Shown: one piece after another, positions 1 to 64,000 of the stretch | How the letters are laid out: each line of letters starts with the position of its first letter | How positions within the stretch are numbered: position 1 is the stretch's first letter | Assembly: GCF_040760005.1 (NCBI RefSeq) | Contig: NZ_CP099760.1 | Coordinates: forward strand, 1,049,501 to 1,113,500 | Direction of reading: 5' to 3' | DNA: 64,000 nucleotides | Source of the DNA: Pseudomonas sp. stari2 | GTDB taxonomy: Bacteria; Pseudomonadota; Gammaproteobacteria; Pseudomonadales; Pseudomonadaceae | Program-made: the position numbers and the translations under genes | The notes under the pieces: generated by a model | What the model saw: the letters and a program-made list of their open reading frames with translations, nothing else | Database searches by the model: none | What the model was told of the DNA's origin: nothing

Positions 1-19
1 CCTGGCGAGGCGGATTTTT

Positions 20-691
20 GTGGAATTGAGACTGAGTCTGTTCGGCGTCAAACGCTCGATCGACCTGAGCGGTTTGGCCCGTTATCGGAACGCCGGGGTT
101 GTCCTGGCGACCTTGGCGCTGGTGGTGCCATTGACCCTGTGGCTGCTTGCCCCGGCGGCGGTGCCTGATCTGGCCCACGGCAATGTGGCCGGCGCGCAGG
201 CGTTGGCGGCCGGTTGGGCCAAGGGCGACATGATCGTGCTGGTACGTCATGTCGAGCGCTGCGATCACTCTCCGGCGCCATGCCTGAGCGGCAATGACGG
301 CATCACCGACCGTTCGCGCAGTGTCGCGGTCGCCGTCGGCGCACAGTTCGAGCACCTGGGCCTGAACCATGCCGACATCTACAACAGCCCGATGACCCGC
401 ACCGTGCAGACTGCCGGTTATATGTTCAACCACGCGACGACCGGCGAAGACTGGCTGATCAGCTGCAAGGGCCGCATGTTGCAGGATGCGCTCGCGCACA
501 AGGTCCCGGGGCGCAACCTGATCCTGGTCACCCACAGCGAATGCATGGCGCAGCTGGAAAAAGACCTCAAGGTGCCGACCTCGACCCTCGGTTATGGATC
601 CTCACTGTTCGTTTCCGCTGCCAACCCGGCGGCTCCCAAAATGCTCGGCTTCATTGAAGCCTCCGATTGGCGCACGGTGACCACCCGATGA
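20..691 (+). CDS. membrane-anchored histidine phosphatase family protein
   Basis: Predicted phosphatase of the histidine-phosphatase (phosphoglycerate mutase-like) superfamily, 223 residues. The signature RHVE lies at residues 76-79 and a second histidine motif THSE at 171-174. Residues 25-43 are one hydrophobic segment, so the catalytic part probably sits in the periplasm. The GTG start follows a GAGGCGG ribosome site, but the frame stays open to the window edge, so an earlier start is possible. Its stop overlaps the PAP2 gene by 4 bases (ATGA), which suggests translational coupling. With the neighbouring PAP2 and ArnT-like genes it suggests lipid or lipid A modification; the substrate cannot be read from sequence. 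Confidence 0.8.
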   Translation: MELRLSLFGVKRSIDLSGLARYRNAGVVLATLALVVPLTLWLLAPAAVPDLAHGNVAGAQALAAGWAKGDMIVLVRHVERCDHSPAPCLSGNDGITDRSRSVAVAVGAQFEHLGLNHADIYNSPMTRTVQTAGYMFNHATTGEDWLISCKGRMLQDALAHKVPGRNLILVTHSECMAQLEKDLKVPTSTLGYGSSLFVSAANPAAPKMLGFIEASDWRTVTTR

Positions 692-1509
692 GTTCTCGCT
701 TTTACGCTTACAACGTTGGCATTCCGCTGTTTTGTGCTGCTGTGGTGTTTCTGATGTTCGATATGACAAACATCGACATTGCCTTCAGCAACCTGCTGTT
801 CGATCCGCTGACCCACACCTTCCCGCTCGACAAGATTCATTTCTTCGAAAAACTGACCCACAAGTGGGCGCGGATCATTCCGAACTGGACCGCTGAAATT
901 GCCTTGATCGGCGCGATGCTGTCGGTGGTCTGGCCGCTGGTCAATCCGCAGAAGCGCCCGCGTCTCGGCGAGTTTCTGGAGCGCTGTAAAGTGGCTCCGG
1001 TGCTGCGTTTTGCCGCTGACCATCGGCGGGATTTTCTGTTTGTGGTGGTGGCCTTCGCGGTGTGTACCGGCGTGATTCACTTCCTCAAGGCCCACACCAG
1101 CGTTTACTGCCCGATCGAGACGACGCTGTACGGCGGCAAGATGGCCCACATCGAGTGGTACAACAATTTCCAGCTGTTCCATGAAGCCGGCGACGGTCGT
1201 TGCTGGCCGGGCGGACATGCCTCCGGCGGCTTCACCATGCTGGCGCTGTATTTTGTCGCGCGGCGTTATCAGTGGCGCTTCTCCAGCGCCTTGTTGTGGG
1301 GCTCGCTGCTGCTCGGTTTCGTCTACGGCACCACACGCGTCCTGCAGGGCTGGCACTACATGTCCCACACGTTCTGGGCCGGTATCTTCGTGTGGCTGGC
1401 GTGTTTGCTGACGGCGCTGGCGTTCTATGGTCGGGCTCGACTGGAGTTGCCGGTGTTGAGCAAGCGTGAGCGACAGGTGTTCAGTGCACAGCCTGAGGCT
1501 GCTCTCTGA
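688..1509 (+). CDS. PAP2-family membrane phosphatase
   Basis: Multi-spanning membrane phosphatase of the PAP2 / LpxE-like superfamily, 273 residues. The three phosphatase motifs are visible: a lysine in KAHTS, the central WPGGHASGG near residues 173-181, and R(x5)H in RVLQGWH. Such enzymes remove phosphate from lipids such as lipid A or undecaprenyl pyrophosphate. I chose the ATG at 688 because it overlaps the upstream stop (ATGA); a TTG at 667 is in frame but less likely. A bidirectional terminator follows. The pair with the histidine phosphatase suggests a small envelope-modification operon. Confidence 0.85.
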   Translation: MSSRFYAYNVGIPLFCAAVVFLMFDMTNIDIAFSNLLFDPLTHTFPLDKIHFFEKLTHKWARIIPNWTAEIALIGAMLSVVWPLVNPQKRPRLGEFLERCKVAPVLRFAADHRRDFLFVVVAFAVCTGVIHFLKAHTSVYCPIETTLYGGKMAHIEWYNNFQLFHEAGDGRCWPGGHASGGFTMLALYFVARRYQWRFSSALLWGSLLLGFVYGTTRVLQGWHYMSHTFWAGIFVWLACLLTALAFYGRARLELPVLSKRERQVFSAQPEAAL

Positions 1510-1527
1510 AGCGTCGCGATTGAAATG

Positions 1528-1555
1528 AAAAACCCGCCCTCACCGGCGGGTTTTT
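1528..1555. terminator. bidirectional intrinsic terminator
   Basis: A 7-bp stem (acccgcc / ggcgggt) is flanked by an A-run on the left and a T-run on the right. It lies between the convergent PAP2 gene and glycosyltransferase gene, so it can serve both. Confidence 0.8.
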
Positions 1556-1573
1556 CGTTTGTGCATCGCTGTA

Positions 1574-3010
1574 TCAATAGCCTACGAAGTAGTACGCCTG
1601 GCGCCCGACCATCATGGTCTTGAGCACTTTCAACGGGGCGACGGGCTCGCTGTCCCCCGACATTACCGCGATGTTCGAAGGCGAGGCACTGAGGTAATCC
1701 TTCAGTTGCGCATCGGTGTCCAGGCCCTTGAGGACGCTCTGGGTGTAGAACACGCTGGCGCCGCCAACCCGTTCGTTGGCCTGGAACAGCGCGACCTGAT
1801 GGCCGCTGGCTTGCAGGGACTGGATGTGTTCGGTCAGTGGCAGGAACGACAATTCCTTGTCCGCCTTCGGCAGTGCCCATTGTGCGGCGCCGAGATAGCT
1901 GGCGATCACCACGGTCAGGATACCGGCCGCCAATGCCTGACGATGACGGGCGATCCATCCTACAAAACCGCTGTTACGGTCCTTCAACCTGTCGAACAGT
2001 ACGCTCGCATATTCCGCCGCAATCACTGCCGCTGCCGGCGTCATCGACATCAGGTACACCGTGCGCTTGCTCGACGCCAGGGTCAGCATGATGAACTGCG
2101 CAACGATCCACAGGCTGAAAAACAGCAGATAACGATTGGTCTTCAATTGTTTACGGAAGTGCCACAGCCCCAAGTACACCAGAATATTCCACGGCAGGAA
2201 CGCTTCGGGCAGTTTGGCGATGTAGTAGTAAAACGGCTCATAGTGCCCGGCTTCGACGAAGGAGCCGCTGAAACGTCCGACGCTGTTGGTCAGCAAGACC
2301 TCTCTGACGGCCTGGGCGCCGCCGTGCTGATAGAGCACTGCGAGCCAGATCAGCAACGGAATCAGCCCGAGCGCGGTCAACAACCCGGGCCGCAGCCACT
2401 CGGTCAGTTTGAAGCGCTTGTCTATCAGGTTGTCGGCCAGCAGGTAAGCGAAAATCACCACCCCCGGCATCGCCAGACCGAGCACGCCTTTGCTGAGCGT
2501 GGCGATGGCAATCCCGATCACAAACAGCAACGAATTACCCGGCGTCGAAGCGCGTTGCGCCTGGAAAAACGCCAGTAACGCCGTGGTCACGCCGAGTGCG
2601 AGCAACGCATCCTCGCCGACCCCGCGCACGTTGCTCCAGTAACTGGCCATGGTCGCCAGCAGAATCCCCGCCGTCCACGCGACCGCTTTCGGCCGTCCGA
2701 AGCGCCGCAGCATGCCGTACAGAATCATCACGCTGAGCAGACCGGCCACCGCCGACGCCAGCCGCACCGCCCACGGCGAAACACCGAACACGCGCATGGC
2801 GCCGGCATCCAGCCACAGACTCAGGGGCGGTTTTTCCAGAAACGGTTCACCGAATAGACGGGGCGTCACCCAGTCATCGTCCAGGTGCATCTCCATGGCG
2901 ATCCCGGCGACCCGGGCCTCGGTGGAGCCTTGCAATTGATGGTTACCCAACGCGAAGAAAAACAGCAGGGCGGCAAGCAGGAACAGGGAAGTGACGGCAC
3001 GCGACGACAT
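1574..3010 (-). CDS. ArnT-like family glycosyltransferase
   Basis: Polytopic membrane glycosyltransferase of the ArnT/PMT type, 478 residues. These enzymes transfer a sugar from a lipid-phosphate carrier to lipid A or a similar acceptor on the periplasmic face. The N-terminus has a membrane segment, then the family region with EAR at about residue 31 and EKPPLSLW at about 58-65, typical of the first periplasmic loop that holds the catalytic acidic residues. Many hydrophobic helices follow and a short soluble tail ends the protein. It faces the PAP2/phosphatase pair across a shared terminator. Donor sugar is unknown; it is not inside an arn operon, so I give no symbol. Confidence 0.85.
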   Translation of the reverse strand: MSSRAVTSLFLLAALLFFFALGNHQLQGSTEARVAGIAMEMHLDDDWVTPRLFGEPFLEKPPLSLWLDAGAMRVFGVSPWAVRLASAVAGLLSVMILYGMLRRFGRPKAVAWTAGILLATMASYWSNVRGVGEDALLALGVTTALLAFFQAQRASTPGNSLLFVIGIAIATLSKGVLGLAMPGVVIFAYLLADNLIDKRFKLTEWLRPGLLTALGLIPLLIWLAVLYQHGGAQAVREVLLTNSVGRFSGSFVEAGHYEPFYYYIAKLPEAFLPWNILVYLGLWHFRKQLKTNRYLLFFSLWIVAQFIMLTLASSKRTVYLMSMTPAAAVIAAEYASVLFDRLKDRNSGFVGWIARHRQALAAGILTVVIASYLGAAQWALPKADKELSFLPLTEHIQSLQASGHQVALFQANERVGGASVFYTQSVLKGLDTDAQLKDYLSASPSNIAVMSGDSEPVAPLKVLKTMMVGRQAYYFVGY

Positions 3011-3079
3011 AGGTTTCAGTTAACCGGAAGGGGCGAGAGGCGTGAGCATACTTCGTCAATGCTTAACAAATTGTGAAAC

Positions 3080-3667
3080 TCACGCGAGTCGTCGCGACCA
3101 GCGCTGATCCGGCGCCTCAAACCCCGGGTTGATTCGCGCCGTCAGCACATGATCCTGCCAGCGCCCGGCGATGTTCAGGTAGGCCTTGGCGTAGCCTTCT
3201 TTCTCGAACCCCAGGCGCTCAAGCAGCCGCGCACTGCGTTCATTACCGGGAATGTAGTTGGCCATGATCCGGTGCAGATTCTGGGCCTCGAACATATAGG
3301 CGATGGCGGACTCCAGCGCTTCCTGCATCAGGCCCTGACCCTGATGGGCCGCATCAATGTGATAACCCAGATAACACGCCTGGAACGCACCACGAATGAT
3401 CCCGCTGAAATTGCAGGCGCCGATCATTTGCTCGCCGTTCGGAGTCAGCAACGCCATATGCACCGCCAGTCCGGCTTCGAAAGCGCTGGCCTGGACTTCA
3501 AGGCGTCGGCGGATCTGTTCGGTGGAGAAGTAGTCGGTGGTGCGGATTGGTGACCACGGCGCGAGGTGGCGTTGATTGCGCTGGTAGAACGCGCTTTCCA
3601 GCGGCGCCTGATCCGGGTCGAGCACCGCGAGCGTCAGGCGTTGGCAGGGGAGGGTCAACAGCGGCAT
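3080..3667 (-). CDS. GNAT acetyltransferase, RimJ/RimL-like
   Basis: N-acetyltransferase of the GNAT superfamily, 195 residues from the ATG at 3667. The acetyl-CoA binding region with QGQGLMQEAL, and the following RIMANYIPGNERSARLLERL, match the RimJ/RimL ribosomal-protein N-acetyltransferase type. The substrate is inferred only. GGAG lies 6 bases before the ATG. A longer frame back to 3733 would be translated straight through the C15 homopolymer and give an implausible proline run, so I reject that start. The homopolymer just upstream of the ribosome site is discussed under findings. Confidence 0.85.
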   Translation of the reverse strand: MPLLTLPCQRLTLAVLDPDQAPLESAFYQRNQRHLAPWSPIRTTDYFSTEQIRRRLEVQASAFEAGLAVHMALLTPNGEQMIGACNFSGIIRGAFQACYLGYHIDAAHQGQGLMQEALESAIAYMFEAQNLHRIMANYIPGNERSARLLERLGFEKEGYAKAYLNIAGRWQDHVLTARINPGFEAPDQRWSRRLA

Positions 3668-3677
3668 TGGGGGCTCC

Positions 3678-3692
3678 GGGGGGGGGGGGGGG
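3678..3692. repeat. 15-base G (C on minus strand) homopolymer
   Basis: An uninterrupted run of 15 G on the plus strand, followed after one C by four more G. On the minus strand it is a C15 tract ending immediately before the GGAG ribosome site of the acetyltransferase gene, 11 bases before its ATG. Confidence 0.9.
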
Positions 3693-3756
3693 CGGGGTTG
3701 ATCGCCAGAATTGCGCGGTGGGAGGGAAAACACAAACGCGTGGCCAAATCCCGGAC

Positions 3757-3782
3757 AAAAAAAAGCCCGCAGGAGAGCGGGC
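3757..3782 (-). terminator. intrinsic terminator, minus strand
   Basis: Stem gcccgc / gcgggc with a 6-base loop, followed on the minus strand by an eight-T run. It lies downstream of the DUF6124-like gene and separates it from the acetyltransferase. Confidence 0.75.
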
Positions 3783-3912
3783 GAACCGTAGTTTCTTGAA
3801 TGAGCGAGCGGACTTTACAGCTTTGGCGGAAGCGGAGCAGTGAAGAAAAATTCATCTCGCAGCACCTTCGCTCAAGACGCCAGGCCCCCTGATTTCGGCC
3901 CTTTCAAGAGAA

Positions 3913-4278
3913 TCAGTGGCAGATGACTGGCTTCGAATCGGCCGCCTGCTGCAGTGGATCAAGCTTGCTCAGGGCGCTGCTGACCAGCATCTCCGCCAAC
4001 CCCGCCAACTGATGCATCGCAACGATCCGCGCACGTTGCACCTCATCCGGTCGGTGAACGAGATCATGCGCCATCATATTGAGCGCCGCGAGATTCTGGC
4101 TGGCGTGAGTCAACAGCGTGACCAGGTCGACGTCGGGACGCACACTGAAGATCTGATCGACCGGAAGAAGCCGGGAATTGCGCCTGCGGGCAACGGTAAT
4201 GGGACGTTCGGAAGTCGAGATCGTCCTGGACTCGGCAACCGGGGGATTTTCGGATGGATCGGGGGTGTCTTTTTTCAT
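3913..4278 (-). CDS. DUF6124/DUF3077-like Pseudomonas protein
   Basis: Small soluble protein of 121 residues with no known activity. A polar N-terminal half (residues 1-45, rich in P, S, R) is followed by a helical C-terminal part containing FSVRPDVDL, then LTHASQNL and a MHQLAGLAEML segment. This is the layout of small proteins found in many copies in Pseudomonas genomes and labelled DUF6124 or DUF3077. Start ATG at 4278 has GGAGT upstream; an in-frame ATG at 4347 has no support. It lies just outside the ssrA-linked insert. Confidence 0.65.
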   Translation of the reverse strand: MKKDTPDPSENPPVAESRTISTSERPITVARRRNSRLLPVDQIFSVRPDVDLVTLLTHASQNLAALNMMAHDLVHRPDEVQRARIVAMHQLAGLAEMLVSSALSKLDPLQQAADSKPVICH

Positions 4279-4418
4279 GACCGGACTCCATGTGAGGGGT
4301 GATCCTTGCGCTTCGGCGGGGTAGTGCCGTTCACCTGTTTGTTGCAAGGGGTGGAGGGTAACCGGGTGGGGGCGGGGGGACTAGTTCATGGAAGTCGACG
4401 CGGGTTGAGGGAAATTTC

Positions 4419-4460
4419 CTAGGATGCTGGCGGAAAGAATTGAAGCTCGCTCTCCGAATC
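4419..4460 (-). pseudogene. scar of a second isochorismatase-family gene
   Basis: On the minus strand the last codons read ..SESELQFFPPAS and stop at 4421-4419. They align with the C-terminal end of the broken isochorismatase gene at 8216-8691 (..SSELRS..AS stop), and the DNA around 4391-4452 aligns without gaps to 8188-8249. The scar is joined directly to a leader matching the one before that gene (ggagagc), so almost the whole coding region appears to be deleted here. Confidence 0.5.
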
Positions 4461-4462
4461 TT

Positions 4463-4520
4463 AATCCCCAGATGCGACAAGGCCCGCACTTGGCGGGCCT
4501 TGTCGTTGACAGTTGGTGGA
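4463..4520. repeat. left copy of the ssrA 3'-end direct repeat (attL-like)
   Basis: 58 bases repeat 8708-8765 with two mismatches (offset 4245). They include the ssrA terminator hairpin and the tmRNA CCA end (TGG at 4514-4516). Beyond base 4520 the match to ssrA becomes weak, although TTTGAA of the T-loop is still recognisable. This is the expected footprint of an element integrated at the 3' end of ssrA. Confidence 0.8.
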
Positions 4521-4639
4521 CCGGGTTCGTTTGAACTGGGCTGTAAAACCCCAGTAATTATTGGTTGTCGCGCGGATCATGTTTTTAAGGGGTACAGATT
4601 GGGATACACGCTGAACGATGTTGAGTCGGTTTCTGCCAC

Positions 4640-5482
4640 CTACAGGGCGATCATGTCTGCGATCTGATACCCAAGATTTGTGACTTGGTAGATTTCGCCT
4701 TTGTAGCCCTGGCCGACGATGAGGCCTTCGTTGGTCAGTTCGGCAATCGCTTGTTCCCATTTTGCAACTTCTCTTCGATCGCTTTTTTCAGCGACGAGAT
4801 TTTTACCGTTTGTTTGGACGTCCGTTCCTTCCATGTAGTCGACGTGAATAATCGTACCGTGGGAATCCAAGCTTGCCTCCTTCAACAAGATCCGAGCCTC
4901 ACCAGATAGTTTTGGGATCGATGTTTTGGACTCGATGATTTCACGCAGGCCGTGTTGTTCCGCATCGTTGAATAGAGCGTGCTCGTTGACCTTCAGTTGA
5001 AGGTGTCGATAGAGCTTTGTACGGAAGTCACTGAGGCTATCATAGCTCTCATAAAGTCCACGACTTTGACAGTCGGTCTTGAATTTCTTAACCGCCGCAG
5101 CCTGATCAAGATCGACAGAGTCCATGGCCACGGGTTGAGATGAGAAATAAAGCATTGCTGGTTTGCCCGACTCAATATGCTTTTCAAGCTCTTCAACGGT
5201 GCCGCTTGCATACTCATCGGTGGGGGTGCCAAGCCTTGTCCAAAATACCCCTATAAGAAGATCGCATTTCTCTAGGATTTGCTGATTGATGATGGCTTGG
5301 GGTGAAGCCCCCATCTCTGGAGATGAATGGGACTCCCACCCAATGGGCAGCAGCACAATCTTCCGAGCGTTTGAGTTGACCGCGTTCCACTCATAGATGA
5401 CGTCACGCACGATGGTGCGCTCGGAGGCAACATCACCTGGAGAGGCGATCATCACGTTGAAAGTCTCAGCTGTGTAGCTCAT
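4640..5482 (-). CDS. DUF4062 domain protein
   Basis: 280-residue protein. The N-terminal 120 residues are a DUF4062 domain: MIASPGDVASER at 11-22, CDLLIGVFWTRLGTPT at 73-88 and SGTVEELE at 93-100. This fold is Rossmann-like, related to TIR/STALD sensor or effector domains, and is often N-terminal in NTPase-type conflict proteins. Here no NTPase follows. The C-terminal third (about 170-280) looks like a winged helix ending in YQVTNLGYQIADMI. GAGG precedes the ATG. It is the first gene inside the ssrA insert and is AT-richer than the core. Enzyme activity is not known. Confidence 0.8.
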   Translation of the reverse strand: MSYTAETFNVMIASPGDVASERTIVRDVIYEWNAVNSNARKIVLLPIGWESHSSPEMGASPQAIINQQILEKCDLLIGVFWTRLGTPTDEYASGTVEELEKHIESGKPAMLYFSSQPVAMDSVDLDQAAAVKKFKTDCQSRGLYESYDSLSDFRTKLYRHLQLKVNEHALFNDAEQHGLREIIESKTSIPKLSGEARILLKEASLDSHGTIIHVDYMEGTDVQTNGKNLVAEKSDRREVAKWEQAIAELTNEGLIVGQGYKGEIYQVTNLGYQIADMIAL

Positions 5483-5539
5483 TGCACATCCTCTGTGTTG
5501 GAAGAGCGTAGGTCTATGGGTATGACAGTAAGGCTCCCT

Positions 5540-5740
5540 TCAGCACCGATATCGATCACGAATGTATCGGTTGTAATAGGAGCCTTTTGATGCGGCTGAC
5601 ATCAGACCTTGGTGTATTGCTGGAGGGACATTGCAGAAGTCATAGGAGTGACCCTGTTGAAAGCGGATACTCGTTCTTTTTGTGCCTGGATCGTAGCCAA
5701 CGGCGGTCATTGCATCAGAGCGTACGGCGATCATTTCCAT
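5540..5740 (-). CDS. KTSC domain protein
   Basis: 66-residue single-domain protein. The pattern VRSDAMTAVGYDPGT, then a short hydrophobic strand, YDFCNVP, and ASKGSYYNRYIRDRY at the end is the KTSC domain. The family is named after a lysyl-tRNA synthetase C-terminal appendage, and stand-alone copies are common on mobile DNA. Function is unknown. It is encoded on the same strand as the DUF4062 gene, 57 bases upstream of it, so the two are probably cotranscribed. Confidence 0.75.
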   Translation of the reverse strand: MEMIAVRSDAMTAVGYDPGTKRTSIRFQQGHSYDFCNVPPAIHQGLMSAASKGSYYNRYIRDRYRC

Positions 5741-5952
5741 AGCATTTCCCCAAATAATGCGACCCTTCAGTAGGTCAACCCGTCTGATACTAGTTGAGCC
5801 GCTTGTGTTTGGTGTCCTCCGCCTAAAAGGCGCCGGGTACCCTGGGGTTATCCTAGGGGCACGGGGTCAGAAACCCGCGGGACTGCGTTAGTGGTAGGTT
5901 TTCAAAGTTACTGAAATTTCAGTCATTGAAATTGAAAGAAATTCGGTTGAAA

Positions 5953-5987
5953 AAGGCCATCGTTACCGCATCGGTAACGATGGCCTT
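5953..5987 (-). terminator. 16-bp perfect hairpin, terminator-like on minus strand
   Basis: Arms 5953-5968 and 5972-5987 are perfect inverted repeats with a CAT loop. On the minus strand the stem is followed by TTTTTC, as in an intrinsic terminator. No gene is recognisable upstream on that strand, so it may be a relic, or the end of an unannotated RNA. Confidence 0.5.
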
Positions 5988-6708
5988 CGTGTTGATGATT
6001 ATGGACACCTTCAGCTGTCAACCGAGTCAACCTGTCAACCAACGTGAAAAAATCAGCCACTACCAAGATCCCTCGCGTTTTATGTCCCGTGCCATTCAGA
6101 AATGCTCAGGGGCCCCGGCGACCTCTCAACACCTTGTGCAATTGCACGGGTGAACTGTGTGTTCACCCGGTTCACCTGTTCACTAAGCTACGCATCTGTC
6201 CGCTAACAAAGTCCGGCGGGTTTCCGACCCCGTGTCCATCGAAAGGACCCAGGGCCCCCAGCGTTTTTTAAGGTCGGGGCTGAAGATTCAGCCAGACCTA
6301 CTAGTATCTGTTGATGATCTGCCGGATGGAGTGGCGTCATGGAAATGAATGGCTCTCGTTCTTACGCCTGACTGCTGTCAGCTGCGATGCGGATACGATC
6401 GAATAAGGTCTGCTTTAAGTAGGCCTTCAGTCTCCACTAGATTTTTCCGGCAGGCTACTTTTGGCGCTGAAGGGATTGTTATTAACGGGGGAGCGGGGGA
6501 GATGCCGCCTCAATCCCGTGTTACTAGTGTTTCGAGCGATCTAACTACTTGTATCAAAAGGAAATTTATTCAGTAACCCCGTGTGGGTCTCTACATTGGG
6601 GCGGTGTTACGGGGCAGGTGGGTGTAACGCATCTCCGGCAAAGGATGGCAGCGTCCAGAGTGGAGGGTGTTTGACTACCAAAGAGAGGCTAATACTAGGG
6701 AGGTATAT

Positions 6709-6801
6709 TTGAATCCACCCCCAAAGGAACCGCTCAAGCAAGACCTTCGTTGCCTGACATCACTTTGCCGAGCCGGTCTAGATAAACAGGAGCGTTTCTA
6801 G
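6709..6801 (+). CDS. possible 30-residue peptide
   Basis: A TTG-started frame preceded by a strong GGGAGG ribosome site. The peptide begins MNPPPKEPLKQDL and contains a Leu/Cys-rich middle. Nothing is recognised. The only support is the ribosome site, so this is tentative. It lies about 120 bases before the DUF4917 gene on the same strand. Confidence 0.2.
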   Translation: MNPPPKEPLKQDLRCLTSLCRAGLDKQERF

Positions 6802-6918
6802 CGCGGCAGAGCAAAGTTCGGTGCGTAAACGAATTCTTGCTAGTGGGCTTAAGGGCGATAGACAGGGTTCGAGAGGACTGATAGCGTTCTGATTCTACAA
6901 AACTACCAAGGAAAGGTG

Positions 6919-7896
6919 ATGCCCAACATCGTTGATTGGCGAGAAATTCGCGAAAATTTTAACCACACGATTTTATTAGGAAATGGAGCCAGCATGGCCG
7001 TCCATCCTGATTTCGGGTATGGATCATTGTATGAGGCAGCGAACCAGATGGGTTTTCTCGATGGACCTGTTCGGACGGTCTTTCAGCGATTCAATACTTC
7101 CGACTTTGAACTTGTTCTTAGGCGTCTCTGGTATACCTCTCTAGTCAATGAAGCGTTTGGCAACCAGCCTGGCGCAGTTGAACAAGCATATCAGCAGGTC
7201 CGAACCGCATTGATTCAAACAGTGCGCGAGACACATGTAACCTATGCGGATGCCGAAGAGCATTTGCCCAATATATATAGATTTTTAAAAGGATTCGATA
7301 CCGTCGTTTCCCTGAATTATGATCTTATTGTGTATTGGGCAATGATGTTTGGTAATAGGACTTTAGGTCGTTGGTTTAAAGATGGATTTATGCCTCGGAG
7401 TTTTCGTGATGATTGGGAGTCGTTGAGGGAGCCATTCGGCGCGGAAAGATCCACATTGGTTTTTTATCCGCACGGAAATTTGGTTCTTGCCCGTTCTGAA
7501 ACTGGCGCAGAAGTAAAGTTAGCAGGTGGCGACGAAAGATTACTCGATGTGATTCTAGATAGCTGGGAAGGGAGAGGCGCAATTCCATTGTTTGTATGTG
7601 AAGGGACCGCCGAGCATAAGAAGTCTGCTATTGAAAGCGCATCGTATCTGCAGCGCGTCTATAGAGAGGTAGTTCCTTCCCTGAGTGACTCTCTGGTGAT
7701 ATATGGCTGGAATATATCGGTGCAAGATCAGCATGTAATCGATCAGTTGCGGCGATCAAATGTTACTCGCGTAGCGGTATCAGTTTGGAATGAAGATGCA
7801 GGATATATGCAGAGAGCAGAAGAGGCTCTGCGTGGTATAGGCATTCGGAACATAAATTTTTTTGATTCGGCTAGTGAAGGCTGCTGGATAAACTGA
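6919..7896 (+). CDS. DUF4917 family protein (SIR2-like fold)
   Basis: 325-residue protein. The Rossmann-type nucleotide loop is ILLGNGAS at about 18-25, followed by VVSLNYDL at 129-136 and YPHGNL at 183-188; near the C-terminus comes VIYGWNISVQDQHVIDQL. These match the SIR2-like layout (nucleotide loop, NYD, HG motif) of the DUF4917 family. SIR2-like proteins in prokaryotic conflict systems often cleave NAD+, but that is inference here. The ATG at 6919 follows AAGGAAAGG. The gene is AT-rich, stands alone on the plus strand and has a terminator-like hairpin 110 bases downstream. Confidence 0.75.
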   Translation: MPNIVDWREIRENFNHTILLGNGASMAVHPDFGYGSLYEAANQMGFLDGPVRTVFQRFNTSDFELVLRRLWYTSLVNEAFGNQPGAVEQAYQQVRTALIQTVRETHVTYADAEEHLPNIYRFLKGFDTVVSLNYDLIVYWAMMFGNRTLGRWFKDGFMPRSFRDDWESLREPFGAERSTLVFYPHGNLVLARSETGAEVKLAGGDERLLDVILDSWEGRGAIPLFVCEGTAEHKKSAIESASYLQRVYREVVPSLSDSLVIYGWNISVQDQHVIDQLRRSNVTRVAVSVWNEDAGYMQRAEEALRGIGIRNINFFDSASEGCWIN

Positions 7897-8215
7897 GGCT
7901 TTACCCACAGAGGTAGAGTGCGTTTCTAGAAAAGTCAGTCTGTTAAGTTCTTCATGTAATAGGTGCTGATAAGAATTGTGGTTGGTGTGAGTGAAAAGAG
8001 TGAAAAGGGGGGCAGATTTATTTTGAAGGAAATCAATCAGTCCCCCTTTTTCATTTGTCTTTGAGTGTCTTTCTCATGACAAGGCTCCATGGTTTCAGGC
8101 TTCCGGCGAATTCCTTTGGTAAACCATCTGCCGGCTCGCAGCGGAGCGCGAAGACTAGCGCTCGGAAGCATCTTGAACCAGTACATTAGAATCGACGCGT
8201 GCTGCAGGAAACTTC
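7897..8215. other. intergenic region right of DUF4917
   Basis: No gene seen. It contains a terminator-like hairpin (8003-8051). Around 8188 it begins the block that aligns with 4391-4452 left of the insert. Confidence 0.5.
8003..8051 (+). terminator. possible terminator of the DUF4917 gene
   Basis: aaaaggggg and ccccctttt form a stem around a loop of about 29 bases, with a T-run on the plus-strand side. The long loop lowers confidence. Confidence 0.4.
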
Positions 8216-8691
8216 CTAGGACGCCTGTAGGCAGGAGCGAAGTTCACTCGACGTCAACGTGTGCTTGAAATGATGTTCCCATAACCGCACACCCAGACCG
8301 CCCGAACGATCCAAAGAAGAACCCACGGTGAGATCGGTCAGTAACGTCGGCTGCAACCCAGCATCAAACAGCGCAAATCCGGCAGCGAGGCAGCAAGTCT
8401 CGGTCTGCAGACCAGCACGCGATCCAGGTTCAGGCTTTTCAGATAATCGATCGTGTCCAGCGACGGCGCATACCCGTACTTGATGAAAATGAGATCCGCA
8501 GCGATCAGGCTGTCATCGTCCGCCGCCGGGTGCCAGCCAAGCTGGCGCTGGAAAGGTGTGCGGCTTTCGTCGTGACGTTCGACTGTGGCGATACTGGGCA
8601 GCGTGCCGATGAGCGACCGGATGCCGTCGACCAGCCATTGCGGCGGGGAAAAGCAGGGCCGTACGTCGATGATCAGCAGTGCCTGGCGCAT
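8216..8691 (-). pseudogene. isochorismatase-family cysteine hydrolase, frameshifted
   Basis: The frame opens with MRQALLIIDVRPCFSPPQWL, typical of isochorismatase-like hydrolases (catalytic Asp in the IIDV strand). It reads well to LNLDRVLVC, then shifts and stops early at 8338. Another frame continues the expected C-terminal half: QTETCCLAAGFALFDAGLQP, then LWEHHFKHTLTSSELRS, ending at 8216. The nucleophile region is where the shift lies; about 7 bases seem to be missing between VC and QTET near 8420. GGAG precedes the ATG. The enzyme is probably inactive unless this is a sequencing error. Confidence 0.75.
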
Positions 8692-8707
8692 GAGCTCTCC
8701 GGATATA

Positions 8708-8765
8708 AATCCCCAGATGCAACAAGGCCCGCACTTGGCGGGCCTTGTCGTTGAGAGTTGGTGGA
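8708..8765. repeat. right copy of the ssrA 3'-end repeat (attR-like)
   Basis: Matches 4463-4520 with two differences. It overlaps the functional 3' end of ssrA (CCA end at 8761-8759) and its terminator, so this copy is the one that belongs to the intact gene. Confidence 0.8.
8722..8748 (-). terminator. ssrA terminator hairpin
   Basis: Perfect 11-bp stem (8722-8732 with 8738-8748) with a 5-base loop, ten bases past the CCA end of ssrA on the minus strand. The same hairpin is duplicated in the left repeat. Confidence 0.75.
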
Positions 8766-9148
8766 GCCGGGGGGATTTGAACCCCCGTCCGCCAGTACTC
8801 CGCTGTCGGTACTACATGCGTAGCCGTGTCTATTAAGTTAACCCTCAGCGACCCGACGGGCAGGGTGCTTTGGGCGAGTTGTGTAAGTTTTAGCCGCTTC
8901 GTCCACAACGTACTGCACGGCGATTCTGTTCTATATGACAATCATTTCGGGTTTACAGACATCCCCTGATGATTGCTGGGCCCGAAGGCACCAGGAGTGC
9001 ATGTCAGCTGCAATTAAGCAGCGAGAGCAGCACCGTATTGGTCGTCATTGGCAACTATAAGAAGTTGCAACAGTGGATTTACGACTTCTGTTACCAAGTC
9101 GGCATGCACCTAGAGTTTCGCAACCGGCGTCGAATCCTAAACGGCCCC
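8759..9148 (-). ncRNA. ssrA: transfer-messenger RNA (tmRNA)
   Basis: tmRNA rescues stalled ribosomes together with SmpB and adds a degradation tag. The 5' end GGGGCCG pairs with CGGCTCC before the encoded ACCA (7 bp with one G-U). The T-arm GGGGGTTCAAATCCCCC is perfect. The resume codon GCC at 9052 opens a tag reading ANDDQYGAALAA and stops with TAA at 9016-9014. Length is 390 bases. The 3' end has served as an integration site: a partial copy lies 4245 bases away. smpB is also in this window at 18354. Confidence 0.97.
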
Positions 9149-9205
9149 GAACTCATTGCCCGGTACATCTGTTCGAGCAACAAGCACGTGCAGTGTACGC
9201 CAAAC

Positions 9206-9239
9206 GGCCCGCAAGGCCAACCCGAAGGTTGGCCGGGCC
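9206..9239 (-). terminator. terminator-like hairpin after the exported small protein
   Basis: On the minus strand GGCCAACC-TTCG-GGTTGGCC forms a perfect stem with a stable tetraloop, nested in outer GGCCCG / CGGGCC pairing. It lies just after the stop at 9244 and before ssrA. Confidence 0.65.
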
Positions 9240-9243
9240 TGGA

Positions 9244-9522
9244 TCAATTGTTGGTGCCGGTGGATTTGCGCAGTTCCAGAATGGTTTGCGAGGTTTCCGC
9301 AACACAGTCATCGATCTTGCCCTGGGCCTTGAGCGCCTGGGCCTTTTGTACGCTGGTTTCAGCACGCTGGCTCAGTTCGGGCGACGAAGACAGCTGCCCC
9401 TTGGCATTGTTGATGGTCTGGATATTGGCATCGCACAGGTCGGCAGGCTTGTCTGCAGCAAAGGACGTGGAAGCCATCATCGAGGCAGTAACGAACAGAC
9501 CTAACAGTACAGAACGTTTCAT
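9244..9522 (-). CDS. small exported protein
   Basis: 92-residue protein with a clear signal peptide (MKRSVLLGLFVTASMMASTSFA, cleavage expected after AFA-type motif TSFA). The mature part is helical and polar, with two cysteines (DLCDANI and DDCVAET) that could form a disulfide. Function unknown; such small periplasmic proteins are common in pseudomonads. AAGGAG precedes the ATG at 9522. It lies between ssrA and the lactate operon, with its own terminator. Confidence 0.75.
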   Translation of the reverse strand: MKRSVLLGLFVTASMMASTSFAADKPADLCDANIQTINNAKGQLSSSPELSQRAETSVQKAQALKAQGKIDDCVAETSQTILELRKSTGTNN

Positions 9523-9587
9523 ATGAATCTCCTTGAACTGAGGGATCCCGACTTCGCTGGCCGTCAGGACGGGCAACCGAATGGAGG

Positions 9588-9610
9588 AAAAGCCCCGATT
9601 GTTCGGGGCC
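9588..9610 (-). terminator. terminator of the lactate operon
   Basis: Stem GCCCCG / CGGGGC with a 6-base loop, followed on the minus strand by TTTT. It lies 43 bases past the stop of the last gene of the lld/lut/dld operon. Confidence 0.75.
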
Positions 9611-9652
9611 TGTTCTGTGGACTGCGCTCGTTCGCAGGGGTTCTATTTTTCT

Positions 9653-12471
<2,819 letters not shown>

Positions 12472-12475
<4 letters not shown>

Positions 12476-13143
12476 TGGTCCTCCAGGATCAACACCACCA
12501 GGTCTTTCGGGCCGTGGGCGCCGTAGGCCAGCACTTGTTCGATGTCGGCGGTTTTCGACGGGCCGGACACCAGTAACGCGTTGGTCGGCATGCCTTGGGC
12601 CCACTCGAATTCCTGCTGCACCTGATAGAAGTTGTCGCGGATCTGGCTGGCCTTGAGCAGGGCGAAATGCACCGACGGCACCAGGCTCATCAGCCGTGGC
12701 TCTTCGCGGGTCGGCCAGAGAATCAGGCTGCCGGTGGCAGCGATGGCGCCGAGGGTGCCGGTGAGGCTGGCCGGGGTGTCGTTGAACAGCTCCGCTTTCC
12801 ACTCTTCCATCGGCCGGTCGTAGGATTTCAGCGCCGGCAGATCAGGATTATTCGCCCAGTGTTGTGTGATGCGCTGCCCGTGAGGCGTAGTCGGTGCGAT
12901 CAACAGGCTCGGCAACTGACGGTCGCGCAGCAATTGCGCCAGCAGCGCCGGCCATGCATCAGCGGACGTCAGATGGATTTCGGTGTGCACCGCTTCCATC
13001 AGTTTGCACAGTTGCGGGATGCGCTGTTCGGCACTGTAGGTGTAGGGCTGGGTCACCAGATCGGCGTCGAAGTTGTCGGTAATCGGTGTGGTGCCGGTCA
13101 GACTTTTCCGTAACTTGTCGAGGATGTTTTGTTTGGCGCTCAT
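12472..13143 (-). CDS. lutC: lactate utilization protein LutC/LldG
   Basis: 223-residue member of the LUD domain family, the third component of the LutABC (LldEFG) complex that oxidises L-lactate to pyruvate. The C-terminal part carries the family motif region TGTLGAIAATGSLIL and ALLVSGPSKTADIEQVLAYGAHGP, the latter typical of LutC. Start ATG at 13143 shares a base with the lutB stop (TGATG), and its own stop overlaps the dld start, so translation of the whole operon looks coupled. Confidence 0.93.
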
Positions 13144-14597
13144 CAACGATCTCCTTGTTTGGCCAGATGCTCGCGAGCCATGTCATGCAATGAGCGGGCG
13201 GCGGGTTTCGGAGCGCTGTGGTTCTGCGTCCACGGGCCGACATTGTTCGGCGCCAGGGCGCGCAGGCGCGTGGCGAAAAACGCAAACAGCCGATACAAGG
13301 TCGGCGAGCTGTTGAGCTTCGCCCAGGCGTTCCAGATAAAGCGTTCCTTGCGCGAATACTTGCTGCCCTGGCCGCGCATCACTTGATGAGGACTGTCGGG
13401 GGCTTTGACGTTCTCTTCGCGTAGGCGGCGCAGCAGTGCGGGGATAGGAATTTTTACCGGGCACACTTCACCGCAGGCGCCGCACAACGAAGAGGCGCTC
13501 GGGTGATCCGGGACTTTCGCCAGGCCGACCATGTGCGGGGTGATGATTTTGCCGATCGGGCCGGGGTAGACCTCGCCGTAGGTGTGGCCGCCAACGCGGG
13601 TGTAGACCGGGCAATGATTCATGCAGGCGCCGCAGCGGATGCAGTTCAACGTCTGACGCAGTTCACTGTCGGCGAAGGCCTGGCTGCGACCGTTGTCGAG
13701 CAGTACCAGATGCACTTCCTGCGGGCCGTCGAGTTCATGCTCCTTGCGCGGGCCGGAGATCATATTGACGTAGGTGGTGATCGGAATGCCCAGCGCCGAG
13801 CGGGTCAGCAGCGACAGCAGCGGCACCACGTCGCGCAGGTTTTCCACAACCTTTTCGATGCCGGTGACGGCGATGTGCACTGGCGGCACGGTGGTGGTCA
13901 TGCGGCCATTGCCTTCGTTTTCCACCAGCAGCAGGGTGCCGGTCTCGGCCACGGCGAAGTTGACACCGGAGACGCCGATATCCGCTTCGAAAAATTTCTG
14001 CCGCAGGACCCTGCGACCGATCTGAATGAGTTGGTCAACGTCCTTGGTGTATTCCACGCCAAGTTTGTCGTGGAACAAGGACGCGACCTGACCGGCATTC
14101 TTGTGGATTGCCGGCATGATTATGTGAGAAGGCTTCTCGTGGTCGAGCTGGACGATGTACTCCCCCATGTCGGACTCCAGACATTCAATGTCCCGAGCCT
14201 CGAGGAAATGGTTCATCTCCATCTCTTCGCTGACCATCGATTTGCCCTTGATCACTTGCCGCGCCTCGTGAGCGCGGATGATCGAAAGGACGATGCCATT
14301 GGCCTCGTCCACCGTTTCCGCCCAGTGCACTGTCACACCGTTGCGGGTCAGGTTCTGTTCCAGTTGCTCGAGCAGGTCGGGCAACTTGGAGAGCGCGCGG
14401 GCACGGATCGCATTGCCCAGCTCACGCAGGTGTTCTCTTTCGTGGGCATCGCTGAAAGCCGCTGCCCGCTTGGTCATCAGTGAATCCATCGCGGTGCGGA
14501 AGTTGTTCCGCAACTGCTGGTCGCCCAGGGCGTTGTGCGCCCGGGTGCGGAAATCTTCTTCTACGGCAACCGTAGGAATAATCGTGGAAGTGCTCAT
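13143..14597 (-). CDS. lutB: lactate utilization iron-sulfur protein LutB/LldF
   Basis: 484-residue iron-sulfur protein of the L-lactate oxidising LutABC complex. A LUD domain occupies the N-terminal two thirds (VIKGKSMVSEEMEMN, GVSGVNFAVAETGTL). Two 4Fe-4S ferredoxin motifs follow: CIRCGACMNHCPVY and CGACGEVCPVKIP. A C-terminal region typical of LutB ends the protein. The ATG at 14597 overlaps the lutA stop by 4 bases. An in-frame upstream start at 14702 would run deep into lutA and is rejected. Confidence 0.95.
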   Translation of the reverse strand: MSTSTIIPTVAVEEDFRTRAHNALGDQQLRNNFRTAMDSLMTKRAAAFSDAHEREHLRELGNAIRARALSKLPDLLEQLEQNLTRNGVTVHWAETVDEANGIVLSIIRAHEARQVIKGKSMVSEEMEMNHFLEARDIECLESDMGEYIVQLDHEKPSHIIMPAIHKNAGQVASLFHDKLGVEYTKDVDQLIQIGRRVLRQKFFEADIGVSGVNFAVAETGTLLLVENEGNGRMTTTVPPVHIAVTGIEKVVENLRDVVPLLSLLTRSALGIPITTYVNMISGPRKEHELDGPQEVHLVLLDNGRSQAFADSELRQTLNCIRCGACMNHCPVYTRVGGHTYGEVYPGPIGKIITPHMVGLAKVPDHPSASSLCGACGEVCPVKIPIPALLRRLREENVKAPDSPHQVMRGQGSKYSRKERFIWNAWAKLNSSPTLYRLFAFFATRLRALAPNNVGPWTQNHSAPKPAARSLHDMAREHLAKQGDR

Positions 14598-15418
14598 CGG
14601 GCACCTCCGGTTCGTTGCCAGAGGAAACTTGCCAGGTGTTGCCCGCGCAGCGCTTCCTTCTGTTTTTCCAGCGAGCCGTTGATGTTCATCAAACAGCCGC
14701 AATCGGCACTGAGCACCTGATGCGCGCCGGACTCCTTCAACGCCCGGGTCTTGTCAGCCACCATCGCGCCGGAAATGTCTGGCATACGGACGCTGAATGT
14801 CCCACCGAAGCCACAGCATTCGCTTTCGTGATCGTGATTGACCCGTTCTACGTTGCTCAACTGCGCCAACAACTCGCGGCCGTGCAGGTGGGTGTTCATT
14901 TCCCGTCGCGCCGAACACGAAGTGTGCAGCGCCACTTTGACCGGCTCGCCGCTGTCCTTGAGCTGCACCTTGCAGACGAACAGCAGGAACTCGGCCAGCT
15001 CATAGGTGCGGGCCGCGAGGGCCTGAACCTGTTTCAACGTTTCCGGCTCGTCCTTGAACAAGTCGGCGTAATGCTCACGGATCATTCCCGCGCAGGAACC
15101 TGACGGCACCACCACCGGATAATCGCCGGCAAACAGCGCCAGTTGCGAGCGCGCCACTGTCCGCGCCTGCTCGGTGTAACCCGAGGTGTAGGCCGGTTGT
15201 CCGCAGCAACTCTGCCCTTGCGGGTAGTCGACCCGAATGCCTTCGCGTTCCAGCAAGTGGATCGCGTCCATCCCGGCTTCGGGATAAAACAGGTCGACCA
15301 CGCAGGTGCCGAACAGGTAGACCCGCGACGGTTTCTCGTTGGGGTATTGCCGGGGTTCGGGCAGTGGCGGTGCGACGCGAGTGGCGTTGGGCACCGCGTT
15401 GTAAAAAAGCTCGCTCAT
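14594..15418 (-). CDS. lutA: lactate utilization protein LutA/LldE
   Basis: 274-residue cysteine-rich protein with two CCG domains, the first component of LutABC. The paired motifs GQSCCGQPAY and ESECCGFGGTFS each contain the CCG signature thought to bind an iron-sulfur cofactor. It starts the lutABC-dld part of the operon, 161 bases after lldP. A hairpin lies in the gap. Together with lldP this provides uptake and oxidation of L-lactate without an FMN-type LldD, which is absent here. Confidence 0.95.
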   Translation of the reverse strand: MSELFYNAVPNATRVAPPLPEPRQYPNEKPSRVYLFGTCVVDLFYPEAGMDAIHLLEREGIRVDYPQGQSCCGQPAYTSGYTEQARTVARSQLALFAGDYPVVVPSGSCAGMIREHYADLFKDEPETLKQVQALAARTYELAEFLLFVCKVQLKDSGEPVKVALHTSCSARREMNTHLHGRELLAQLSNVERVNHDHESECCGFGGTFSVRMPDISGAMVADKTRALKESGAHQVLSADCGCLMNINGSLEKQKEALRGQHLASFLWQRTGGAR

Positions 15419-15517
15419 CAGGCGTGTCTCCGGGTGGGCCCGGTTATCCGTCTGTGAGGCTGCCGAATATAGAGCGTGTTGCTTTCAGCAGCCTTACAGA
15501 CCGGGTCGTGAATTGCT

Positions 15518-15542
15518 GACGCCGGAATCACGAACCGGCGTC
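15518..15542. other. hairpin between lldP and lutA
   Basis: Perfect 8-bp stem (gacgccgg / ccggcgtc) around a 9-base loop, without a T-run on either strand. It probably affects mRNA processing or stability between the permease and enzyme genes rather than terminating transcription. Confidence 0.4.
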
Positions 15543-15579
15543 GGTTATTTCCATGCTTCTTGTAGTCTTTTTGTCGTTA

Positions 15580-17274
15580 TCAGTGCACCAGCATGCCGGT
15601 GAACCAGTAGGCCTGAGCCAGGGTGATCAGGCCGACAATCGTTGCAAAGAATAGGCTGTGCTTGAGGGTGAAGCGGAACAGGTCGGATTCCTTGCCGACC
15701 AGCCCGGTCGCGGCGCAGGCCACGGCAATCGACTGTGGCGAAATCATCTTGCCGGTCACGCCGCCGCTGGTATTGGCCGCCACCAGCAAGGTGTCGTTGA
15801 CGCCGATCTGGTGCGCGGTGGTCGCTTGCAGCGAACTGAACAGCGCGTTGGACGAGGTATCGGAACCGGTGAGGAACACGCCCAGCCAACCGAGGAACGG
15901 CGAGAAGAACGGGAACGCTGCGCCGGTCGCTGCCAGTACCAGAGCCATGGTCGAAGACATGCCGGAGTAGTTGGTGACGAAGGCAAACGCCAGCACCATG
16001 CCGATCGACAGAATTGGCCAGCGCAGTTCGTAGAAGGTCTCTTTCAAAGTGGTCAGACCAGTTTTGAAATTGATCTTCAGAATGACCATCGAGATCAGCG
16101 CGGAGAAGAAAATCGCCGTGCCGGTGGCGGAAATCGGGTCGAGTTTGAACACCGCCGGAATGGCTGTCGGCGTCGCGACGATCGGTGCGGTCTTGATCAC
16201 CAGTTGATCCAGGTGTGGGATCGCGAAGTTGAACACCCAGGCGTACATCGAGCCGCCAGCGGCGAACATCGCCTTGAACGGTTTGAGGGTCCAGATGGTG
16301 ACCAGTACGGTGAGGATCAGGAACGGCGACCACGCCTTGAAGATTTCCCCAAGGCTGTAGGGGGATTCGATGGTGGTGCGTTTCTGGCCGAAACCGCCGA
16401 CGCTGGCGGTGACTGCGACGTTCGACGTCGCACCGGCGATTTGTGCGCCCGCAGTGCGTTTTGGCTGCCAGACTTTCAGGAACAGGGTCAGCGCGATCAG
16501 GCTGGCCAGGGCCGAGGTGATGTCCGGCAGTTCCGGGCCGATGAAGTTCGACGTGAAGTATTGGGTCACGGCGAAGCTCAGGCCGGCAACCAGTGCGGCT
16601 GGCCAGGTTTCACGCACGCCGCGCAGACCGTCCATCATGAACACCAGCCAGAACGGCACGAACAGCGACAGCAGCGGCAGTTGGCGGCCGGTCATGGCGC
16701 CAATCTTGAACGCGTCGATACCGGTGACCTGCCCGGCGACGATGATCGGAATCCCCAAGGCACCGAACGCAACCGGCGCGGTGTTGGCAATCAGGCACAG
16801 GCCGGCGGCATACAGCGGGTTGAAGCCCAGTCCTACCAGCAGTGCGGCGGTAATCGCCACTGGTGCGCCGAAACCGGCTGCACCTTCGAGGAACGCACCG
16901 AAACAGAAACCGATCAGCAACACCTGCAAGCGCTGGTCATCGGTGATCGAAAGAACCGAACTGCGGATGACTTCGAACTGACCGCTCTTGACCGTCAGTT
17001 TGTAGAGGAACACCGCCGCGACAATGATCCAGGCAATCGGCCACAGACCATAGGCGAAACCATAACCCGCAGCGGCGAACGCCATGTCGACGGGCATCTG
17101 GAACGCAAAGATCGCCACAAGAATCGCCAGGGCCAGCGTGATGCTGCCGGCGACATGACCTTTGAGGCGGAACACCGCCAGGGCAAGAAAGAAGAAAACG
17201 ATGGGGATGACGGCCGCGAGTGCGGACACGCCGAGACTGCCGAGCGGGCTGTAGAGCTGTTGCCAGGTTTGCAT
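15580..17274 (-). CDS. lldP: L-lactate permease
   Basis: 564-residue inner-membrane lactate:proton symporter of the LctP family. It has about a dozen hydrophobic helices, with family stretches such as [20 protein letters not shown] near residues 118-137 and SGMSSTMA and [15 protein letters not shown] in the C-terminal half. First gene of the lactate operon. A perfect operator for the divergent regulator LldR lies 52-68 bases upstream of the ATG. Confidence 0.95.
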
Positions 17275-17325
17275 ATGGGGTGGCCCCTAATTGTTGTTGG
17301 TCAGGCACTGTCAGCGTTCTTGGTT

Positions 17326-17342
17326 AATTGGTAAGACCAATT
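17326..17342. promoter_or_regulatory. LldR operator
   Basis: Perfect palindrome AATTGGT-AAG-ACCAATT. It has the TTGGT/ACCAA half-sites known for LldR-type FadR-subfamily regulators. It lies between lldP and lldR, nearer lldP, and probably controls the whole lldP-lutABC-dld operon in response to lactate. Confidence 0.85.
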
Positions 17343-17535
17343 TACAATCGCTGTTGGCTAGGGTAAAAGCCTTGATGTCGGTGTGTCAATTTGCCGCCCT
17401 GAAACTTTCGTCGAATCACCGGTGCAGACTCGATCTGATCTGGTCCGGGGCGTTTCATCTGGCAGGTGTCGGCAAGGCGCCGATAGGCCAGAATAGAGAG
17501 CCCGGCGAGTGGTCGGGCTCGTGGAGAATTGAGTG

Positions 17536-18303
17536 ATGGGGTTTGATCAGATACGTCAGCGCCGTTTGTCTGACGATATTGTCGAGCGGCTTGAGGGGAT
17601 GATTCTCGAGGGCACGCTGAAGTCTGGCGAGCGCCTGCCGGCCGAGCGCACATTGGCGGAGCAGTTCGGTGTTTCCCGACCTTCGCTGCGTGAGGCGATC
17701 CAGAAGCTGGCGGCCAAGGGGCTTTTGGTCAGCAAGCAGGGCGGCGGCAATTACGTGGTGGAAAGCCTGGGCTCGACCTTCAGCGATCCATTGCTGCAAT
17801 TGCTGGAAAGTAATCCCGAGGCCCAGCGCGATCTGCTGGAGTTTCGCCACACGCTGGAGGCATCGTGCGCCTATTACGCGGCATTACGCGCCACAGACGT
17901 GGATCGCGAACGGCTGACCGCAGCGTTTGAAGAATTACAGGACTGCTATTCGCGCCATGACGAAGTGAGTCGGGCCGAGGAGGGCGCGGCGGACGCGAAA
18001 TTCCACTTGGCCATCGCCGAGGCCAGCCACAACGCTGTGTTGCTGCACACTATTCGCGGGCTGTTCGACCTGCTCAAGCGCAACGTGGTTACCAACATCG
18101 GCGGTATGTACAAGCAGCGCACGGAAACCCGCGACATGCTGATCACGCAGCATCGGGAGCTGTATCAGGCGATTATCGAGGGGCGTGCAGAGCAGGCGCG
18201 AGAGGTTTCCAGCCGACACATTCTGTATGTGCAGGAAGTGCTGGAAGAAGTGCGTCAGGAAGTACAGCGCATGGCTCGGGCCGAGCGGCGCAAAGGGATG
18301 TAA
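17536..18303 (+). CDS. lldR: FadR/GntR-family lactate regulator
   Basis: 255-residue transcriptional regulator. The N-terminal winged helix-turn-helix (about residues 8-72) carries the GntR signature SGERLPAERTLAEQFGVSR. The C-terminal FCD domain follows (LEFRHTLEASCAYYAA, HLAIAEASHN), which binds the effector, expected to be lactate. It is divergent from lldP with the operator between them. ATG at 17536 is preferred over the GTG one codon earlier. Confidence 0.92.
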   Translation: MGFDQIRQRRLSDDIVERLEGMILEGTLKSGERLPAERTLAEQFGVSRPSLREAIQKLAAKGLLVSKQGGGNYVVESLGSTFSDPLLQLLESNPEAQRDLLEFRHTLEASCAYYAALRATDVDRERLTAAFEELQDCYSRHDEVSRAEEGAADAKFHLAIAEASHNAVLLHTIRGLFDLLKRNVVTNIGGMYKQRTETRDMLITQHRELYQAIIEGRAEQAREVSSRHILYVQEVLEEVRQEVQRMARAERRKGM

Positions 18304-18307
18304 GCAT

Positions 18308-18338
18308 GACCGTTCCCGAGCCGAGCGCGGGAACGGTC
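18308..18338. terminator. hairpin between lldR and smpB
   Basis: Perfect 11-bp stem (gaccgttcccg / cgggaacggtc) five bases past the lldR stop and 16 before the smpB stop. T-runs are weak, so termination by this stem is likely but not certain. Confidence 0.5.
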
Positions 18339-18353
18339 ATTCAGGCAGAAGAA

Positions 18354-18836
18354 TCAGTCTTCCTTGCCCTTGTTGCGCACCGCACGCTGCAGCTCGCGAC
18401 CAGCATCGCGCTCGCGTTCGGTGTCACGCTTGTCGTATTCCTTCTTGCCCTTGCCCAGAGCGATTTCGCACTTGACCATGTGCTTGCTCCAGTACCAGGA
18501 CAGGCATACGCAGGCGTAACCCTTCTGCTGCACGGCGGCGGCCAGCTTGTCCAGCTCGCGCCGGTTGAGCAGCAGCTTGCGGGTGCGGACCGGGTCGGCG
18601 ATGACGTGGGTGCTGGCAGTCATCAACGGCGTGATGTGACTGCCGAGCAGCCAGGCTTCGCCGTCCTTGAGCAGGACGTAACTGTCGACCAGTTGCAGCT
18701 TGCTTGCCCGCAGACTTTTTACTTCCCAGCCGGCCAGGACCAGACCAGCCTCGAACTTGTGCTCGATGAAGTAATCGTGTCGCGCCTTTTTGTTCTGCGC
18801 GATGGTCCCTGTTGGGTGTTTCTTCTGTTTAGCCAT
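18354..18836 (-). CDS. smpB: SsrA-binding protein
   Basis: 160-residue partner of tmRNA, needed for trans-translation. It begins [10 protein letters not shown] and contains [20 protein letters not shown] and [11 protein letters not shown], the conserved OB-fold core, and ends in the basic tail ([14 protein letters not shown]) that acts in the decoding centre. ssrA lies 9.2 kb away in this same window on the same strand. Confidence 0.97.
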
Positions 18837-18955
18837 AGGGGCGGCATTATATGGAGATAAACGGCTGTCGGCTACGGTGATGCTGCGTGCTTGAGCAGGT
18901 TGAGTGAATCCCGGACAATGCGGCCTCTTTTTCTAACGCTTGGGCGTGATAAACG

Positions 18956-20359
18956 ATGTCGACAGACAAGGTTTCTGTCCACGGCAGTTGGGCTAGCCGC
19001 TGGGTTTTCATATTCGCCGCGACCGGTTCGGCCGTGGGACTGGGCAGCATCTGGAAGTTCCCCTACATGGTCGGGGTCTACGGTGGCGGCGCCTTTGTGC
19101 TGATGTTTCTGGCCTGCATCGCACTGATCGGCATTCCGGTGATGCTCGCGGAAACCCTGATCGGCCGGCGTGCTCGTCAGAGTCCGGCCAACGCCCTAAA
19201 GGTGCTGGCGCGGGAGGCCGGGCATTCGGGCAAATGGTCGTGGGGCGCGTTCGCCGGGATGATCACGGCGTTGTTGATCCTGTCTTTCTACAGTGTGGTC
19301 GGCGGCTGGTCGCTGGATTACATCATTGATATGGGGCGTGGGGATTTCCAGGGGGCGACGGCTGATCAGGTCGGTGCCTATTTCGGCAATGTCATCGCCG
19401 ACCCGTGGCGCATCACGCTGTGGCACACGGTTTTCATGCTGTTGTCGGCGGTGGTGATCGCCAAAGGCGTGGTCGCCGGGCTTGAGCGCAGCCTGCGGAT
19501 CATGATGCCGCTGTTGTTTGTGATGGTCCTCGTTCTGCTGGGCTACAGCATGACCACCGGGCATTTCATGGAAGGCGTGCATTTCATGTTCGACTTCCAT
19601 CCGGAAAAAGTCCTGGATGGCTTGTTGCCGGCGATGGGGCACGCATTCTTCTCCCTGAGCGTGGGCGTGGGCTCGATCATGATCTATGGCGCCTACATGA
19701 CCAAGGAAGCCTCGCTTTCCGGCACCGTCGTGGGTGTGGCGCTGCTCGACACCTTCGTTTCGCTGGTGGCCGGTCTGGCATTGTTTCCGATTGTGTTCGC
19801 CGGCGGTTTGAACCCGAGTGAAGGTCCTGGGCTGATGTTCGTCAGCCTGCCATTTGCGTTCGGTAACGTGCTGTTCGGCCAGTTGATGGGCGTGGTGTTC
19901 TTCGTTCTGGTGGCGATCGCTGCCTGGAGTTCGGCGATTTCCCTGCTGGAGCCAATGGTCGCCTATCTGGTCGAGCGGACTAAAATCAGTCGTGCATGGG
20001 TGACATTCTGGTTGGCGTTCACCTGCTGGTTTGTCGGCCTGGGCACGGTGTTTTCCTTCAATATCTGGAAGGAAGCGAAATTTTTCGTGAACGAAGGCGG
20101 GATGTTCCATCTCTACCAATGGGGTGCCGCAGGCGGTCTGGACTTCTTTGGTGTGATCGACTTCTTCACCTCGCGGATCATGCTGCCGCTCGGCGGGTTG
20201 TGCTTCGTGCTGTTTGCCGGTTGGGTGATGGGGCGTGAAGCGGTGCGTGACGAGTTGTCGATTCGCAGCCCGGCGCTATTCACCCTGTCCCTGTTCTTGA
20301 TGCGCTATGTGGCGCCCATCGGCATTCTTGTAGTGTTTGCCACCCAGCTCTGGAAGTGA
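18956..20359 (+). CDS. sodium-dependent transporter, NSS/SNF family
   Basis: 467-residue membrane symporter related to the LeuT/neurotransmitter:sodium symporter family, probably an amino acid importer. The conserved first helix ATGSAVGLGSIWKFPYMVG lies at about residues 22-40 and forms part of the sodium and substrate site. Eleven to twelve hydrophobic helices follow. The substrate is not evident. It is divergent from smpB and is followed after 7 bases by ratA. Confidence 0.9.
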   Translation: MSTDKVSVHGSWASRWVFIFAATGSAVGLGSIWKFPYMVGVYGGGAFVLMFLACIALIGIPVMLAETLIGRRARQSPANALKVLAREAGHSGKWSWGAFAGMITALLILSFYSVVGGWSLDYIIDMGRGDFQGATADQVGAYFGNVIADPWRITLWHTVFMLLSAVVIAKGVVAGLERSLRIMMPLLFVMVLVLLGYSMTTGHFMEGVHFMFDFHPEKVLDGLLPAMGHAFFSLSVGVGSIMIYGAYMTKEASLSGTVVGVALLDTFVSLVAGLALFPIVFAGGLNPSEGPGLMFVSLPFAFGNVLFGQLMGVVFFVLVAIAAWSSAISLLEPMVAYLVERTKISRAWVTFWLAFTCWFVGLGTVFSFNIWKEAKFFVNEGGMFHLYQWGAAGGLDFFGVIDFFTSRIMLPLGGLCFVLFAGWVMGREAVRDELSIRSPALFTLSLFLMRYVAPIGILVVFATQLWK

Positions 20360-20366
20360 CGCTTAC

Positions 20367-20801
20367 ATGACGACACATATTCAACGATCAGCGCTGCTGC
20401 CTTATCCGGCGCAATTTCTCTATGACCTGGTCAATGACGTGGCGCGTTATCCGGAGTTTCTGCCGTGGTGTTCGTCTGCGGAAGTCCTGGAAAGCTCGCC
20501 TGAACACATGCGCGCCAGTGTCGGTGTGGCCAAGGGTGGCCTCAGTCAGCACTTCGTAACGCGCAATACCCTGGTGCCGGGGCAATCGATCGAGATGAAC
20601 CTTGAAGAAGGTCCGTTCAATCAGTTGCATGGGGTCTGGGTGTTCAAGGCGCTGAACGAGAAGGCCTGCAAGATCAGCCTCGATCTGTCCTTCGATTATG
20701 CCGGCCCGCTGGTTCGCGCCACGCTCGGGCCGCTGTTCAATCAGGCTGCGAACACTCTGGTAGATGCATTCTGCCAGCGCGCCAAGCAGATGCATGGTTG
20801 A
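20367..20801 (+). CDS. ratA: RatA-family protein (START/CoQ-binding fold)
   Basis: 144-residue protein of the START-like family (coenzyme Q-binding/cyclase). The start MTTHIQRSALLPYPAQFLYD and the core DVARYPEFLPWCSSAEVLE are typical. The E. coli relative RatA was described as inhibiting ribosome subunit association, while the mitochondrial relative Coq10 binds ubiquinone, so the true role is open. The ATG at 20367 was chosen; an upstream in-frame start would overlap the transporter. It overlaps the next gene by 8 bases. Confidence 0.9.
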   Translation: MTTHIQRSALLPYPAQFLYDLVNDVARYPEFLPWCSSAEVLESSPEHMRASVGVAKGGLSQHFVTRNTLVPGQSIEMNLEEGPFNQLHGVWVFKALNEKACKISLDLSFDYAGPLVRATLGPLFNQAANTLVDAFCQRAKQMHG

Positions 20802-21108
20802 GCCGGTGATCGAAATAGAAGTGGTGTACGCGGCGGTTGATCGTCAGGTGTTACGTACGATCAGCGTGGTAGAAGGGACGACTGTCCGTGCTGCGCTGTT
20901 GGCCAGCGGCATCGTTGCCGACTTTCCCGAGCTGGATCTGGCGGGTTGTCCGGTCGGGATTTTCGGCAAAGTGATTGCTGATCCGGATGTGCGGGTTGTT
21001 CAGGCGGGGGATCGCCTTGAAGTCTACCGACCTCTTCTGGCTGATCCGAAAGAGGTGCGCCGATTGCGGGCCGCCAAGGCTGCCGAGGCTAAAGCCAGAA
21101 ATCAGTGA
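20794..21108 (+). CDS. RnfH family ubiquitin-like protein
   Basis: 104-residue protein with a ubiquitin-like beta-grasp fold: IEIEVVYAAVDRQVL at the start and GDRLEVYRPLLADPKEVRR at the end are the RnfH (RatB/UPF0125) hallmarks. It is regularly encoded next to ratA, as here. Function is not settled. A strong bidirectional terminator follows. Confidence 0.9.
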   Translation: MVEPVIEIEVVYAAVDRQVLRTISVVEGTTVRAALLASGIVADFPELDLAGCPVGIFGKVIADPDVRVVQAGDRLEVYRPLLADPKEVRRLRAAKAAEAKARNQ

Positions 21109-21128
21109 TTGTGCCGATCTGCAGGCAA

Positions 21129-21158
21129 TAAAAAACCCGGAATTTCCGGGTTTTTTAT
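21129..21158. terminator. bidirectional intrinsic terminator
   Basis: A-run, acccgga / tccgggt stem, T-run. It is shared by the convergent rnfH-like gene and bamE. Confidence 0.85.
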
Positions 21159-21169
21159 TGCATCGCAAA

Positions 21170-21697
21170 TTATTGCGGCGAGGTATCCAGCGGCTCTGGT
21201 GTCGGAACCGGAACGGTTTCCACACCATCGACGTCCTTCTGGATTTGATCCAGCAAGGAACCTGGCTTGACCGGTTTCTCCGGTTTTGGCTTCTCGGCGT
21301 TTTCAGCAGGGGCGGTCACGCTGGTGCCACTGTCCTTGCCGAGAATGGCTTCGTCACGGCTCACGCCCGGCATGAAGTCACCGGACAGGCTTACAAGACG
21401 GTCGTTAGAGTCGAAAATGACACTCATGCGTTCCTGCTGGCGTTCACCGCCACCAGGCTGCAGGCTGTAGAGATAATCCCAGCGATTGGCATGGAACGTG
21501 TCGACAAGCAGAGGGTTGCCCATGATAAACCGTACTTGCGGCCGGGTCATTCCCGGGCGTAACTGGTCTATCATGTCCTGCGTGACGACATTGCCCTGCT
21601 GGATGTCGATTTTGTAAACCCCGGGGAATGAACAACCGGCGAGTGCGAGCAGTCCCACAAAGGTGAAACTGGTTAGCAAGAGCTTGGTGTTTTGCAT
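21170..21697 (-). CDS. bamE: outer membrane assembly lipoprotein BamE (OmlA)
   Basis: 175-residue outer-membrane lipoprotein, a subunit of the BAM complex that inserts beta-barrel proteins. The signal peptide ends in the lipobox LALAGC with the acylated cysteine at residue 22. The core contains [26 protein letters not shown] and [10 protein letters not shown], typical of BamE. The C-terminal third is a Pro/Glu/Lys-rich extension longer than in enterobacteria. It is divergent from fur, as is usual in pseudomonads. Confidence 0.96.
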
Positions 21698-21794
21698 CGG
21701 TGGGCGACTTCCACTATCTTGGCTGGGACAACGTAAACGCCGATCATACCCGCATTAAGAGAAGCTGCGAAGCAGCATCGCGAGAAAGCTGACC

Positions 21795-22199
21795 ATGGTT
21801 GAAAATAGCGAACTACGCAAAGCCGGCCTCAAAGTGACCCTGCCACGGGTCAAGATCCTGCAAATGCTCGACTCTACCGAGCAGCGTCACATGAGTGCCG
21901 AGGACGTCTACAAGGCGTTGATGGAAGCTGGCGAAGACGTCGGTCTGGCCACGGTTTACCGTGTTCTGACTCAGTTCGAAGCCGCTGGCCTCGTGGTCCG
22001 TCACAACTTCGACGGCGGCCACGCGGTATTCGAATTGGCTGACGGTGGCCACCACGATCATATGGTCAACGTGGAAACCGGTGAGGTCGTCGAATTCGTC
22101 AGCATCGAAATCGAAAAGCTCCAGAAGGCAATTGCCGAAGAGCACGGCGTCGAGTTGGTGGATCACAACCTGGTGCTGTACGTACGCAAGAAAAAGTAA
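21795..22199 (+). CDS. fur: ferric uptake regulator
   Basis: 134-residue iron-responsive repressor. The winged-helix DNA-binding domain occupies residues 1-80 (LATVYRVLTQFEAAGLV is the recognition region), and the dimerisation domain has the metal ligands GGHHDHM at 85-90. No cysteine is present, so the structural CxxC zinc sites of E. coli Fur are missing. The gene ends just before a terminator shared with recN. Confidence 0.97.
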   Translation: MVENSELRKAGLKVTLPRVKILQMLDSTEQRHMSAEDVYKALMEAGEDVGLATVYRVLTQFEAAGLVVRHNFDGGHAVFELADGGHHDHMVNVETGEVVEFVSIEIEKLQKAIAEEHGVELVDHNLVLYVRKKK

Positions 22200-22233
22200 G
22201 CATGTCGCGCGAATTTCAGGTTCGCGAAACGAA

Positions 22234-22264
22234 CGAAGGCGACCCAAGGGTCGCCTTCGTGCTT
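22234..22264. terminator. terminator shared by fur and recN
   Basis: Perfect 12-bp stem (cgaaggcgaccc / gggtcgccttcg) with a two-base gap, lying between the convergent stops of fur and recN. The T-run is broken. Confidence 0.7.
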
Positions 22265-22274
22265 TCTGTCGTGC

Positions 22275-23948
22275 TTAAACCTTAGCGGTTACGACCATTT
22301 TCTTGGCGTGTGCCAGAGACTCTTTGGTCAGATCAATGCCGCCAAGCATCCTCGCGACTTCTTCTATACGGTCATTTTTGCTCAGCTTCGAGACGGCGGT
22401 GTGAGTCGCCTGATCGCCCCGCACCTTGTGCACAAATAAATGCTGATGGCCCTGCGCGGCGACTTGCGGCAAGTGCGTAACGGTCAGGACCTGACCGCGT
22501 TCGCCCAGGCGTCGCAGCAACTGGCCGACAATCTCGGCGGTCGGGCCGCCGATGCCCACGTCCACTTCGTCGAATACCAGTGTCGGCACGCGTGAGGTCT
22601 GGGCGGTGATGACCTGAATCGCCAGGCTGATCCGCGAGAGTTCGCCGCCGGATGCCACTTTGGCCAAGGCCTTTAATGGCTGGCCAGGGTTGGCGCTGAC
22701 CAGCAGTTCGACCTGCTCGAGGCCGTTGGGCAGGAGTTCGCCGCTGGCGTTGGGGCGCAACTCGATGGTGAAGCGTCCGCCGGGCATGCCGAGCCGTTGA
22801 ATCTCCTGTTCCACGGCGCTGGCCAGGCTGCCTGCAGCCTGATGGCGCAGATCGCTCAGCTCACGAGCCTTTTCCTGATAATGACGGGCATACGAAGCAA
22901 GCTCTTCGCCCAGTCGCTCGATGGATTCGTCGTTGGCATTCAGGGTTTCGATTTCATCCAGCAGTTTTTGCTGCATCTCGGCGACTTCGGTCGGCTGGAT
23001 CCGGTGTTTGCGCGCCAGGGTGTAAATGGCATCAAGGCGTTCTTCAAGATATTGCAGGCGCGCCGGATCGGCGTCGAAGTTGTCGAGAAAGCGGTTGAGT
23101 TCGCCGACAGCCTCTTCGACCTGGATCTGCGCACTGGTCAGCAGGCTGCTGGCTTCGCCCAGGGCACCGATCGAGTTGTTCACGCTTGACAGGCGATTGA
23201 GGCTAGCGGTCAGCGCATTCAGGACATTGCCGGAATCGCTTTCACTGCATTGTTCGACCACTTGCCGGCAGATGCCCAGCAGGGTTTCGGCGTTGGTCAG
23301 GTTCTTGTGTTCCTGCTCCAGGTCTTCCAGCTCGTTCTCGCCGAGGCCGAGGTTTTCCAGTTCTTCGAGCTGGTAGCTGAGCAGTTGATGACGTGCGCGT
23401 TGCTCGTCGCCGGAGTTGGACAGGCGCTCCAGCTCCTGGCGAGTCTGGCGCCAGCGCTGGGCGGCCAGTTGTACCTGTCGGGCCAGATCGGTGGCGCCGG
23501 CGTACTCATCGAGCAGGCGACGGTGAGTATCCGTCTTGAGCAGGGACTGGTGTTCGTGCTGGCTATGGATGTCGATCAGCAGCTCGCCGAGGGCCTTGAG
23601 GTCGCCGAGCGGGCAGGGCGTGCCGTTGATATAGCCACGAGAGCGGCCTTCCGAGGTGATGACCCTGCGCAGGATGCACGGGCCGTCGATTTCCAGGTCG
23701 CGCTCGGCCAGCCAGGCGCTGGCTTCGGGGATGTCAGCGAGGTCGAAGGTCGCCAGGATGTCGGCCTTGTCGGCGCCCGGGCGAACCACGCCGCTGTCGG
23801 CGCGATCGCCGAGGGTCAGGCCCAGTGCGTCGAGCATGATTGATTTGCCGGCGCCGGTTTCCCCGGTAATCACGCTCATCCCGCGATCGAGTTCGAGATC
23901 GAGATGTTCAACGATGGCGTAGTTGTGTACGGACAGGTGCACCAGCAT
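22275..23948 (-). CDS. recN: DNA repair protein RecN
   Basis: 557-residue SMC-like ATPase that acts early in double-strand break repair. Walker A GETGAGKS lies at residues 29-36; a long coiled coil spans roughly 150-370; the C-terminal ATPase half has the signature SGGELSRISLAIQV and Walker B TLVFDEVDVGIGG. A LexA-type box lies 25-40 bases upstream, consistent with SOS control. It is divergent from the heat-shock genes. Confidence 0.97.
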   Translation of the reverse strand: MLVHLSVHNYAIVEHLDLELDRGMSVITGETGAGKSIMLDALGLTLGDRADSGVVRPGADKADILATFDLADIPEASAWLAERDLEIDGPCILRRVITSEGRSRGYINGTPCPLGDLKALGELLIDIHSQHEHQSLLKTDTHRRLLDEYAGATDLARQVQLAAQRWRQTRQELERLSNSGDEQRARHQLLSYQLEELENLGLGENELEDLEQEHKNLTNAETLLGICRQVVEQCSESDSGNVLNALTASLNRLSSVNNSIGALGEASSLLTSAQIQVEEAVGELNRFLDNFDADPARLQYLEERLDAIYTLARKHRIQPTEVAEMQQKLLDEIETLNANDESIERLGEELASYARHYQEKARELSDLRHQAAGSLASAVEQEIQRLGMPGGRFTIELRPNASGELLPNGLEQVELLVSANPGQPLKALAKVASGGELSRISLAIQVITAQTSRVPTLVFDEVDVGIGGPTAEIVGQLLRRLGERGQVLTVTHLPQVAAQGHQHLFVHKVRGDQATHTAVSKLSKNDRIEEVARMLGGIDLTKESLAHAKKMVVTAKV

Positions 23949-23972
23949 AAAGGCCGCTCCCAGGCTTTAGGT

Positions 23973-23988
23973 CTGGTTATTTATACAG
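23973..23988. promoter_or_regulatory. LexA-type SOS box before recN
   Basis: CTGGTTATTTATACAG keeps CTG-N10-CAG with an AT-rich centre, as expected for gammaproteobacterial LexA sites, and lies directly upstream of recN, a classic SOS gene. Confidence 0.8.
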
Positions 23989-24107
23989 TGTTTTGTTTCG
24001 GCCTGACAATGCCCTCGCTTAGCTCGATTGGCTTGATCCGATCAAATGCTTATCGCGCCCGGGAATGACAATGCAGCACTTTTTTGTAGGGTTAATCATT
24101 GTCAGCC

Positions 24108-24135
24108 CTTGAAGCCTGATTTTGCGGCCCCATAT
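24108..24135 (+). promoter_or_regulatory. sigma-32 heat-shock promoter of grpE
   Basis: CTTGAAG, a 13-base spacer, then CCCCATAT: a near-consensus RpoH promoter. It lies about 55 bases before the grpE ATG and would drive grpE-dnaK and probably dnaJ on heat shock. Confidence 0.85.
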
Positions 24136-24188
24136 ACCGGGGCAGAAGCGCGAATCGAACTCGCGGACGATATTGAAAGGAGAATTCT

Positions 24189-24758
24189 ATGGCTGACGAA
24201 CAGACAGTAGATACGCAAAATCCAGAAGCCAATCAGGCGCCCGAGGCTTCGGGTGATGACCTGGCGACCCGTGTGCAAGTGCTCGAAGAGCAATTGGCCG
24301 CCGCGCAGGATCAATCTCTGCGCGTAGCTGCCGATCTGCAGAACGTCCGCCGCCGTGCCGAGCAGGATGTTGAGAAGGCTCACAAGTTTGCGCTGGAAAA
24401 ATTCGCCGGCGACCTGCTGCCGATCGTCGACAGTCTGGAACGCGGCCTCGAGCTGTCGAACCCGGACGACGAAAGCATCCGTCCGATGCGCGAAGGCATC
24501 GAGCTGACCCTGAAAATGTTCCAGGACACCCTCAAGCGCTATCAGCTTGTAGCCGTCAGTCCGCAGGAAGGCGAGCCGTTCAACGCCGTGGAACATCAGG
24601 CAATGGCCATGCAGGAAAGTGCTGACCTGGAACCGAACAGTGTTCTGAAAGTTTTCCAGAAGGGCTACCAGCTCAACGGGCGCCTGCTGCGTCCGGCGAT
24701 GGTCGTTGTCAGCAAGGCGCCGGCGCCAGTTTCGCCTTCGATTGACGAGAAGGCTTGA
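24189..24758 (+). CDS. grpE: nucleotide exchange factor GrpE
   Basis: 189-residue cochaperone that releases ADP from DnaK. A polar N-terminus is followed by the long dimerisation helix (from [20 protein letters not shown]) with [20 protein letters not shown]. The C-terminal beta domain holds [25 protein letters not shown] lies before the ATG. First gene of the heat-shock cluster behind a sigma-32 promoter. Confidence 0.97.
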
Positions 24759-24860
24759 AATTAGTCGCAAGGCCCCCATTTAGAAGTCAAGCGTTTAAGT
24801 ATTACCGCAGTTAGCCACCACTGCTGCGGCAACCAAATCCAAAGTTTCGGGAGAGTGAAC

Positions 24861-26777
24861 ATGGGCAAAATTATCGGTATCGACCTGGGGACTACCAACT
24901 CCTGCGTCTCCGTGCTGGAAAACGGCGTAGCCAAAGTTATTGAAAACGCCGAAGGCGCGCGTACCACGCCGTCGATCATCGCTTACGCCAACGATGGCGA
25001 AATCCTGGTCGGCCAGTCCGCCAAGCGTCAGGCTGTGACCAACCCGCACAACACATTGTTCGCGGTGAAGCGCCTGATCGGCCGCCGCTTCGACGAAGAA
25101 GTCGTGCAGAAAGACATCAAGCTGGTGCCTTACAAGATCGTCAAGGCCAACAATGGTGACGCTTGGGTCGAGGCCTCCGGCAAGCAGATGGCTCCGCCGC
25201 AAATCAGCGCCGAAGTCCTGAAGAAGATGAAGAAGACCGCCGAAGACTACCTCGGCGAAGCAGTGACCGAAGCGGTGATCACTGTTCCGGCCTACTTCAA
25301 CGACAGCCAGCGTCAGGCGACCAAAGACGCCGGTCGCATCGCCGGTCTGGATGTAAAACGTATCATCAACGAACCAACCGCAGCTGCTCTGGCTTACGGT
25401 ATGGACAAGGCCAAGGGCGATCACACCGTGATCGTTTACGACCTGGGTGGTGGTACCTTCGACGTTTCCGTGATCGAAATCGCTGAAGTTGATGGCGAGC
25501 ACCAATTCGAAGTACTGGCCACCAACGGTGATACCTTCCTGGGTGGTGAAGACTTCGACATGCGTCTGATCGACTACCTCGTCGACGAGTTCAAGAAAGA
25601 GTCCGGCATGGACCTGAAGAACGATCCTCTGGCCCTGCAGCGTCTGAAAGAAGCCGCTGAGAAGGCCAAGATCGAGCTGTCTTCTTCTCAGTCGACCGAC
25701 GTCAACCTGCCGTACATCACAGCAGATGCGACTGGTCCTAAGCATCTGAACGTGAAGATTTCTCGCGCCAAGCTCGAGTCGCTGGTCGAAGACCTGGTGA
25801 ACCGTACCATCGAGCCATGCCGCATCGCTCTGAAAGACGCCGGCATCGACGCCAGCAAAATTGACGACGTGATCCTGGTCGGTGGCCAGACTCGTATGCC
25901 TCTGGTGCAGAAGGCAGTTACCGATTTCTTCGGTAAAGAAGCTCGTAAGGATGTGAACCCTGACGAAGCTGTTGCCATGGGTGCTGCCATCCAGGGCGCC
26001 GTTCTGGCCGGTGACGTGAAAGACGTTCTGCTGCTCGACGTCAGCCCGCTGACCCTGGGTATCGAAACCATGGGCGGTGTGATGACCGCGCTGATCGAGA
26101 AAAACACCACGATTCCTACCAAGAAATCGCAAGTGTTCTCGACTGCCGATGACAACCAGGGCGCCGTGACCATTCACGTCCTGCAAGGTGAGCGCAAGCA
26201 AGCTGCACAGAACAAGTCCCTGGGCAAGTTCGACCTGTCCGAGATTCCACCAGCGCCACGCGGTGTGCCACAGATCGAAGTGACCTTCGACATCGACGCC
26301 AACGGCATCCTGCACGTCGGCGCGAAAGACAAGGCGACCGGCAAAGAGCAGAAGATCACCATCAAGGCCAACTCGGGTCTGTCGGATGAAGAAATCCAGA
26401 AGATGGTGCGCGACGCCGAGCTGAACGCTGAGGAAGATCGCAAGTTTGAAGAGCTGGCCGGTGCCCGTAACCAGGGTGACGCGCTGGTTCACTCGACTCG
26501 CAAGATGATCGCTGACGCTGGCGACAAAGTGACTGCGGAAGAGAAGGCTGCAATCGAAGCGGCCGTGGTTGCCCTGGAGGCCGCCGTCAAAGGCGACGAC
26601 AAGGCTGCCATCGACGCCAAGGTTGAAGAGCTGTCGAAAGTCTCCGCGCCGGTTGCCCAGAAGATGTACGCCGAACAGGCCCAGCCTGCCGAAGGCGCGG
26701 CACCGCACGCAGAGAAAGCTGAAAAGGCTGACGATGTCGTCGATGCCGAGTTCGAAGAAGTAAAAGACCACAAGTAA
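24861..26777 (+). CDS. dnaK: chaperone DnaK (Hsp70)
   Basis: 638-residue Hsp70 chaperone, the usual pseudomonad length. The ATPase domain opens with [19 protein letters not shown] and contains [16 protein letters not shown] and [10 protein letters not shown]; the substrate-binding domain starts after the linker [15 protein letters not shown]. The lid and disordered tail end in the conserved [16 protein letters not shown] at 24861 follows GGGAGAG; a GTG two codons earlier is less likely. Confidence 0.98.
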
Positions 26778-26831
26778 GTTGTTGGTCGCCCGGTTGACTG
26801 CCTTGCGGCGGTGACTGGTAGGATGTCGCCG

Positions 26832-26851
26832 CGCGGGAGCTTGCTCCCGCG
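26832..26851. repeat. REP-like palindrome between dnaK and dnaJ
   Basis: CGCGGGAG-CTTG-CTCCCGCG is a perfect palindrome with the GGGAGCTTGCTCCC core typical of Pseudomonas REP elements. It sits alone in the 297-base dnaK-dnaJ gap, where it may set mRNA stability and the DnaK:DnaJ ratio. Confidence 0.6.
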
Positions 26852-27074
26852 TTGGCGTATCTGGAATACGCGAATTTTTACAGCATGCGACAAGCTTCGT
26901 GTGTTGGCGGTATGGCCGGGAATGCTCCTGCTTTTCGCGCCGCAAATACCGCATGAACCAAAGACCAGGATCGTTGAATTGACGTGAGTTGGGTCCGGGC
27001 CTGTATTGGGGCTCAACGAGTTTGGCGAAGCTCAGGAGGGGTTTGCCGAACGTCCTCAAGAGTATGAAGAACTT

Positions 27075-28199
27075 ATGGCAAAGCGTGACTATTACGAAGT
27101 GTTGGGTGTTGAGCGCGGCTCAAGCGAAGCAGACCTGAAGAAGGCCTATCGCCGTCTGGCGATGAAGCATCACCCGGACCGTAATCCCGATGACAAAGCG
27201 TCGGAAGAACTGTTCAAAGAGGCCAACGAGGCCTACGAAGTATTGTCCGATTCCAGCAAGCGCGCGGCGTACGATCAGTATGGCCATGCCGGTGTCGACC
27301 CAAGCATGGGTGGCGGCGGTGGCGGTTTCGGCGGCCAGAACTTCTCCGATATTTTCGGTGATGTCTTCAGTGACTTCTTTGGTGGCGGTCGCGGTGGTTC
27401 CCGTGGCGGCGCCCAGCGTGGCAGCGACTTGCGCTACACCCTGGAGCTGAACCTGGAAGAAGCGGTGCGCGGTACGACCGTGAATATCCGCGTTCCGACA
27501 CTGGTCAATTGCAAACCGTGCGATGGTTCGGGCGCTAAGAAAGGTTCGTCGCCATCGACTTGCCCGACTTGCGGCGGTATCGGTCAGGTACGCATGCAGC
27601 AGGGCTTCTTCTCCGTGCAGCAGACCTGCCCGCGCTGCCATGGCCAAGGCAAGATCATTTCCGATCCGTGCGACTCCTGCCACGGTGACGGTCGCGTCGA
27701 AGAATACAAAACCCTCTCCGTCAAAGTGCCAGCCGGCGTCGATACCGGTGACCGCATTCGTCTGTCCGGAGAAGGCGAGGCGGGCACTCAGGGTGGCCCG
27801 ACCGGCGACCTGTACGTTGTGATCAATGTGCGCGAACACGCGATCTTCCAGCGTGACGGCAAGCACCTGTTCTGCGAAGTGCCGATCAGCTTTGTCGATG
27901 CGGCGCTGGGCGGCGAGCTGGAAATCCCGACCCTCGACGGTCGCGTGAAACTGAAGATTCCGGAAGGGACTCAGACCGGCAAGCAGTTCCGCGTACGCGG
28001 CAAAGGCGTTGCGCCGGTGCGTGGTGGCGGTGCGGGCGACCTGATGTGCCGTGTTGCGGTCGAGACTCCGGTCAATCTGAACCGTCGTCAGCGTGAATTG
28101 CTCGAAGAGTTCCGCAGCTCTCTGGCGGATGACAACAGCCATTCGCCGAAAACCACCGGTTGGTTCGATGGTGTGAAACGCTTCTTCGGCGATCTGTAA
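27075..28199 (+). CDS. dnaJ: chaperone DnaJ (Hsp40)
   Basis: 374-residue cochaperone that stimulates DnaK ATPase. The J domain (1-70) has HPD at residues 33-35; a Gly-rich linker follows (about 75-110), then four zinc-binding repeats ([32 protein letters not shown]) and the substrate-binding beta domains. The ATG at 27075 gives the standard [12 protein letters not shown] start. dapB follows after 9 bases. Confidence 0.98.
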
Positions 28200-29015
<816 letters not shown>

Positions 29016-29028
29016 GCTTTGTTTGAGC

Positions 29029-29059
29029 CCGGCGCAAACGCCCTGTTTGTGCCGGTTTT
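29029..29059 (+). terminator. terminator after dapB
   Basis: ccggcgcaaac pairs with gtttgtgccgg (one G-T pair) around a 5-base loop, followed by TTTTA. It closes the dnaJ-dapB unit. Confidence 0.8.
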
Positions 29060-29190
29060 ACTCTGCCTGGCGACGCCCTGTCGCATTCTCCGGACTTTCA
29101 GGCTCATTGGCGGTAGACCAAAAATCCCTTTTTCTGTAAGCTACAGCTTTAGTGTGTCCACTAAAAGCGCGCAGAATAATTCAGTGAAGA

Positions 29191-29227
29191 AGCGGGGTGA
29201 CGTGTCCATACGTCACTCCGCTTTTTT
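29191..29227 (+). promoter_or_regulatory. terminator-like hairpin in the carA leader (possible attenuator)
   Basis: A 13-bp stem (29191-29203 with 29210-29222, one G-T pair) is followed at once by a T-run and lies only 46 bases before the carA start. No gene ends here, so it looks like an attenuator rather than an upstream gene's terminator. A frame starting GTG at 29154 runs through the hairpin and stops at 29276, overlapping the carA TTG (TTGA), so a leader peptide coupled to carA is conceivable. Confidence 0.55.
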
Positions 29228-29272
29228 ACAACCTGCGATTGCCCTTTCATGCGTTATTTACGGGAGGTCTTC

Positions 29273-30409
29273 TTGACTAAGCCAGCCATACTCGCCCTTG
29301 CTGATGGCAGCATTTTTCGCGGCGAAGCCATTGGAGCCGACGGTCAGACCGTTGGTGAGGTGGTGTTCAACACCGCAATGACCGGCTATCAGGAAATCCT
29401 TACCGATCCTTCCTACGCCCAACAGATCGTTACCCTGACTTACCCGCACATCGGCAACACCGGCACCACGCCGGAAGACGCCGAGTCCAATCGCGTCTGG
29501 TCCGCTGGCCTGGTCATCCGTGACCTGCCGCTGGTAGCGAGCAACTGGCGTAACACGATGTCCCTGTCCGACTACCTGAAAGCCAACAATGTTGTGGCAA
29601 TCGCCGGTATCGACACCCGCCGCCTGACCCGCATCCTGCGTGAAAAAGGCGCACAGAACGGCTGCATCATGGCCGGCGACAACATCTCCGAAGAAGCGGC
29701 CATCGCCGCTGCGCGAGGCTTCCCGGGCCTGAAGGGCATGGACCTGGCGAAAGTCGTCAGCACCAAGACCCAATACGAATGGCGCTCCACTGTCTGGGAT
29801 CTGAAAACCGACAGCCACGCGACCATCGAAGCCTCCGAGCTGCCATACCACGTGGTTGCCTACGACTACGGTGTCAAGGTCAACATCCTGCGCATGCTGG
29901 TCGAGCGCGGCTGCCGCGTGACCGTGGTGCCGGCGCAAACCCCGGCTGCCGACGTGCTGGCCCTGAATCCGGATGGCGTGTTCCTGTCCAACGGCCCTGG
30001 CGATCCGGAGCCTTGCGACTACGCGATCAAGGCGATCAAGGAAGTGCTGGAGACCGAGATTCCGGTGTTCGGCATCTGCCTCGGCCACCAGCTGCTGGCT
30101 CTGGCCTCCGGCGCCAAGACCCTGAAAATGGGTCACGGCCACCACGGTGCCAACCACCCGGTACAGGATCTGGACACTGGCGTCGTGATGATCACCAGTC
30201 AGAACCACGGTTTTGCGGTTGACGAAGCGACCCTGCCAGCCAACGTTCGCGCGATCCACAAATCGCTGTTCGACGGCACCCTCCAAGGTATCGAGCGTAC
30301 CGACAAGAGCGCGTTCAGCTTCCAGGGCCACCCTGAAGCGAGCCCGGGCCCGAACGACGTAGCCCCTCTGTTTGACCGCTTCATCAACGAGATGGCCAAG
30401 CGACGCTAA
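29273..30409 (+). CDS. carA: carbamoyl-phosphate synthase small subunit
   Basis: 378-residue glutamine amidotransferase subunit that supplies ammonia to CarB for carbamoyl phosphate (arginine and pyrimidine synthesis). The C-terminal class I GATase domain has the nucleophile motif FGICLGHQ and the catalytic HPEASPGP. The start is TTG at 29273, behind GGGAGGT; it gives the [12 protein letters not shown] start expected in pseudomonads. An ATG at 29249 lies before the ribosome site and is rejected. Confidence 0.96.
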
Positions 30410-30534
30410 GCGTTCGCCTTGAGACTGTAGCGAGAAGCTCTCGAGGGCGGCCCCGGAACCGGCGGCCCCCTCAGGACTTCAGAAATCGATCAAGACGGCT
30501 TGCCGACTGACCTGCGGATTTGAGTGACAAACCC

Positions 30535-33500
30535 ATGCCAAAACGTACAGACATTAAAAGCATCCTGATTCTCGGCGCTGGCCCGATCGTTATCGGCCAG
30601 GCCTGCGAATTCGACTACTCCGGCGCCCAGGCTTGCAAAGCCCTGCGCGAAGAGGGTTACCGCGTCATCCTGGTGAACTCCAACCCGGCCACCATCATGA
30701 CCGACCCGGACATGGCCGACGCCACCTACATCGAGCCGATCAAATGGCAGACCGTTGCCAAGATCATCGAAAAAGAGCGTCCGGATGCGGTGCTGCCAAC
30801 CATGGGCGGCCAGACTGCTCTGAACTGCGCCCTGGACCTCGAGCGCGAAGGCGTTCTGGAGAAGTTCGGCGTAGAGATGATCGGCGCCAACGCTGACACC
30901 ATCGACAAGGCTGAAGATCGTTCGCGTTTCGACAAAGCGATGAAAGCCATCGGCCTGGAATGCCCGCGTTCCGGTATCGCCCACAGCATGGAAGAAGCCA
31001 ACGCGGTGCTCGAGCGCCTGGGCTTCCCGTGCATCATCCGTCCGTCCTTCACCATGGGCGGCACCGGTGGCGGTATTGCTTACAACCGTGAAGAGTTCGA
31101 AGAAATCTGCGCCCGTGGTCTGGACCTGTCGCCGACCAAGGAACTGCTGATCGACGAATCGCTGATCGGCTGGAAAGAATATGAAATGGAAGTTGTCCGC
31201 GACAAAAAGGACAACTGCATCATCGTCTGCTCGATCGAAAACTTCGACCCGATGGGTGTGCACACCGGTGACTCGATCACTGTTGCCCCGGCTCAGACCC
31301 TGACCGACAAGGAATACCAGATCCTGCGTAACGCCTCGCTGGCGGTACTGCGCGAGATCGGCGTCGAGACCGGCGGTTCCAACGTTCAGTTCGGTATCTG
31401 CCCGAACACCGGCCGCATGGTCGTGATCGAAATGAACCCGCGTGTATCGCGTTCGTCGGCCCTGGCTTCGAAAGCCACCGGTTTCCCGATTGCCAAGGTC
31501 GCGGCCAAACTGGCGGTCGGCTACACCCTCGACGAGCTGTCGAACGACATCACCGGCGGCAAGACCCCGGCGTCCTTCGAGCCGTCCATCGACTACGTCG
31601 TGACCAAGCTGCCGCGCTTCGCCTTCGAGAAGTTCGCCAACGCTGACGCACGCCTGACCACTCAAATGAAGTCCGTAGGCGAAGTCATGGCCATCGGCCG
31701 TACCTTCCAGGAATCCCTGCAGAAAGCCCTGCGCGGTCTGGAAGTAGGCGTTTGCGGTCTGGACGAGAAAGTCGACCTGAGCAATCCGGAAAGCATGAGC
31801 GTGCTCAAGCGCGAGCTGACCGTGCCGGGCGCCGAGCGTATCTGGTACGTGGCGGACGCTTTCCGCGCCGGCATGACCGTCGAAGAAATCTTCGGCATGA
31901 ACATGATCGACCCGTGGTTCCTGGTGCAGATCGAAGATCTGATCAAGGACGAAGAGAAGGTCAAGACCCTGGGTCTGTCCGCTATCGACCGCGACCTGAT
32001 GTTCAAGCTCAAGCGTAAAGGCTTCTCCGACCAGCGTTTGGCCAAGCTGCTGGGCGTCACCGAAAAGAACCTGCGCACTCACCGTCAAAAGCTGGAAGTG
32101 TTCCCGGTCTACAAGCGCGTGGACACCTGTGCCGCGGAGTTCGCCACCGACACCGCTTACCTGTACTCGACTTACGAGGAAGAGTGCGAAGCCGCGCCGT
32201 CGGGTCGCGACAAGATCATGATTCTGGGTGGCGGTCCGAACCGTATCGGTCAGGGCATCGAGTTTGACTACTGCTGCGTACACGCCGCTCTCGCCCTGCG
32301 CGAAGATGGCTACGAAACCATCATGGTCAACTGCAACCCGGAAACCGTTTCCACTGACTACGACACTTCCGACCGTCTGTACTTCGAGCCGGTGACCTTG
32401 GAAGACGTGCTCGAAATCTGCCGCGTCGAGAAGCCGAAAGGCGTGATCGTCCAGTACGGCGGCCAGACTCCACTGAAACTGGCTCGCGCCCTCGAGGCGG
32501 CCGGCGTGCCGATTATCGGCACCAGCCCTGACGCCATCGACCGTGCCGAAGACCGTGAGCGCTTCCAGCAGATGGTTGAGCGCCTGAACCTGCGTCAGCC
32601 ACCAAACGCCACCGTACGCAGCGAAGACGAAGCCGTTCGCGCTGCCGCGAAGATCGGTTATCCGCTGGTGGTGCGTCCGTCCTACGTACTGGGCGGCCGG
32701 GCGATGGAAATCGTCTACAAGGAAGAGGAGCTCAAGCGTTACCTGCGTGACGCGGTGCAAGTGTCGAACGACAGCCCGGTGCTGCTCGACCACTTCCTCA
32801 ACTGCGCCATCGAGATGGACGTGGATGCGGTCTGCGACGGCAAGGACGTAGTGATCGGCGCGATCATGCAGCACATCGAACAGGCGGGCGTTCACTCCGG
32901 TGACTCCGCGTGCTCGCTGCCGCCGTACTCGCTGCCGGCGCACATCCAGGACGAGATGCGCGAGCAGGTCAAGAAAATGGCCCTGGAACTGGGCGTGGTC
33001 GGCCTGATGAACGTTCAGCTGGCGCTGCAAGGCGAAGACATCTACGTCATCGAAGTCAACCCGCGTGCTTCCCGTACCGTACCGTTCGTGTCGAAGTGCA
33101 TCGGTGTTTCCCTGGCCATGATTGCTGCCCGTGTAATGGCTGGTAAAACCCTGAAGGAAATCGGCTTCACCAAGGAAATCATTCCGAACTTCTACAGCGT
33201 GAAAGAGGCGGTGTTCCCGTTCGCCAAATTCCCTGGCGTTGACCCGATCCTCGGCCCGGAGATGAAGTCCACCGGTGAAGTGATGGGCGTCGGTGACACC
33301 TTCGGCGAAGCCTTTGCCAAAGCCCAGATGGGCGCGAGCGAAGTGCTGCCTACCGGCGGTACCGCATTCATCAGCGTACGTGATGATGACAAGCCGCTGG
33401 TTGCAGGCGTGGCCCGTGATCTGATCAACTTGGGCTTCGAAGTGGTCGCCACTGCCGGCACTGCCAAGCTGATCGAGGCTGCAGGCCTGAAAGTGCGTCG

Positions 33501-33756
33501 TGTGAACAAGGTGACCGAGGGTCGCCCGCACGTGGTCGACATGATCAAGAATGACGAAGTCACTCTGATTATCAACACCACTGAAGGTCGTCAATCGATC
33601 GCCGACTCTTACTCCATTCGTCGTAATGCCTTGCAGCACAAGATCTACTGCACCACCACTATTGCTGCTGGCGAAGCCATCTGCGAAGCGCTGAAGTTCG
33701 GTCCCGAGAAGACCGTGCGCCGCTTGCAGGATCTACACGCAGGATTGAAGGCATGA
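30535..33756 (+). CDS. carB: carbamoyl-phosphate synthase large subunit
   Basis: 1073-residue subunit with two homologous ATP-grasp halves. The first half starts [20 protein letters not shown]; the second starts [20 protein letters not shown] near residue 560; the last 140 residues form the MGS-like allosteric domain where UMP and ornithine bind. ATG at 30535 is chosen over an in-frame GTG at 30520 because it gives the usual MPKRTDIKS start. The 125-base gap after carA has no recognised gene. It overlaps greA by 4 bases. Confidence 0.98.
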
Positions 33757-34229
33757 ATAAATACCCAATGACCGTCCAGGGCGCGAAAGCCCTGGAAGAG
33801 GAACACGCTCATCTGACCAAGGTCGTTCGTCCGAAGCTCAGCCAGGACATCGGTACGGCCCGCGAGTTGGGTGACTTGAAGGAAAACGCTGAATACCATG
33901 CTGCCCGCGAACAGCAGGGCATGGTCGAGGCGCGGATCCGTGACATCGAAGGTCGCATGCAGAATGCCGTGATCATCGATGTGACGACCATTGCGCACAC
34001 CGGCAAAGTGATTTTCGGCACTACCGTCGAGATCGCCAACGTCGAGACTGATGAAAGCGTGACTTACCAGATCGTTGGTGAAGACGAGGCGGACATCAAA
34101 CTCGGCAAGATTTCGGTCGGTTCGCCGATCGCCCGCGCCTTGATTGCCAAGGAAGAGGGCGACACGGTCGTCGTAAAAACGCCGGGCGGCGATATCGAGT
34201 ATGAGATTGTCGAAGTCCGTCACATCTGA
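33753..34229 (+). CDS. greA: transcription elongation factor GreA
   Basis: 158-residue factor that binds in the RNA polymerase secondary channel and stimulates transcript cleavage. The N-terminal coiled coil (residues 1-75) includes [20 protein letters not shown] with the acidic tip, and the C-terminal FKBP-like domain includes [19 protein letters not shown]. Its start overlaps the carB stop (ATGA). Confidence 0.98.
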
Positions 34230-34662
34230 AACAGGGCGCCCGCTGCATGCGGGCGCCATGCTCTGGCAACTGACCCAGATGTTGTGGGTCGGCGGTTTAT
34301 GGCTGGTGCACCTCGGTCTGCGGCCGGTGCTGGGCCAGATTGGCCTGGCACCGCTGCTGATCGACGAAGTCGCCAGTGCGTTTGAAGTGCCGGTGGTGGG
34401 TTTCGCTGCCGTGTGTTTGGTTTTTCAGGCTTTGGTGCTGGTACGGGCCGAAGGCCTTGCCAGTCTATGGCGGGATTTTCGCGGGCAAGTGCTGCTGATG
34501 GCGTTGTATGCGAGTGCGATGTATGTCGCAGTGCGTGTCGGCTGGCCGGATGCACAGCGCTGGCAGGTGTTCAGTTATCTTGTTCTGGGTTTTTCCGGGC
34601 TGGTGCTGGTGTTGCAACCGGTGCCGGGATGGAGTGGCAGGGTGCGCGAAGCACACCCTTGA
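34201..34662 (+). CDS. small integral membrane protein (DUF4149-like)
   Basis: Up to 153 residues with four predicted membrane helices, starting [19 protein letters not shown], and a short basic tail. The topology and place between greA and yhbY fit the DUF4149-like protein usual at this locus in pseudomonads. Function unknown. The start is uncertain: ATG at 34201 overlaps greA by 29 bases with a weak ribosome site; ATG at 34258 lies just after a GC-rich hairpin (34235-34257) and would begin directly at the first helix. Confidence 0.7.
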
Positions 34663-34671
34663 CCCTTGTCG

Positions 34672-34980
34672 TCACTTGAAGCGATGGACGTTCGACAGCT
34701 GCTTGTTGACGCTGAAGTTCTTGCGGTAAATCAGTGCCATCTTGCCGATGACCTGAACCAGATCGGCCTTGCCGACCTTGCACAGCTCTGCAACGGACGC
34801 CAGGCGCGCCTCGCGATCGAGGATGTTGAGCTTGATCTTGATCAGCTCGTGATCCGCCAATGCGCGTTCGAGTTCGGCTAAAACACCCTCAGTCAAACCG
34901 TTGTCGGCCACCGTCAAAACTGGTTTGAGGTGGTGGCCAATGGATTTGTACTGTTTCTTCTGCTCTGGAGTGAGCGGCAT
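34672..34980 (-). CDS. yhbY: YhbY family RNA-binding (CRM domain) protein
   Basis: 102-residue protein made of one CRM domain, which associates with pre-50S ribosomal particles. LKPVLTVADNGLTEGVLAELE and the following HELIKIKL are typical. It is divergent from rlmE, another 50S maturation gene, with about 100 bases between starts. Confidence 0.93.
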   Translation of the reverse strand: MPLTPEQKKQYKSIGHHLKPVLTVADNGLTEGVLAELERALADHELIKIKLNILDREARLASVAELCKVGKADLVQVIGKMALIYRKNFSVNKQLSNVHRFK

Positions 34981-35081
34981 AATCTGACCCTTTCGTCTGG
35001 ATTCTGTAAAATGGCGGCCATTTTACCCGAGGGCTCGTGGATCCGCCCAATTAATCACGACCCTAATCAACGAGGTGCCCA

Positions 35082-35711
35082 ATGGCGCGTTCCAAGACAA
35101 GCCTTGGTTGGCTGAAACGACATGTCAACGATCCTTATGTGAAGCAGGCGCAGAAGGATGGCTACCGCTCGCGTGCGAGTTACAAGCTTCTGGAAGTCCA
35201 GGAGAAATACAAACTGATCCGCCCAGGCATGAGCGTGGTCGATCTTGGCGCGGCGCCCGGCGGCTGGTCTCAGGTCACCAGTCGACTGATCGGTGGCCAG
35301 GGGCGTCTGATCGCCTCGGACATCCTGGAAATGGACAGTATTCCTGACGTGACCTTCATTCAGGGGGATTTCACTCAGGATGAAGTGCTCGCTCAAATCC
35401 TCGAGGCGGTGGGTAATTCACAGGTGGACCTTGTGATTTCCGATATGGCCCCCAATATGAGTGGTACGCCTGCCGTAGATATGCCGAAAGCCATGTTTCT
35501 TTGCGAGCTGGCGCTTGACCTGGCTGAGCGGATTCTCAAGCCGGGCGGTAATTTCCTGATCAAGATTTTTCAGGGCGAAGGGTTCGATGTTTACCTGAAG
35601 GACGCTCGTCGGAAATTCGACAAGGTCCAGATGATCAAGCCGGACTCTTCCCGCGACAGTTCCCGCGAGCAATACATGCTGGCTTGGGGTTATCGCGGTC
35701 GCAGCGAGTAA
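35082..35711 (+). CDS. rlmE: 23S rRNA 2'-O-ribose methyltransferase
   Basis: 209-residue SAM-dependent enzyme (RrmJ/FtsJ) that methylates U2552 of 23S rRNA. The SAM motif [14 protein letters not shown] is at about residues 53-66, [13 protein letters not shown] holds the catalytic Asp, and [13 protein letters not shown] the catalytic Lys. It is followed by ftsH, a heat-shock-type pairing seen widely. Confidence 0.97.
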
Positions 35712-35904
35712 AACGAGTTTTTTTGGCGGGGTGATAGGTTTTTCGTATTTCGCCCCGCGTGCATAAGCGAATATTGTGTAGAAAGTGTTTCACAAAGGGT
35801 TACAGACGGCGCCTGCCAGAGCTGTAGGTAATGTAGTAAGTTAGGCCGGTGAATATCATGCGAAGCGCGCGCCAGTAGCGGAGCTTGCTTCAGAGGGTAG
35901 TTAA

Positions 35905-37824
35905 TTGAACGATATGGCAAAGAATCTGATCCTGTGGTTGATCATCGCGGCTGTCCTGGTGACGGTGATGAACAACTTCTCCAGCCCTAACGAGCCGCAG
36001 ACCCTCAACTATTCCGACTTCATCCAGCAGGTCAAGGATGGCAAAGTCGAGCGCGTAGCGGTTGATGGCTACGTGATTACCGGCAAGCGCAACGACGGCG
36101 ATAGCTTCAAGACCATTCGTCCGGCAATTCAAGACAATGGCCTGATCGGCGATCTGGTCGACAACCACGTCGTTGTCGAAGGCAAGCAGCCTGAGCAGCA
36201 AAGCATCTGGACCCAGCTTCTGGTGGCCAGCTTCCCGATCCTGGTGATCATCGCGGTGTTCATGTTCTTCATGCGCCAGATGCAGGGCGGTGCGGGCGGC
36301 AAGGGCGGGCCGATGAGCTTTGGCAAGAGCAAGGCGCGCCTGCTGTCCGAAGACCAGGTGAAAACCACCCTGGCTGACGTAGCTGGTTGCGACGAAGCCA
36401 AGGAAGAGGTCGGCGAACTCGTCGAGTTCCTTCGTGATCCGGGCAAGTTCCAGCGTCTGGGTGGTCGTATTCCTCGCGGCGTACTGATGGTCGGTCCTCC
36501 CGGTACTGGTAAAACCTTGCTGGCCAAGGCGATTGCCGGCGAAGCCAAAGTGCCGTTCTTCACCATTTCGGGTTCCGACTTTGTCGAAATGTTTGTCGGT
36601 GTCGGTGCCAGCCGTGTTCGCGATATGTTCGAACAGGCCAAGAAGCACGCACCTTGCATTATCTTCATCGACGAGATCGACGCCGTTGGTCGCCATCGTG
36701 GCGCTGGCATGGGCGGTGGTCACGACGAGCGTGAGCAGACTCTCAACCAGTTGCTGGTCGAGATGGATGGCTTCGAAATGAATGACGGCATCATCGTTAT
36801 CGCGGCAACCAACCGTCCTGATGTACTGGACCCTGCTTTGCTGCGTCCGGGTCGTTTCGACCGTCAGGTGGTGGTCGGTCTGCCGGATATCCGTGGTCGC
36901 GAACAAATCCTCAAAGTGCACATGCGTAAAGTGCCGATGGGTGACGACGTTGCTCCAGCTGTTATCGCTCGTGGTACTCCGGGCTTCTCCGGTGCCGACC
37001 TTGCGAACCTGGTCAACGAGGCTTCGCTGTTCGCTGCCCGTGCTGGCAAGCGCATTGTCGAGATGAAGGAATTCGAACTGGCCAAAGACAAGATCATGAT
37101 GGGTGCCGAGCGCAAATCCATGGTCATGTCCGAGAAAGAGAAGCAGAACACGGCTTATCACGAAGCCGGCCACGCCATTGTCGGTCGCGTCGTGCCTGAG
37201 CATGATCCGGTCTACAAGGTATCGATCATCCCGCGCGGTCGTGCGCTGGGTGTGACCATGTTCCTGCCGGAAGAGGATCGCTACAGCCTGTCCAAGCGTG
37301 CGTTGATCAGTCAGATCTGCTCGCTGTACGGCGGTCGTATCGCTGAAGAAATGACCCTGGGCTTCGACGGTGTGACTACAGGCGCCTCCAATGACATCAT
37401 GCGTGCCAGTCAGATTGCGCGGAACATGGTGACCAAGTGGGGGCTGTCTGAAAAACTCGGACCGTTGATGTATGCGGAAGAAGAGGGCGAGGTGTTCCTG
37501 GGTCGTGGTGGCGGTGGTCAGAACGCCAGCTTCTCGGGTGAAACAGCGAAGTTGATCGATTCGGAAGTGCGCAGCATCATCGATCAGTGCTACGGCACCG
37601 CCAAACAGATCCTTACGGACAATCGTGACAAGCTCGATGCCATGGCTGATGCCCTGATGAAGTACGAGACGATCGATGCCGAACAGATCGACGACATCAT
37701 GGCCGGTCGCACGCCGCGTGAACCTCGCGACTGGTCGGGTGGCACCGGTACTGGCACGCCTCCTCCGGTGGTTCAGGATGAGCGTCCGGAAACACCGATT
37801 GGCGGTCCGGCTGCTGACGTTTAA
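35905..37824 (+). CDS. ftsH: ATP-dependent zinc metalloprotease FtsH
   Basis: 639-residue membrane AAA+ protease that degrades misfolded membrane proteins and regulators such as RpoH and LpxC. Two membrane helices (about 7-24 and 104-123) flank a periplasmic domain; Walker A GPPGTGKT is at 197-204; the zinc site HEAGH is near residue 417. I chose TTG at 35905 because GAGGGT lies six bases before it; ATG at 35914 is the alternative. folP follows after 8 bases. Confidence 0.97.
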
Positions 37825-37832
37825 GGTTTGAA

Positions 37833-38684
37833 ATGATTTCTGCACAGTCCCTGACCCGGTTGCCTTGCGGCAACCGGGTTCTTGATTTGGCCCAGACGCA
37901 TGTCATGGGCATTCTCAATGTCACTCCCGATTCCTTCTCCGATGGCGGCCGATACAGTCAGCTTGATGCGGCCCTGCGTCATGCCGAGGCGATGGTGTTG
38001 GCTGGTGCGACGCTGATTGATGTTGGCGGGGAGTCCACGCGACCTGGTGCGCGAGCGGTTTCACCGCTTGAGGAGCTGGAGCGTGTTGCGCCAATCGTGG
38101 AGCTGATCAATCGCGAGCTGGATGTGATCATCTCTGTCGATACATCGACTCCAGCCGTCATGCGGGAAACTGCACGCCTGGGCGCCGGGTTGATCAACGA
38201 CGTGCGATCGCTGCGGCGTGACGGTGCGCTGGATGCCGCCGCGGCCACGGGGTTGCCGGTCTGTCTGATGCATATGCTGGGTGAGCCCGGTGACATGCAG
38301 GACAACCCGCAATATCAGGATGTCACCCGGGAAGTGGGTGAGTTTCTCGCCGAACGCATGGAGCGGTGCGCATCGGCTGGCATACCTGCGGAGCGGATCA
38401 TTCTTGATCCTGGCTTCGGTTTCGCAAAAAACCTGCAGCACAATCTAAGCTTGTTCAGGCATATGGATGCCCTTCATGCATTGGGGCGACCTCTGCTGGT
38501 CGGCGTCTCGCGAAAAAGCATGATCGGGCAGGCGCTGAATCGCCCGGTGGGCGAGCGCCTGTATGGTGGTTTGGCCCTGGCTGCACTGGCGTCCGTCAAA
38601 GGCGCGCGTATATTGCGCGTCCATGATGTGGCCGAAACGGTGGATGTCGTGCGGATGATCGCGGCCGTGGAATCAGCCGAATAA
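37833..38684 (+). CDS. folP: dihydropteroate synthase
   Basis: 283-residue folate enzyme that joins p-aminobenzoate to the pterin pyrophosphate; target of sulfonamides. [17 protein letters not shown] near residue 27 and [11 protein letters not shown] near 65 are the two family signatures that form the pterin and pABA sites. It lies between ftsH and glmM, the conserved order in gammaproteobacteria. Confidence 0.97.
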
Positions 38685-38700
38685 GAATGATGGAGCACTT

Positions 38701-40038
38701 ATGAGCAAGAAATACTTTGGTACCGACGGTATTCGTGGTCGCGTCGGTGAGTATCCGATTACTCCGGATTTCATGCTCAAGCTTGGCTGGGCAGCAGGGA
38801 TGGCATTCCGAAAAATGGGCGCCTGCAAGGTGCTCGTTGGCAAGGACACACGAATTTCCGGTTATATGTTCGAGTCGGCTCTGGAGGCCGGCCTCACATC
38901 CGCAGGTGCCGACGTGATGCTGCTCGGGCCGATGCCGACGCCTGCTATCGCTTACCTGTCACGCACATTCCAGGCTGAGGCCGGTATCGTGATTAGTGCT
39001 TCGCACAATCCTCACGATGATAATGGCATCAAGTTTTTCTCCGGTCGCGGCACCAAGTTGCCTGATGAGCTGGAGCTGATGATCGAGGAGTTGCTCGACA
39101 CGCCGATGACAGTCGTTGAGTCGAGCAAGATCGGCAAGGTATCGCGAATCAACGATGCGTCCGGTCGATACATCGAGTTCTGCAAGAGCAGCGTGCCGAC
39201 CAACACCAGTTTTGCCGGTCTCAAGATCGTAATCGACTGCGCACACGGAGCAACCTACAAGGTCGCGCCGAGCGTCTTCCGTGAGTTGGGCGCCGAGGTT
39301 GTGGTGTTGTCCGCCCAGCCCAACGGTCTGAACATCAACGACAACTGTGGCTCGACGCACATGGGGCCGCTGCAGGCGGCGGTGCTTGCCGAGCACGCCG
39401 ATCTGGGAATCGCTTTCGATGGTGATGGTGACCGGGTGTTGATGGTTGATCACACCGGTGCGGTTGTTGATGGTGATGAGCTGATTTTCATCATTGCTCG
39501 CGATCTGCATGAGCGTGGCAAATTGCAGGGCGGCGTGGTCGGTACGCTGATGAGCAACCTGGGTCTGGAGTTGGCCCTGGCGGATCTGGGGATTCCTTTT
39601 GTGCGCGCAAATGTAGGCGACCGTTATGTGATTGCCGAGTTGCTGGAGCGCGATTGGCTGGTCGGTGGTGAGAACTCCGGGCATGTCGTCTGCTTCAATC
39701 ACACCACAACGGGTGATGCGATCATCGCGGCGTTGCAGGTGTTGATGGCACTGAAAACCCGCAACGAAGGTCTGGCGCAAACCCGCCAGGCGCTGCGCAA
39801 GTGCCCTCAAGTATTGATCAATGTGCGTTTTGGTGGCGGCGACAGTCCGCTCGACCACCCGGCTGTCAAGGAGGCCAGCAAGCGTGTAACCGAGGCAATG
39901 GGGGGGCGTGGACGTGTGCTTCTGCGCAAGTCCGGGACAGAGCCTCTGGTGCGTGTCATGGTCGAGGGCGAGGATGAAACACAGGTTCGCAGCTATGCCG
40001 AAGAGCTGGCAAAACTGGTAACTGAAGTTTCTGCCTGA
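38701..40038 (+). CDS. glmM: phosphoglucosamine mutase
   Basis: 445-residue enzyme that interconverts glucosamine-6-P and glucosamine-1-P for UDP-GlcNAc synthesis. The active-site phosphoserine is S101 in [15 protein letters not shown], the metal loop is AFDGDGDRV, and the C-terminal phosphate-binding motif is [13 protein letters not shown] 65-base gap precedes tpiA. Confidence 0.98.
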
Positions 40039-40103
40039 TACGGCTTGCCAGCCATGATTGTGTTGGGTAACATCTGCGCCCACTTTGACCGACGAGGTAC
40101 AGC

Positions 40104-40859
40104 ATGCGTCGCCCTATGGTAGCTGGTAACTGGAAGATGCACGGTACCCGCGCCAGCGTCGCTGAGCTGATCAACGGCCTTCGTCATCTGGCCTTGCCAA
40201 GCGGTGTTGATGTCGTGGTATTCCCGCCTTGCCTGCATATCAATCAAGTGATTGATGGCTTGAAAGGAAAGTCGATTTCGGTCGGCGCGCAGAATTCCGC
40301 GGTGGAATCGATGCAAGGTGCATTGACCGGTGAAATTGCACCAAGTCAGTTGGTGGATGCTGGTTGTTCCCTGGTGCTTGTCGGGCACTCCGAACGCCGC
40401 CAGATCATGGGCGAGCGAGACGGAATGCTGAATCGCAAGTTCGCAGCGGCACAGGCATGTGGCTTGATTCCGGTGTTGTGTGTGGGGGAAACCCTGGAGC
40501 AGCGCGAAGCCGGAAAAACTCTTGAGGTTGTCGGGCGTCAGCTGGGCAGCATCATCGAGGAGCTGGGTGTAGGTGCTTTTGCCAATGCAGTGATCGCTTA
40601 CGAGCCGGTCTGGGCCATTGGTACCGGGCTGACTGCAACGCCGCAGCAGGCTCAGGATGTGCATAAAGCCATTCGTGAGCAGTTGGCGGCAGAGAATTCT
40701 GAAGTCGCGCGAAATGTGCGGCTTCTATACGGCGGCAGCGTGAAGGCGGCCAATGCGGTCGAACTGTTCGGCATGCCGGATATCGATGGGGGGCTCATTG
40801 GTGGAGCTTCCCTGAATGCAGATGAGTTCGGTGCGATCTGTCGCGCCGCGGGAAACTGA
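40104..40859 (+). CDS. tpiA: triosephosphate isomerase
   Basis: 251-residue glycolytic TIM barrel. Catalytic lysine lies in [10 protein letters not shown] (residues 5-14), catalytic histidine in [13 protein letters not shown], and catalytic glutamate in [11 protein letters not shown]. secG starts four bases after the stop, so the two are probably cotranscribed. Confidence 0.98.
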
Positions 40860-40863
40860 AAAA

Positions 40864-41247
40864 ATGCTGGAAACAGTCGTAGTCGTTTTTCATCTGCTGG
40901 GTGCATTGGGCGTAGTTGCTCTGGTTTTGCTGCAGCAGGGTAAGGGTGCGGACGCTGGCGCGTCTTTCGGAGCAGGTGCTTCAAATACTGTGTTCGGAAG
41001 CCAAGGTTCCTCTACCTTTCTTAGTAAGTTTACTGCTATACTTGCCGCCGGTTTCTTCATAACCAGCTTGGGGTTAGGATACTTTGCTAAAGAGAAAGCT
41101 CATCAGCTGACTCAAGCAGGTTTGCCAAATCCGGCAGTGTTGGAAGTTCCAAAGCAACAACCGGCTTCTGATGATGTCCCGGTGCTTCAAGAGCAAAAGT
41201 CGGCTACTCCAGCGACTGACGTGCCTCCAGCTCAAGAGCAGAAGTAA
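40864..41247 (+). CDS. secG: preprotein translocase subunit SecG
   Basis: 127-residue inner-membrane subunit of the SecYEG channel. Two membrane helices flank the conserved [20 protein letters not shown] segment. A Pro/Gln/Lys-rich cytoplasmic tail ends the protein. The start at 40864 gives the usual [12 protein letters not shown]. It is followed after 22 bases by tRNA-Leu, the standard pseudomonad order. Confidence 0.96.
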
Positions 41248-41269
41248 GAAGGGTTTCAAACGTAGTATT

Positions 41270-41355
41270 GCCGAGGTGGTGGAATTGGTAGACACGCAAC
41301 CTTGAGGTGGTTGTGCCCATAGGGTGTAGGGGTTCGAGTCCCCTTCTCGGTACCA
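41270..41355 (+). tRNA. tRNA-Leu(GAG)
   Basis: 86 bases, class II tRNA with a long variable arm. The anticodon loop CTTGAGG gives GAG, the T-arm has GGTTCGAGTCC, and ACCA is encoded at the end. Confidence 0.95.
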
Positions 41356-41452
41356 ATTAGTCAGGAGAGCCCGCTGTTGCGGGCTTTCTTGCAGGTGGAA
41401 GGTTACATTGACCCTACTGGGGATCGGTCGTATACTTCCGCCCCAGCTTTGT

Positions 41453-41529
<77 letters not shown>

Positions 41530-41537
41530 GTTTAAGG

Positions 41538-41559
41538 AGCCCCTTTTAAGGGGCTTTTT
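41538..41559 (+). terminator. terminator after tRNA-fMet
   Basis: Stem agcccc / ggggct followed by TTTTTG, nine bases after the tRNA. Confidence 0.8.
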
Positions 41560-41604
41560 GTTAGCTGGACACTTTCAACGCCGCTGTTCGACGGCGTTTC
41601 AAGG

Positions 41605-41628
41605 ATGGGCGTTCCGCCCATTTTTTTA
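41605..41628 (+). terminator. second terminator, in the rimP leader
   Basis: atgggcg-TTC-cgcccat followed by T7. It lies 40 bases before the rimP GTG and 45 bases after the previous terminator; a further hairpin (aacgccg / cggcgtt) lies between them. Two terminators in series before the nusA operon may insulate it, or act in NusA-dependent attenuation. Confidence 0.65.
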
Positions 41629-41667
41629 TTTTGCAAAGCATGCACATACATGCACGAGGGGGTTCAG

Positions 41668-42126
41668 GTGTCGAGCAAGCTAGAAGAGTTGCAGGCCTTG
41701 TTGGCCCCGGTGGTCGTGGCCCTGGGCTATGAATGCTGGGGTATTGAGTTCTCGGCTCAGGGTCGTCACTCAATGTTGCGCGTTTATATCGATAAGGAAG
41801 GCGGCGTACTGGTGGATGATTGCGCCATCGTCAGCCGTCAGATCAGCGGTGTGCTGGATGTTGAAGATCCGATCTCCGTTGAATACACCCTTGAAGTTTC
41901 CTCGCCTGGCATGGAACGCCCACTGTTCACTCTTGAGCAGTTTGCCAAATTTGCCGGTGAACAAGTAAAGATCAGGCTGCGCTCGCCTTTTGAAGGACGA
42001 CGCAACTTTCAGGGCCTTCTGCGCGGTGTAGAAGAACAGGATGTCGTGGTGCAGGTAGATGACCATGAGTTCCTGTTGCCGATCGATATGATCGACAAGG
42101 CCAACATTATTCCCAGTTTTGACTGA
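41668..42126 (+). CDS. rimP: ribosome maturation factor RimP
   Basis: 152-residue factor for 30S assembly. The N-terminal domain has [18 protein letters not shown] and [31 protein letters not shown] follows. The C-terminal SH3-like domain is present. GTG at 41668 is preferred: GAGGGGG lies six bases upstream and it gives the [14 protein letters not shown] start. An ATG at 41650 would lie before the ribosome site. Confidence 0.95.
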
Positions 42127-42173
42127 GACGCGGATCCCGCGGATCCAATGGCTTGCGAAAGGCGAGGCGTACG

Positions 42174-43655
42174 ATGAGCAAAGAAGTACTGCTGGTTGTT
42201 GAGTCGGTATCCAATGAAAAGGGCGTACCGGCAAGCGTAATTTTTGAAGCGCTGGAGCTGGCCCTGGCCACTGCTACCAAAAAGCGTTTTGAAGACGAAG
42301 TTGATCTGCGTGTGGAAATCAATCGCCACACCGGTTCTTACGAAACTTTCCGTCGCTGGACGGTCGTCGAAGAGAATGACCTCGATGATCCGGCCATCGA
42401 AACCTGGCCAAGCAAGGTTGCTGAAACGCATCCAGGCGCCAAGGTCGGTGATGTCGTCGAAGAAAAGATCGAATCCATCGAATTCGGCCGTATTGCTGCG
42501 CAGACCGCCAAGCAGGTCATCGTGCAGAAAGTGCGCGAAGCCGAGCGTGCTCAAGTGGTTGATGCTTATCGCGAGCGCCTGGGAGAAATCATCTCCGGTA
42601 CCGTGAAAAAAGTGACGCGCGACAACGTGATCGTAGATCTGGGCAATAACGCCGAGGCGTTGCTGGCCCGTGAAGACATCATTTCTCGCGAGACCTTCCG
42701 TGTTGGCGTGCGTCTGCGTGCGCTGCTCAAGGAAATCCGCACCGAGAACCGCGGCCCTCAGCTGATCCTGTCGCGTACCGCGCCGGAAATGCTGATCGAG
42801 CTGTTCCGTATCGAAGTGCCGGAAATCGCTGAAGGCCTCATCGAAGTCATGGCCGCTTCCCGTGATCCGGGTTCGCGCGCCAAGATCGCCGTCCGCTCCA
42901 AGGACAAACGCATCGACCCGCAGGGCGCGTGCATCGGTATGCGCGGTTCGCGCGTCCAGGCCGTGTCGGGCGAGTTGGGTGGCGAGCGTGTCGACATCGT
43001 CCTGTGGGACGACAACCCGGCGCAGTTCGTGATCAATGCCATGTCGCCGGCAGAAGTGGCGGCCATCATCGTTGACGAAGATGCCCACGCCATGGACATC
43101 GCCGTTGGCGCAGACAATCTGGCTCAGGCCATCGGTCGTGGTGGTCAGAACGTGCGTCTGGCGAGCCAGCTGACTGGCTGGACCCTGAACGTGATGACCG
43201 AATCGGACATCCAGGCTAAGCAACAAGCGGAAACCGGCGACATCCTGCGCAACTTCATCGACGAGCTGGAAGTCGACGAAGAGCTGGCTCAGGTGCTGGT
43301 CGACGAAGGCTTCACCAGCCTGGAAGAGATTGCCTACGTACCGTTGGAAGAAATGCTCAACATCGACGGCTTTGACGAAGACATCGTCAACGAGCTTCGC
43401 GCTCGTGCCAAGGATCGCTTGTTGACCAAAGCCATCGCTACTGAGGAAAAGCTGGCAGACGCCCATCCGGCCGAAGACCTGCTCTCGCTTGAGGGTATGG
43501 ACAAGGATTTGGCGATGGAACTGGCGGTGCGCGGCGTAATTACCCGCGAAGACCTGGCCGAGCAGTCTATTGACGACCTGCTCGACATCGACGGCATTGA
43601 CGATGATCGTGCCGGCAAGTTGATCATGGCCGCCCGAGCCCACTGGTTCGAGTAA
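42174..43655 (+). CDS. nusA: transcription termination/antitermination factor NusA
   Basis: 493-residue RNA polymerase-binding factor. An N-terminal RNAP-binding domain is followed by the S1 domain (about 135-200), two KH domains with [12 protein letters not shown] and [15 protein letters not shown], and two acidic C-terminal repeats ([17 protein letters not shown] and [10 protein letters not shown]). It is the second gene of the rimP-nusA-infB operon. Confidence 0.98.
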
Positions 43656-43682
43656 TTAGGCGCGGCCTGAGGAGAGAAATGC

Positions 43683-46202
43683 ATGACGCAAGTCACGGTG
43701 AAACAACTGGCCGATGAGGTCAAAACACCGGTAGAGCGCCTGTTGCAGCAGATGCGTGAGGCAGGTCTGCCGCACACCGCCGCCGAAGAACATGTGACTG
43801 ACAGTGAGAAGCAATCCCTGCTGACTCACTTGAAGAGCAGCCACAAGGCGAAAGTGGAAGAACCACGCAAGATCACGCTGCAGCGTAAAACCACCAGCAC
43901 CCTGCGTGTGGCTGGCAGCAAAAGCATCAGCGTTGAAGTCCGCAAGAAGAAAGTTTTCGTACAGCGTAGCCCGGAAGAAATCGAAGCCGAGCGCAAGCGT
44001 GAACTGGATGAGCGTCGCGCAGTAGAAAATGCTGCCCGTCAAAAGGCTGAAGAAGAAGCCCGCGTTCGCGCCGAAGAAGAAGCGCGTCGCCAGCCCGCTG
44101 CTGCACCGACCGCTTCCGCCGAGCCTGTTGCTGCGCCTGCGCCAGCCGCTGAACCCGTGCGCGAAGCTGCACCGGTTGTGGCTGCTGCGCCAGCTGCCGA
44201 CACTCGCAAGCGTGACGAACAGCGCCGTCCGGACAAGCCACGCGCCGACGACAACAACCGTCGCGGCAGCGGCGATGGCGAGCGCAAGAACGCTCCGCAT
44301 CGCGCTTCGGTCAAGGAAAAGGCACCGGCTCCACGTGTGGCGCCACGCACTACCGACGAAGAAAGCGATGGCTTCCGTCGCGGCGGTCGCGGCAAGGCCA
44401 AGCTGAAGAAACGCAACGCCCACGGTTTCCAGAGCCCGACCGGCCCTGTCGTGCGTGAAGTGAAGATCGGCGAAACCATCACTGTTGGCGATCTCGCTCA
44501 GCAGATGTCGGTGAAGGCTGCTGAAATCATCAAGTTCATGTTCAAACTGGGTACTCCGGCGACCATCAACCAGGTGCTTGATCAGGAAACTGCTCAGCTG
44601 GTAGCTGAAGAGCTGGGCCACAAAGTGACCCTGGTCAGCGACACCGCCCTGGAAGATTCCCTGGCCGAGTCCCTGAAGTTTGAAGGTGAGGCTGTTCCTC
44701 GTGCGCCGGTTGTGACCGTAATGGGTCACGTTGACCACGGTAAGACCTCGCTGCTCGACTACATCCGTCGTGCCAAGGTAGCTGCTGGCGAAGCCGGTGG
44801 TATCACCCAGCACATCGGTGCCTACCACGTTGAAACCGAACGCGGCATGGTCACCTTCCTCGACACCCCGGGTCACGCCGCGTTTACCGCAATGCGTGCC
44901 CGTGGTGCCAAGGCGACCGACATCGTGATCCTGGTGGTTGCGGCGGACGACGGCGTGATGCCACAAACCATCGAAGCTGTTCAGCATGCTCAGGCGGCTG
45001 GCGTTCCGCTGGTAGTCGCAGTGAACAAGATCGACAAGCCGGGCGCTGATCTCGATCGCATCCGTAGCGAACTGTCGGCCCACGGCGTGACCTCCGAAGA
45101 CTGGGGTGGTGACACTCCATTCGTTCCGGTCTCGGCGAAAATGGGTACCGGCGTCGACGAACTGCTTGAAGCAGTATTGCTGCAAGCCGAAGTTCTCGAA
45201 CTGACTGCCACTCCATCGGCTCCTGGCCGTGGTGTCGTGGTTGAATCGCGTCTGGACAAGGGCCGTGGCCCGGTAGCGACTGTTCTGGTTCAGGACGGTA
45301 CGCTGCGTCAAGGTGACATGGTGCTGGTTGGCTCGAACTACGGCCGCGTGCGCGCCATGCTCGACGAGAACGGCAAGCCGATCAAGGAAGCAGGTCCGGC
45401 CATTCCGGTCGAGATCCTCGGACTGGACGGTACGCCTGACGCTGGCGACGAGATGAGCGTGGTTGCCGACGAGAAGAAAGCCCGTGAAGTGGCTCTGTTC
45501 CGTCAAGGCAAGTTCCGCGAAGTCAAACTGGCTCGCGCTCACGCCGGCAAGCTGGAAAACATCTTCGAAAGCATGGGTCAGGAAGAGAAGAAGACGCTCA
45601 ACATCGTCCTCAAATCCGACGTCCGTGGTTCGCTGGAAGCACTGCAGGGCGCTCTGAACGGCCTGGGCAACGACGAAGTGCAAGTGCGCGTGGTCGGTGG
45701 CGGTGTCGGTGGTATCACCGAGTCCGACGCCAACCTGGCACTGGCTTCCAACGCTGTACTGTTCGGCTTCAACGTGCGTGCCGATGCCGGCGCACGGAAG
45801 ATCGTCGAGCAGGAAGGTCTGGACATGCGTTACTACAACGTGATCTACGACATCATCGAAGACGTCAAGAAAGCCCTGACCGGTATGCTTGGCAGCGATG
45901 TTCGCGAGAACATCCTCGGTGTGGCCGAAGTCCGTGACGTGTTCCGTTCGCCTAAGTTCGGCGCTATCGCCGGCTGCATGGTGATCGAGGGTACTGTTCA
46001 CCGTAACCGTCCGATCCGCGTACTGCGTGAAGACATCGTGATCTTCGAAGGCGAGCTGGAATCCCTGCGCCGCTTCAAGGATGACGCTTCCGAAGTGCGT
46101 GCCGGCATGGAATGCGGTATCGGCGTGAAGAGCTACAACGACGTCAAGGTCGGTGACAAGATCGAAGTCTTCGAGAAGGTTCAGGTTGCTCGCAGCCTCT
46201 GA
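43683..46202 (+). CDS. infB: translation initiation factor IF-2
   Basis: 839-residue GTPase that places initiator tRNA on the 30S subunit. The N-terminal IF2-N domain (1-60) is followed by a long charged and Ala/Pro-rich linker, a second IF2-N domain, the G domain with G1 GHVDHGKT, G3 DTPGHAA and G4 NKID, and the C-terminal domains. The linker shows strongly repetitive Ala/Glu/Arg codons. Confidence 0.98.
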
Positions 46203-46273
46203 CTCGCGCACTTCAAGGGCCACGTCGGACCGTCGCATGAAAATGCGCGGTACGGCGTCAGGACTCTAAACGC

Positions 46274-46308
46274 AACGCCCGGTCTGGCTTTTTGTCAGGC
46301 CGGGCGTT
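46274..46308. other. hairpin between infB and rbfA
   Basis: A 13-bp stem (aacgcccggtctg / caggccgggcgtt, one G-T pair) with an unusual T-rich loop and no T-run after it. It is probably an RNA processing or stability element within the operon rather than a terminator. Confidence 0.45.
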
Positions 46309-46362
46309 TGCCGCTTTCAGACCTTGCGGGTTTCACCGCGGGGCAGTAACAGGTAACAAATC

Positions 46363-46761
46363 ATGGCAAAAGAATACAGCCGTACCCAACGTATCGGCGA
46401 TCAGATGCAGCGCGAGCTGGCCCAACTGATCCGTCGTGAAGTCAAAGATCCGCGTGTCGGCCTGGTCACCATTACCGCTGTCGATGTCAGTCGTGACGTG
46501 GGTCACGCGAAGATCTTCATCACCGTGATGGGGCAGGACAACGCTGAAGACATCGCGCAAAGCATCAAGGTGCTCAATGCTGCCGCCGGTTTCCTGCGCA
46601 TGCAGCTGGCCCGTGAAATGAAGCTGCGCAGCGTGCCTCAATTGCATTTCCACTACGACGAAAGTGTCGCCCGTGGTGCGCACCTGTCGGCTCTGATCGA
46701 GCGCGCGGTGGCCGAAGACAGTCAGCACGAAGCTGCTGCACCCGAAGACACCAAGGAGTAA
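46363..46761 (+). CDS. rbfA: 30S ribosome-binding factor RbfA
   Basis: 132-residue KH-fold protein for late 16S rRNA 5'-end maturation and cold adaptation. [20 protein letters not shown] at the start and [20 protein letters not shown] near the end are characteristic. truB starts four bases after its stop. Confidence 0.97.
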
Positions 46762-46765
46762 CTCG

Positions 46766-47683
46766 GTGGCTCAGGTCAAACGTATCCGTCGTAACGTCAG
46801 CGGCATCATCCTGCTCGACAAGCCGCTGGGGTTCACTTCCAACGCCGCGTTGCAGAAGGTTCGCTGGCTACTCAATGCCGAGAAGGCCGGCCACACCGGC
46901 AGTCTCGACCCGCTGGCCACCGGCGTTCTGCCGTTGTGCTTTGGCGAGGCGACCAAGTTCTCGCAGTATCTGCTCGATTCCGACAAGGGTTACGAAACCC
47001 TGGCGCAACTGGGCAAGACCACCACCACGGCAGACGCCGAAGGCGAGGTTTTGCAGGAGCGTCCGGTGACCGTTGGTCAGGCCGACATTGAAGCGGTCCT
47101 GCCGAAATTTCGCGGGCAAATCAGTCAGATACCGCCGATGTACTCGGCTCTCAAGCGTGATGGGCAGCCGCTGTACAAGCTGGCCCGTGCAGGCGAAGTA
47201 GTGGAGCGCGAACCGCGTTCTGTTACTATTGCGCGCTTGGAATTGCTGGCCTTCGAAGGCGATACTGCGCGTCTTGCGGTGGATTGCAGCAAGGGCACCT
47301 ATATTCGTACCCTGGTGGAGGATATCGGTGAGCAACTCGGTTGTGGTGCGTACGTCGCTGAACTGCGTCGTACCCAGGCCGGGCCTTTCACCCTGGCGCA
47401 GACCGTGACCCTCGAAGAGCTGGAAGCGGTACATGCCGAAGGCGGCAACGAAGCGGTCGACCGCTTCCTGATGCCATCGGACAGCGGCCTGCAGGATTGG
47501 CCACTGCTGCAGTTCTCGGAAGCGAGCGCGTTCTACTGGCTCAACGGCCAGCCGGTACGTGCCCCGGATGCTCCGAAGTTCGGCATGGTGCGGGTACAGG
47601 ATCATAACGGTCGCTTCATCGGTATCGGTGAAGTGAGCGAAGACGGGCGCATCGCGCCGCGTCGACTGATTCGGTCAGAATGA
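46766..47683 (+). CDS. truB: tRNA pseudouridine-55 synthase
   Basis: 305-residue enzyme that makes pseudouridine 55 in the T-loop of tRNAs. The catalytic aspartate is D48 in [18 protein letters not shown]-terminal PUA-like part is present. The start is GTG at 46766, with AAGGAG just upstream. Confidence 0.97.
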
Positions 47684-47733
47684 CCGAACGAGTGTGGCTG
47701 TTAACAGGCACGGTCACTACTCATTTATAGATA

Positions 47734-47779
47734 CAGGGATTTGTCCCTGGCCTGTTGAAACCGTTTTTGTAACGGTTTC
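47734..47779 (+). promoter_or_regulatory. two hairpins in the rpsO leader
   Basis: caggga-TTTG-tccctg at 47734-47749 and gaaaccgtt / aacggtttc at 47757-47779 lie just before rpsO. They could be S15 autoregulatory or processing structures; the rpsO leader of E. coli also folds, but the fold here is not the same by eye. Confidence 0.4.
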
Positions 47780-47798
47780 CTGATAAAAGGATTGCCTC

Positions 47799-48068
47799 AT
47801 GGCTCTCGACGTTCAAGAAAAAGCCCAAATCGTAGCTGACTATCAGCAAGCTGTTGGTGACACTGGTTCGCCAGAAGTGCAAGTCGCACTGCTGACCGCC
47901 AACATCAACAAACTGCAAGGTCACTTCAAGGCCAACGGTAAAGACCACCACTCCCGTCGTGGTCTGATCCGCATGGTTAACCAGCGTCGCAAGCTGCTGG
48001 ACTACCTGAAAGGCAAGGACCTGAGCCGTTACAGCGCTCTGATCGCTCGCCTGGGTCTGCGTCGCTAA
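47799..48068 (+). CDS. rpsO: 30S ribosomal protein S15
   Basis: 89-residue primary 16S rRNA-binding protein. [19 protein letters not shown], then [20 protein letters not shown] and [12 protein letters not shown] at the end match S15. It lies before pnp, the conserved order. Confidence 0.99.
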
Positions 48069-48261
48069 TCAGCGATTGCGCTAGAGGTTGGTTGTCTGTC
48101 GTGCGTCAACGGGTTTCCCGCTGGCGCATGGCAGGCTCCCAGCCTCAAGTTTTATCTGAACTACCGTTTTACCCGGACAATCAGCGGGCCGATTCCCGAC
48201 GTTGCCCAAGAATTTCGCAAGAAACCAGTTCCCCCAAGAGCCACAAAGAAGGTAGGACACC

Positions 48262-50367
48262 GTGAACCCGGTAATCAAAAAATTCCAGTTCGGTCAGTCG
48301 ACCGTTACCCTCGAGACTGGCCGTATCGCCCGTCAGGCCTCCGGCGCAGTATTGGTCACCGTTGACGACGACGTCAGCGTATTGGTGACCGTAGTCGGAG
48401 CCAAGCAAGCCGATCCGGGCAAGGGCTTCTTCCCTCTGTCCGTTCACTATCAGGAAAAGACTTACGCTGCCGGCAAGATCCCTGGCGGTTTCTTCAAGCG
48501 TGAGGGCCGTCCTTCCGAGAAAGAAACCCTGACTTCCCGACTGATCGACCGTCCGATCCGTCCGCTGTTCCCAGAAGGCTTCATGAACGAAGTGCAGGTT
48601 GTCTGCACCGTCGTTTCCACCAGCAAGAAGACCGATCCGGACATCGCTGCGATGATCGGTACCTCGGCTGCCTTGGCGATTTCCGGCATTCCGTTCGACG
48701 GCCCGATCGGCGCCGCGCGCGTTGCTTTCCACGAAAGCACCGGCTACCTGCTGAACCCGACTTACGAGCAGCAGGCTGCCTCGAGCCTGGACATGGTCGT
48801 TGCCGGTACTTCTGACGCCGTGCTGATGGTTGAATCGGAAGCCAAAGAGCTGACCGAAGACCAGATGCTGGGCGCGGTACTGTTTGCTCACGACGAGTTC
48901 CAGGTCGTGATCAACGCAGTCAAAGAACTGGCTGCCGAAGCGGCGAAGCCAACCTGGACCTGGGCACCGGCTCCAGAAGCCACCGAGCTGCTGGCTGCCA
49001 TCCGCTCCGAGTTCGGCGAAGCGATCTCCCAGGCTTACACCATCACCATCAAGGCCGACCGCTATGCGCGTCTGGGCGAGCTGCGTGACCAGGTGGTTGC
49101 CAAGTTGTCCGGCGAAGAAGGCCAGCCTTCGGCTTCCGACGTCAAAGCTGCATTCGGCGAAATCGAATACCGCACCGTTCGCGAAAACATCGTTAACGGC
49201 AAGCCACGTATCGACGGTCGCGACACCCGCACCGTACGTCCGCTGAACATCGAAGTCGGCGTTCTGCCGAAGACCCACGGTTCGGCACTGTTCACCCGTG
49301 GCGAAACCCAGGCTCTGGTAGTCGCGACTCTGGGCACCGCCCGTGACGCACAGCTGCTGGACACCCTGGAAGGCGAGAAAAAAGACCCGTTCATGCTGCA
49401 CTACAACTTCCCTCCGTTCTCGGTGGGCGAGTGTGGTCGCATGGGTGGCGCCGGTCGTCGCGAAATCGGTCACGGCCGTCTGGCCCGTCGTTCGGTTTCG
49501 GCGATGCTGCCTGCTGCCGACGTGTTCCCGTACACCATCCGTGTAGTTTCGGAAATCACCGAATCCAACGGTTCGAGCTCGATGGCTTCCGTGTGCGGCG
49601 CTTCCCTGGCTCTGATGGACGCTGGTGTTCCGATGAAGGCACCGGTTGCCGGTATCGCCATGGGTCTGGTTAAAGAAGGCGAGAAATTTGCCGTCCTGAC
49701 CGACATCCTGGGTGACGAAGACCACCTGGGCGACATGGACTTCAAAGTGGCCGGTACCGCCAAAGGTGTTACCGCGCTGCAGATGGACATCAAGATCAAG
49801 GGCATCACCGAAGAGATCATGGAAATCGCTCTGGGCCAGGCCCTGGAAGCGCGCCTGAACATCCTCGGCCAGATGAACCAGATCATCGGCCAGTCGCGTA
49901 CCGAGCTGTCGGCCAACGCTCCGACCATGATCGCGATGAAGATCGACACCGACAAGATCCGTGACGTTATCGGTAAAGGCGGCGCGACCATCCGTGCGAT
50001 CTGCGAAGAAACCAAGGCTTCGATCGACATTGAAGACGACGGTTCGATCAAGATCTTCGGCGAAACCAAGGAAGCGGCTGAAGCAGCACGTCAGCGCGTT
50101 CTGGGTATCACCGCAGAAGCCGAGATCGGCAAGATCTACGTCGGCAAGGTTGAGCGCATCGTCGACTTCGGCGCATTCGTCAACATCCTGCCGGGCAAGG
50201 ACGGCCTGGTTCATATCTCGATGCTGAGCGACGCTCGCGTAGAGAAAGTGACCGACATCCTGAAAGAAGGTCAGGAAGTGGAAGTGCTGGTACTGGACGT
50301 GGACAACCGTGGCCGTATCAAACTGTCCATCAAAGACGTGGCAGCGGCCAAGGCTTCGGGCGTTTAA
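48262..50367 (+). CDS. pnp: polyribonucleotide nucleotidyltransferase
   Basis: 701-residue 3'-5' exoribonuclease of the degradosome. Two RNase PH domains ([33 protein letters not shown]) flank a helical domain; a KH domain ([13 protein letters not shown]) and an S1 domain ([19 protein letters not shown]) follow. The start is GTG at 48262 behind GGTAGGA. The 190-base leader after rpsO is long enough for PNPase/RNase III self-control. A strong terminator follows. Confidence 0.98.
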
Positions 50368-50394
50368 TCACCCCGCCGCTTTAGCACAATAAAA

Positions 50395-50430
50395 ATGCCC
50401 CGCCGTGAAAACGGCGGGGCATTTTTTTTG
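50395..50430 (+). terminator. pnp operon terminator
   Basis: Perfect 12-bp stem atgccccgccgt / acggcggggcat with a GAAA loop and T8. It ends the rimP-pnp operon and the conserved core before the integrated element. Confidence 0.9.
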
Positions 50431-50497
50431 TCTGCGAAATATCGAGTCATTCTACGAAGTTGCCGACCTTCAATACCGGTGCTAGGTTTAGCCCACC

Positions 50498-50573
50498 GCC
50501 CGTGTAGCTCAGCCGGTAGAGCAGCGCACTCGTAACGCGAAGGTCGCAGGTTCGATTCCTGTCTCGGGCACCA
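50498..50573 (+). tRNA. tRNA-Thr(CGT), integration site
   Basis: 76 bases; acceptor GCCCGTG pairs with the 3' strand before the discriminator and CCA, the anticodon loop CTCGTAA gives CGT, and the T-arm has GGTTCGATTCC. An integrase gene starts 167 bases downstream in the same direction, the classic layout of an element integrated in a tRNA 3' end. The second att copy is not in the window. Confidence 0.95.
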
Positions 50574-50584
50574 CTCAATAGATT

Positions 50585-50659
50585 CATGCAGTGCCAAGCA
50601 GTAGCATGAGTCCACTTATAAGCCCGCTTAGTGCGGGCTTTTCGTTTCATGCGGTGCCA
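50585..50659. repeat. short repeats and terminator between tRNA-Thr and int
   Basis: catgcagtgcca (50585-50596) and catgcggtgcca (50648-50659) are near-identical direct repeats, each followed by a further catg. They resemble arm-type integrase sites. Between them lies the tRNA terminator: agcccgc / gcgggct at 50621-50639 with TTTT. Confidence 0.45.
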
Positions 50660-50739
50660 TCCAGTGTCATGCGAGCGCTTGTCTTTTGAGTACCTCTGCG
50701 AGTACCTTAGGTCTGTTCAATAATCTATGGGTACTCGGC

Positions 50740-51957
50740 ATGCCTTTGACGGCTTTGCAGGTTAAGAATGCTGTGCCTCGTGAGAGAGACTATGGCCTCG
50801 CCGATGGCGGTGGCCTATTTCTCTGGGTTCGCGTGGCGGGCGGCAAGTCCTGGCGCTTTCGCTTCCGTCTGGATGGCAAGCAATCTCACGTGTCCCTTGG
50901 CACAGTCAGCAACGTAACCCTTGCACAGGCGCGGCAGCTTGCCTTCGAGTCTCGCCAGCTTGTGGCACAGGGGCGACATCCTGGGCTTGAACGGAAGGTT
51001 GCGCGAGCCCAGGCGGCAATTTCACGAGCAAATACGTTCAAGAGCCTCGCTCTTGAGTGGCATCTCCACAAGTCGCCTCGTTGGTCGGCAGGCTATACCG
51101 CTGACGTTCTGGAAGCTTTCGAGCTGGATGTCTTTCCCCAAGTGGGCAATTTTCCATTGGCTGAAATCAAGCCGATGCAATGGTTGCAGGTTTTTCGTCG
51201 CATAGAATCACGAGGTGCATTGGAGAAGCTGCGCAAGGTTCGGCAGCGCTGCCAAGAGGTCTACCGTTTCGCAATTGCCACCGGCCGTGTTGAGTACAAC
51301 CCCATCGCAGATATTGGAGGGGCGCTTCAAACCCCAACGTCTCGACACTACCCCTTCTTGCCCATCGCAGAGCTACCCGACTTGATACATAGCTTTCAGG
51401 CATGTCCTGGGCACGATGTGGTGAAAATCGCTACCCGCCTGCTCATTCTGACAGGGGTACGAACTGCTGAGTTGAGGGGCGCTCCTTGGTCTGAATTCGA
51501 TCTTGATAGAGAGCTATGGGTAATCCCCGCTGTGCGAATGAAGATGCGCCGCGCTCATTCCGTGCCTTTGCCTAAACAGGCAGTGGCTGCATTGCGTGAG
51601 TTAGAAGACATTACTGGCGGCTATACCCTCGCATTCCCTGGCCGAAACGATCCAGCGAAGCCCATGAGCGAGGCTGCCATAAACCAGCTACTCAAGCGCT
51701 CTGGCTACGACGGTCGTGCTACAGGGCACGGGTTCCGCCATACGATGTCGACTACTTTGCATGAACAAGGATATCGCAGCGAATGGGTCGAAACTCAGTT
51801 GGCACATGTGGATAAAAACAGTATTCGCGGCACATACAATCACGCCCAGTATTTGGAAGGGCGTCGTGAGATGCTCCAATGGTATGCCGATCATCTGGAT
51901 TCATTATTATTGAATAGGTTCGTCGTTTCCACTGCATCGGTGGAGAGAAACATATGA
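50740..51957 (+). CDS. P4-type tyrosine recombinase / integrase
   Basis: 405-residue site-specific integrase. The N-terminal DUF4102-type arm-binding domain reads LADGGGLFLWVRVAGGKSWR and WRFRFRLDGK; a SAM-like core-binding domain follows. The catalytic domain has R in TGVRTAELRG, HxxR in GHGFRHTMST, and the tyrosine in IRGTYNHA, so all key residues are kept. ATG at 50740 is chosen; an upstream TTG at 50686 is unlikely. Its stop overlaps the next gene by 4 bases. It should mediate integration at the adjacent tRNA-Thr. Confidence 0.93.
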   Translation: MPLTALQVKNAVPRERDYGLADGGGLFLWVRVAGGKSWRFRFRLDGKQSHVSLGTVSNVTLAQARQLAFESRQLVAQGRHPGLERKVARAQAAISRANTFKSLALEWHLHKSPRWSAGYTADVLEAFELDVFPQVGNFPLAEIKPMQWLQVFRRIESRGALEKLRKVRQRCQEVYRFAIATGRVEYNPIADIGGALQTPTSRHYPFLPIAELPDLIHSFQACPGHDVVKIATRLLILTGVRTAELRGAPWSEFDLDRELWVIPAVRMKMRRAHSVPLPKQAVAALRELEDITGGYTLAFPGRNDPAKPMSEAAINQLLKRSGYDGRATGHGFRHTMSTTLHEQGYRSEWVETQLAHVDKNSIRGTYNHAQYLEGRREMLQWYADHLDSLLLNRFVVSTASVERNI

Positions 51958-52682
51958 CTGATGAGCTGATCCGTTTATGTGATCTTCTACCTATGTACTC
52001 TAATTATCATGGGGTCAGCTTGCCTGAGGCTGCATTTGGTCTCTACGAGCTTATGGATGAAGCTTTTCTTGCGTATATAGGTCGCTCTGAAGAGCTGCTT
52101 CCCGAACGGCTATTTTGGGTTGGTAGGGTCGGTTCACCAGAACCATCTGCCAGAGGTTATGTTTTAGGTCATGAAGGATTGCTTAAATACTTTAAAGGAT
52201 TGTGTGACTCATCTGATGGTATTCAATCTATTAACTGTTTTTGTCACGCGGAATATGAGTACACTAACGTTCCCGCTAGCATTGTATACTCCTCGAAGGA
52301 GGCTCTCAGTGAATGGTTAAAAAATGCAGGAGTTTCAGATCATCCGTTTGTTTTGGATGCTGGGGCGAATTCGAGAGAATATGGTGGGAGCGGTGCTGTT
52401 AGCTCTAAGGAGCTTAATTCAATTAGCTTAATTGTTAATGGATTAGTTGAGCTGATTAAAGAGGTTGACAAGGCCCATACGGTCCAGGGGCTTGATGCTG
52501 CTGCTCAGATGCGAGCTGATGCTATCAAGCGTCGTGCTTTAGGCGTTCGTTCGGTACGCAAGAATTTTAACCCATGCATGGCAATTCTATCGTTGGCCGA
52601 TGCTGCCCAAGTCGAGATGCCGAAAAGTCACAAGACCCTTGGGAAGTTCATGAAAGGCCATAGTCAAAGTGATATGGATTAG
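51954..52682 (+). CDS. unknown protein translationally coupled to the integrase
   Basis: 242-residue protein not recognised. The N-terminal half is acidic and aromatic (YSNYHGVSLPEAAFGLYELM); the C-terminal half has an amphipathic helix region (NGLVELIKEVDKAH) and a basic patch (AIKRRALGVRSVRKN). No signal peptide or membrane helix. The ATGA overlap with int suggests joint expression; it may assist recombination or be cargo. Codon use is AT-richer than the core genes. Confidence 0.7.
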   Translation: MTDELIRLCDLLPMYSNYHGVSLPEAAFGLYELMDEAFLAYIGRSEELLPERLFWVGRVGSPEPSARGYVLGHEGLLKYFKGLCDSSDGIQSINCFCHAEYEYTNVPASIVYSSKEALSEWLKNAGVSDHPFVLDAGANSREYGGSGAVSSKELNSISLIVNGLVELIKEVDKAHTVQGLDAAAQMRADAIKRRALGVRSVRKNFNPCMAILSLADAAQVEMPKSHKTLGKFMKGHSQSDMD

Positions 52683-52803
52683 CGTCCGTGATTTTTGAGA
52701 GTTTCCGGCATTTCCGTGAAAAACCGGCAATTGCCACGACTCGCTGTCACAGGTGCCATTAAATCCCTAGCCATCCAATCCGGTTCCAAGGAGACCCGTC
52801 CAG

Positions 52804-53010
52804 ATGGCTAGTCAACCTGTCTCACCTCTATTGCTTCGCCTACCTGGGGTCTGTGCTCTGGTAGGGCTTAGCAAATCTCAGATCTACCGGTTGATCCGAG
52901 CCGGCGATTTTCCTCCAGGCGTTTCCCTTGGTGCGAACTCTGTGGCTTGGCCTGCCGAGCAAGTACATGCCTGGGTGGCACAGAAGATCAGTGCATCCAT
53001 TCCTCAGTGA
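52804..53010 (+). CDS. AlpA-family excisionase/regulator
   Basis: 68-residue MerR/AlpA-like winged helix-turn-helix protein. PGVCALVGLSKSQIYRLIRAGDFPP at the front half and VAWPAEQVHAWV at the end are the AlpA pattern. Such proteins act as excisionases or as activators of integrase genes on prophages and islands. AAGGAG lies 10 bases before the ATG. Its stop shares a base with the start of the replication gene (TGATG). Confidence 0.85.
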   Translation: MASQPVSPLLLRLPGVCALVGLSKSQIYRLIRAGDFPPGVSLGANSVAWPAEQVHAWVAQKISASIPQ

Positions 53011-53894
53011 TGACTGTGAATAGAACACTTACGAGCCTCCTGGCTCGAATTGAGGAAAATCAAAAGCGTTCTCTTGCTACGCCACAAGAGGTCAAAGTCG
53101 AGGATGAGGTTCATTTATTACCGAACTGGTCCGACTCGGTACGTCGTGTTCCTAACGTCGCTCTACGTTCAGCGCTATTTGGTGCAATTGGAAAAGGACA
53201 TCGGCCATATGTTGAACAAATGGAAATTAATGCCCTTGGGGGTATCGGTATTGTTTATACAGGTGCACTACTTGATCAGGGTGATCTAGATGTGTGGGAG
53301 ACGGTGTTGCACCTAGCGCGAATGCAGGAATTGGGTACGGAGTGCAGGGTAACCGCGTATCGGCTGTTGAAGATTCTTGGTAAAACAGATACGGGGAAAA
53401 ACCGAAAGATTTTAGACAAGCATATTAGTAGGCTCAAGGCTACAGCGTTGCAGATTAAGGTGGGGGAGCATTCATATGAGGGGAGCTTTATTCATGAAGT
53501 CTATCGTGCTAAAGACGAGCGAAGTGAACGTATATACGCCATTCGATTGAATCCAAAGCTTCATGTGCTGTTTAATGGCAGTCAGTATACTAATGTGAAC
53601 TGGTCTGTTCGCCAGGCGCTACATGGAAAGCCGCTTGCTCAATGGGTGCACGGATTTTATTCATCGCATGCAAAGTCTTATGATTACAAAGTTGAGACCC
53701 TACACCAATTATGCGGGAGTCGTGCGAAGTCTTTATCTGACTTCAAAAAAGATTTGCGCCGCTCCCTTGAAGCTGTAGCGCGTGCAAGTACCGCAGAGGG
53801 GCAGCCATTTAGCTATCTTTTGGAAGGAAATCTGGTGCAAGTTAAAACTACCCCAAGCGCTTCTCAGCAGCGCCATCTGGCGAAGAAGCGCTAA
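53010..53894 (+). CDS. TrfA-family plasmid replication initiator
   Basis: 294-residue protein resembling the TrfA replication initiator of broad-host-range IncP plasmids. Recognisable stretches are LLPNWSDSVRRVPNVALRSA, GIVYTGALLDQGDLDVWE and LAQWVHGFYSSHAKSYDYKV. TrfA binds iterons and opens the origin. Here a six-copy iteron-like array starts immediately after the stop codon. ATG at 53010 overlaps the AlpA stop and lacks a clear ribosome site, which suggests coupling. A plasmid initiator inside a tRNA-integrated element points to a replicating excised form. Confidence 0.8.
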   Translation: MTVNRTLTSLLARIEENQKRSLATPQEVKVEDEVHLLPNWSDSVRRVPNVALRSALFGAIGKGHRPYVEQMEINALGGIGIVYTGALLDQGDLDVWETVLHLARMQELGTECRVTAYRLLKILGKTDTGKNRKILDKHISRLKATALQIKVGEHSYEGSFIHEVYRAKDERSERIYAIRLNPKLHVLFNGSQYTNVNWSVRQALHGKPLAQWVHGFYSSHAKSYDYKVETLHQLCGSRAKSLSDFKKDLRRSLEAVARASTAEGQPFSYLLEGNLVQVKTTPSASQQRHLAKKR

Positions 53895-54022
53895 TACCGT
53901 TCCAGCCCCCCTATTTTTGCCGTTCCAGCGCCCCCGACCTTGCCGTTCCAACACCCTAGGCTACCGTTCCAAGACCCCGGCGATGCCGTCCCAGCACCCA
54001 TGATGTACCGTTCTAGCACTCC
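53895..54022 (+). repeat. six iteron-like repeats (putative oriV)
   Basis: Six copies of about T(A/G)CCGTTCCAGCACCC start at 53895, 53918, 53941, 53962, 53984 and 54006, spaced 21-23 bases (two helical turns). They begin one base after the stop codon of the TrfA-like gene. An AT-rich patch at about 54076-54121 could be the unwinding element. Last two units carry single changes in the core. Confidence 0.8.
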
Positions 54023-54140
54023 TTGAGTTCGACTGTGAAATCGCGCTCTAGCCCAGCAAGGGTAAGGGATGCAGCGATTTTTACTGAGTACACTAATCTG
54101 TTATTAATCAATTCTAATCACTGCCGTTTCGGTTGAATCC

Positions 54141-54644
54141 ATGAGGTTTTCAAGGATGAACCACGAACCATTGCCTAGCACTTGGGTTATCGAGGAGGCG
54201 CGAACGTTTATGAGAGCTGCTCAGATACTGGAGCAAAGGGCTACTGATGACCGCGATCTGAATCTGTTCTGGCCAGCCGTTATGAATTCGGCGCTCGCCT
54301 GTGAGCTATTTCTGAAATCGTGCTTGGTGGAGGCTGACCCCCGACATCCGAGAACTGAGCATGACCCCGAAGGGCATTTGCGGCTCGCTGTGCGGATGCC
54401 TGGAAATGGTCATGGCCTGGCCGATCTGTACAACGTCATTTCGCCTGAGCTGACCAATCGACTATGCGAAGTATCAGAGCGTATAGCGCCAGATTTCCCC
54501 CTAGAAAAATGGATTAAAACAGCCTCGAAGCTATTCGTCGGAACTCGATATCCGTACGAAGCGAACTCCGTCCAAAGCGTGGATTTGGAGGTGTTGAAGC
54601 TTGCTCCGCATTTAGATTGCGTGCTGTCGGAAATGACGTGCTGA
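54141..54644 (+). CDS. HEPN-like protein
   Basis: 167-residue helical protein of uncertain family. SALACELFLKSCLVE at about 50-64 is the helix typical of HEPN domains, and R85-(x5)-H91 in RMPGNGHGLADLY fits the RX4-6H pattern of HEPN nucleases. It ends with a region typical of these small proteins (FVGTRYPYE). Start could be 54141 or 54156. It lies just after the putative origin and convergent to the mobilisation-type block. RNase activity is inference. Confidence 0.5.
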   Translation: MRFSRMNHEPLPSTWVIEEARTFMRAAQILEQRATDDRDLNLFWPAVMNSALACELFLKSCLVEADPRHPRTEHDPEGHLRLAVRMPGNGHGLADLYNVISPELTNRLCEVSERIAPDFPLEKWIKTASKLFVGTRYPYEANSVQSVDLEVLKLAPHLDCVLSEMTC

Positions 54645-54658
54645 ACCCTGAATTGGGC

Positions 54659-55135
54659 CTATAACAGGGTATGAAAACTGCGAGTGCGCTCGACTTTAAG
54701 AGCATGTCTGACGGCAGAAGCTGTTTCGTCGCCCCCAAGAGCCCAAGAGTCCATCAATGCGGTGACTTGATCCAGCCGGTCCTGCATCAATCGGACCTGT
54801 TCTTGGTCTCTGTAGGCGGCTCTCAATGCTACGTCGCGGTCTTGGTCAGAAATGGCAAGGACGTCACGCAGGCTTTCGACTTCTTCATCGTGCCGCTTTG
54901 TGATTTCAGAGATATGGCCATGGTGGTGCAGCTCTGTCTCTTTGAGCGCGTCGCTGTGTTCCTTGAGCAGAGCTTTATGCCGCTCGACACTGGCGTTGAG
55001 GGTGGCTTTGAGCCGCGCTCTAGATTTTTTGCTTTCCAAGAGCATCACTGCCAAGACACCAATCACAATCACTGATACGCCGATCACGAAGAGCAAGCTG
55101 CTGCTGATCCACGTAGGGTCGATGTTTATTCTCAA
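54659..55135 (-). CDS. membrane-anchored coiled-coil protein
   Basis: 158-residue protein with one N-terminal membrane helix (residues 10-32) followed by a long charged coiled coil rich in H, E, K and R (about 35-130). No family recognised. Its start overlaps the stop of the recombinase-like gene (ATGA), so it belongs to that operon and may anchor the nucleoprotein complex at the membrane. Function is guesswork. Confidence 0.65.
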   Translation of the reverse strand: MRINIDPTWISSSLLFVIGVSVIVIGVLAVMLLESKKSRARLKATLNASVERHKALLKEHSDALKETELHHHGHISEITKRHDEEVESLRDVLAISDQDRDVALRAAYRDQEQVRLMQDRLDQVTALMDSWALGGDETASAVRHALKVERTRSFHTLL

Positions 55136-56058
55136 CGCAGATAGACCTCTGTAATTTCCGGCCGGAAGTGGCCCATTTCCTGTGAAACCACCGCCAGAGC
55201 CTGTTTTCGCGTTAAGTGGCGTTGCAATGTCGCCATGCGCTCTTGGGCGTAGGTATGCCGCAGTCCATGTGCGCCGTTCGACCAGCCGAGCGCTCCTTTG
55301 GAGGCTGCACTAACACTTTTGCTCCAGGGCTGACCGCCGCCAATCCCGTAAAACTGTTGGTAGTTGATTCCTCGATCTTTAACGATTCGTGGCTCTGCCA
55401 ACCGTGTTCTTTCCAACCGTTGGGCTAGGGGAATCGGAATACGTACTTCGCGGATTAGCCCGCCCTTGCCGTGGACGGTATAGCTGATAGTCGTCTCGCG
55501 AATTCCTGAAAACTTCATTCCGTGCGCCGGACGTTGATCCGGCACACGTTGGTGCGTTCTGCGAAGGCCGAGTAACTCATGAGCACGAAGGCCGGCGGAG
55601 TGCGCAATCTCTGTCGCCAGTGCGTTATGCGGAGCTTGGCGAGCTGCAATCAATGTCATTTGCTCGCGGTTGTATGCTCTTGCCTGATCAGCAAGCCTGC
55701 GACCCAAAGTGGGATGGTTTGTCGTTCCCATGCGACTTGTCGCGGTGCTCCTGATTACCTCCAGGGTTTGTCTTGGTGGTAGCTGATGAGTGACATGCTG
55801 CATCATGGCTTGGAGGGCTTGGCGCTCCATGTCCAAGGTTTTCTGACCAACGACCGTTGCACGTTGCTGGAGGTATTCAAGAGCACGGGCAGGTGTCATT
55901 TCACGGAGGCTGCCTAGTCGATGCTCTTGAAGGTAACTGGTAATGCGCACCAAACGTTGCTCATAGTTGCGAACGGTGCCGACTGAGCGGATGTGGGTGC
56001 CTTGGAGGCTTTTCATCACGGACGCGGCTTGTTTCGCAGGCTTGGCAAACTTAGCCAC
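55132..56058 (-). CDS. second tyrosine-recombinase-fold protein (MpsA-like candidate)
   Basis: 308-residue protein with a tyrosine recombinase catalytic domain: R in SAGLRAHELLGL, K in VHGKGG, HxxR in AHGLRHTYAQ, GH in EMGHFRPE, and a tyrosine in the final EVYLR. The protein ends right after that tyrosine. It is far from the tRNA, so it need not be an integrase. SGI1 of Salmonella encodes MpsA, an atypical relaxase with this fold and a small partner MpsB; the present gene pair has that form. Homology to MpsA itself is inferred, not shown. Confidence 0.7.
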   Translation of the reverse strand: MAKFAKPAKQAASVMKSLQGTHIRSVGTVRNYEQRLVRITSYLQEHRLGSLREMTPARALEYLQQRATVVGQKTLDMERQALQAMMQHVTHQLPPRQTLEVIRSTATSRMGTTNHPTLGRRLADQARAYNREQMTLIAARQAPHNALATEIAHSAGLRAHELLGLRRTHQRVPDQRPAHGMKFSGIRETTISYTVHGKGGLIREVRIPIPLAQRLERTRLAEPRIVKDRGINYQQFYGIGGGQPWSKSVSAASKGALGWSNGAHGLRHTYAQERMATLQRHLTRKQALAVVSQEMGHFRPEITEVYLR

Positions 56059-56491
56059 TCTGGCGATTCCGATGTAGCCATCGGTGCACTGTCGAGCGTT
56101 GGATCTTGATGCCTTTCTCCGCTATCCAGCGTTGCAGTTCGCTGCCATTGCAACCTGCTGAATCAAGCTGCAACAGCTCGTACTTGTAGTTATCCAGCAA
56201 TGAGCGACGTTGGGCATAGGTTCGGGGTTTTCTCCGAATCCTAGATTCGGCCTTGAGGCGTGCAGTAATGCTCTGCGCATCGAATTCGCTCATGGGATTC
56301 TCTCTATCAGATGTAAGAACTCCTGACCGTTGCCGGTTCAGCGACACACCATCCGTAGATGGTTCGTTGTGTGCCTGTTCGCCCCCCTTTGCATCAGACG
56401 CAGGCGGGGACTGTTCACGCCTACTCGGAGTCTCCGAGTGAGTTCCTGAATGTCCGCTCAGGTTCGGTTGCCATTGGGTCTGGCTGACCAT
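56051..56491 (-). CDS. small basic DNA-binding-like partner protein (MpsB-like candidate)
   Basis: 146 residues, or 80 if translation starts at the ATG at 56293. The N-terminal 66 residues are disordered and polar. The C-terminal half is basic (KAESRIRRKPRTYAQRRSLL) and ends in a helix-turn-helix-like pattern (SELQRWIAEKGIKIQRSTV) similar in layout to small relaxosome accessory proteins. It overlaps the next gene by 8 bases. A region with direct repeats and a long palindrome lies immediately upstream. Confidence 0.6.
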   Translation of the reverse strand: MVSQTQWQPNLSGHSGTHSETPSRREQSPPASDAKGGEQAHNEPSTDGVSLNRQRSGVLTSDRENPMSEFDAQSITARLKAESRIRRKPRTYAQRRSLLDNYKYELLQLDSAGCNGSELQRWIAEKGIKIQRSTVHRWLHRNRQSG

Positions 56492-56567
56492 GCTGGGTGG
56501 TCTTCTCTCCTTAAGTGATTGGTCGTTGATGGTCCCGACACGTAGTCGGCGTTAGGGCGGGCACACA

Positions 56568-56616
56568 CGCGATGACGCAGGTGTGGCCGATGGGCTACTG
56601 CCCGCGATGACGCAGG
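56568..56616. repeat. two 14-bp direct repeats
   Basis: CGCGATGACGCAGG occurs at 56568-56581 and again at 56603-56616, 35 bases apart. Both lie upstream of the small DNA-binding-like gene and may be its binding sites. Confidence 0.6.
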
Positions 56617-56772
56617 CCGAGCCCCCTGCCACTGTCCCAACCCATGAATCACACGGGTAACGAGACTGCCGGGCAGTGCGGTTTGGTTCCTGATCAGCTT
56701 ACGAAAATGGGGATGGGCAGACAACGCAATGTCGCTGCGTTGTATTTGTTGCGTCAAATCGGAATGGTCGAG

Positions 56773-56821
56773 TGTGCCCGCTATGTAGAGCGCCATTTAG
56801 GCGCGTTACATAGCGGGCACA
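56773..56821. repeat. long near-perfect palindrome
   Basis: Arms 56773-56787 and 56807-56821 are a perfect 15-bp inverted repeat (tgtgcccgctatgta), and inside it gcgcc/ggcgc pair around ATTTA with a short bulge. No T-run follows, so this is unlikely to be a terminator. Such structures are common at oriT nic regions and at replication or recombination sites. Confidence 0.75.
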
Positions 56822-56930
56822 GAGGCGCCGAAAAGTGAGGCGGTAGTAACTACATCGGGTTGAGTGGAGACGCAAGAAGGGGGGCGATAGGCTGGAGGTT
56901 GTTCAGCCTTATTGCCGGAGAGATGTGAGC

Positions 56931-57248
56931 ATGAAACTGAGGAGTTTTCTGGATTCAATGTACCTGCGGATGCCTCTTGCCACAAAGTGGGTAGGCAGGG
57001 CAGGGATTATCCTCGGGCCAATTCTAGGCCTGCTGCACTTGGTCACTGCGGCGGTTATGCGGCGATACGGTCAGTATGTTGTGGAGCAGTATGATGCCGT
57101 TCAGCGTACCGGCAATCTGTTAGCAGCACCGGCGGCCCAGTATTTCATCCTGCTCGGTTTCGCACTGTGTCTACTCTGGTTGGGGTTGTGGGCGGTCAGG
57201 ATTGGTTTGGCCCTGCGTAGCTGGATGATTCGGCGGCGGATAGTCTAA
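56931..57248 (+). CDS. small membrane protein upstream of traG-like gene
   Basis: 105-residue protein with two membrane helices (about 23-45 and 68-92) and a basic C-terminus. Not recognised. CCGGAG precedes the ATG. Its stop overlaps the start of the TraG-like gene (TAATG), so the two are coupled and probably act together. Confidence 0.65.
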   Translation: MKLRSFLDSMYLRMPLATKWVGRAGIILGPILGLLHLVTAAVMRRYGQYVVEQYDAVQRTGNLLAAPAAQYFILLGFALCLLWLGLWAVRIGLALRSWMIRRRIV

Positions 57249-59107
57249 TGAGTGTCGCGACGGCTGAGGATTTTGCCGGGTTCAACTGGGTGTTCGGGCT
57301 GTGGGAAAACGTCGCACTGACGATCATGACCGCTACCGAACCATTATTCGTAGCACTCAATGAAACGAGCACTGAACTAATCGCAGTAGTTGGCTTTGGC
57401 TGGTTGTTGCTGGTTGTGCTGCGTCTCGGTGAGGGGGCAGGCCGTACATTCTTTGCAGGAATCTTAATTTTCCTGGTTCTGGCGTACGGCATGAGACCGG
57501 AAACTGTCACGCTTCCGAGTGGTGCTTCAGTGCAAATGATCGAGGTCCAAGCGGTTCCGCTTAAAATTGTCATGGCGATACATGTGATGTACCGGCAGGC
57601 ATTCGATCAGGTTTTGAGCGACCAAACAGTGGCCGGCACAATTGTCCCGGCGCAGTCTGCAATCGACAATATGGTTGGGCGCTCAGCGGATGTGTTTGCG
57701 GGTAGCGATCTGGCCCGACTGATCAGGGATTACAACGCCAGTTGTGCCCCGGCACCTGCTGAGCTCGCAGGGCCTGAGCATGCAGCTAAGGTAGAAGCAT
57801 TACATGCCATTGGCCTGCTGGGCGGCGGGGGACTCGGCATTCCGGATAAAGAAGTCGGTCTCATTGCGCAGGCACGTACGGGCCTTGGCGGTGCGTGGAC
57901 GTACGTGTTTGGTTCCGCTGAGGAAAATGGCGGTTGGGGGGCCTATCTGCTGGGCGGGGGAGCTGCCCGGACTGGTTTGGAACATGTTCTCGACCAGAGA
58001 GCCATCCAGTCACGCCGAGAAGCGGGTATACGAGCGTTAGAATCTGCTGGCCCGTTCATGGGGAGCAGCTATGCATTGCCAACTCAGGCGCACTGGGCCG
58101 CAAGGCTTGCAGGTCAATCGGAAGCTACGCCGTCCTATTTACCGATCAGCAAAATACCCAATCAGAAATCGACAATCGTCGGAGAAGACCAGGGGATCAT
58201 GTTTCGGCCGTCCAGCTGTGTCGAGGCTTACCAGATCGCGCAGATGGGAGCAGAGCAGGCCTATCAAGCGCTGCGCGAATCAGGTGAGGTCATCGCAGGT
58301 GGGCAGCGAGTCAGTGCGGAGGTCGGAGCCGTCAGTACTGCGGTGGCGTGGCAACGATTCATGACTCGTTCTCTAGAGAGAACGACAGACCTATCGCATG
58401 AGAACAGCGAGGTCGCCGGGGGAATCTTGGCCGCTGCTCAGATGTTCAAAAATTTCAGTGGCTGGCTGGATCTACAAACGCTCCTGCCGGGATATGTCAT
58501 CATGTCGGCTTGGTTATTTTGGATTGTCTTGATCCTTGCCCCGCTTTTCCTGCTGCTGGCGCCTCTGCGGGGAGGTAAGATACTCGTCAATTGGCTATCC
58601 CTACTTCTTTTGCCGGTCATCGCGGTTATGACCGCCCAGATGATCACCGTTGCGATCTCACAAACCATGGCCGCTGTAGCTGTAGCGCAGGCAGGAGCTG
58701 CGAGTGGATGGACTGGAGTTGGGGCTGATTACGATGGGCTTCGTGGATTGATGTCAGCCGTAGCTGCCGTATCGCTTGGCCTCTCCACTTGGATCACTTC
58801 GAGTATGCTTGGTGTTTCGTTGGGAGGGCTGGCGGGCAGCCTGTCAGGCGCCGTGGCTACAGCCAGCGATGCGGGTCGCTTCGCTATGAAAGCGGTTGGC
58901 GTCGCCATGTTGGGGGCTCGGTTGGCGGGGATAGGTGCTGCGGCTTCATCAGGGCGTGGAGGTGGTTCAAGCCCTCAGAAAGGCGCTGGAGCATCTCCAT
59001 CGGTCCCTCGGTCTGCCGATCCGGTAGGTCCTAGCTCGATTCCACCACCCCGGCCCAGTAGTCAAGGTGCGGGGAGATCGCTAAACCCTCCGAAACCTAA
59101 AAATTAG
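57248..59107 (+). CDS. TraG-N-like conjugation membrane protein
   Basis: 619-residue membrane protein. Two or three helices lie near the N-terminus (about 43-85), then a large periplasmic region (about 90-400), then several helices (about 415-560, including MSAWLFWIVLILAPLFLLLA), and a Gly/Ser/Pro-rich tail. This is the layout of the N-terminal part of F-type TraG, which acts in mating-pair stabilisation and entry exclusion. It lacks the long periplasmic C-terminal region of full TraG. No other transfer genes are seen nearby. Assignment is by topology and composition, so moderate. Confidence 0.6.
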   Translation: MSVATAEDFAGFNWVFGLWENVALTIMTATEPLFVALNETSTELIAVVGFGWLLLVVLRLGEGAGRTFFAGILIFLVLAYGMRPETVTLPSGASVQMIEVQAVPLKIVMAIHVMYRQAFDQVLSDQTVAGTIVPAQSAIDNMVGRSADVFAGSDLARLIRDYNASCAPAPAELAGPEHAAKVEALHAIGLLGGGGLGIPDKEVGLIAQARTGLGGAWTYVFGSAEENGGWGAYLLGGGAARTGLEHVLDQRAIQSRREAGIRALESAGPFMGSSYALPTQAHWAARLAGQSEATPSYLPISKIPNQKSTIVGEDQGIMFRPSSCVEAYQIAQMGAEQAYQALRESGEVIAGGQRVSAEVGAVSTAVAWQRFMTRSLERTTDLSHENSEVAGGILAAAQMFKNFSGWLDLQTLLPGYVIMSAWLFWIVLILAPLFLLLAPLRGGKILVNWLSLLLLPVIAVMTAQMITVAISQTMAAVAVAQAGAASGWTGVGADYDGLRGLMSAVAAVSLGLSTWITSSMLGVSLGGLAGSLSGAVATASDAGRFAMKAVGVAMLGARLAGIGAAASSGRGGGSSPQKGAGASPSVPRSADPVGPSSIPPPRPSSQGAGRSLNPPKPKN

Positions 59108-59604
59108 AGTTTGGGCAGGAGGGGCGGCGTTGACCGCCCTGGTGCAGATGATGACGCCACGATCAGTGGGGCCCATCTACACAAGCCCCCCCCATTCCGC
59201 AGGCGGCACTCGCGCTGCCTGCATGCCGCCCCATGAAATCTCCGGTTTCGTACCGCTCCGGTATCTGGCCGCACTGCTCCACCATTGGCATGCCAGTGAG
59301 TCACCTTTAGGCTGCCCGTCAAAAGTCCCACGAAACCTAGCGCTACCATCGGTATGTCTTCGTGCCAACTAATGGCGTCACCGCCGCACCAGTGACAGAC
59401 CGTTTGCTATCACAGGCAGGCCGCTGGGGTTCATCTTCATACCCTGTCGCGCCTTGTTATCTCCCTGGCGCACCACGGGGCTTCTCAAGAAATGACTACG
59501 GCATCCCCAATTCCCAGCGGGGGAACTGAGCATTTTTTTCTAGAGCGCCATGACACGCCCTGAGGTGGAGGTAACTTCAGTTTCAAATGAGGCTGGAGGT
59601 TGGT
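59108..59604. other. intergenic region after the traG-like gene
   Basis: About 500 bases with no gene I can support; frames here lack ribosome sites and typical composition. A weak hairpin followed by seven T (59511-59541) may be a terminator. Confidence 0.4.
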
Positions 59605-59775
59605 ATGAAGCAGTTTTTGGTCACAGTTGTATGTGCCGGGGCGGGGTTTTGGCTGGGGGCTCACCGTTTGGTTCCTCTATGGTTGATCGTCGCTCTGGCA
59701 TTGCTAGGTGCGGGGTTGTGGAGCGTGGCCGAGTGGATTGAGCGTCGAGAAGCGAACGGCGAGCGGAAACCATGA
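59605..59775 (+). CDS. small membrane protein
   Basis: 56-residue peptide with two hydrophobic helices (FLVTVVCAGAGFWLGA and LWLIVALALLGAGLWSVAEW) and a charged tail. GGAGG lies upstream of the ATG. Its stop overlaps the next start (ATGA). Not recognised. Confidence 0.55.
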   Translation: MKQFLVTVVCAGAGFWLGAHRLVPLWLIVALALLGAGLWSVAEWIERREANGERKP

Positions 59776-59993
59776 TGCACGCCGATCTCCAGGAGCTTGT
59801 GGTGTTATCTGCAATGTTTCCCTCCTGGTCGTGGAGGCAGGCGACAGGGCGTCGGGTCATTGTGGCCTCGGAGGGCTCCATCATTCGCCTTTACTGGATG
59901 CCGGCGCTTTTATGTCTGGACGAATTCCGCTGCCAGCTATTTGTGCAGCAACTCAATGCTGTGGGCGTATCCCGTAGCTTTGGCGAGGGGTGA
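59772..59993 (+). CDS. small unknown protein
   Basis: 73-residue protein overlapping the preceding small membrane protein by 4 bases; a second ATG directly follows the first. Contains LQELVVLSAMFPSWSW and a region rich in aromatic and hydrophobic residues. No family recognised. Part of a three-gene run with the lipoprotein that follows. Confidence 0.5.
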   Translation: MMHADLQELVVLSAMFPSWSWRQATGRRVIVASEGSIIRLYWMPALLCLDEFRCQLFVQQLNAVGVSRSFGEG

Positions 59994-60028
59994 ATGGAAT
60001 GGCACATTGTTATCAAGGAGCGTGCTGA

Positions 60029-60547
60029 GTGAAGAAATGGAAACTGGCGTTACTGGCGATGGTAACTGCGTCAATAACTGGATGCTGGCAGGGGGATTAC
60101 GCGTTCGAAGGGAAGTATTTCGCTACTGAGGGAGAGGAATGCACGACGCCCTCCAGCGTCATGGACCGGGAGCAATACTTTCTGGAGATAACGAAGCAGA
60201 TACACAACGGCACTGCACTTTATTCGGCCAAGTTTCCAATTGCTTCGCGGGCAGGAGCCCCGATTGCCACCGCTCAAAGCGTCTCTGCAACGGACGATGA
60301 TGAGCTCACCTTCAATTTCACCAAGCCAGAGGTGTCGGGGACATTTTCAGGAAGCCCGGCAGTGGATATCGTCATCACTGTCATTCCCAACAAGAGCAAG
60401 GAAGGTCATCTTTGGCTCAAAAAGGCAGAGCTCACAAGCGTTCGGAGTGGAAAGGTCAGCGAAGCTGATCTTCTTGCGAACCTGAGAAGAGCCACAACTA
60501 TCGGGGAGACAGGCGCCTGCTTGAGGAAAGGTAGCGATACTCACTGA
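60029..60547 (+). CDS. predicted lipoprotein
   Basis: 172-residue exported lipoprotein. The signal peptide KKWKLALLAMVTASITGC ends in a lipobox with cysteine at residue 19. The mature part has two more cysteines near both ends (GEECTTP and GACLRKG) and beta-rich polar sequence. The start is GTG at 60029, with AAGGAG upstream. Function unknown; surface lipoproteins on such elements may act in entry exclusion or envelope stress, which is only a possibility here. Confidence 0.6.
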   Translation: MKKWKLALLAMVTASITGCWQGDYAFEGKYFATEGEECTTPSSVMDREQYFLEITKQIHNGTALYSAKFPIASRAGAPIATAQSVSATDDDELTFNFTKPEVSGTFSGSPAVDIVITVIPNKSKEGHLWLKKAELTSVRSGKVSEADLLANLRRATTIGETGACLRKGSDTH

Positions 60548-60728
60548 CGATGGGCGCCACGTTACTGTGAGCTGGTGAGTGCGTTTTGGTGTTCCCTTCC
60601 CGCGATGGCACCTAACGGTGCGCCATTTGCTTCATCGGGTCGTTGACTTCGACCTGCTTACCTATCACAAGATGCTGAAGGCAGAGGATGAGCTGGCCTT
60701 ACGGATGAAGGACGCTCTGAACACTAGA

Positions 60729-60760
60729 AGCCCTCCGACATGCTCTGTGTTTGGAGGGCT
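60729..60760 (-). terminator. hairpin downstream of the 44-residue frame
   Basis: agccctcc / ggagggct with a 16-base loop. On the minus strand it follows the stop of the small gene at 60777 and is trailed by TTCT only, so it is a weak terminator candidate. Confidence 0.4.
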
Positions 60761-60776
60761 AACAGCCTACAGCGAA

Positions 60777-60911
60777 TCAATCACCTGGCTTGTGCTTGTG
60801 AATAGGCAGAGTCGGGTGCTTCTTATCGTTAGGCGGATTTACGTGCCGCCTGCGGTCGTCGTTACCGTCTTCGCGCTTTGGTTTCGGAGCTGGTTTGATA
60901 TCAGTAAACAT
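60777..60911 (-). CDS. 44-residue Pro/Lys/His-rich peptide
   Basis: A small frame with a strong AGGAG ribosome site five bases before its ATG. The product is very hydrophilic (KPAPKPKREDGNDDRRR and NDKKHPTLPIHKHKPGD) with no hydrophobic core, so it is probably disordered. It is oriented against its neighbours and has a hairpin downstream. Not recognised. Confidence 0.4.
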   Translation of the reverse strand: MFTDIKPAPKPKREDGNDDRRRHVNPPNDKKHPTLPIHKHKPGD

Positions 60912-61425
60912 GTGTACTCCTGTAAGCAACATGGATGAGAGGCTACGAAAAGGTAGCACATGGCCATGCGTCCGCCTTGATTCTGTGGGAGCGGCGGGAT
61001 GCGAGCTGCGATGCCCTTTATTGTGACTCGATGACTTTGTGATACGTATCAACAACCCTACGCTTTCGTGCGTATGCATTCTGAAGCGGCCACTTGTGGA
61101 GCCCTGAAAGCTCGATCTGGCGGCCAACTTTTCGCTGTAAGGCGAGTGCGTTGTATAGAAGCGTGGCGATCTCAAAGCTGGGCGACTAATTTTCTGGTGG
61201 AGGAGAGCGATGCCGTCAGGAGCGCTACAGGACAGGGGTGTTTGCCTGCGGTCAGAGCGGTTTCGCTCAAGCTAGTGGCTACGGCCTGATAGAGCGGTGC
61301 ACTGTGCATCCATACAGAAAAAATCACCTCGTTCGTCGCTACTCCCTTGTACCTACGCAGTCGCGATGGGATAATGAGCTCTAGTCCACCTTCAAGTGCT
61401 TTAAAATCAGGGGTTTACGAAAAAA
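60912..61425. other. intergenic region before the AAA-protease operon
   Basis: About 500 bases with no supported gene. It contains a perfect 12-bp palindrome TGATACGTATCA at 61040-61051, which could be an operator, and an AT-rich stretch just before the ATPase gene that probably holds its promoter. Confidence 0.45.
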
Positions 61426-62553
61426 ATGGACGAGTTCCGCGACGTCATCACAAAATTAGTCCAGATTGCTAAGGTCGGTGCGCTGGGCGATGGCGAGAAG
61501 GTGCGAATTCAAGCTTTGCGCTTGGTGCGAAGCCTTCGAGAAGCGGGAAGTCCTATAGCTGAGCTCATCCAGAATGAGGTTTTTTCCCAGCGGTTTGACC
61601 AGTCTGCGGCTAGTGCGATACGCCGCGTAAAGGATTCTGGTCTGACATCCCCCGTACCGGCTGATAATGAAACAAATAGTGAGCTTCTTAACGTCGAAGA
61701 CCCAGTAACTCTTCCGAACGGCTTTGTCAGCTCGGAGGAAATCAAGGGTCCGTTAAATCTGATAATCTCAGAGCGAAAGAATACTAAGCGGCTCATCGAA
61801 GCCGGTATAATGCCCACGAGCAAGATTTTATTTACCGGTCCACCTGGTGTTGGAAAGACTGTTTGTGCAAAGTATTTAGCTCAGAAGCTGAAGGTGCCTT
61901 TGTTAACGCTGGATTTGGCGACCGTAGTAAGTAGTTATCTAGGTAAGACGGGGAATAATATAAAGCGATCCCTTGAGTATGCGCGCTCGCGTCCGTGTGT
62001 CCTATTGCTTGATGAGCTTGATGCGTTTGCCAAAAAACGGGACGATCATTCAGATGTTGGTGAAACTAAGCGGCTAGTTACCGTTCTGCTTCAAGAGCTA
62101 GATCAGTGGCAAGGGAATAACTTGTTAGTGGCTGCCACAAATCATTACCACCTCCTTGACCCTGCTGTGCAGCGGAGGTTTGATCAGGTTGTAGAGTTTA
62201 AGCGACCTAGTACAGAGGATCTGATGCGGGTCGGAGGTGTATTGACAACAGGAAGTGGTTTGCCGAAAGATTGGTTGTATTTCGTGTCTGTGCTCATGCA
62301 GGATACTTCCTATAGTGACTTCCAGAGAGAGATAAACAATCTGCGGAAGGCTCAGTTACTAGAGGGTGAAGTTGGCGCTACCAATTTTTTGAAAATGCTG
62401 TTAGAACGGCAGTGCCCTGATGATCGTGCACAGCGGAAGCAATTGGCATTGCTGTTGGTGACCAAGGGGAAGGCGTCACAGCGAATGGCCAGCAAAATTA
62501 CCGGCGTTTCAAGAGATACACTTAGATCAGCATTGTCAGCAGGAGCTAAATAA
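61426..62553 (+). CDS. AAA+ ATPase paired with subtilase
   Basis: 375-residue classic AAA ATPase. An N-terminal helical region (1-100) precedes the AAA core: Walker A GPPGVGKT at 138-145, Walker B LLLDELD at 193-199, sensor-1 AATN at 236-239 and an arginine-finger region RRFD at 250-253. The C-terminal tail looks like a small helix-turn-helix (ASQRMASKITGVSRDTLRSA). Its stop overlaps the start of the protease gene (TAATG). Similar ATPase/S8 peptidase pairs occur in bacterial accessory islands; a regulatory or unfolding role for the protease is inferred. Confidence 0.85.
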   Translation: MDEFRDVITKLVQIAKVGALGDGEKVRIQALRLVRSLREAGSPIAELIQNEVFSQRFDQSAASAIRRVKDSGLTSPVPADNETNSELLNVEDPVTLPNGFVSSEEIKGPLNLIISERKNTKRLIEAGIMPTSKILFTGPPGVGKTVCAKYLAQKLKVPLLTLDLATVVSSYLGKTGNNIKRSLEYARSRPCVLLLDELDAFAKKRDDHSDVGETKRLVTVLLQELDQWQGNNLLVAATNHYHLLDPAVQRRFDQVVEFKRPSTEDLMRVGGVLTTGSGLPKDWLYFVSVLMQDTSYSDFQREINNLRKAQLLEGEVGATNFLKMLLERQCPDDRAQRKQLALLLVTKGKASQRMASKITGVSRDTLRSALSAGAK

Positions 62554-64000
62554 TGGCCGAGAAAGAACGATTTCTATTTGGACGCGGGGAAAAGCTGGCA
62601 GATCATGTGCCATTTAAATCTGGTTTTGGAGAACCAGTGCCGCCCTACACGCTGGATGAGCAGGTTGAACGCATAGGGCACATGCTAGATGATGTTATAA
62701 ATGACATCGCTGTGACTCCCAAGGATGCCTTAGCTGATGGCAAAGCTGTGACTTCTGTCACTCTTCATCCCCAATACATAGCTCGCTCCGGATTTCCTGT
62801 TTCTTTGTTGGCTGCTTACTCTTTAAGGTTGATTGGTAGTAAGCCTAGCAAAAGCAAACCAAAAGCAGGGCGGGGAAGCGAAAAAGATGAGGGTATAGCT
62901 TCTACTGTTCTCTATGTTGCAGGGGAGCCTGAGTCTTTCCAAGCGTTCAAGGAGTCGTTATCGGGGCTTGATGAAGAAAGCAATGTTTCAAGTGATCTTG
63001 TGAAGATTGAAAGCTTGGAGCTTCTTAAACCCGAAGATAGGCTACTGGGTGATTTTGACCAAGATACAAATAAATTAGAGGTAATCGTACATTTCGATAG
63101 TGCGATTGATATCGATTGGGAAGCAGACTTTCAAAGATATGCTTCAAAGAGTAAAGTCAAGCTGGATATGTCCCGATCATACCAGAGTCGAGGCTTGCTT
63201 TTTTTAAGTGCGGAGGGTACAGAGGCATCGGTGCAGCAACTGGCAAAGTTCTCTTTCATTAGAGCTATTCGAAAAATGCCTGTGCTCCGAACGGTGAGTC
63301 GCCCACAGATGCTGCGCAGTACTGGGAATGGTCGCTTCTCAATTCCTGCTGAAAAAGCTCTCGATGAAACGTTCAAGGTCGCAGTTTTTGACGGTGGCTT
63401 ACCTGGAAACCATCCCTTTGGATTGTGGGCAAAAAATATCGAGCCCAGTGGATCATTTCGTATCGGCGCTCCTGTGCCCGCTTACTTGGAGCATGGACAA
63501 GCGGTAACCTCCGCTCTGCTTTTTGGCAATATTCAGCCAGGGGGGTTGGAACGACCTTACGCGGAAGTAGATCATTATCGGGTGCTCGGTGACGAGCTCA
63601 CAGATGGTAGCTTGTATGAGGTAATGCTATATATTGACAACATTTTATCCCAGTCGAATTATCCTATTATCTCTTTCAGTATAGGGCCTGCGCAAATTGC
63701 AGGGGATGATGAAGTTACTGCTTGGACATCGATGCTGGATGATCATCTTGGGGATGGAGATATTCTCGCCGCTGTCGCAGTTGGGAATTATGGTGATGAA
63801 GCTTGGCCAGACAGTCGAATTCAGGTTCCGAGCGACTCCGTCAACGCTTTAGCCATTGGTGCAAGCAATGGCCATCATGAAGGATGGGTTAGAGCCGCAT
63901 ACAGTTCTATCGGCCCGGGGCGAAGCCCAGGTCTAGTAAAACCTGACCTTGTATCCTTTGGAGGAGTTGAGGAGGATAAGTTTAAGTTTATTTTCCCTGG
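62553..64000 (+). CDS. subtilisin-like (S8) serine protease, partial
   Basis: Cut by the window edge; 482 codons are visible. The first 270 residues are a non-catalytic N-terminal region (QYIARSGFPVSLLAAYSLR). The S8 domain starts near 275: catalytic Asp280 in VAVFDGG, His314 in YLEHGQAV, and the oxyanion-hole Asn412 in VAVGNYGDE. The serine lies beyond the window. No signal peptide, so the enzyme is probably cytoplasmic and works with the ATPase encoded just before it. AT-rich codon use differs from the core genome. Confidence 0.85.
   Translation, partial: MAEKERFLFGRGEKLADHVPFKSGFGEPVPPYTLDEQVERIGHMLDDVINDIAVTPKDALADGKAVTSVTLHPQYIARSGFPVSLLAAYSLRLIGSKPSKSKPKAGRGSEKDEGIASTVLYVAGEPESFQAFKESLSGLDEESNVSSDLVKIESLELLKPEDRLLGDFDQDTNKLEVIVHFDSAIDIDWEADFQRYASKSKVKLDMSRSYQSRGLLFLSAEGTEASVQQLAKFSFIRAIRKMPVLRTVSRPQMLRSTGNGRFSIPAEKALDETFKVAVFDGGLPGNHPFGLWAKNIEPSGSFRIGAPVPAYLEHGQAVTSALLFGNIQPGGLERPYAEVDHYRVLGDELTDGSLYEVMLYIDNILSQSNYPIISFSIGPAQIAGDDEVTAWTSMLDDHLGDGDILAAVAVGNYGDEAWPDSRIQVPSDSVNALAIGASNGHHEGWVRAAYSSIGPGRSPGLVKPDLVSFGGVEEDKFKFIFP

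Follow-up and report, generated by a model that had tools for sequence, protein, structure and literature searches.

The described systems closest to the locus analyzed here are the islands of the SGI1 family, whose described insertion targets include trmE, dusA, and yicC (PMC8409611), and the relaxases of the tyrosine recombinase (TR) type, such as MobK, MpsA, and TcpM, for which the cited account places the origin of transfer (oriT) upstream of the relaxase gene (PMC9299015). The window, a 64,000-nucleotide stretch of DNA from Pseudomonas sp. stari2, ends within a 16.7-kb tRNA insertion that looks like a hitch-hiking island, one that carries an anti-phage system and a single part of a transfer channel and takes the rest from another element. 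It is probably an integrative mobilizable element (IME) of its own lineage that follows an SGI1-like logic, with a recombinase-type putative relaxase and predicted transfer through a megaplasmid-type type IV secretion system (T4SS), which a predicted helper would supply in trans.

Limits and Gene Content of the Island

The island is bounded by the 3′ end of tRNA-Thr (window position 50549) and, 3.2 kb outside the window, by an att repeat of 27 bp; the features outside its transfer region are as follows.

50498–50573, + strand: tRNA-Thr (CGT), the integration target (ARAGORN), its 3′ part repeated at the island's far end
50549–50575, no strand: attL, a 27-bp repeat identical to attR at G000:C1 1116718-1116744; the island extends past 64000
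50686–51957, + strand: P4-type tyrosine integrase (PF22022, 8e-27; PF00589, 7e-23; PF13356, 5e-22)
51954–52682, + strand: orf242, no family match, 35–53% identity in L041–L045 (L045 partial)
52804–53010, + strand: AlpA-type excisionase/regulator (PF05930, 2e-14)
52947–53894, + strand: TrfA-type replication initiator (PF07042, 8e-18), true start maybe internal, at ~53010
53895–54022, + strand: six iterons, TACCGTTCCAGCNCCCC-like, 17-nt units spaced 21–23 nt, putative oriV
54141–54644, + strand: ORF resembling HEPN below threshold (E = 0.01), unmatched elsewhere among the searched loci
60029–60547, + strand: orf172, N-terminus lipoprotein-like by our own reading, 87% in L023 and 68% in L041, not found in L042–L045
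61426–62553, + strand: IetA, AAA ATPase of the IetAS defense system (PADLOC IetA, 1.4e-75; NCBIfam NF042959, 5e-61, under its cut-off)
62553–64000, + strand: IetS subtilase, truncated where the window stops (PF00082, 2e-17; PADLOC IetS, 6e-45), complete in L006 at 741 aa

Discrete ends and insertion in tRNA-Thr are supported by relatives G011 and G002, in which the right-flank sequence starts within a few bases of tRNA-Thr, and by G010, in which it starts ~10 bp off. The original prediction of a tRNA-Thr island with a P4-type integrase, an AlpA-like excisionase, and a plasmid-type initiator with iterons is borne out by the tRNA call, the family matches, the att repeats, and the six 17-nt iterons, and the distal att repeat that it said should be sought is present. 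It had also named a full T4SS gene set just past the window as the sign of a self-transmissible element; no such set, and no VirB4-sized protein, was seen from tRNA-Thr to attR in the ORF lists (at least 50 aa in the window and at least 90 aa in the remainder up to attR), the main ORFs of which were scanned. In its integrase, its flanking att repeats, and the lack of a complete T4SS inside it, the island agrees with an IME. Its cargo is phage defense, since the IetA ATPase gene adjoins the IetS subtilase gene, and the cargo of another island is a type I-A retron (the names IetAS and retron follow the libraries' own naming). The stretch from the traG-like gene to attR holds the cargo, which varies between islands.

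A Recombinase-Fold Protein With a Conserved Palindrome

Three genes on the minus strand, here named mobS, mobR, and mobM, lie beside a conserved intergenic region.

54659–55135, − strand: MobM, hydrophobic at the N-terminus, then charged and coiled-coil-like (by eye) over a long region; its gene shares 4 bp with the mobR stop
55132–56058, − strand: MobR, tyrosine-recombinase-fold protein, putative relaxase (model matches, catalytic residues)
56051–56491, − strand: MobS, small basic partner (computed pI 10.1) with weak HTH matches; overlaps mobR
56492–56924, no strand: conserved mobS-orf107 intergenic region, candidate oriT, containing the palindrome plus a direct repeat of 14 nt
56777–56817, no strand: 41-bp palindrome, CCCGCTATGTA-N19-TACATAGCGGG, a conserved feature ahead of mobS-mobR on islands as well as plasmids

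MobR gave sub-threshold matches only in Pfam and none to PDB sequences in single-sequence and profile searches, and its model matches the integron integrase (E 5e-9) and XerH (E 2.5e-7). The residues R/K/H/R/H/H/Y are invariant in 33/33 aligned sequences (the window's own and 32 picked among 120 listed of 2720), and MobR has the tyrosine-recombinase catalytic residues together with the nucleophile. These results, with the pI of MobS, agree with the prediction of a second recombinase-fold protein accompanied by a small basic partner.

Within the clade of MobR sequences with >50% identity, 13 of 16 tested loci have an ORF with a hydrophobic start that shares 4 bp with the mobR stop, and the palindrome stands upstream of mobS-mobR in 17 of 18, eight of them without mismatch. 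The membrane gene is absent from L043 and L008 of the closer MobR clade and from the distant MobR loci tested; the palindrome is missing from L054, also of the closer clade, and L059 (V. campbellii) has no clear one, while mobR of L029 shows an apparent frameshift. The recombinase module is also found on many small gammaproteobacterial plasmids, the palindrome accompanies MobR homologues on plasmids of Klebsiella, Vibrio, Aeromonas, and Citrobacter, and 145 of the 160 plasmid records with a MobR homologue are typed non-mobilizable.

A rather unlikely alternative is that MobR and MobS form a multimer-resolution recombinase that acts at the palindrome in the service of the replicating circle and of the small plasmids, the island moving by means of the helper's relaxase or never. 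The complete recombinase residue set and the single palindrome in each locus point this way, as do the report that SGI1 has a resolution system besides MpsA (PMC12217951) and a distant MobR homologue (37.5%) on pKB1A97-67. Because a MOBH relaxase and MPF_G are already present on that plasmid, part of the MobR family may serve another role, such as multimer resolution. Most palindromes, however, have 11-bp arms set 19 bp apart, wider than the usual recombinase core of 6–8 bp, and the membrane protein is usually part of the operon, neither of which fits resolution well. On the more probable reading, that of a mobilizable element, MobS and MobR would attach to the 41-bp palindrome and cut one strand close to it, making the conserved region upstream of mobS the oriT, and MobM would tether the complex to the transfer channel.

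An Orphan Homologue of a Mating-Channel Protein

Two genes follow the candidate oriT on the plus strand.

56925–57248, + strand: orf107, two hydrophobic stretches, overlaps the traG-like gene; present in L041–L045 (31% in L042)
57248–59107, + strand: orphan TraG/VirB6-position mating-channel protein, 619 aa

By its profile, the orphan protein is homologous to the protein at the TraG position in the transfer systems of pQBR57/IncP-2 megaplasmids (hhalign, A1 against A3, probability 99.7%, E = 5e-26), the profile hitting 7/7 megaplasmid proteins and none of the reversed controls, and it is on this profile homology to a T4SS protein that the TraG/VirB6 label rests. The megaplasmid protein is itself called TraG by position alone and is named by no model, and the TraH preceding it was confirmed neither by BLASTP to pRA1 TraH nor by NCBIfam. 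The original prediction had spoken of a lone TraG-N-like protein: an orphan T4SS subunit outside any T4SS set is what was found, and the TraG_N (PF07916) label was rejected, with 0 of 27 family members matching at E up to 1. The structure model is poor (pLDDT 58); Foldseek returned nothing at E ≤ 0.001 with it, and the R388 VirB5-VirB6 stalk complex supplied the chains with the top, weak probabilities (up to 0.57). With the window protein and its L027 relative as queries, tblastn in plasmids gave no match. A T4SS-channel homologue would have no obvious use if no mating channel were available.

That the island is a true SGI1-family element mobilized by IncA/IncC plasmids is very improbable. The gene logic is alike, and yicC-specific SGI1-like elements are described as having TrfA homologues (PMC8409611), but the integration target differs, and no TraN or TraH match was found among the proteins scanned. 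Moreover, the orphan profile did not align with F or pRA1 TraG (hhalign probability 0.1 against the single pRA1 (IncA) sequence), nor did the megaplasmid profile align with pRA1 TraG. Family membership was not accepted, the insertion target being tRNA-Thr and not trmE, dusA, or yicC. The homology of the orphan to the megaplasmid TraG-position protein means that the predicted helper is not IncC.

Sister Islands and the Search for a Helper

The int-orf242-alpA backbone recurs in five islands, L041–L045. Of these, all four apart from L042 sit at tRNA-Thr; L041, L043, and L045 have a distal repeat, and iterons of like kind occur in L041, L042, L043, and L045. A lineage of its own in Pseudomonas, as had been suggested, is supported by the gene order, which proved to be conserved in these other strains. 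In 16/16 loci compared, the orphan traG-like gene has a tyrosine recombinase gene no more than 3 kb away, of the MobR family in 11 and of the Integrase_1 family in five; the 16 include near-duplicates (L025/L026, L027/L029, and the window/L023), and were counted after exclusion of L031 (G273; weak match, internal stops), L030 (G063; inside a T4SS, the reference), and L040, L048, and L049 (on the same contigs as L023 and L024). In L042, a recombinase of the Integrase_1 family occupies the mobR slot of the shared backbone and the membrane and TraG-like genes are kept. Both this swap and the constant pairing of a recombinase with a T4SS-channel homologue argue against multimer resolution.

The pQBR57/IncP-2 megaplasmid-type T4SS is, judged from sequence, the most likely helper. 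Its VirB4 gave a strong match in 0/13 island genomes (the positive control, G063, being the source of the query), the island's own genome has no VirB4 of this kind, and only 4/398 genus genomes have it at ≥ 50%; with 60% identity to the VirB4 of IncP-2, the query should detect both helper types. The missing T4SS set and the lack of such a VirB4 in its own genome would also suit a degenerating remnant, left from an ICE or a megaplasmid fragment, that has lost its mobility. This is improbable, however, since the backbone ORFs are open, Int, MobR, TrfA, and the TraG-like protein are 58–94% identical across the sister islands that have them, modules and cargo are swapped between islands, and Pseudomonas sp. 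8Z has a related element as a circular contig of 13,707 bp, the ends of which are identical over 127 bp.

Proposed Mechanism and Comparison With Known Systems

As a mobilizable element, the island would be excised from the tRNA-Thr gene by Int and AlpA, judging from their families, and the circle may replicate via TrfA and the iterons. The channel would be supplied in trans by the helper, most likely a megaplasmid-type T4SS, and the island's TraG/VirB6-position protein would join it, by analogy with SGI1 TraG and IncC plasmids; having its own channel subunit possibly favors the island or evades entry exclusion. Counted against the mobilizable-element reading were the pKB1A97-67 homologue, the loci that lack MobM or the palindrome, the apparent mobR frameshift in L029, the helper VirB4 nulls, the position-based TraG name, the failure of either profile to align with F or pRA1 TraG in the comparisons made, and the poor structure model of the orphan with its weak stalk-complex matches. 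A broader proposal, on which we are evenly divided, is that MobR represents a broad family of recombinase-type relaxases, the oriT of which can be read as a ~41 bp palindrome, and that the islands add a TraG-type subunit to the pQBR57/IncP-2-type channel, the SGI1 strategy having been invented independently.

If this is true, the strategy of combining an own recombinase-like relaxase with a single replaced channel subunit would have arisen around a different class of helper, and many small plasmids of Klebsiella, Vibrio, and Aeromonas, as well as a whole lineage of Pseudomonas defense islands, would be mobilizable. It suggests a route by which tRNA-Thr defense islands with IetAS or retrons might spread in Pseudomonas, and it offers a testable candidate oriT for many plasmids typed non-mobilizable.

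The SGI1-type reading that had been proposed stands as regards the integrase, AlpA, the iteron replicon, the TR-like protein with its partner, and the orphan T4SS subunit, and fails on the TraG_N label, to which no Pfam match corresponds. SGI1 and SGI1-like elements share with the island an integrase, a replicon of their own (with TrfA in yicC elements), an orphan TraG (TraG-like here), the lack of a T4SS set, a TR-like mobilization protein with a small partner, and an inverted-repeat oriT (a candidate here) near the operon. Unlike SGI1 as described, the island has a tRNA-Thr target, defense cargo, a third, membrane gene in the mob operon, a sub-threshold SAM-like N-terminal stretch within MobR, and a 619-aa TraG-like protein that is related to the pQBR57/IncP-2 systems and could not be aligned here to IncA TraG. 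MobK of pIGRK, compared by description only, resembles MobR in its tyrosine-recombinase catalytic residues, the candidate oriT directly upstream, and homologues on small plasmids, whereas MobK is reported to have neither a core-binding domain nor a partner gene and to use Y179, and MobR has Y306 and a partner. P4-type tRNA islands have in common with this one the integrase, AlpA, the tRNA target, and defense cargo, and differ from it in that it carries conjugation-type genes and, among the families scanned, showed no phage-satellite genes. The F-like T4SS of the pQBR57/IncP-2 megaplasmids, finally, contains a homologous TraG-position protein, which in the island is the one recognized channel protein.

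Ends, Insertion Site and Backbone of the Element

The element begins at tRNA-Thr within the window and runs past its end on a single contig of 6.31 Mb.

G000:C1 (Pseudomonas sp. stari2), 1049501-1113500, forward strand: window

The 25-bp 3′ end of tRNA-Thr has a second copy at 1116718-1116742 of this contig, and after extension the att repeat is 27 bp long (GGTTCGATTCCTGTCTCGGGCACCACT). The distal repeat anticipated by the original prediction is present, beyond the window, and the element measures 16,669 bp with a GC content of 0.523, versus 0.583 in window positions 1-50000. As also anticipated, no type IV secretion (T4SS) gene set was seen within the element as far as attR. The larger open frames between ietS and attR are ORFs of 103 and 495 aa, both without family; the latter (L006:5115-6602, the locus of the element) adjoins attR beside defence genes and has no Pfam or PADLOC match. 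When the right flank (500 bp) was searched in 19 genomes (own and relatives), seven matched, the own genome among them. At the five relatives' loci examined for tRNAs (L068-L072, leaving out a short G009 match, L073, and two further G005 pieces, L074 and L075), tRNA-Thr is a few bases at most from the flank in L068 (G011) and L069 (G002) and at about 10 bp in L070 (G010), and no tRNA was seen in L071 and L072.

The integrase, AlpA and TrfA of the element are family matches, and six iterons of 17 nt each directly follow trfA. The gene order int-orf242-alpA is kept in other strains, namely in five islands:

L041: Pseudomonas sp. GM84
L042: Stutzerimonas frequens
L043: P. anguilliseptica
L044: Pseudomonas sp. 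BGI-2
L045: P. punonensis

A tRNA-Thr is present in four of these (not found for L042), and TrfA with similar iterons in all except L044, where a different 329-aa ORF replaces TrfA and is followed by different repeats. L041, L043 and L045 have distal repeats of 19-24 bp and sizes of 13.2-14.1 kb; no right end was seen in L044, where the locus stops earlier. A likely lipoprotein (window 60029-60547) is kept in L041 and in P. rubra (L023), and the product of window 56925-57248, which has two hydrophobic stretches, in all five backbone islands; either might act in entry exclusion or as an accessory of the channel. Another tRNA-Thr island, L025 (48-bp repeat, 11.8 kb), carries a TraG-like gene and an Integrase_1-type recombinase. 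A related MobR/TraG-like module occurs in Pseudomonas sp. 8Z (L024; G008:C6, NZ_LR733833.1) on a contig whose ends are identical over 127 bp and which is thus a 13,707-bp circle; its other genes include a ParA-like one and, as a restriction-modification pair, a cytosine methylase and a NotI-like gene.

The cargo is the IetA and IetS defence system; L023 shares this IetA (96%) and includes the beginning of IetS. L043 carries the RT, ATPase and HNH genes of a type I-A retron, although its HNH protein gets a better score as PtuB, and L045 has three ORFs that, compared by length, equal them. L041 gave weak cargo matches only. The 1189-aa restriction protein of L042 may lie outside the element; no element end was found there.

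The Orphan TraG-like Channel Protein

At least 70 homologues of the orphan TraG-like protein were found at E ≤ 0.001 among the part of the candidates that was scored, and no Pfam domain was precomputed for any of them. Eight of 298 genus genomes had a match, with G063 (match inside a T4SS) and G273 (weak match, internal stops) set apart. The G063 stretch (L030) encodes VirB4 (PF19044, PF11130) and a weak TraF match, and relatives of the 679-aa protein encoded there occur in 134 plasmid records, of which 132 are from Pseudomonas, including pQBR57 and plasmids of 480-600 kb, which we take to be IncP-2. The pJBCL41 cluster contains, in order, F-type TraC, TraD-like and TraB-like genes and a weak TraF-like match. 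The island family profile (27 sequences) matched seven megaplasmid proteins with a probability of 99.7 (E = 5e-26, 445 columns), versus ≤0.3 for the controls (ten column-shuffled, one reversed). The island-family HMM scored all seven at 47-82 bits and no reversed sequence, and gave nothing above noise with F or pRA1 TraG or with the TraG_N protein of A. fischeri; the megaplasmid protein is named TraG by position only. Of the 134 megaplasmid records that encode this F-like T4SS protein (L030, L032, L033), MOB-suite types 109 as non-mobilizable, so their relaxase may be unrecognised.

MobR, Its Palindrome and Its Partners

By its model (pLDDT 88; Foldseek integron integrase 2a3v, E 5e-9, and XerH, 2.5e-7), MobR is a tyrosine recombinase, and R158, K198, H264, R267, H268, H297 and Y306 are invariant in 33/33 aligned sequences. 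Homologues occur in 160 plasmid records (72 Klebsiella, 34 Vibrio, 21 Aeromonas), typed as non-mobilizable (145), conjugative (8) or mobilizable (7). In 11 of 13 plasmid loci examined, the annotation places a small gene immediately ahead of mobR, the exceptions being L052 (none annotated) and L059 (without annotation).

The palindrome upstream of mobS-mobR, a candidate oriT, has the form CCCGCTATGTA-N-TACATAGCGGG. Allowing ≤3 mismatches in each arm, 17 of the 18 loci in the >50%-identity MobR clade have it: 8/8 islands or island-like loci and 9/10 plasmids (not L054). Sites are 36-42 bp long and eight lack mismatches; by arithmetic (22 fixed bases, about three spacings) chance would give about 1 per 6x10^12 positions. 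The arms differ in more distant relatives: A. fischeri pKB1A97-67 has a perfect 11-bp pair separated by 19 bp, L027-L029 have 12-bp arms separated by 30 bp, and S. baltica and pA46H2 have palindromes of their own. L027, L028 and L029 are distant MobR (~47%) and TraG-like (~26%) pairs in stretches with tRNA-Met, with mobR apparently frameshifted in L029.

In 13 of 16 closer-clade loci, L023 (contig end; gene start visible) and L010 being left out, the mobR stop shares a 4-bp overlap with an ORF whose N-terminal part is strongly hydrophobic (MobM); such an ORF lies 55 bp downstream in L054, and none was seen after mobR in L043 and L008. None was seen in L027-L029, L060 and L062 either, and L059 has an ORF that lacks hydrophobic character. 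L042 has an Integrase_1-family recombinase, yet the membrane and TraG-like genes stay. This second family (PF12834/PF12835), whose similarity to MobR is confined to ~60 residues at the catalytic end, lies beside the orphan TraG-like gene in L025, L026, L042, L047 and L050. Relatives of it occur in 175 plasmid records, 113 of them typed as non-mobilizable. L042, L047 and L050 have their own palindromes upstream of this recombinase; no hydrophobic ORF was seen at the recombinase of L047. The L047 contig, whose TraG-like protein is 45% identical, is filed under a cyanobacterial MAG and may be contamination.

One or other recombinase family is paired with the orphan channel protein in 16/16 loci compared, some of them near-duplicates; among the arguments for a role of the recombinase in transfer, this pairing is the strongest. 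That MobR is instead a resolution recombinase is a real rival, because a distant homologue shares its plasmid with a MOBH relaxase. In the transfer reading, to the established ends, gene set, lack of a T4SS set, conservation, channel-protein homology and conserved palindrome would be added excision and replication of the element, nicking of DNA by MobR, tethering by MobM, and a role for the TraG-like protein within the channel of a helper, presumably of the megaplasmid type.

VirB4 of the predicted helper was not found in the own genome. The query is 60% identical to pJBCL41 VirB4, so both helper types should be visible. Across 14 genomes it matched strongly in G063 alone, its source, with partial matches (≤30%) in G008 and G279, and no helper and island were seen together; at E ≤ 0.001 there were matches in 100 of 398 genus genomes, but only four of these reached ≥50% identity.

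Comparison With SGI1 and MobK

The original prediction of SGI1-type logic holds in part. Membership of the SGI1 family was not accepted, because the insertion target of SGI1 differs from tRNA-Thr and homology to MpsA is so far hypothetical; one SGI1-related element is listed for P. aeruginosa (PMC9035990). In the accounts of SGI1, MpsA is a recombinase-like presumed relaxase (R162, H247, R250, H251, Y319) that requires MpsB, with a 125-bp oriT nearby (PMC6414798, PMC9299015). MobK is described as requiring Y179, and RP4 as mobilising pIGRK (PMC8152469). SGI1-like elements at dusA and yicC are described as retaining MpsA, MpsB, TraG, TraN and SgaC, those at yicC also carrying TrfA (PMC8409611), and TraG of SGI1 is said to reshape the pilus of the helper (PMC11389934). 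On paper, the element would work like SGI1.
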